Virus record (IMG/VR): IMGVR_UViG_3300042465_006967
Location: 1 to 24,384 of that record
Reading direction: 5' to 3' (one strand)
Source of the DNA: a virus
DNA length: 24,384 bases
This document shows positions 1-24,384 of this stretch, piece by piece. Within the stretch, counting starts at the first letter, position 1. The number at the start of each line of letters is the position of its first letter. A program made the position numbers and the translations under genes. The notes under the pieces were generated by a model that saw nothing but the letters and a program-made list of their open reading frames with translations, was not told where the DNA came from and did not search any database.

Positions 1-113
1 ATAAAATTATAAGTTATTTATGTCGTAATTATGTTGCCAAAGCAGAAGAGGATTCAAAATTAAGTGATCCTATGTTTTGGGTTAATAATATTAACAAATT
101 GGAGGGTAAATAA
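1..113 (+). CDS. C-terminal end of a truncated rightward gene, unknown
   Basis: One reading frame (codons from base 3) is open from the window edge to a TAA at 111-113, giving about 36 residues that start KIISYLCRNYVAK and end FWVNNINKLEGK. The stop shares its last base with the ATG of the next gene (TAATG), the normal sign of translational coupling in a phage operon, which supports it being real. The pattern of a YLxR stretch followed by a short linker and a FWVNNINKL helix is loosely like the end of DUF3310 phage proteins, but too little is visible to name it. The N-terminus lies outside the window. Confidence 0.6.
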   Translation, partial: KIISYLCRNYVAKAEEDSKLSDPMFWVNNINKLEGK

Positions 114-274
114 TGAGCAATATATCACTATTTTGTAAGAAAGAAGATGTTGAAAAAGACTTGGTAAAGTTAAAAAGAATGGATCAATACGATTTTGTGA
201 CTATTGAATTCTTAATAGAATTATTGGAAGAGGCTTTAGATGAATATAGCGAGGAGGAAACTGAAAATGACTAA
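113..274 (+). CDS. Small acidic phage protein, unknown
   Basis: A 53-residue protein beginning MSNISLFCKKEDVEKD and ending in an acidic tail (EEALDEYSEEETEND). The ATG at 113 is preceded by a strong Shine-Dalgarno GGAGGG at 101-106, and it overlaps the upstream stop by one base and the downstream start by 8 bases, so it is tightly packed in the rightward operon. It is predicted to be soluble and mostly helical; no family is recognised. The short length and coupling are typical of accessory early phage genes. Function unknown. Confidence 0.65.
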   Translation: MSNISLFCKKEDVEKDLVKLKRMDQYDFVTIEFLIELLEEALDEYSEEETEND

Positions 275-806
275 ATTTATCTTCACCCCCGAATCCGATA
301 AAATGGAGTTTGGCAACAAGGTTTATATGCACGCCAAAGAGTTAATGAAGAAAGGCAAAGAATTTCAGGTTGAATTTAAACCGTTCGTTAAATCGAAATC
401 TTACGACCAGCTTAAAGGAATTCATAAGCTTTGTGAGATTTACGGCAATTACATGTCGGAAAGCTTGGGAATTAAAGTTAGCGATGAAAATGCTAAAGAA
501 AGACTAAAATATAATATTAATTATACTCGATTGGCTAATGCTGACGAGGCTTTAGCAGAAGCGTTAAGAATTCGGAGAGAAAAGGAATTAGAGGGCAAAA
601 ATATGACGATTAAAGAAATAAAATCTTTAGTCGAAGGTTTACAAGAACATTTTCGAGTCCCAGCTTCATTTAAAGATGCGACTCTTGAACAAATGCAAGA
701 GTTAATCGAAAAAGTTCATGAATTGGGACGAGAAAGAGGTTGGCATAACTTGATTTTAACGAATCAGGAAATGCAAGAAATGGTTAATTATTACGAACAA
801 AAATAA
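267..806 (+). CDS. NinB-like recombination protein (tentative)
   Basis: A 179-residue protein. I place the start at the ATG at 267 (MTKFIFTPESDK) rather than the in-frame ATG at 240, because GAGGAGG at 251-257 sits at ideal distance before 267 and the 240 codon has no ribosome site. The protein has a basic KPFVKSKSYDQLKGIHKL segment followed by helices, and a C-terminal half with an ATLEQMQELIEKVHELGRE stretch that resembles the closing helix of NinB/Orf-type recombination mediators (a motif of the EMxELIExVxxxGxExG kind). NinB/Orf proteins bind single-stranded DNA and help phage recombination. Its neighbour two genes on is a DUF1064 nuclease-like gene, consistent with a DNA-metabolism cluster. 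The family link rests on pattern only; it is certainly a gene, the function is tentative. Confidence 0.5.
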   Translation: MTKFIFTPESDKMEFGNKVYMHAKELMKKGKEFQVEFKPFVKSKSYDQLKGIHKLCEIYGNYMSESLGIKVSDENAKERLKYNINYTRLANADEALAEALRIRREKELEGKNMTIKEIKSLVEGLQEHFRVPASFKDATLEQMQELIEKVHELGRERGWHNLILTNQEMQEMVNYYEQK

Positions 807-885
807 TTTGATTATCAAATTTAATTGTTTTTAAGAAACAAACAATTTTGTTAATCAACTAGAATAACAACAAAAGGAGTAAAAT
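807..885 (+). promoter_or_regulatory. Intergenic spacer with paired palindromes and a hairpin
   Basis: This is the longest gap inside the rightward cluster. It holds two similar 11-bp imperfect palindromes, TTGATTATCAA at 808-818 and TTGTTAATCAA at 848-858, 40 bp apart. Between them lies a stem of 8 bp (AATTGTTT at 823-830 with AAACAATT at 840-847). A ribosome site AAAGGAG follows at 873-879. The arrangement could be an operator pair or a weak terminator or processing site; the stem is A/T only except for one pair and has a short T run, so termination would be poor. Confidence 0.3.
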
Positions 886-1209
886 ATGGAAAATTTACAA
901 AATTTATCGCAAGCCGAAAAAAGAAAGTGGCTTGTAAAAAAAATGAAAGATAAATGGCATTTAGACGAGGAAGATATTATAGATGGAGATTGCGAAGATA
1001 ATGCAATAGTATGTGGCAATGCAAATATTAAATTTATCGATATTTTTAAAACTATCAATCAATTAGATTGGGTAGGATTTATAATAGGCGACATGGAGAT
1101 TTTTATCGATGTAAAGATTGCTAGAAATTGCATAGATGGAGGGAGTTATTTACCAACGCCCGACGAGTTTAGTATTCTCCGTGGAATAATTAGAATTTGG
1201 TATGATTAA
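886..1209 (+). CDS. Hypothetical protein, 107 aa
   Basis: The ATG at 886 has AAAGGAG at 873-879, a convincing ribosome site. The protein begins MENLQNLSQAEKRKWLVKKM; an N-terminal charged helix is followed by an acidic stretch (LDEEDIIDGDCEDN) and a mixed hydrophobic C-terminal half ending RGIIRIWYD. No signal peptide or membrane segment is evident and no catalytic motif or known family is recognised. It lies 16 bp before the DUF1064 gene on the same strand, so it is probably cotranscribed with it. Function unknown. Confidence 0.65.
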   Translation: MENLQNLSQAEKRKWLVKKMKDKWHLDEEDIIDGDCEDNAIVCGNANIKFIDIFKTINQLDWVGFIIGDMEIFIDVKIARNCIDGGSYLPTPDEFSILRGIIRIWYD

Positions 1210-1225
1210 AATTTATAAATAAAAT

Positions 1226-1582
1226 ATGAGCAATTATAAAAAAAAAGGTAGCAAATATAAAAATATTAAAACCGCAGATGGTTTTGATAGTAAAAAAGAG
1301 CGTAAACGATATTTAGAACTTGAATTATTACAGAAAGCGGGTGTTATAAAATGTTTAGCAAAACAAGCTTCATTTGAGCTTGTAGAAACATTTAAAGATA
1401 AGCAAGGTAACACAGAAAGGGGAATTAAATATATAGCTGATTTTGTTTACTATGATAATGAAAGAAAATCTCTTGTGATCGAAGATGTCAAATCTCCATT
1501 TACTAGAAAATTACCAGCTTATGTAATTAAGCGTAAATTGGTAAAACAAAAATATCCTGATTATTTATTTTTAGAGGTTTAA
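1226..1582 (+). CDS. DUF1064 family protein, PD-(D/E)XK nuclease-like
   Basis: A 118-residue protein whose layout matches the phage DUF1064 family along its whole length: the basic KYKNIKTADGFDSKKERKRY start (residues 10-29), an LELLQKAGVIK helix-turn (32-42), a YIADFVYYD strand (69-77) and an IEDVKSP strand (85-91). D72 followed by E86/D87-V-K89 has the spacing of a PD-(D/E)XK nuclease core, and E25 could supply the upstream acidic residue. DUF1064 proteins are commonly encoded beside phage replication and recombination genes and are thought to be endonucleases, perhaps junction-resolving; activity is inferred, not shown. No Shine-Dalgarno is visible before the ATG. The stop at 1580-1582 directly abuts the next ATG at 1583, showing coupling. 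Confidence 0.8.
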   Translation: MSNYKKKGSKYKNIKTADGFDSKKERKRYLELELLQKAGVIKCLAKQASFELVETFKDKQGNTERGIKYIADFVYYDNERKSLVIEDVKSPFTRKLPAYVIKRKLVKQKYPDYLFLEV

Positions 1583-1747
1583 ATGTTAATATTAGAATTA
1601 TTATTACTTATTTTATATGGTATAGGATTTTGTTTCTTTATGTGTAATTGCGAAATAACTAACAAATTTGGTCTAGTTGGAGCGGTTTTAATGCTTATCT
1701 GTGCGGTTTTGCAACTTTTATTCGTTTTATTTAATTATGTTATTTAA
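1583..1747 (+). CDS. Small membrane protein, 54 aa
   Basis: The ATG immediately follows the stop of the DUF1064 gene. The product has two hydrophobic segments: residues 1-20 (MLILELLLLILYGIGFCFFM) and about 31-53, separated by a short polar loop CNCEITNKFG, which suggests a helical hairpin in the membrane. The loop carries a C-x-C pair. No Shine-Dalgarno is seen, so expression probably depends on coupling. The 3' end, including the stop codon, lies in a 13-bp tandem repeat. It could be a holin-like or superinfection-exclusion type protein, but nothing diagnostic is present. Confidence 0.5.
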   Translation: MLILELLLLILYGIGFCFFMCNCEITNKFGLVGAVLMLICAVLQLLFVLFNYVI

Positions 1748-1760
1748 TTATGTTATTTAT
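1727..1760 (+). repeat. 13-bp tandem repeat across a gene junction
   Basis: TTATTTAATTATG occurs at 1727-1739 and again at 1740-1752, followed by a partial third copy TTATTTAT at 1753-1760. The second copy contains both the stop codon of the 54-aa gene (1745-1747) and the start codon of the next gene (1750-1752). A unit of 13 bp is not a multiple of three, so gain or loss of a copy would shift the frame at the end of the upstream gene. Confidence 0.85.
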
Positions 1761-1908
1761 TTTAGTTTTTATTTTTCTCTTATTTAACAGCTTAATGTAT
1801 AATAAATACTCACATTTTCCTTGGAAAGAAAACACAAAAAAAACTGATTATGCTTTCAGTTGTGCAATTTGCATGAATATTTTTATTTATTTAATTTTTT
1901 ATAGTTAA
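1750..1908 (+). CDS. Small hydrophobic protein with CxxC, 52 aa
   Basis: Starts 2 bases after the preceding stop. The N-terminal 14 residues (MLFILVFIFLLFNS) look like a membrane anchor or signal; a polar middle (YSHFPWKENTKKTDY) is followed by C38-A-I-C41 and a second hydrophobic end (IFIYLIFY). The arrangement of a Cys pair next to a hydrophobic tail is seen in several small phage membrane proteins, but I cannot assign a family. Its TAA at 1906-1908 overlaps the stop codon of the convergent nuclease gene. Reality is supported by tight packing; function is unknown. Confidence 0.45.
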   Translation: MLFILVFIFLLFNSLMYNKYSHFPWKENTKKTDYAFSCAICMNIFIYLIFYS

Positions 1909-2324
1909 TTGCACCAGCTTTTTTTCTTTTCGCCATAATAAGCCCTACCAAGCTCGTTTTTAATCAGCTCTTGAGCTAAATCGATATTGTTGATAAAGAC
2001 TTTGGCAACTATTCGACCGCCGTATTTGTCCCACTTGATTTCGGTAAAAGTAATTTTTTGATTATTCTTTTGAGCATTCTCAATTGCTTTTTTTGTAAAT
2101 ATTGTAGCTTTTTGTCCTAGAGCATTTTCTTTTTCACATTTAGCGTGCGGGGCTTTTTCAGGAGTATCAACGCCTTTGGCTCTTACGAAAAGCTTTAACT
2201 CCTCTGGCAAGAATTGATTATCAATCTCTAAACTATCGCCATCCAGCGTTCTAAGCACTTTCCATTCGTAAACTTCCGCCTGTGCAGTTGAGGTAAATAA
2301 GAATAGGATTAAGAATATTAGCAT
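1905..2324 (-). CDS. Secreted thermonuclease (staphylococcal nuclease family)
   Basis: A 139-residue protein. Residues 1-16 form a signal peptide (MLIFLILFLFTSTAQA, cleavage after AQA), so the enzyme should be exported to the periplasm. The remainder is a compact SNase domain: LDGDS (27-31, metal ligand region), VRAKGVDTPE (47-56) and GGRIVAKVF (102-110). These align with the catalytic set of staphylococcal nuclease: R48 for Arg35, D53 and T54 for Asp40 and Thr41, E56 for Glu43 and R104 for Arg87; D28 or D30 for Asp21. All are present, so it is probably an active calcium-dependent DNase/RNase. C63 and C138 could form a disulfide. It is the last gene of the leftward late block and overlaps the DUF5675 gene by 7 bases. 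Roles could be nucleotide salvage, clearing DNA at lysis, or attacking other DNA; this is inference. Confidence 0.9.
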   Translation of the reverse strand: MLIFLILFLFTSTAQAEVYEWKVLRTLDGDSLEIDNQFLPEELKLFVRAKGVDTPEKAPHAKCEKENALGQKATIFTKKAIENAQKNNQKITFTEIKWDKYGGRIVAKVFINNIDLAQELIKNELGRAYYGEKKKSWCN

Positions 2325-2872
2325 GATTTATATTTGGTTATTAGTTTATAATTTTCTTCTTGATTCTCATCATCAATTTCTAAAATAAATTCTTCTTTAT
2401 CAACAATTTCATAAAGTTTTTCTAAAGCTTTGACAGATTGGCTTCCATACCAATCATAGACTATTCCCGCTTTTGAAAAATTTTGAATTATTGTAGTTGC
2501 TGGTAAAATGCAACCTTGCGAATTATCAATTGAGTTTCCGCCGTGTAATCTTACTCCTTTCCTTCCTTTTGTGTTTTTAACTAAATATAATTTAGTTTTG
2601 AAGCGGTTAGAAAGTGTCATTATACATTGATAAACGTCGGCTAAAATACAACTAGATTCGTTTTTGTTGGTAGCCAAATTATCTGAATTGTTTTCTTTGT
2701 TTTCGTAAAATCTGGCTGGCTCAATAGTGTAAAGCAAAGGAGGGAAATTTGGTTTTAATGGATCAATTATAGCTCCAAGCGTAGTGCCGTATTTAAAAAC
2801 TTTACCCTCTTTTTTTACTTCGGAATAATTACCGTTATTGCAATAATATCTTTTAAGAATCAATTTTTTCAT
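2318..2872 (-). CDS. DUF5675 family protein, putative peptidoglycan-active
   Basis: A 184-residue protein. The segment LLYTIEPARFYENKENNS (47-63) and the following SCILADVYQC (74-83) match the DUF5675 pattern of an LYTLE strand, an Asn-rich loop and a SCIPxGxY strand. GVRLHGGNSIDNSQGCILPA (106-125) gives H110, G111, S118, G120 and C121, reminiscent of the HG...SxGC active site of L,D-transpeptidases (YkuD fold). DUF5675 genes are often found in phage lysis or tail-end clusters; a cell-wall role is suspected for the family but not proven. There is no signal peptide. It overlaps the outer spanin gene by 20 bases and the nuclease gene by 7. With no standard endolysin visible nearby, it is the best local candidate for a wall-active enzyme. 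Confidence 0.75.
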   Translation of the reverse strand: MKKLILKRYYCNNGNYSEVKKEGKVFKYGTTLGAIIDPLKPNFPPLLYTIEPARFYENKENNSDNLATNKNESSCILADVYQCIMTLSNRFKTKLYLVKNTKGRKGVRLHGGNSIDNSQGCILPATTIIQNFSKAGIVYDWYGSQSVKALEKLYEIVDKEEFILEIDDENQEENYKLITKYKSC

Positions 2873-3116
2873 GACAATTATTATTTTTTAAACATTTATA
2901 AAAAATCAACATTTGTTCAGCCCAAGTTTTGAAACGAACAGGTGTTGATGCTATTCTTTTTTGCTCTTCTTTACTAAAAGTATTACGCCTAGGATAATCA
3001 GGAAGCGTGTTGATATATTCTTGTAGTTGTTCTTGTGATAAACTTTTACTCAAGCGCTTTGAGCAGGAAGTCATCATCAAAATTACCGTCAATATTATAG
3101 TCAATTTTTTTAGCAT
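2853..3116 (-). CDS. Rz1: Rz1-like outer-membrane spanin lipoprotein
   Basis: An 87-residue lipoprotein: basic start MLKK, a hydrophobic stretch LTIILTVILMM and a lipobox MTSC with the lipidated Cys at 18. The mature part is charged, with a Pro/Arg segment LPDYPRRNTF (38-47). Its 5' part lies inside the 3' end of the upstream inner-membrane coiled-coil gene in another frame, overlapping by 71 bases, which is the classic overlapping Rz/Rz1 architecture. In the family, the o-spanin is anchored in the outer membrane and binds the i-spanin across the periplasm to fuse the two membranes at the end of lysis. At about 70 mature residues it is somewhat longer than lambda Rz1, and it is not very proline-rich. 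The assignment rests on lipobox plus gene overlap. Confidence 0.75.
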   Translation of the reverse strand: MLKKLTIILTVILMMTSCSKRLSKSLSQEQLQEYINTLPDYPRRNTFSKEEQKRIASTPVRFKTWAEQMLIFYKCLKNNNCHEKIDS

Positions 3117-3330
3117 TTTTAGCTTTATTAAGAGTTGTTTTTAATTCTTGGATTTTTTCTTGGTGAAATTCTTTAGTTTCTTCTTCAATTTTTTCATACT
3201 CTTTAACTTTGTTTTGAGCTTCAAAATAATTATTAACAAAGCCAAGAATAAATAAAAACAAAATTACTCCAATAACTCCGATTGCAAAGTTTTTGGATTT
3301 AAGAATTAAGGGTAAAATAAAACTAAACAT
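3046..3330 (-). CDS. Rz: Rz-like inner-membrane spanin
   Basis: A 94-residue protein with one N-terminal membrane helix (about 14-33, NFAIGVIGVILFLFILGF) followed by a charged helical region rich in Glu and Lys (36-75) that should form a periplasmic coiled coil. This is the i-spanin layout. The C-terminal codons overlap the start of the Rz1-like lipoprotein gene in a different frame. It is shorter than lambda Rz but within the range of phage i-spanins. It starts at base 3330, sharing one base with the stop of the upstream small membrane gene, so the lysis genes appear translationally coupled. Confidence 0.75.
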   Translation of the reverse strand: MFSFILPLILKSKNFAIGVIGVILFLFILGFVNNYFEAQNKVKEYEKIEEETKEFHQEKIQELKTTLNKAKNAKKIDYNIDGNFDDDFLLKALE

Positions 3331-3548
3331 TATTTTTTTAATAATCCAGTTAATAAATTAATGTTTCCTAAGCCTATAATCGCAAAGAAACCACTTCCAG
3401 CATAAAATAGGAACTTTCCTAAATTGTCAAATGTTTCTTGCTTTACTGGCGTATAATAAATATCAATGCCAATAAAAATCGGGTAATGTAAAAAAGCAAA
3501 TAAATAAATGATTGCGTAAACTTTTGCTCCGCTTTCTTTACTTAACAT
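3330..3548 (-). CDS. Small two-helix membrane protein, holin candidate
   Basis: A 72-residue protein with two predicted membrane helices: about 9-31 (VYAIIYLFAFLHYPIFIGI) and 45-66 (KFLFYAGSGFFAIIGLG), joined by a polar loop YYTPVKQETFDN, and a short basic end LKK. The size, topology and position directly upstream of the spanin pair fit a class II holin, which would open the inner membrane at the lysis time. There is no sequence motif to prove this, and two other small membrane proteins encoded just upstream compete for the role. It overlaps both neighbours (1 base and 11 bases). Confidence 0.55.
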   Translation of the reverse strand: MLSKESGAKVYAIIYLFAFLHYPIFIGIDIYYTPVKQETFDNLGKFLFYAGSGFFAIIGLGNINLLTGLLKK

Positions 3549-3975
3549 ATTTCTCCATTTTTTGAATTAATTCCATGTTTGATTTTACTAAATCAACTAA
3601 AGCATGTTTTTCGTTTTCAATAGCATGAGTTCTTTGTTTGTAGGCGTTTAAATCAATTTGAAAAGCTTCTAATAATTTATGGGTTTTTAAATCTCTTTTT
3701 TCGTTTGCAATACTTGCTTTTTCACCCGCTTCTTTTAATTGTGTAATTTGTTCTTTATTTTCTAAATTAGTTTTTTGCAATTCTTCATAATTTTTTTGCA
3801 TTTCTTCGTAGCCCTCTTTTTTTTCTTTAACTGCAAAAATAAATTTTAAAAGTTCTTTAAACCCTTTAAATAGAAGTTTTAAAAAATAAAAAGCAATAGC
3901 GAGTTTGGCAATAATAGCAAATACTGCGGGGTCGGCTAATTCTTTAATTTGGTTTATGAAGTCTTTAAAGTCCAT
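3538..3975 (-). CDS. Membrane-anchored coiled-coil protein
   Basis: A 145-residue protein. A short amphipathic start (MDFKDFINQIKELADP) precedes a hydrophobic region from about 17 to 48 (VFAIIAKLAIAFYFLKLLF and onward), then a long Glu/Lys/Gln-rich coiled coil from about 50 to 140. Topology is one membrane anchor plus an extended coiled coil. It lies in the lysis cluster between two other small membrane proteins, overlapping each by 11 bases. It might be a holin partner, an antiholin or a second spanin-like protein, but the overlapping lipoprotein gene belongs to the 94-aa protein instead. No family recognised. Confidence 0.55.
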   Translation of the reverse strand: MDFKDFINQIKELADPAVFAIIAKLAIAFYFLKLLFKGFKELLKFIFAVKEKKEGYEEMQKNYEELQKTNLENKEQITQLKEAGEKASIANEKRDLKTHKLLEAFQIDLNAYKQRTHAIENEKHALVDLVKSNMELIQKMEKYVK

Positions 3976-4201
3976 TTTTTAAAGCTTGAAATTTTTGGTC
4001 AATATATTCTTTAATTCTTGTTTCTGATGCATTAATTTCATTTTTAACAAAAATCCCCATATTTTCTTTATTTTCATAATCTTTGAGTTTGATAATTTTC
4101 TTTCTATTCTCGATTGCTAAATAAATAAAAAAAGAAACAAACAACATTGAAAATTCTGGTGCTTGCTTCATTAAGTTAAATATGGTAATAAAATCAATCA
4201 T
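3965..4201 (-). CDS. Small single-helix membrane protein, holin-like
   Basis: A 78-residue protein with one hydrophobic segment (about 17-31, FSMLFVSFFIYLAIE) followed by a basic NRKKIIKLK stretch and a charged helical C-terminal half (FVKNEINASETRIKEYIDQK). The short N-terminal helix with a charged coiled tail resembles BhlA-type and other one-helix holin or antiholin proteins, and position in the lysis cluster agrees. The assignment is by topology only. It overlaps the DUF1353 gene by 4 bases (ATGA), which couples their translation. Confidence 0.55.
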   Translation of the reverse strand: MIDFITIFNLMKQAPEFSMLFVSFFIYLAIENRKKIIKLKDYENKENMGIFVKNEINASETRIKEYIDQKFQALKNGL

Positions 4202-4572
4202 CGTTTCTTATATTTTGATTTGCCAAATAATCTGACTGCAACATACATTGCGTAGCGTTTGAATTTGCTAACTCCTAAACATTCAAGCCCTTGTAAAAAA
4301 GCCATGTCGGCGTCGGCTCTAGTAATATGTGCGGGAGATTGTTTTGAGTATAAAAAATCATGAACAACAGCGATTTCAATCCCTTTGCCCGTTTCACTTT
4401 GAAATGGTTTAAATAACTTAGGAGTTGAAAAGCCATCAGTATTAAAGCCCGCTGGAACGATAATAGTATTTTCTTTACCTAGATATTCAAAAATATAAAT
4501 AAAATCTTCTTGCAAAAGGAATCTTCCATCTACTATTTCGACTTTTAAATGTTTTTGAATTTTACATTCCAT
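4198..4572 (-). CDS. DUF1353 family phage protein
   Basis: A 124-residue protein with the hallmarks of DUF1353: VPAGFNTDGFSTPKLF (39-54), AVVHDFLYS (68-76, with the invariant H71-D72), RADADMAF (85-92) and a terminal hydrophobic helix YAMYVAVRLFG (108-118). The family is common in tailed phages, usually next to lysis or tail-end genes, and its biochemical role is not established to my knowledge. Length is normal for the family. It is followed two bases upstream by the probable fibre accessory gene. Confidence 0.85.
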   Translation of the reverse strand: MECKIQKHLKVEIVDGRFLLQEDFIYIFEYLGKENTIIVPAGFNTDGFSTPKLFKPFQSETGKGIEIAVVHDFLYSKQSPAHITRADADMAFLQGLECLGVSKFKRYAMYVAVRLFGKSKYKKR

Positions 4573-4574
4573 AA

Positions 4575-5186
4575 TTATTCAAATTTAATTGCTTCAACTT
4601 CTTCAACACTTTTACAAGCATTGATTTGGATTTGTTTTATTTTCAAAAGTTTATTATTGTTGATTTCTCTATTTTGAATATGATCGGCTATAGAGAATGC
4701 AACAGGAAATATATTAACTACGCCAGCTTGTTCTTTGCCATCTTTAACGATAGTAGTTGAATATGGAACGATTTTTTGTTTTATGCAATTCTCATAAATA
4801 CTTTTTTCGCTAGCATAATCCGTGCTAGTTTTTTTAGCAAGATTTATGCAACTAACATAATCTATATTGCATTTACTAAGAACGCTTTCAGGAGTTAAAT
4901 TGCTATTTGGAATTGAATCAACATGCCAGTAAAACTTAACTTCAGCTCCAATTTTAGAGCCGTCTATAATTTCGGGGGCTGTATGAGATGTATATTTTTC
5001 AGTTTTTTTAGATAAAATAAACGCTTCAAGTTGAGCAAGTTTTTTGTCTTTCGTTTTTTGAAGCAAAAAATTATTTGCTTCGTCCGTGTCGGTGATATTC
5101 ATCCAAGTTGCATAACCTGCACCAATTTGCGACATACTTTGAAATTGGGCAATTTGTTTTGTTATTGGATCTTGTAAAAAAATCAT
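4575..5186 (-). CDS. Putative tail-fibre accessory protein (DUF4376-like)
   Basis: A 203-residue protein directly downstream of the tail fibre. It begins MIFLQDPITKQIAQFQS, and has a helical KLAQLEAFILSKKTEKY segment and a C-terminal KLLKIKQIQINACKSVEEVEAIKFE-type ending (residues 178-203), the Ile/Ala helix followed by SVEEVEAI seen at the ends of DUF4376 and similar fibre-assembly or fibre-tip phage proteins. Four Cys lie in the middle part (about 106-136). No signal peptide or membrane segment. Position and the C-terminal pattern suggest a fibre chaperone or tip protein; the call is tentative. Confidence 0.5.
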   Translation of the reverse strand: MIFLQDPITKQIAQFQSMSQIGAGYATWMNITDTDEANNFLLQKTKDKKLAQLEAFILSKKTEKYTSHTAPEIIDGSKIGAEVKFYWHVDSIPNSNLTPESVLSKCNIDYVSCINLAKKTSTDYASEKSIYENCIKQKIVPYSTTIVKDGKEQAGVVNIFPVAFSIADHIQNREINNNKLLKIKQIQINACKSVEEVEAIKFE

Positions 5187-5203
5187 AAAATTTTTAAATT
5201 AAA

Positions 5204-6670
5204 TTAATAAATTGTTTCAAATCCATCGGTATACAAGCCGACACTTGATAAATTTGTTGAACCTTCTGAGGCAAACCAAATTTGTTTACTTGTATTCGAT
5301 AAAATGGGAGCAGGTTTAGAGTAAACTGTATTTGTAAATGATGCTATTTTTACAACAGCAACCGCAAATGAAGTTATTGTTGTTTTATTAAAATCTTGAG
5401 CTGTGGCAGAAGAGTAAGTCCCTGTTGATATTGATGATATATCAGCAACCAATGAAGAATAAGCTTGCGTTTGTATCCCTGCTGGAATTGATATTGCTTG
5501 CAAACTAGAAACAACTGTATTTGTTCTAAAAAATTCTGTAATTGCTGTATTATATTTGCAAATATAATTTCCATCCAATTTATATTTATATTTTGCATTT
5601 ATAATATTTCCACTTCCGTCTGTGATTACTGAAACGATTGGGTTTTTTGAGAATGTGGTATAGCCACTTGGTAAAACACTTGTTGGGTCGGGCGTTGTCC
5701 CAGCAACCCCTAAAATTGCCCCTATATCAATAGTTCCGTCTGGTTTTTGAATTGCAAACCAGTGATATGTTGAGTTTATAGCTTTTGTGCCACTTAATAA
5801 ACCACCTTGATTTGTTCCTGCGACCCAAGTTGCATCTAGTCTTTTTGTCAATCCCGTTGCAAGCAATCCTTGACCAGCTCCGTTATTTAAAATAAAATTT
5901 CCCGCACTAAAATCGATGTCGTTATTTGCGTCGGTCGCATTATTTGCAATAGTGATTGGGTTGTTGAGATAAGCAACGCCTTGGTTGGTGGTGCTGGCTT
6001 TAGCACTAGGTAAATTTGCGAGAAAGGTTAGGTTTGCATTTAATTGTTGTGCATCAAGAGTAGTGCGGGCTTGTGAAGCTGTTGTATCATCAAGTAATGT
6101 TTTCGCAAATGTCGACACGGGAGCTAATCCAACATCAGCTAAATCTTTTGTGGTTAAATTATCACCAGCATTATTAACTGTAATTACTTGATTGGCTTGA
6201 CTTGCGCCAATAGGAAATTCAATATTATCTAATAAAGATGATTTAGGTAATTTAAAAACTCGATTTAAACTTTCTTTTTGCTCTAATAACATTAAAGTTA
6301 ATTTGTCTAGAGAACCTTCTAATGCCGTCCCTGGCAAAGCATCACTACCCGAGGTTGTAATATCGTTATTTTGTGTAAAATTTACTTTTCTTAAAAGTGA
6401 GATTTTAAAGTTGTTTGCGGGAGCGGTATTAAAAACAACATTACCTTGATTTATTACGCCGTTTACATAATCAGTTGTGTTATAAGTTATTGTATAATCG
6501 GTAGTTTCAATTTTGGTCGTTTCCGCACCAGTTGTATCGGCAACAATAACCTCTAAAGAGAATTTAGGAGTTGCATTTGATTCATAAAAAATAGGGAAGT
6601 CAAAAGCATAAGAAGCATTTACCCCGTTTGCTGTATAATCTCTCCTTAAAATATTTGATGTTATTGTCAT
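5204..6670 (-). CDS. Tail fibre protein, T7 gp17-like N-terminus
   Basis: A 488-residue protein. Residues 1 to about 150 have the T7 gp17-type virion-attachment pattern: RRDYTANGVNASYAFDFPIF (9-28), a Y-T-I-T-Y segment, VVFNTAPANNFKISLLRKV and an LEGSLDKLTLMLLEQKESLN helix that begins the fibre shaft. The middle is repetitive in Asn, Thr and Ala (NNATDANND, NNGAGQGLLATGLT), typical of beta-structured shafts. The C-terminal part (about 280-488) would form the receptor-binding tip and resembles nothing I know. It sits after the internal virion genes, as gp17 does in T7. No Shine-Dalgarno precedes the ATG, only an A-rich leader. Confidence 0.85.
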   Translation of the reverse strand: MTITSNILRRDYTANGVNASYAFDFPIFYESNATPKFSLEVIVADTTGAETTKIETTDYTITYNTTDYVNGVINQGNVVFNTAPANNFKISLLRKVNFTQNNDITTSGSDALPGTALEGSLDKLTLMLLEQKESLNRVFKLPKSSLLDNIEFPIGASQANQVITVNNAGDNLTTKDLADVGLAPVSTFAKTLLDDTTASQARTTLDAQQLNANLTFLANLPSAKASTTNQGVAYLNNPITIANNATDANNDIDFSAGNFILNNGAGQGLLATGLTKRLDATWVAGTNQGGLLSGTKAINSTYHWFAIQKPDGTIDIGAILGVAGTTPDPTSVLPSGYTTFSKNPIVSVITDGSGNIINAKYKYKLDGNYICKYNTAITEFFRTNTVVSSLQAISIPAGIQTQAYSSLVADISSISTGTYSSATAQDFNKTTITSFAVAVVKIASFTNTVYSKPAPILSNTSKQIWFASEGSTNLSSVGLYTDGFETIY

Positions 6671-6706
6671 TTTTTTTAAATTTTTTTTGTTAAAAATACA
6701 TATATT

Positions 6707-9700
6707 TTATTGATTTGCAATAGCTTTTTCAAAATTATCCATTGCCCCAGTTAAAAGAAAATGGTTATTAAACCAAATCATTCTTCTTATTGCTTTTGCA
6801 TCAGCTTCGCTTATTTCACCTGATTTTAAAGCTCCAATTGATATTGCCGCATCTCCAAGAAGTCCAACACTAGGACCAAGTAAAGAAGCTCCAATATTTC
6901 TTGATTGATACCTTGATAATTCCCCAGTTCCAAGAAGGCTTGAAGCTCCTAAACCAACTTTGTCGGCAATATGTGAGTAATCGGATAATATACCAAAATA
7001 TCCGCTTCTATCCAAACCTTCCGCCAACCATATTGAAGGGTCTTTTGAAACTTCTTTTCCAGCTAATTTTGCTTTAAAATAATAAGCCATCATTCCTAAA
7101 CCAACCGCAGAAATTAAGCCATTTAAAACCGCCATGTCTTTTTGTTGTAAACTTGAAACTAGAACTTGTTGTGTTGCACCAAAAACAAATGATTTAAATT
7201 GACCAACAACTTTGCCTGCTTCGGTTTGCATCCATAAAGGCAAATCACCAGCACCGACAGTGACTATTGTGCTATCAATATCAGTATTTAAAGCATTTCT
7301 ATATATTCTTACGGCTTCGGGATTATTCCATTTTTCAGTATTAGCGATTAATAGCCTACCTTCTTTATAGGCGTGTTGCTTTAATTCATCAGCAATAATT
7401 TTATAATTATCTCTACCAATCCCTAAATAACCCAAATAAGCTGTTTCTTTTTCAGTAATTTTGCCATAATTGTTAATAGCATTAATCATTTTTTGTTGAG
7501 ACATTACGGAAGCCCAACCTTTTTGTCCATCGTTCCAAACTGGCATTAAATTTGTTTTTGACATTGCTTTTGAAATATTTTCTAAATATTTTTCAAAGCT
7601 AGAAAGATTACTTGCAAACGGATCATTCAATCCCGAGAAACTAGCTATTCTTTCAGGAGAAACAACATCAGTAATGTTCCCAGCCAATTTAGCTTCTTTA
7701 ACATTTAATTTAATACCCTCTAAATTCGTGATTAGATTTGGTAATGTTTTTGCCCAAGTTCTTAAACCAAATTTTCTTATGGGGTTTGAAATATCAGTAA
7801 AAGACGCTATAGCAACTTGTCCCATTCTAGTAACATAATTATATTGCCTTGCTATTCTTCCCCCTCTAACAATCATTGAGTCGGGATTATCAGGGCGGGC
7901 ATACATTCCACGCATTATTTTTGCAACAGAATCAATATCATTAATTACGCTCTTTTTTTCTTTATCAATTTGTTTTAATATTTTAGGGTCAGTTGTTTTT
8001 GCTATAACTTCCGCATATTCATCTTGAATTTTTTGGATTGCATCATTTAAAGTTAAATCGCCATCAAAAGCCCTAGAAATTTCAATATCAGTCGCCAAAG
8101 TATTTTGATAATAATTTAGAACTTTTCTTGCGTCATTTTCTAACCACGGCTCTAATTCGTTATCTTGAATAAAGTTTAATGTTCTTTCCTTTAATGGTCC
8201 TCTTTTAGCAACCTTAATTCCTAAGTCATCAATCAAACCTAATCTATCATCGCCTTTTAATTGGTTGATTATGTCGCTTGTAATTTCGTTTACATAAGAA
8301 TCTTCATCGCCTATTTCTTCAAATTTAGATCTAAAACTAATTTGATTTTCGGTATATTTATTTTTTAACTTATTTACTTTTTTTTCTAAAAGGTCAATTT
8401 CTGATTTAGCCAAAACTTTATCCATTTTGCTTAAAGTTTTTTTATCAACATTTTCCCCACTTAAATATTTAAACTTTTTCTTAATTTTTCCCTTTTCTAA
8501 TAAAACTGCATCATTAATTTTATCAATATCGATTCCCATTTCGTTTAATTCTTCTATTAATTTTTCAGCATTATTTTTTATTTCTATTTTATCGATATCT
8601 TCTAATGAATATATTTTTTCGCCCCCAACTTCCCTTCTTATCAAATCTAATAAATCATTAATGCTAGGTTGTCCACCGCTTCCATCTTGCGGAAAATCGC
8701 TAAAATATCCCTGTTCGTGTGCAACAAATCTTGCGTCATCAAGGTCAATATACTCTTTTTTACCTGATTTTCCAAATAAATTACCAAACTCTTTACCTTT
8801 TCTAATTAATCCTGGTAAAGTTTTGTTAGTAATTCCCATTGCTTTTAAATTACCACCAAAATCAACAACACCGCCCCTATCTCTTAGAAAAATTAACAAA
8901 GATTTTGGTTTAATAGATTTTACAGTTTTAATGGCGGTTTTATATTTTTCTAAAATATCCGCCAATTCTTCATTTGTATAAATTAAATTATCATTTTTTA
9001 CATATTTATTATAAACTTTTTCAATCTTATCCGCTGGAAAATCTAAATTATCTGGCAAATCTTCCGCCATTTTTTCTAAAAAATCATCAAAACTTTTTTC
9101 TCCACCTTTTGCCCAAGATATATTTCTTTGGAAAATAAATTTATTTTCAGTTGAAATATCGGCTTCATTAAAAACAGCGTCAACTTGTGCTTCTTCGAAT
9201 TTTTCGTTTACAACTTTATCAAGATTAGCTTGTAATTCGGCTTTACGGGTTTGTAAATCAAGAATTTGTGAATTTAAATTTAATTCTTTTTGTGCTTCGG
9301 CTTTTTTAATTTGTGGCAATAAAACAGTTTTAATTTTATTATTTAAAAATGTTCTAAGGTCATTTTCTCTAGCAATTACCTTTAATCTATTAAATAATCT
9401 AGGAAAATAAGAATCTGCCGTTTTAGGTTTAGTAGTTAAAACTTTTTCGTTTAATAGACCAACATTTACCGCTTCTTTACCAAGATGGTTCAAAACATCA
9501 GTGCGAGCAAGTTTTGCTAACTGATTTGCTTCTTGAATATTACTTACATTACCGTTTCTCATTGCTCTTGATACTTCTTCAAAAAACTGTATATCATTTT
9601 TAATATTATTTTCAGTTTCGTTTAAAGGGCCTTCTTTTTTTATTCTTTTCTTAAAATTATAATAGGCTTGGTTTTCAACTGGTTTATAATTGTTAAAATA

Positions 9701-10906
9701 AGGAGCTTGTAGAGTTTTTTTAGCTATTTCGGCACTTTGAGCAGAGGCAATTCCTATTTTATTTTTTTGCCACATTAAACCCGTTTTCATTAACTTTTCC
9801 GCAGTTTCTCTAGGTGATACTGCAAATTGTGTTTGTGTTAATCTTTGAATTGGATTTAAATTATCAATTAAGTTTATCTTTTTTAGTAATTTTTGCCCCT
9901 TAACTACATTACCAATATTTACTGCTCCCGCAATATCTTGTGTTATTGTTGAGGCTAGGCTTTGTTGTTGTTTTTTAAAGACGGCAAAAGCAGGAACTTC
10001 TTTACCTTCGGCTTTTAATTGTGGCGTTAAAACATCATCATAATATTTTCTTATTGCTTGAAATTCAGCGACATTAGCGGCACTTGCGGAATCTGGTTTT
10101 ATTTCCATTTTTTGCGTGTCAGGATTTATAAAAACATCGGCAGTTTCATTGTCTAAATCTTTTTTAAATTTATCAGCTAAATTATTAAATTGTCTTTTTG
10201 ATAACATCGCACTTACGCCACCTAAAGCACCAGCTAATATTGTTCCAGCACCAATATTTATAGCACTTTCTTCTAATGTTCTAGTTTCTTGTGTAGTTTG
10301 TAAAATTCCCTCGCTTGCAGTCATACCAACCGCACCAGCGCCAGCGGTTAAGCCAATACCTTTTAAATATTTACCAGCTTTGTAAGCCTTGTAAGCTCCG
10401 CCTCCAATAGGTATAAAATTAATAGGGTCTAAAATGCCAGCCGCCATTCCCATAGCAAAACCAGTTAGCCCACTATTTGCCATTACTTCACTATTTTTAA
10501 ATTCTCTATCTAATTGTTTTTTATAAAGGTCAGCATCTTTTCTATTTTTAAATTCTAAAAATTTTTCGCTATACGGAGCATAAACCGAATTATCAACTTC
10601 ATCAAAAACATAATCTATTGGATCGAAGTTAGGATCTTCTTGGTTAATAAAATTATATTGGCTATCTAATATAGTAGAAGCAACGGTATTTTCTCGCTCA
10701 AAAGCAGATTGCGTAATTTGTCCAAAAGTATAGTCTTCTTGTGGTTTTGGCACATATTGAGCAAGATAAGGACTTGCAGTATCTGGTTGGTCAGGCATTC
10801 CAAACATTCCACCAGCTAACACGCTTTCAGCCTTACCAGTTATCAACATTTGATTTTCAACTGGATTAGGAGCTTCTTTATTTATTAATGTTGCGTTAAT
10901 TGGCAT
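6707..10906 (-). CDS. Large internal virion / DNA ejection protein (gp16 position)
   Basis: A 1399-residue protein. Residues about 147-235 are rich in Gly and Ala with hydrophobic runs (GFAMGMAAGILDPINFIPIG and AINIGAGTILAGALGG) that could insert in membranes. Residues about 672-766 (RGGVVDFGGNLKAMGITNK, then DARFVAHEQGYF and IYS) resemble a domain recurring in very large phage and polyvalent proteins. The C-terminal region (about 1215-1360) has KVVGQFKSFVFGATQQVLV, a membrane-like LNGLISAVGLGMMAYYF and LDRSGYFGILSDY, a pattern shared with the C-terminal ends of T7 gp16-type proteins. No lytic transglycosylase motif is evident at the N-terminus, unlike T7 gp16. Position after gp15-like and before the fibre matches T7 gp16. 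It overlaps the preceding gene by 11 bases. Confidence 0.75.
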   Translation of the reverse strand: MPINATLINKEAPNPVENQMLITGKAESVLAGGMFGMPDQPDTASPYLAQYVPKPQEDYTFGQITQSAFERENTVASTILDSQYNFINQEDPNFDPIDYVFDEVDNSVYAPYSEKFLEFKNRKDADLYKKQLDREFKNSEVMANSGLTGFAMGMAAGILDPINFIPIGGGAYKAYKAGKYLKGIGLTAGAGAVGMTASEGILQTTQETRTLEESAINIGAGTILAGALGGVSAMLSKRQFNNLADKFKKDLDNETADVFINPDTQKMEIKPDSASAANVAEFQAIRKYYDDVLTPQLKAEGKEVPAFAVFKKQQQSLASTITQDIAGAVNIGNVVKGQKLLKKINLIDNLNPIQRLTQTQFAVSPRETAEKLMKTGLMWQKNKIGIASAQSAEIAKKTLQAPYFNNYKPVENQAYYNFKKRIKKEGPLNETENNIKNDIQFFEEVSRAMRNGNVSNIQEANQLAKLARTDVLNHLGKEAVNVGLLNEKVLTTKPKTADSYFPRLFNRLKVIARENDLRTFLNNKIKTVLLPQIKKAEAQKELNLNSQILDLQTRKAELQANLDKVVNEKFEEAQVDAVFNEADISTENKFIFQRNISWAKGGEKSFDDFLEKMAEDLPDNLDFPADKIEKVYNKYVKNDNLIYTNEELADILEKYKTAIKTVKSIKPKSLLIFLRDRGGVVDFGGNLKAMGITNKTLPGLIRKGKEFGNLFGKSGKKEYIDLDDARFVAHEQGYFSDFPQDGSGGQPSINDLLDLIRREVGGEKIYSLEDIDKIEIKNNAEKLIEELNEMGIDIDKINDAVLLEKGKIKKKFKYLSGENVDKKTLSKMDKVLAKSEIDLLEKKVNKLKNKYTENQISFRSKFEEIGDEDSYVNEITSDIINQLKGDDRLGLIDDLGIKVAKRGPLKERTLNFIQDNELEPWLENDARKVLNYYQNTLATDIEISRAFDGDLTLNDAIQKIQDEYAEVIAKTTDPKILKQIDKEKKSVINDIDSVAKIMRGMYARPDNPDSMIVRGGRIARQYNYVTRMGQVAIASFTDISNPIRKFGLRTWAKTLPNLITNLEGIKLNVKEAKLAGNITDVVSPERIASFSGLNDPFASNLSSFEKYLENISKAMSKTNLMPVWNDGQKGWASVMSQQKMINAINNYGKITEKETAYLGYLGIGRDNYKIIADELKQHAYKEGRLLIANTEKWNNPEAVRIYRNALNTDIDSTIVTVGAGDLPLWMQTEAGKVVGQFKSFVFGATQQVLVSSLQQKDMAVLNGLISAVGLGMMAYYFKAKLAGKEVSKDPSIWLAEGLDRSGYFGILSDYSHIADKVGLGASSLLGTGELSRYQSRNIGASLLGPSVGLLGDAAISIGALKSGEISEADAKAIRRMIWFNNHFLLTGAMDNFEKAIANQ

Positions 10907-13673
10907 TGTCTAAATTTTTAAGTTGCTTTATTCTTTTATCAATACTATCTATTTTGTCTGGGTCTTGCAAACCTTTAGCAAAATAATCATCGCTTAATTT
11001 TAAATTTTTTAATGCTTTATCTGATGCATAATATTTTTTTTGGGCGTATGCTTGACGGTCATGCTCTTTGAAAGTATCTATTAGCGTTATATAAGCTTTT
11101 GGGTTATTTTTTTTAATTTTTTCCAACTCTTTTTTATAAGCTTTAACCGACAAACTTTCTTCTCCACCAAATTCGTAAAGGTCATTAAGTGCTTTTACAC
11201 CTAATTTTTGAATTTGCGGATTTTCATTTAAAAATTTAGCAGCTTCTTGATAGCCAATTTTTTTATTTTTTTGCTCTACCTCTTTTGGATTAATAATTTT
11301 ATTTTTTATATTTTCATAAGTCCCACTAAAAGAAGCTCCGACTTTGTTAATTTCTTCTAATAATTGTTTGTTATAATTTTGAAAGTTTTGTTTAGTATTT
11401 TCATATTCTTGTTGCCAATATTTTATTTGTTCATTTTTATTTTCCGCAATTTTACTATCTTTGGCATTTGGATTTTCTTGAAAATTTTCAACAAATTTTA
11501 CCATTTTTTCAACTTCGACTTGTTTGCTTGTTAATGTTTTTAAAGCATCTTGACTTTCTTGTAAATTTTTAAAGATATTTATATATTTATTTTTGTCAAA
11601 AGCTTTATCTTGCGGTAATGGTGTATCAACAGAATTAAAAAATTCATTAATATTTCCGCCCATACTTTCAGCACTAGATTTAATATTTAAAATTGCCCCA
11701 ATGTTGTTATCCAAAACATTGCCAAGTCGCGTATCTTCAAAAGCTTTATCTTGCGGTAATGGTGCCATTTTTCCAAATAATTGCTCTTTATAAATATTCA
11801 TTTTATCTAAATATTTATATACCTTTTTTTCTAATTCCGATATTGGTTTATTTTCATCTATATTTTTAATTTCTTGCATTATTGGCAATGTATTTTTCAT
11901 TGCTTCTTTTTGTATATTTGCTTCTGAAATTGGTAAATTGTAGGATTTTTTAGAATCTACATTATTAGTTTTTCTTTTACCTTCTAATATATTTAAAGCT
12001 TGCTCTTTAGTAAAAGGTGTTTTTGTTTCTTTTTCAAATTGTTTTTTTTGCTCTTTATAAAAATCCGCTTCCTCAATGTTTGGTGTAAACATAATAGGTC
12101 TATTATTAGAGCCAAGCATTATTTCTTCTTGTCCACTTTCGCCAACCTTGTGGGCAACAAAATAAGAAGGTTTTCCACCAGCTATAAAATTTGGATGAGG
12201 AACTAAAGAAAAATCTTTATCTATATCATCAACTTTATTTATAGCTTTATTTTCAATAATTTTATAAGCAAATTGTTCTTTAATCCAAGAAGTATCTCCG
12301 CCATTATATTTATTATAAAAAGTTTCTGGAGCATACCTCATAATCTTTTTTTTGCCAATTTCCGTAATTGCAAATTCATTTTTTATAACATTTTTTGCAA
12401 ATTCTACGCTTCCTTCTAGTGTAGCATTTTTGTTATTAGTAAATTGGTCTTTAACAATTTGCTCAAAAGTTATTTTTAAACCATCTTCAATTGCTGGATT
12501 AGACGAAAAAAAGGATTTATAATTTTCATCAATAAAATCATCAAAATTTTGTTGTATATTTTTTTTAGAGTTTTTTTCGTTAATAACTTGCATTTTAGCA
12601 ATTCTATCCATTGACTGATATTTGCTAATTTCTTTTTCCGAATATTCAATTATTTGTTGTGCTGGCAATCCACTTGCACTTCTTTTTTTTATTTCCATTG
12701 CAAAATTAATATCATCAGAACTAAATTGATTTTGTAATCTTGGATTTGCTTCAATTAAATTAGCAATGTTTGATGCTGTTTCTAATTTTTGTTGAGGATT
12801 TCCAACATTTAATTGCGTGCTCCAAATTCCTTTTACTTCGCTTGGAACATAACCAGTTTTTTGAATAAAACTCATTGTTGAAACAATTGGGTCAATTCCC
12901 TGTTTTCTATTATTGTTAATAATATTTTGATAGGCTAACTCACCTATTTTTTTATCATCAGAATTTGTTGGATCAATAAAGGCTTGTCCATTAGCAACTA
13001 AATTAGCTTGTCTAGTTTTTTCATATTGGATTTGTAAATCTTGTATAATAGATTTTTGTTTATCCCTTTCTCGGTTTATGTCGTTTTGGTCAATTAAACC
13101 TGATTTTAAACCAGTTTGTAAAATTGTGTTTAATTCGTTTGATAATTTTGTCGGATTGCCACCTTTTCCAAGTCTTTCATTTACAGAATAAATTCCTTCA
13201 TAGATTTTATTTGTTCCATATTCTTTTTTCTTACTAGAAAGTGTTCTATCAACATCAAAATTAAAGTCTACAGCCTCAACATCAGCTTGTCTTTTAATTA
13301 AACTTGACAATCTTTGATTATCTTTATATTGACTAGTATAATTGTTAATAAAAGAATCTCTTTCCGATTGAAAAGTTTTTTTTGTTTTATCAAAAAGCAT
13401 TGGGTCATTTGCTGGCAATTCGCTTAATGCTATTCTTTTTTCATTCTCAAATGTGGCAAGTTTTGTTTTAAAATCAACTACTTGAGCAGCGTTAAAAGCT
13501 TCATCTTCTTTAATAGATTGATATTGCATTTGTCCTGCAATATTTATTAAATTACCTGATAGTTGATTACCAAGATTTGCAAGCATTTGTGATGATTGAG
13601 TATCTGGCATGGCAATATCAGTTTTTGCCGATGGTGTCGCTATAATTCCGTATGAGTCAGGTATTTTTGGCAT
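10896..13673 (-). CDS. Internal virion protein (gp15 position)
   Basis: A 925-residue, Lys/Asn/Gln-rich, largely helical protein. It starts MPKIPDSYGIIATPSAKTDI, followed by long helices (for example AAQVVDFKTKLATFENEKRI), a common look for T7 gp15-like core proteins that form the ejection tube with gp14 and gp16. No enzyme motif, signal peptide or membrane helix is visible. PLPQDKAF occurs twice, near residues 637 and 684, encoded by an exact 28-bp direct repeat. The function is inferred from size, composition and its place between gp14-like and gp16-like genes. The start is preceded by GGGGAAAATAAAAT, a weak ribosome site. Confidence 0.65.
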   Translation of the reverse strand: MPKIPDSYGIIATPSAKTDIAMPDTQSSQMLANLGNQLSGNLINIAGQMQYQSIKEDEAFNAAQVVDFKTKLATFENEKRIALSELPANDPMLFDKTKKTFQSERDSFINNYTSQYKDNQRLSSLIKRQADVEAVDFNFDVDRTLSSKKKEYGTNKIYEGIYSVNERLGKGGNPTKLSNELNTILQTGLKSGLIDQNDINRERDKQKSIIQDLQIQYEKTRQANLVANGQAFIDPTNSDDKKIGELAYQNIINNNRKQGIDPIVSTMSFIQKTGYVPSEVKGIWSTQLNVGNPQQKLETASNIANLIEANPRLQNQFSSDDINFAMEIKKRSASGLPAQQIIEYSEKEISKYQSMDRIAKMQVINEKNSKKNIQQNFDDFIDENYKSFFSSNPAIEDGLKITFEQIVKDQFTNNKNATLEGSVEFAKNVIKNEFAITEIGKKKIMRYAPETFYNKYNGGDTSWIKEQFAYKIIENKAINKVDDIDKDFSLVPHPNFIAGGKPSYFVAHKVGESGQEEIMLGSNNRPIMFTPNIEEADFYKEQKKQFEKETKTPFTKEQALNILEGKRKTNNVDSKKSYNLPISEANIQKEAMKNTLPIMQEIKNIDENKPISELEKKVYKYLDKMNIYKEQLFGKMAPLPQDKAFEDTRLGNVLDNNIGAILNIKSSAESMGGNINEFFNSVDTPLPQDKAFDKNKYINIFKNLQESQDALKTLTSKQVEVEKMVKFVENFQENPNAKDSKIAENKNEQIKYWQQEYENTKQNFQNYNKQLLEEINKVGASFSGTYENIKNKIINPKEVEQKNKKIGYQEAAKFLNENPQIQKLGVKALNDLYEFGGEESLSVKAYKKELEKIKKNNPKAYITLIDTFKEHDRQAYAQKKYYASDKALKNLKLSDDYFAKGLQDPDKIDSIDKRIKQLKNLDNAN
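11596..11623. repeat. 28-bp direct repeat, copy 1
   Basis: TCAAAAGCTTTATCTTGCGG followed by TAATGGTG. It is identical to 11737-11764, 141 bp away (47 codons), inside the gp15-like gene. On the coding strand it specifies PLPQDKAF. Confidence 0.9.
11737..11764. repeat. 28-bp direct repeat, copy 2
   Basis: Exact second copy of 11596-11623. The two copies are in the same reading frame, so recombination between them would remove 47 codons without breaking the frame. Confidence 0.9.
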
Positions 13674-13676
13674 ATT

Positions 13677-14117
13677 TTATTTTCCCCATTTAATGCTTGA
13701 AGCAGATTGAGCAGTATTTCCAAGACTTGAAATTATCGCCATAGGCAGTAATTTTTTTCTTTGTTTTCTTGCTTGTTGTGCTTGCTGTCTTAAAAGATTT
13801 GCTTCCATTTGAGCATTTCTTTTTATAATTGCAATGTTTTGTTCTTTATCGGCAATAGTTTTATCAAAAATGTTTAAAACAGAGCCTTCCATTTCCGCAC
13901 CACTGGTAGCAACAGAAAGTTTTTGTTCGCCAAGTAAACCTTCAAATTGTTTTGCGGTTTGTATGGCTTGAAATTGTCCTTGCTCTTCAACTAATCGAGC
14001 TTGGTCTTCCAAAGCCATTGCTTGGCTTTTTAGGTCTTTTTTAGCCATATTAGCACCATAAATGCTACTAGTCATATTTAAAATTGCTCCAGCCGCTTGA
14101 ATATAAGGTGCTGCCAT
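13677..14117 (-). CDS. Internal virion protein (gp14-like)
   Basis: A 146-residue protein. The N-terminus is hydrophobic and Ala-rich (PYIQAAGAILNMTSSIYGAN), then a long Gln/Ala/Glu helix (QAMALEDQARLVEEQG, continuing to about 60), SVATSGAEMEGSVLNIF (68-84) and a Gln/Ala/Arg helix (ANLLRQQAQQARKQRKK) before a second mildly hydrophobic end. The central segment with a SGxxxxGS turn followed by a D-x-x-x-x-I-x-x-N-A helix is characteristic of T7 gp14-type proteins, which are ejected to form the outer-membrane part of the DNA channel. Position directly after the nozzle gene agrees. AGGT lies about 9 bases before the ATG, one of the few late genes with a ribosome site. Its start shares one base with the upstream stop. 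Confidence 0.75.
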   Translation of the reverse strand: MAAPYIQAAGAILNMTSSIYGANMAKKDLKSQAMALEDQARLVEEQGQFQAIQTAKQFEGLLGEQKLSVATSGAEMEGSVLNIFDKTIADKEQNIAIIKRNAQMEANLLRQQAQQARKQRKKLLPMAIISSLGNTAQSASSIKWGK

Positions 14118-16330
14118 TATATATTTACCTCGTAAGTTATGTTTTTAATATTCATTGCTTGTGGCTCTTCTTGTATAATCGAATATTTTCTATCATAACC
14201 CCAATCGCCAGCAACACTTATTAATTTTACTCCATCTTTAAAGGCTGGGGCTTCATTCATATTATCGTTTAAATCTCTTGAAATTATTGGCAATGTTTTT
14301 CCATCAATAACAATAGAACCTGCCCTAGATGTAAAAAACTTTATAGCTAATTCAGTAATTCGCAACTGTTTATTTTGTTGTGAACCAATGGTTTGTAATA
14401 ATTTTTTACTTTCAATTGGATAAGAAGTAAAGGTGGATTTATATTTTAAACCAACATGAATTATTGAAGCAAAATTTTCAAGAGTTATTTTACCTTCAGC
14501 ATTTACTGTTTTACTTTTAGGGTCAGTTGCTCCATCTCCATTAGCTTCTACGCTTGCCCCTATCAAATGAGTTAATCCGCTTACTTCTTGAATTGCGATT
14601 GCCCAATTATTAGCTGTTAAAGAATTTGAGCTAAAATCTCTAATTATTGTTATAGAAACCTGAGTTGATGAAGTATAGGCGGTAATTTTAGCTTTACCCG
14701 TGCCGTTTAAATTTCTTATTTCTTTACCAACACTTGACGCAGAAAATATGGCACTACCTGCGGTTGCTATACCGCTTCCAATAGTTAAAGTTGTGTTTTG
14801 CGTTCCATCGTAAGTTAAACAAGAATCAACATAAACATAATTTAAATTATCATAACTAAAATTAGGCTCTAAGATTTCAATAAATCTTTTTTCCACGCCG
14901 TTAATTGTTCTTTTGACTAAAATATAAATTTCATCATATTCTTTAGCTGATGGTATAACCGCTAAATCTTCGACAATTCCATTTGTTGTAAATCTGGTCC
15001 AACAATTAACTTCTTGATCGCCTTCAAACACAAATTTTGCAATTTGCCCGTCTTCACGCACAGCCCAAATTGTTGAAACTGGGTTTTGTTGATAATCGAA
15101 TCTTTTTAAACCTGTTCCCGTAATATGATTGCTTCTAATTGAGGCATCTTGAGCTTTATATTTTGCTTCGGTGTTTGTATAATTTATTGCCCTAACTTTT
15201 TGTTTACCCCTTTGTAAATAAAAAGGTGTCGAATCGCAATAAACAGGGTCAACCCACTCGCTACCAAAAGCAATTTGTCGTTTTAAATCAATATCAGTAT
15301 TTGACATACCAGCAGAATTATTTGAAGGCTTTGCTCTCCAGATACTATCGCTACAACCAATTAACAAAACTTCATCACTAAATAACCATAAAATAGAATC
15401 GTTAGTTGAACTGGCAATTGTTCGATTAAATCCATCATCGGCAGTTAAAGAGGTGTAATCTATATCAAAATTTTCATAATCGGCGGATTTGCTAAACCAT
15501 ATTTTTTGAGTTTCATTAATTGAGCCAGCTAAAACAAGTCTTTGTTCGTGGAATGTTATTGCCCTTGGATAACTGCGATGTAAGCCAAATTCTCCCTCGC
15601 TCCAAGTATATAAATTTTTATTAACCATCGTGCTTACAATGGCAGATTGCGAGGTATAGCCAACGGAAGTTGATGAAGTAAATGCAGTAATTTTTAAATA
15701 AGCATAAGCCGTGCCATCTCTAACTAGCCATAAACTACCAACATGATTTGCGGTAAATGGTGTGTGTCCACTTGCGGTCATTGTTCCAGTTGTTCCTATC
15801 GCGCCGTGGTGATTTATTGATACAGTTCTTGTTTGTAAAATATTTTCTTTTTGATATGGTCCATAAAGCAAATCAATTTGTGAAAAAGTCCAACTAGAAT
15901 TATTAAATCGAATTAATTTATAAAATCCTTTTAATGGATGAACCATCCAAATAACATCATCTTTTTGAACATAACGAATAAAATCTAAATCACTTTCAGA
16001 AAAGCTATTTGCTACTTCATAAGCACTTCCGCCACTTAAAACTAATGCTTGCTGAGAATAAAATCTAAAATAACCCGCTCCTAGCTCAATAATTAAAACT
16101 TGGTCGACATTATATTTAAACCTGATAATTCTGGTTTTTTTTGTTGAATCTTTAACTTCATTAACAAATCTTGTGCCTTTTCTTCTAAATAACCAGCCTT
16201 GAGGGTGAACATCAAAATTTTCAACAATAGATCCGCCATTAAAAAAAGGTTCAAAATCGACTAAGCCGTCAATAGTAGGCGATAATTCACCCGCATTAAA
16301 TCGTGTTTGTATTTCATTAACACTAGCCAT
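14117..16330 (-). CDS. Tail tubular protein B (nozzle, gp12-like)
   Basis: A 737-residue protein. The N-terminus TRFNAGELSPTIDGLVD (9-25) and PQGWLFRRKGTRFV (43-56) are signature segments of podophage nozzle proteins (the FxxGELSPxxxGRxD ... PQGxxxRRPGTRFV pattern). The rest is beta-rich with several Thr/Ser-rich repeats (GTTGTMTASGHTPFTANHVG and a similar GIATAGSAIFSASSVGKEI) that look like two related small domains. In T7 the hexameric gp12 closes the tail below the gp11 adaptor. It overlaps the gp11-like gene by 8 bases, as expected for proteins made together. Length is close to T7 gp12. Confidence 0.85.
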   Translation of the reverse strand: MASVNEIQTRFNAGELSPTIDGLVDFEPFFNGGSIVENFDVHPQGWLFRRKGTRFVNEVKDSTKKTRIIRFKYNVDQVLIIELGAGYFRFYSQQALVLSGGSAYEVANSFSESDLDFIRYVQKDDVIWMVHPLKGFYKLIRFNNSSWTFSQIDLLYGPYQKENILQTRTVSINHHGAIGTTGTMTASGHTPFTANHVGSLWLVRDGTAYAYLKITAFTSSTSVGYTSQSAIVSTMVNKNLYTWSEGEFGLHRSYPRAITFHEQRLVLAGSINETQKIWFSKSADYENFDIDYTSLTADDGFNRTIASSTNDSILWLFSDEVLLIGCSDSIWRAKPSNNSAGMSNTDIDLKRQIAFGSEWVDPVYCDSTPFYLQRGKQKVRAINYTNTEAKYKAQDASIRSNHITGTGLKRFDYQQNPVSTIWAVREDGQIAKFVFEGDQEVNCWTRFTTNGIVEDLAVIPSAKEYDEIYILVKRTINGVEKRFIEILEPNFSYDNLNYVYVDSCLTYDGTQNTTLTIGSGIATAGSAIFSASSVGKEIRNLNGTGKAKITAYTSSTQVSITIIRDFSSNSLTANNWAIAIQEVSGLTHLIGASVEANGDGATDPKSKTVNAEGKITLENFASIIHVGLKYKSTFTSYPIESKKLLQTIGSQQNKQLRITELAIKFFTSRAGSIVIDGKTLPIISRDLNDNMNEAPAFKDGVKLISVAGDWGYDRKYSIIQEEPQAMNIKNITYEVNI

Positions 16331-16892
16331 TTTGTCTTATATCAATCCATTCGTTAGATGTTAAAGGTGTTTCGTTTCTTATTGCTTTAAATTGTGTCAT
16401 AGCTTGATACAAAGCATTTTCATATTCGGATAATAATTGTTTTTCTCTACTATCCGAGCCAGTTAAATTATAGCATATTTTTGTAGCAAGCAATAAAACA
16501 AAAGCATTTTTAAAACCTGATGTATATTCACTAGGGTCTGTAATTCTAGCAATGTAGGTAATTTTTATATTATCGGTGTTAGTCAATATATATTTTCCTT
16601 CTATTGTGTAATCTGGTTCATTTTCAATAGAAATAAGTTTAATATATTCGGGATTAGTTGGTAATGCAAATTTATAGCTCCATTCGTAAAGCGGTGTTTC
16701 GGTAAGCTTATTTAAGGCTTGCCTACGCACCGCAAAACTCCATTCGGCTTCGTTTAAAATCTGATTTAATGCAAAATCATAAGCAAGTTTCAAGTCAGTA
16801 GCTTGTTGGCTTGGGTCAGTGTCAATATCTTGAACACGACCCTTACCTAACTTTAACAATGCAAGATTACATAATTCAGTTTTTGAAGTCAT
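16323..16892 (-). CDS. Tail tubular protein A (adaptor, gp11-like)
   Basis: A 189-residue protein. It opens with ELCNLALLKLGKGRVQDID (6-24), the first helix and turn typical of gp11-type adaptors (an NxALxxIGxxxIxDID pattern), followed by LNQILNEAEWSFAVRRQALN (43-62) where the EWxFAxRR motif is a strong family mark, and an LPTNPEYIKLISI segment. Such proteins form a dodecameric ring between portal and nozzle. Length matches T7 gp11 (about 196). The order gp11-gp12 is kept and both neighbours overlap it by 1 to 8 bases. Confidence 0.88.
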   Translation of the reverse strand: MTSKTELCNLALLKLGKGRVQDIDTDPSQQATDLKLAYDFALNQILNEAEWSFAVRRQALNKLTETPLYEWSYKFALPTNPEYIKLISIENEPDYTIEGKYILTNTDNIKITYIARITDPSEYTSGFKNAFVLLLATKICYNLTGSDSREKQLLSEYENALYQAMTQFKAIRNETPLTSNEWIDIRQNG

Positions 16893-17356
16893 TACAATAC
16901 AGAATATTCAATTAAAATTCTAATATCGCCAGCAGCCGAACCAGCAGTGTTAAAAGTTATTGCTGGTTGAAATAACTTTTTAGGGTCAGCAGTTAAGCCA
17001 GCAATTTCCCAGATTTGTTTATGCTTGTTTTCAATTGCGGGTTTTGTAAAAGCATCAAGTCCTTTTGTTGCAGTTCCTAAGCCTTGTCCGTCCAATAAAC
17101 AATCTTTAACTATCACTGCCGCACCAGCTGAAACGGTTTCATAGAAACCTAAATCAACATCGGATGCACCAGTAATAGCGTCAAAATCTAATTGAATGCG
17201 GTGAATAACTGCATTGCTTGGAAGGGGTGCGCCTAGATAAAATACTGAAGCATCGCCGTCAGTTGTTGCCTTTGCAATTGTATCGACAATAATTCTACTT
17301 CTAGCTCCATTGAGTTGGAAGTTATTTTTGTCAAGTGAGCCTGTTTTATTAGCCAT
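16892..17356 (-). CDS. Capsid-associated structural protein, unknown
   Basis: A 154-residue, mostly beta protein starting MANKTGSLDKNNFQLNGARS, with FYLGAPLPSNAVIHRIQLDF (39-58) and ending AGDIRILIEYSVL. It has no signal or membrane segment. It lies between the major capsid gene and the gp11-like adaptor, where podophages often carry a head decoration or stabilisation protein. The Gly/Ala-rich beta pattern agrees with a decoration or fibre-like protein, but no family motif is identified. It shares one base with the adaptor gene. No Shine-Dalgarno is visible. Confidence 0.55.
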   Translation of the reverse strand: MANKTGSLDKNNFQLNGARSRIIVDTIAKATTDGDASVFYLGAPLPSNAVIHRIQLDFDAITGASDVDLGFYETVSAGAAVIVKDCLLDGQGLGTATKGLDAFTKPAIENKHKQIWEIAGLTADPKKLFQPAITFNTAGSAAGDIRILIEYSVL

Positions 17357-17380
17357 AAATATTATAAATTAAAATTAAAG

Positions 17381-18286
17381 TTAAGCGGTTGGTAAATCAG
17401 TTGTTAAGCAGTCAATAGCTACAACTAATTTTTCTTCCATACGAGTTGATCCATAAGAAGCTTTTGCAGATAATTGAATGTTTTGTTTAGGAACATTTTT
17501 TTCAGCAACAGTTGTGATATCTTTATGTTTTGCAAAAAGACCAGCTTTTTTAACATAAAGAAAAGCTCTTTTAGTATTTTCAGCAGCTCCAGCAGGAAGA
17601 TAAGAAGAGTTAAATCTTAAAAATTTAATACCATAAAACTCTTCAGCTTTAGCATATTTCATTTCAGCATTTGCACTAAGTTTATAATCTTTGTTAATAA
17701 ATTCAGTTTGTCCTAACAAATATCTATAAGAAGCAGTTGATAACACGCAATAAACTTCTTCAGTTGCTAAATCAACATCATTATCTTCAAAGATTTTAAT
17801 TGCATCTTTAAGTTTTTTAGTTGTTAAATCTTTAGAGCCGTGAGGAATTAATTGATTAGAGGTATCAAAAGGGACATCAGCTAAAGTTCCGTTTTTGTCA
17901 ACAGATTTAGCAGAGCCAAGTAATCCATTAATGATAATTTGGTCTTTTTTTCTGTTAGCAGCTTTAACAAAATTTGCTAACATAGAAGATTGAGGGTTTA
18001 CCATTTGTCTTTGCAAATCTTGCTCGTCAATGTAATCCATACCTTCATAATCAACACAAGTAATAGAGCGTCTAGAAAATTCAGTAGGTGTGTATTGAAC
18101 GTCAGAGTGTCTACCTTGTCTAGCTAACAATTCAACACTGCCAATTCTGTCAAAATATTCAAAATTGGTATTCATTGTGGTATTATTAAGGGTACTTTCA
18201 AGTAATGAAGTAGTTTTTTGGGTAAGCTCGCGTAAATTAGTATTAAACGCAATTGTTGCTGCCAAAAGATCGGCTGTTTGAGTCAT
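17381..18286 (-). CDS. Major capsid protein
   Basis: A 301-residue protein preceded by its own promoter and leader and by the scaffold gene, and followed by tail genes. Sequence landmarks: NTTMNTNFEYFDRIGSVE (35-52), YTPTEFSRRSITCVDYEGMD (65-84), a hydrophobic helix and loop NRKKDQIIINGLLG (111-124), LSTASYRYLLG (183-193) and FYGIKFLRFNSSYLP (218-232). This length, the alternating long helix and beta layout and the position fit an HK97-fold podophage capsid protein of the kind without a protease-cleaved delta domain. The fold is an inference. The translation start has no ribosome site nearby; the only strong one is 45 bases upstream. Confidence 0.85.
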   Translation of the reverse strand: MTQTADLLAATIAFNTNLRELTQKTTSLLESTLNNTTMNTNFEYFDRIGSVELLARQGRHSDVQYTPTEFSRRSITCVDYEGMDYIDEQDLQRQMVNPQSSMLANFVKAANRKKDQIIINGLLGSAKSVDKNGTLADVPFDTSNQLIPHGSKDLTTKKLKDAIKIFEDNDVDLATEEVYCVLSTASYRYLLGQTEFINKDYKLSANAEMKYAKAEEFYGIKFLRFNSSYLPAGAAENTKRAFLYVKKAGLFAKHKDITTVAEKNVPKQNIQLSAKASYGSTRMEEKLVVAIDCLTTDLPTA

Positions 18287-18330
18287 AAAATAAATATTTG
18301 AATTAAAAAATAATAAAAATCGGGGATTAC

Positions 18331-18338
18331 TCCCTCCT
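18331..18338 (-). promoter_or_regulatory. Strong Shine-Dalgarno far upstream of the capsid start
   Basis: On the leftward strand this reads AGGAGGGA, the best ribosome-binding sequence in the late region, yet it lies about 45 bases before the capsid ATG. It forms part of a small possible hairpin, GGGA-GTAA-TCCC. No ATG, GTG or TTG start lies 4-12 bases after it. It may act as a standby site, be brought close by folding, or be a control point. Confidence 0.55.
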
Positions 18339-18348
18339 AATTGCTACC

Positions 18349-18373
18349 CTTAATTTCAAAGACTTAAATTAAG
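18349..18373 (-). other. 8-bp stem-loop in the capsid leader
   Basis: CTTAATTT and AAATTAAG pair perfectly over 8 bases around a 9-base loop. It lies between the capsid promoter and the AGGAGGGA site, so it would be part of the capsid mRNA leader. It has no T run after it and so does not look like a terminator; an RNA-stability or ribosome-access role is possible. Confidence 0.55.
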
Positions 18374-18409
18374 CTCCCTTTTACTTTACATCGGACAATG
18401 TTTAGCTAT

Positions 18410-18437
18410 AAAATAGAATATTAAATTTTAATGTCAA
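18410..18437 (-). promoter_or_regulatory. Sigma70-like promoter for the capsid gene
   Basis: Reading leftward, TTGACA (18437-18432) is followed after 16 bases by TATTTT (18415-18410). The -35 is a perfect consensus. It lies just after the scaffold stop codon, within a 157-bp gap, the largest in the late block, and would start transcripts near 18403, giving a leader of about 117 bases. A separate capsid promoter would suit the high copy number of capsid protein. The -10 matches only in part. Confidence 0.6.
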
Positions 18438-18443
18438 CAATTA

Positions 18444-19256
18444 TTATAAATATGGTTTTTTTAACATTTCAAAAACTTGATTAACCGCTTTTAAATCTCC
18501 TTTATGATAAGGGTGCGTTTTGTCATTTAAAATGTCATTAAACATTTCTTCGGGCGATTTTGTAATTTGTTTTAAATTATTTCCAATTGAACCCTCGCTA
18601 ACTTTAGAAGCCACTTTATCCATTATTTTGGATATTAAAACTTTTTGGTCTAATGGTAAATTGTGAATACTTTCCATGTCTTCGGGCGAAACATAATTCA
18701 TTAAAGTTTTTTCAGCAATATCCGCTCTTTTTTCGTAATCAAAGCCCCATTCTTTTTTAATATTTTCTAATGATTGCTTGTTAGCTTCGTAGGCTTGTCT
18801 TTCTAATTCAATTTCTTGTGTCCTGTCGGCTTCAAAAATACTATTAAGAAATTGTTGTGCTACTTCGGGCTTAATTCCAAGTTCTAAGGCTTTTGTTTTA
18901 GCTGTATTAACAATATTATCTTCAATAGAATAGCCTTCAGGCAAATTAATTTGGTAATCTTCGGGCTTAAATGTTGATGGTTGTGCCATTTGTGCTTTTA
19001 ATTCTGCTTCAACAACATCACGAGCTTTGCCAAAATGTTTATTTTTGTGATAATAATCTTTAGCAATTGCCGATAAATCTTTAGGAAAGTTTTTAGAAAG
19101 CCTTTCAAAATCAGCATCTTTTCTAATATCCTCAGGAAAAAATGAATTTAAATCAAAACTTGGCGTAACTGGTGCCGTATTTTGAGTAATATTAGTTTCA
19201 TTAACTGGGCTTGATTGTGTTGGTGCAGTAGGTGCGACTTGATTTTCAATTGTCAT
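18444..19256 (-). CDS. Scaffolding protein
   Basis: A 270-residue protein, hydrophilic and mostly helical. The N-terminal 35 residues are Pro/Thr/Gln-rich and disordered (NQVAPTAPTQSSPVNETNIT). A middle segment AELKAQMAQPSTFKPEDYQI (84-103) matches the pattern of podophage scaffolds, where a Pro-rich linker precedes a coiled helical region (FLNSIFEADRTQEIELERQA). The C-terminal end is basic (HPYHKGDLKAVNQVFEMLKK), as in scaffolds that bind coat protein. It lies immediately before the capsid gene, as in T7 (gp9-gp10). Scaffold would guide procapsid assembly and leave afterwards. Confidence 0.8.
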   Translation of the reverse strand: MTIENQVAPTAPTQSSPVNETNITQNTAPVTPSFDLNSFFPEDIRKDADFERLSKNFPKDLSAIAKDYYHKNKHFGKARDVVEAELKAQMAQPSTFKPEDYQINLPEGYSIEDNIVNTAKTKALELGIKPEVAQQFLNSIFEADRTQEIELERQAYEANKQSLENIKKEWGFDYEKRADIAEKTLMNYVSPEDMESIHNLPLDQKVLISKIMDKVASKVSEGSIGNNLKQITKSPEEMFNDILNDKTHPYHKGDLKAVNQVFEMLKKPYL

Positions 19257-19264
19257 AATTTTTT

Positions 19265-19513
19265 TTATTTGTTGATAGTGTTTAAATCTAAGTAATCGTC
19301 AATATATTGAAATGCAAGTCTCATTCCCACTTGTAAATGTGAGGCTAAAACATCATCGCAAGTATATTCTCTAGAAATTAATTCAGGATTAATAACTAAA
19401 GCCGTTCTTAGATCTTTGTAAACTATCAAACCCTCTGCCGAGCCAAATACTGTGTTAAATATTCGCTTTCTTTCTATAAGTTTTTCCTGTAATTGCTTTT
19501 CTGCGTCAATCAT
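19265..19513 (-). CDS. Bbp19-like small virion protein
   Basis: An 82-residue protein: ERKRIFNTVFGSAEGLIVYK (14-33) then LRTALVINPEL, SREYTCDDVLASHLQVGMRL (48-67) and an AFQYIDDYL helix. The F-x-x-x-F-x-x-x-x-G-x-x-V-x-x-D-L start and the later G-R-L/I-x-I-D-x-x helix resemble the Bbp19 family named from Bordetella phage BPP-1, encoded near the portal in many podophages. In T7 the comparable small proteins near the portal are ejected virion proteins, so a similar job is possible. The ATG overlaps the portal stop (last A of TAA or ATGA pattern) and GGGGG lies a few bases before it. Confidence 0.6.
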   Translation of the reverse strand: MIDAEKQLQEKLIERKRIFNTVFGSAEGLIVYKDLRTALVINPELISREYTCDDVLASHLQVGMRLAFQYIDDYLDLNTINK

Positions 19514-21183
19514 TAAACCCCCGCTTGTTTCATTGTTGCCAGTGTTTGTGCTTCGGTGTTAGCGTCAATCATTTCTTGTTGTTGTGCCATTTGTTGCTGT
19601 CTTGCTTGTCGCTCTTCATCAACTTTAGAAGCATTTTTAATTAATTTCGGGTCAATTTGTAAAATATCCGCTTTATATCGAGCTATTCCGTCAAAATCTA
19701 CCGTGTCTAATATTGCTGGATTTGCTTGAGCCAAATTCATAACTGACATTAAAAAAACATCAACCGAGTTATTTTTGCCTAATTGATTTGCTTGATTAAC
19801 TGGGTTAATAAATTCAATTTTCATTTTAGGAAAAATCTTTTTACCTGTAGTTGCGTCAGTTGTTCCTTTCATTTTATTAGGCATCTCAGGAAAGGGAGCA
19901 TCAGGCAAAAGCGTAAAATTACCATCTTGAGCGTAAGATAATTTAAATAAAATATCATAAACTCTATCCAAAATTGATTCAAGATATTGTTGCAATGAAG
20001 AAGCTAAACTTCCCATAATTCTATAGCTTTCTGCTCTTAATTCTAATATTTGTGTTGCGGTAGCTCTTGGGTCGTCTAATACCGATAATTTATCTAAAAA
20101 GAATATTTTTCTAATTGATTCTTGTTTTTGTGTTATTAATTCAACTGCTGGATTAATTCCTTTGCTGTCATTAATCGGTTCAACTGCCCGACCATTGCCA
20201 ACAGGTGATTTAACCATGTTTAAAGCTCTTGGTTGCAAGTTCAATTGTTTTTCAAATTGAGCATTTACAATTAAAGGTGGGTTTAATATTTTTTGGATTG
20301 ATTCAAAATAATCATACCACATGCGATTTAAACTTCTTGCATCGGGTAATGCATACACTGCTTGCCCCGTTCCGTAAACTTCACCAGTCCCTTTGGCACT
20401 TCTTCCGACAGCTACAGGAAAACTATTAAAACCAGTTTCGCTAATAATCTTGCCATGTGTTGGATCTAACCAAATACCTTGAAACGGCATGTTAACAGTG
20501 TCAATTTTTGTTGCGTCCCTTTCATTTCTTGGCATTATGTAAAGTCTAACATCAAAATTTGTGTTAGGTTTTTCAATTGAAGCTTTTTTAATTACTACAT
20601 CGATATCGCCACCATCAGCAAATTTTTTGACAATATCTTTAGCCGTCATTTTCATTAACAAAATGCAAGTATCAACTTTGCCCTCGTCATTTTCGGTAAT
20701 TAAGATATTTTTAATGTGAATTGCTTTAAAATTGATTAATGAAGATTTGCCTTCTTCAATCTTTAATGCAATAGTTCCAAATGTTGCAAAGTCTTTTAAA
20801 TTTTCATGATGGGCATCTTCAAAATTGCCTTTAGTGTCATAGAGAACATTCCACATTTTATCAGCAACCGCTTTGAGATATTCTAAAATTTCATCATCGG
20901 TTTTTAATTCCTCATCTTCAATTTTAATTGTAAACCATGGCGTTGCTTTATTCGTCATTGTGCCGTTAAGAATTGACGCAAAATTTTCTAATGCAATTAC
21001 CATTGTTGAATCATTAGCAACAAACAAATCCTTTTTATCGCCTGCGGTTTTTTCGCTTGTAATATCGGTTTTAAGTGGTCGAAAATACTTTGCTGTATCT
21101 TGCCAATTTGTCTCAAAGTTTTTGCGATTAGTTAATAAATCATTGTAAAGATTATTAAGCTCTTCGATTCTTTTATCTGCCAT
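19513..21183 (-). CDS. Portal (head-to-tail connector) protein, T7 gp8-like
   Basis: A 556-residue protein with the podovirus connector pattern: LTNRKNFETNWQDTAKYFRP (17-36), SILNGTMTNKATPWFTIKIE near 70-90, AHHENLKDFATFGTIALKIE near 125-143, GTGEVYGTGQAVYALPDARS then LNRMWYDYF near 260-290, and DDPRATATQILELRAESYRI then a long helix near 360-390. The C-terminal tail is a Gln/Ala-rich helix ending AQTLATMKQAGV. It would form the dodecameric portal through which DNA is packaged and ejected. It lies between terminase and scaffold genes; length agrees with T7 gp8 (about 536). Confidence 0.9.
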   Translation of the reverse strand: MADKRIEELNNLYNDLLTNRKNFETNWQDTAKYFRPLKTDITSEKTAGDKKDLFVANDSTMVIALENFASILNGTMTNKATPWFTIKIEDEELKTDDEILEYLKAVADKMWNVLYDTKGNFEDAHHENLKDFATFGTIALKIEEGKSSLINFKAIHIKNILITENDEGKVDTCILLMKMTAKDIVKKFADGGDIDVVIKKASIEKPNTNFDVRLYIMPRNERDATKIDTVNMPFQGIWLDPTHGKIISETGFNSFPVAVGRSAKGTGEVYGTGQAVYALPDARSLNRMWYDYFESIQKILNPPLIVNAQFEKQLNLQPRALNMVKSPVGNGRAVEPINDSKGINPAVELITQKQESIRKIFFLDKLSVLDDPRATATQILELRAESYRIMGSLASSLQQYLESILDRVYDILFKLSYAQDGNFTLLPDAPFPEMPNKMKGTTDATTGKKIFPKMKIEFINPVNQANQLGKNNSVDVFLMSVMNLAQANPAILDTVDFDGIARYKADILQIDPKLIKNASKVDEERQARQQQMAQQQEMIDANTEAQTLATMKQAGV

Positions 21184-21184
21184 G

Positions 21185-21211
21185 TTAAATACCTAAAAGT
21201 TTTTTTCGTTC
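21185..21211. repeat. C-terminal motif repeat, copy shared with paralogue B
   Basis: CCTAAAAGTTTTTTTCGTTC at 21192-21211 recurs exactly at 21629-21648 in the neighbouring gene; it encodes the ERKKLLG motif. Another diverged copy lies at 21597-21615. Confidence 0.8.
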
Positions 21212-21568
21212 CATTACGCCTTGCATAGATGAACCCGCAAAAGTAGTGCGTTTTTTTAAAGCTTCTTCTTGTGCCTTTAAATCAGCTTCAGAAAGCAATT
21301 TAAGTCTTGTTTGTTCTGCGACTTGTGCGTTTAATGCGTCGGTTTGTTGTGCTTGAACATCCGCTTGAACGAGTGCGTTTTTCATGCCAGTTTCTTGACT
21401 GTTGATGTCAGACAATCCTTTTGCTCCACCAATTGCACCTACTGGACCACCTAAGGAACCACCCGCAACAGTTGCCACAGCTTTTCCAACAGTTTTAGAG
21501 CCTGTTAAATCAGCGGCAACCTTACCGATTCCGCCAGCAAATCTTTTCCATTTTTTACCAAATCCCAT
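21185..21568 (-). CDS. Small virion-type protein, paralogue A (gp7.3-like)
   Basis: A 127-residue protein. It begins MGFGKKWKR, followed by a Gly/Ala/Val-rich stretch (AVATVAGGSLGGPVGAIGGA, about 50-69), a long Gln/Ala/Leu helix (about 83-107), and a C-terminal RTTFAGSSMQGVMERKKLLG ending. The end matches the common podophage pattern of an R-x-T/S-x-x-x-G segment followed by RKxLLG, found in gp7.3-type small virion proteins; T7 gp7.3 is a minor ejected protein with a basic Gly-rich start. It shares its first 9 codons, 5' leader and C-terminal motif with the next gene upstream, so the two are paralogues. It ends two bases before the portal ATG. Confidence 0.6.
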   Translation of the reverse strand: MGFGKKWKRFAGGIGKVAADLTGSKTVGKAVATVAGGSLGGPVGAIGGAKGLSDINSQETGMKNALVQADVQAQQTDALNAQVAEQTRLKLLSEADLKAQEEALKKRTTFAGSSMQGVMERKKLLGI

Positions 21569-21589
21569 AAAATATATAATTATTATTAA
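21542..21589. repeat. 48-bp direct repeat around a start codon, copy 1
   Basis: This stretch, from TCTTTTCC to the AT-rich leader ending ATTAA, matches 21889-21936 at 46 of 48 positions. It covers the first nine codons of paralogue A and about 20 bases of leader before its ATG. Only two substitutions separate the copies. Confidence 0.85.
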
Positions 21590-21591
21590 AT

Positions 21592-21915
21592 TTAAATTCC
21601 TAAAAGCCTTTTTCGCCCCTGCTCATTTCCTAAAAGTTTTTTTCGTTCAAGCTCCATTTGTATATCACGACCAGCAAAAGAAGTTTGAGAGTTTTCTTGT
21701 TGTTTGACAGCAGAAGCCGTCGCCTCATTAATTAATTTTTTTCTTTTTTCGTTGAATTGTGTTGCAAATTTTTCAGGATTTATTTTTAAAAATCCCAAAG
21801 GGTTTTTAATTGGATCATAGCCAATTAATTCATTGCGTCTTGCGGGATCGTTAAACAGTGAATTTATTTGTTGCTTATTTTCTTCAAGTCTTTTCCATTT
21901 TTCACCAAATCCCAT
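21592..21915 (-). CDS. Small virion-type protein, paralogue B
   Basis: A 107-residue protein starting MGFGEKWKRLEENKQQ. The middle differs from paralogue A: it is charged and has DPARRNELIGYDPIKNPLGF and FATQFNEKRKKLINEAT. The C-terminal end TSFAGRDIQMELERKKLLGN is followed by EQGRKRLLGI, so the RKxLLG motif is duplicated with a 10-codon spacing. It shares start and C-terminal motif with the downstream gene and thus seems to be a diverged duplicate or a shuffled copy. No ribosome site; the leader is AATAATTATATATTTT. It is encoded between the large terminase and the portal region, so a role in head completion or ejection is likely, but not shown. Confidence 0.55.
   Translation of the reverse strand: MGFGEKWKRLEENKQQINSLFNDPARRNELIGYDPIKNPLGFLKINPEKFATQFNEKRKKLINEATASAVKQQENSQTSFAGRDIQMELERKKLLGNEQGRKRLLGI
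21597..21645. repeat. Tandem copy of the RKxLLG coding motif
   Basis: TTCCTAAAAGCCTTTTTCG at 21597-21615 and TTCCTAAAAGTTTTTTTCG at 21627-21645 differ at two positions and are 30 bp apart, so each encodes the same RKxLLG pattern in frame. Confidence 0.8.
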
Positions 21916-21936
21916 AAAATATATAATTATTGTTAA
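21889..21936. repeat. 48-bp direct repeat around a start codon, copy 2
   Basis: Second copy of 21542-21589 with two differences. It covers the start of paralogue B, its leader and the last 4 bases of the large terminase gene (its stop codon and one base before it). Confidence 0.85.
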
Positions 21937-23255
21937 TAAGTTATTGGGCTACTTATTGCAGTGTCCCATCGTTGCCTTGATTGCCCTATATTCTCACGAT
22001 AAGATACCGCTAAATATCTAAAAGCATCTGCCCCATGAGAAGCCCAATCGTGCTTTGGTTGTAATTTAAAAGTATTATTCTTATTGTCAAACTCTTTTTT
22101 GTAATTCTTGAGCGTCAATAATCCCCTTCTTGTTGTTGCTTCATTAAAGAAACATTTAGGAAGAATGGAGCGAACCGCATTAATACCATCATCAATAGAA
22201 AGTTTTGGAGCAATCATAAATCTTAAGCCAAGTTCATAAGCCGTTTCTAGTCTTGATTTGCCGTTAGTAAATTCCCTTATTTGTATGTCGTGCGGTGCGT
22301 AGTGCTGTTCGTAAATATAAGTTTTGTCTTTTACTTCTTTAATGTAAGAATCTAAGCCCCTGTTATTATCCTCAATGTAATCAATAATTCTTATCTCATT
22401 GCCGACAAATTGAGCAAACCAGATTGTCGTAGCATCACCAACCCCCAAATCCCAGAAAGTAAAGACGGGTAAGGCTGGATTATGTGGATAATCGCCAATC
22501 CTTCCTTGCTTGTCTAAGTCATCAATGATTTTAGAGTAATAAGCCCCCTCGATCGGATTGTTAAAGCTACAAAGAAATTCTTGATTAAAGAAATCAAGTG
22601 TCTTGCCCTCGCTTAATATTTCCGCTTTGACTTGCTCTAATTGCTCGCTTGTAAATACTCCCGTTTCTTCCGCTGTCTTAATTTCCGAGTGCCAAACATC
22701 GGGCATTTTCTGAGCCATCTTATAAAGTTCGTAAGCGTGATTTTGCCCCTTCGGCGTGAAATTAAACATTGCCCAGCCGTTATTTTCAAGCAACATCGGT
22801 TGAATAGTCCCCCACGCTCTCGGGTCTTGCTCTGCGTATTCCGAAAACACAGCCCCTTTAATTCCTGCACCCCGTAAGCTGTCGGGATTATCCGAACCTA
22901 CAATTTGATAGATAGAGCCGTTTTTAAGTGTTATCTTTAATTCTTTCTCGTTTTTCTTAGCAATTAATTCTTGCGGGATATAATCAATATACTTCCTGCC
23001 CTCGCTATTTGTTTCTTGCCAAACTGATTTTGCCCCCTGAGCATAGCTCGGGAATATGTGCCAGTAAGTGCCGACGGCTTCAAACATAGCACTATATAAA
23101 ATGCGATTCAAAGCTAGTAAATCTTTGCCAGCTCTTCGATGCCAAACATATATTGCCCTCTTTTTTTTATCATCAATCATCGCAGACCAAAGCCCCATTT
23201 GGTAGGGTCGGGGCGTGTAATTGTGCGGGATTATTATTTCTTGTTTATTTGTCAT
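21933..23255 (-). CDS. terL: Terminase large subunit
   Basis: A 440-residue two-domain packaging motor. The ATPase part has an adenine-binding-like PRPYQMGLW (15-23), Walker A HRRAGKD (39-45, K44), Walker B-like AVFSEYAEQDP (135-145, with E139 and a Ser where Asp is usual) and a coupling motif FNFTPKGQNH (164-173). The nuclease part has FWDLGVGDATTIWF (267-280, D269), HYAPHDIQIRE (318-328) and HDWASHGADAFRYL (402-415, D410), the acidic residues of the RNaseH-like terminase nuclease. It would translocate DNA into procapsids and cut it. It overlaps the small subunit gene by 11 bases. Length is normal for short podophage TerL. Confidence 0.95.
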   Translation of the reverse strand: MTNKQEIIIPHNYTPRPYQMGLWSAMIDDKKKRAIYVWHRRAGKDLLALNRILYSAMFEAVGTYWHIFPSYAQGAKSVWQETNSEGRKYIDYIPQELIAKKNEKELKITLKNGSIYQIVGSDNPDSLRGAGIKGAVFSEYAEQDPRAWGTIQPMLLENNGWAMFNFTPKGQNHAYELYKMAQKMPDVWHSEIKTAEETGVFTSEQLEQVKAEILSEGKTLDFFNQEFLCSFNNPIEGAYYSKIIDDLDKQGRIGDYPHNPALPVFTFWDLGVGDATTIWFAQFVGNEIRIIDYIEDNNRGLDSYIKEVKDKTYIYEQHYAPHDIQIREFTNGKSRLETAYELGLRFMIAPKLSIDDGINAVRSILPKCFFNEATTRRGLLTLKNYKKEFDNKNNTFKLQPKHDWASHGADAFRYLAVSYRENIGQSRQRWDTAISSPITY

Positions 23256-23685
23256 CAGTTTTATTAAAAGAAGCGGGAATAACTATAATTTGTTGATTGT
23301 TGTTAGTTTCGTTTGCTTTATAATTTAAATTGAACTCTTTTGGATTTTTTACTTTAGCAATATATGTTGCAAATTGTGATAGCTCGCATTTTTTTCGCAC
23401 ACTTGCATTAGTATCATCAGCATCAATAGATTCAAGATATTGTTTAGCTTCATCGATTATTTTGTAAGAAGCTATTTGTAAAGCGACTTCTTTTTTTTCG
23501 CGTATCTCATCTTGATTGAGAAAGAAACAAAGATTTGCTACATTAATATTAAATTCTTTTGCTAGAGTTGCATAAGAGACATTTTTACTAATTTGATTTA
23601 GAACATATTCTAGATTATTAGATAATAATTCAAATGAATCAGATTTAGATAATTCCTTTTTTTTTATTTCTTTTAAATCATGCAT
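23245..23685 (-). CDS. terS: Terminase small subunit
   Basis: A 146-residue protein directly upstream of, and overlapping, the large terminase. Residues about 36-58 (VSYATLAKEFNINVANLCFF) form a helix-turn-helix of the kind used for packaging-site recognition; the next region is helical (IREKKEVALQIASYKIIDEA) for oligomerisation, and the C-terminus ends in a beta-like QQIIVIPASF segment that would contact TerL. It is the first gene of the leftward block. No Shine-Dalgarno precedes the ATG, only an A-rich stretch; a CG palindrome lies 18 bases further upstream. Confidence 0.8.
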   Translation of the reverse strand: MHDLKEIKKKELSKSDSFELLSNNLEYVLNQISKNVSYATLAKEFNINVANLCFFLNQDEIREKKEVALQIASYKIIDEAKQYLESIDADDTNASVRKKCELSQFATYIAKVKNPKEFNLNYKANETNNNQQIIVIPASFNKTDDK

Positions 23686-23703
23686 TTTTTTACAAATTAG
23701 TTA

Positions 23704-23713
23704 ACGCGCGCGT
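23704..23713. other. ACGCGCGCGT palindrome upstream of terS
   Basis: A 10-bp perfect palindrome of alternating C and G, 18 bases before the terS ATG, in a region that is otherwise almost only A and T. It could be a protein-binding or packaging-initiation site. Confidence 0.6.
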
Positions 23714-23907
23714 GTGATATTTAGAGTAAGATAAAACTTTTAATCATAATCAATTAACATCAATATCAAATTAAATCTCAACTTATCATTAATCATTCTT
23801 TTTAAATCAATAATAAATCTTATCTCTTACAATAATTTTTAAATTAATTATGTAAATTTATTTTGTCAATGATTTTCTTTTAAAAGATTATGTAAACTTA
23901 ATTTATA

Positions 23908-23937
23908 GCTAATGCTAACAAATGCTAATTTTGCTAA
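23908..23937. repeat. Cluster of GCTAA repeats (iteron-like)
   Basis: GCTAA occurs at 23908, 23914, 23924 and 23933. The last three are preceded by TG or TTG and spaced 10 and 9 bases, close to one helical turn. Such phased short repeats are typical for protein-binding arrays such as replication iterons or operators. The low complexity of the region lowers certainty. Confidence 0.4.
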
Positions 23938-23950
23938 AAATACTTTTTTT

Positions 23951-23972
23951 AAAAAAGATTCTTAACAATCTT
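23951..23972 (-). terminator. Weak leftward hairpin with T run
   Basis: Reading leftward, AAGATT, a six-base loop and AATCTT form a 6-bp stem followed by a T run (TTTTTT in total). The stem has only one G-C pair, so it is at best a weak terminator or attenuator in the leader before terS. Confidence 0.25.
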
Positions 23973-24015
23973 CAAAAAACACTATACACAATTAAGAAAT
24001 AGCTTTTTATTTTAT

Positions 24016-24050
24016 AAAAGAGTTTAAAGCTTGTCTTTAACTCTTTTTTT
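24016..24050 (+). terminator. Hairpin with T run, possible terminator
   Basis: AAAAGAGTT(T)AAAG at 24016-24029 pairs with CTTTAACTCTTTT at 24035-24047, a 13-bp stem with one bulged T and loop CTTGT. Rightward it is followed by more T, so it looks like an intrinsic terminator for rightward transcription. Leftward it lies in the leader of the promoter at 24082-24109 and has only a short T run (already within the stem). No rightward gene lies just before it, so its function is uncertain. Confidence 0.5.
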
Positions 24051-24081
24051 CCTTATTTTATTTTTGTTTTTGTTTTTTTGT

Positions 24082-24109
24082 ATCTTATCACATGATTTCA
24101 CTTTGTCAA
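24082..24109 (-). promoter_or_regulatory. Leftward sigma70-like late promoter
   Basis: TTGACA (24109-24104) is followed after 16 bases by TAAGAT (24087-24082), with TG at the extended -10 position (TGATAAGAT). It would start transcripts near 24075, heading to terS with a leader of about 390 bases that is A-rich and contains two hairpins. It is the best promoter in the region and probably drives the packaging and structural genes, likely by host RNA polymerase. Confidence 0.6.
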
Positions 24110-24368
24110 CTTATTATATTATATATCTTTTAATAACTCTTATTAATCTATTTTGATACAACCCCCATTTTTCTCTTGACATCATTTTATCTAAATTAAC
24201 TCTTATTAACTTCTAATAATCCACTAATTATAATCACATTCTAAATCATTTTATTAACAAACTTTTTTTAATCTTTTTTTTATCATTATCTTTTAATATT
24301 CCCGCAAGCCCTTGTCTCTCTAGTCTTATCCCATTTTGAACAATCTTTAAAATAATTTAAAATAGTGC

Positions 24369-24384
24369 TTGACATTAATAATTT
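24369..24384 (+). promoter_or_regulatory. Possible rightward -35 element at the window edge
   Basis: CTTGACATTAATAATTT contains a perfect TTGACA at 24369-24374. The expected -10 would lie just beyond the window, so this can only be flagged. If real, it means rightward genes begin to the right and the region is divergent. Confidence 0.3.

Follow-up and report, generated by a model that had tools for sequence, protein, structure and literature searches.

In an environmental, short-tailed podovirus, two small genes between those for the terminase large subunit (terL) and the portal, here called A and B, encode proteins with a homologous C-terminal tail, and in related phages the core of A occurs as unlike alleles between near-identical flanks. 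By analogy with phage T7, A and B may be minor components of the virion, located in the portal-tail channel and resembling gp7.3, each built from a docking tail and an exchangeable core, and we consider the chance that this reading is right to be slightly better than even.

Genes A and B have a C-terminal module in common

The window, by which we mean the whole stretch of 24,384 bases that was analysed, carries a gene series on the minus strand in the order terS, terL (21933-23255; phrog_2, E 8e-28), B, A, the portal or head-tail connector (19513-21183, immediately 3' of A; PF12236, E 4e-85; PDB 8ck0_A, E 8e-46), an 82-aa open reading frame (ORF), a scaffold or protease-like protein (phrog_458, E 1e-6) and the major head protein (phrog_3437). 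The series continues with a 154-aa ORF, a probable adaptor like T7 gp11 (16323-16892) and a tail nozzle that is like T7 gp12 by role (14117-16330; PDB 8ck1_A 'Tail Nozzle', E 2.7e-79). After the nozzle come an internal protein resembling gp14 (phrog_418), two proteins of very large size and one that is fibre-like. The adaptor was assigned by position and co-conservation, with no significant family match, and terS was named by position, its family search having given none significant. The best matches of the window portal among 214 phage records were pelagiphages such as HTVC010P, at ~30% identity. The solved structures closest to the portal and the nozzle, 8ck0 and 8ck1, are full-length identical to the Carin-1 portal and nozzle, as judged from phmmer range and score.

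Both ORFs were confirmed on the minus strand, as described in the original prediction. Gene A (21185-21568, 127 aa) has a basic start, an exchangeable Gly/Ala-rich core, a Gln/Glu-rich stretch and a C-terminal tail, KKRTTFAG...ERKKLLGI; gene B (21592-21915, 107 aa) has a charged core and a tail homologous to that of A, with the RKxLLG motif twice. The repeat common to the ERKKLLG-coding ends of the two genes was likewise confirmed, as was the doubled motif of B, whose copies lie 30 nt apart and are 79% identical. The second copy, RKRLLGI (21595-21615, minus strand), belongs to a repeat with a unit of 30 nt and is absent from B of L008 and L009 (the loci compared with the window are numbered with the prefix L). 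As a side observation, a repeat with a 30-nt period at 21597-21654, the 3' end of B, is what yields this second RKRLLG. The claim that the middles of the two genes are unrelated stood for the part N-terminal to roughly residue 84 in A and residue 54 in B, and failed beyond it: 43 residues ending in the motif could be aligned (hhalign probability 96.8%, E 2.1e-10), that is residues 84-126 of A (21191-21319, minus strand) with residues 54-96 of B (21628-21756, minus strand). A and B therefore have a real common C-terminal module that goes beyond the short motif.

Among 20 sequences of A, R121, L124, L125 and G126 were invariant, and K6 and K8 were kept in at least 90%. The basic start is kept in A only; B keeps only the constant C-terminal peptide. 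Whole-gene dN/dS was 0.11-0.22 for A (9 pairs) and 0.21-0.60 for B (8 pairs), from which we conclude that both are selected as proteins. The tail of A had a lower dN/dS than the core in 8 of the 9 pairs, the exception being L004-L009 (tail 0.17, core 0.04). For B, the tail value exceeded that of the core in 5 of the 7 pairs for which both could be computed, which argues against a uniformly strict tail. Predicted folds were poor (pLDDT 52 for A and 65 for B), and the Gly/Ala-rich stretch of A showed mild hydrophobicity only (Kyte-Doolittle value 1.17 over 19 residues). No Pfam family scored above cut-off for A or B, and a tblastn search of 50,697 phage records with A gave no match at E <=10.

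The near-identical starts are a feature of the window

The blocks around the two start codons had been reported as alike at 46 of 48 positions, and this holds in the window, where the repeat extends to 52 nt at 94% identity (21538-21589 vs 21885-21936); it is, however, no family feature. In the eight other loci with both starts complete, the identity between A start and B start was 27-35 of 48 (L001 34, L002 35, L003 35, L010 34, L022 29, L008 31, L009 29 and L016 27). Aligned with its relatives, window B has a B-type leader as far as TTAACAAT, then ~43 nt of A-type sequence across the start codon, and then B-type sequence again. Since this A-like tract (21889-21931, minus strand) lies within B-type flanks and was seen in the window only, it points to a recent conversion from A to B. 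The near-identical starts are thus most likely a short, recent conversion tract, with the start and leader of A (21538-21589, minus strand) as the likely source of the copied sequence. The suggestion that MGFGxKWKR is a docking signal common to both proteins had to be rejected, because B starts in relatives with MGLGKFFKR, MGFGKSLKR, MGFGKSFKR, MGFGFFYKQ, MGFSKGRYM or MGFGKMINQ and its start in the window was in all probability copied from A. Three of four promoter-like sites lie at or over the start repeats, on the opposite strand; they were dropped as candidates, their count being near chance (4 vs a mean of 2.4).

Cores of A are exchanged and B comes and goes

The original prediction pictured a shuffling of cores between conserved ends. 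Among related phages the cores of A (residues 10-69; 21362-21541, minus strand) indeed vary between constant flanks, in three clades, and it was only as an exchange between A and B that the picture failed: in the loci read, we saw no A core in a B protein, nor the reverse. The exchanged core is mainly that of A. In the closest pairs with unlike cores, core DNA was 34-41% identical between flanks of 88-97%. For L009-L005, identity was 93% at the terL end, 37% in the core, 97% in the tail and 95% at the portal start; the corresponding values were 93, 41, 95 and 96% for L022-L010 and 91, 38, 94 and 96% for L004-L007. The third clade, with portals 45-47% identical to the window portal by tblastn, showed the same pattern in L127-L128 (upstream 93%, core 34%, tail 93%, portal 95%) and in L021-L023 (96, 40, 88 and 91%).

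Two core types were each present in both of the first two clades (12 loci), with core identities of 34-49% over all unlike-type pairs and 60-100% within a type, and purifying selection was seen inside each core type. The portal tree implied at least three changes of core type among the 12 rows, with 9 of its 17 inner branches well supported and 3 open. The five loci of the third clade held four core types, 31-51% alike between types, with tails 83-93% alike between loci; L021 and L128 have the first 11 residues and the tail in common, with a core only 37% identical. The core of B varies too, B of L016 being a protein of 71 residues with hardly more than a start and a tail.

B was present in the window, L001, L002, L003, L008, L009, L010, L016 and L022, and in L067, where it is cut by the contig end. 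A stood alone after terL in 19 loci, several of them near-identical (L004-L007, L011-L015, L017, L021, L023, L024, L052, L078, L082 and L127-L129). Relatives with a single gene and no exchange of cores would have spoken against the shuffling idea; single-gene relatives are thus common, yet their cores are exchanged. On the portal tree of 21 rows, in which some branches are weak, the presence of B changed at least four times. In L024, which is without B, A is preceded by the same 21 bases that precede B in L002, L003 and L022, and the bases before A in L015 and L017 match the B leader of L016 at 20 of 21 positions, so that A of phages without B takes the leader proximal to terL. Such an arrangement is what either recombination from one start to the other or an insertion at that place would leave, and it fits both directions.

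A belongs to the vertex and tail module

A gene with a [KR]xLLG end lay directly before the window-type portal in 24 of 24 distinct slots, a count that includes the window, takes portals of at least 40% identity, leaves out six loci with a cut slot, and contains some loci fetched by A itself and 19 from a terL scan. L004, L007 and L008 keep A together with a portal and an adaptor that are 91-94% alike to those of the window, with a nozzle at 92% in L007 and L008, whereas their major capsid protein is only 23-25% alike. L018, L019 and L020 have a window-like terS (57-97%) and terL (90.8-91.5%), and in them A, B and the window-type portal, adaptor and nozzle were without match (12,455 of 19,405 bases for L018). 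Since A is kept with portal, adaptor and nozzle despite an unlike capsid protein, and is missing despite a window-type terminase, we consider it part of the vertex and tail module. Two further observations concern neighbouring modules. The capsid gene seems to have been replaced within the head module of L004, L007 and L008, and the major capsid protein of L021 and L078 is likewise little like that of the window (23-26% alike over all five loci). L018 and L019 carry an unlike protein of a 685-aa type after terL, a module swap just past that gene.

For the function of such a gene, T7 offers two models, described in the retrieved passages of PMC11784390. In T7, six C-terminal loops of gp7.3 (residues 84-98) are anchored on the nozzle gp12 at the adaptor-nozzle junction. 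Its N-terminal part, mostly positive and unresolved, was taken to account for density surrounding the DNA, and in the authors' proposal gp7.3 is ejected on tail opening. The second protein, gp6.7, encircles the portal barrel, and its portal-bound loop lies near the N-terminus (residues 2-15). A resembles the first of these in layout, having a basic start, a variable and perhaps disordered body (pLDDT 52) and a constant C-terminus, and thus the two marks of a gp7.3-type protein: a place in the slot upstream of the portal, and a basic N-terminus combined with a constant C-terminal peptide. The idea that the FAG...RKKLLG tail is a docking signal stood up as the best reading by analogy with gp7.3. 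We infer from this analogy that A and B are located in the virion, dock at the nozzle, contact the DNA and are ejected. A search for virion proteomics or structures of A/B-type proteins found none.

In the mechanism that we propose, the FAG...RKKLLG peptide would hold copies of the protein to the inner wall where adaptor and nozzle meet, with the nozzle as the proposed docking site. The protein's N-terminal portion, which in A begins with a basic stretch, would lie stretched out in the channel, against the end of the DNA, and would be the first to leave when the tail opens. If it is mainly the tail that must fit the phage's own vertex, the preceding part would be free for exchange, so that recombination in the flanks, which are conserved, could trade one core allele for another between phages. 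B would then be another protein with the docking tail, one that the slot may acquire or lose. Recombination that joins one gene start to the other would excise B precisely, leaving A on the terL-proximal leader, and the 52-nt direct repeat produced in the window by A-to-B copying would favour such a loss. The second motif of B may be a second docking copy, and the two tail-tagged proteins may use one docking ring.

The adjacency to the portal in all 24 slots is equally what would be seen if the tail peptide bound the portal itself and A and B acted like T7 gp6.7, which surrounds the portal barrel (PMC11784390, in the passages retrieved), bridging the barrel and the internal core proteins and being ejected together with them; the Gly/Ala-rich segment of A might, with its hydrophobicity value of 1.17, even enter a membrane. 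We regard this as an unlikely though serious alternative, since the gp6.7 loop is N-terminal and the constant part of A and B is C-terminal. In addition, the gp6.7 family (phrog_1391) was neither listed for A or B of the window nor present among the best 25 of 29 families for the A members. Somewhat less likely still is that A and B are assembly or packaging factors absent from the mature virion. Their position between terL and portal would suit such a role, in which the constant peptide would be needed for docking of the motor. The three loci with window-type terS and terL, however, continue with another module and are without A, which shows that A is not tied to the terminase; it goes instead with portal, adaptor and nozzle.

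Proteins with similar ends occupy the same slot in other phages

Of 2969 distinct ORFs, 43 have a C-terminal [KR]xLLG followed by 0-2 residues and 42 of these lie between terL and portal, compared with 33 of 148,450 shuffled proteins that have such an end; the pattern was picked once the data had been seen, near-identical relatives are numerous among the 43, and many loci were fetched for the slot. Among 14 phages hand-picked from the best 60 of the 214 portal matches, ten had a recognisable slot tail (HTVC010P, Lederberg, Baldr, HTVC028P, HTVC100P, Skadi-6, BcepC6B, Carin-1, APEC and TPWB-05), although only five of these have the strict [KR]xLLG end. No recognisable slot tail was seen in the other four (VP5, vir555, ctVRi840 and 23E28.1). 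The tail also occurred in the slot of ct8d5349, PfDIW6, HU1, Vibrio 1.021.A and AF, which were chosen by tail or N-terminal similarity, and in epsilon15 gp3 and BPP-1 bbp22, which were chosen by name; Carin-1 gp47, in the same slot, ends in STILSG...KTLLGQ. Tandem pairs of tail-bearing genes with unlike cores were present in seven phages (HTVC010P, Lederberg, Baldr, HTVC028P, HTVC100P, Skadi-6 and ct8d5349).

Several side observations were made in this survey. Gene 2026-2379 of L066 (Pseudomonas phage UFJF_PfDIW6 gp03) is annotated as portal but is a slot protein of 117 aa whose tail reads TILTG...KTLLG; the gene after it encodes the head-to-tail connector. Gene 1480-1986 of L112 (Pseudomonas phage Andromeda gp29) is 56% identical to PfDIW6 gp03 over residues 4-37 of the latter and has another C-terminus, a module exchange from the opposite end. 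A scan of genome contigs gave distant portals only, at three loci. Small genes upstream of a distant portal in L122 (4715-4924) and L124 (1690-1938) end in ANILAGVGTKKDTLG and KKMLGTKA; the contigs were binned to Bacteroidales and Flavobacteriaceae genomes, and the gene is close to the portal in L122 only. The tail motif is possibly of wider spread. In L100, L102 and L106, a protein of ~210-230 aa encoded some genes ahead of a distant portal has a GLQLGQTSLGKGLFV-like end, another recurrent C-terminus.

A profile of 22 slot tails matched the held-out epsilon15 gp3 (E 1e-14), BPP-1 bbp22 (E 1e-8) and the slot gene of L025 (E 1e-4), and with the same profile A and B did not rise above noise (the best A member came 34th of 2969 with E 11, the best B 66th with E 29). 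In hhalign comparisons with other slot tails, the A family aligned at the C-termini (P 0.13, 13 tails) and B aligned over another region (P 0.19). The family phrog_831, to which HTVC010P gp03 and gp04 belong, was not listed for A or B of the window at E <=1, nor for window A at E <=10, and was absent from the best 25 of 29 families for 20 A members. PDB searches with the A profile, HTVC010P gp03, Carin-1 gp47 and bbp22 gave chance-like matches only. With no significant profile link, the kinship of A and B to other slot proteins rests on slot, end motif and layout, and their likeness could be either faded homology or convergence.

This bears on a further explanation, namely that B is an old, diverged tandem copy of A, that KxLLG ends elsewhere are convergent and that there is no docking tag. 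The homology of the B and A tails, the lack of a significant profile link to other slot tails and a B tail that is no more constrained than the B core all fit an ordinary duplication. We nevertheless think it improbable, since divergence alone would not give unlike core alleles between near-identical flanks, and 42 of the 43 ORFs with the end motif lie in one slot. That the core differences are chimeric metagenome assemblies is most improbable: the window-type relatives are all IMG/VR contigs and conserved flanks favour mis-joins, but the second core type recurs in contigs of three datasets (L004, L009, L022), with its own divergence and purifying selection.

Comparison with known systems

A protein of the kind we propose for A and B is known in T7, and what would be new is the tail-tagged, core-swapping, tandem form. 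We did not find this form in open-access literature that included the retrieved portions of PMC11784390, PMC13320782, PMC8954989, PMC11440229, PMC10575957 and PMC9509320, in which absence is weak evidence. The matches listed for the motif strings, going by titles and the beginnings of abstracts, included no phage slot protein. In most of the phage records consulted, the small gene products of the terL-portal slot carry the annotation hypothetical, and for Peru-2 the authors of a preprint state, in its retrieved portions, that orthologues of gp6.7 and gp7.3 were not readily identifiable (PMC13320782). A rule that combines slot and tail would help in spotting such proteins. The exchange of cores between near-identical vertices suggests that the core is selected from outside the virion, perhaps by the host, and makes the role of the first protein to leave a podovirus tail a testable question. 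As a wider and tentative idea, podoviruses with a T7-type nozzle might share an address tag by which a [KR]xLLG-tailed protein is loaded in the tail channel and leaves it before the DNA does. The terL-portal slot would then be a cargo bay, with exchange diversifying its cores because the host envelope is either their target or what recognises them, and tandem pairs would load two cargoes at one ring.

Sequence homology of A and B to gp7.3 or to phrog_831 was not significant. The gp7.3 family (phrog_1320) was matched by 4 of 20 A members, with a best E of 0.011, and was not listed for A or B of the window; single scans gave E 0.09-0.2, with alignments that spanned either the N-terminal part or the greater part of the protein. 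T7 gp7.3 itself scored E 2.1 against the tail profile (rank 25 of 2969), and a 24-sequence slot profile listed two PDB chains, of which T7 protein 7.3 was the second (E 5.8, not significant). In a tblastn search with gp7.3, the weaker rows among the matches listed (40 of 668) covered mostly its C-terminal half, in a setting where the low-complexity filter hides part of the N-terminus.

The phrog_831 slot proteins of HTVC010P and other pelagiphages are like A and B in their slot, in a [KR]xLLG end or near variant and in their tandem pairs, and epsilon15 gp3, BPP-1 bbp22 and Carin-1 gp47 are joined to them by the tail profile. The other slot proteins have a T..(T/A)G block before the end motif, as do A and B, and BPP-1 bbp22 resembles A in its layout of Gly/Ala-rich part, Gln-rich part and tail. 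The tails of the phrog_831 group differ, however, in having a GRxSTILTG block where A and B have KRTTFAG. T7 gp6.7 is a small core protein whose gene lies near that of gp7.3; it contacts the portal via an N-terminal loop, whereas in A and B the constant part is the C-terminus. T7 gp7.3 (PDB 9jyz), like A, is small, sits in the slot upstream of the portal and has a basic start of the MG-K type. It has neither an RKKLLG/LLG end nor a tandem partner with the same tail, and in T7 gene 7.7 lies between its gene and the portal, whereas in the window A adjoins the portal. The docked C-terminal loop of gp7.3 has its counterpart in the constant C-terminus of A, for which docking is proposed by analogy.
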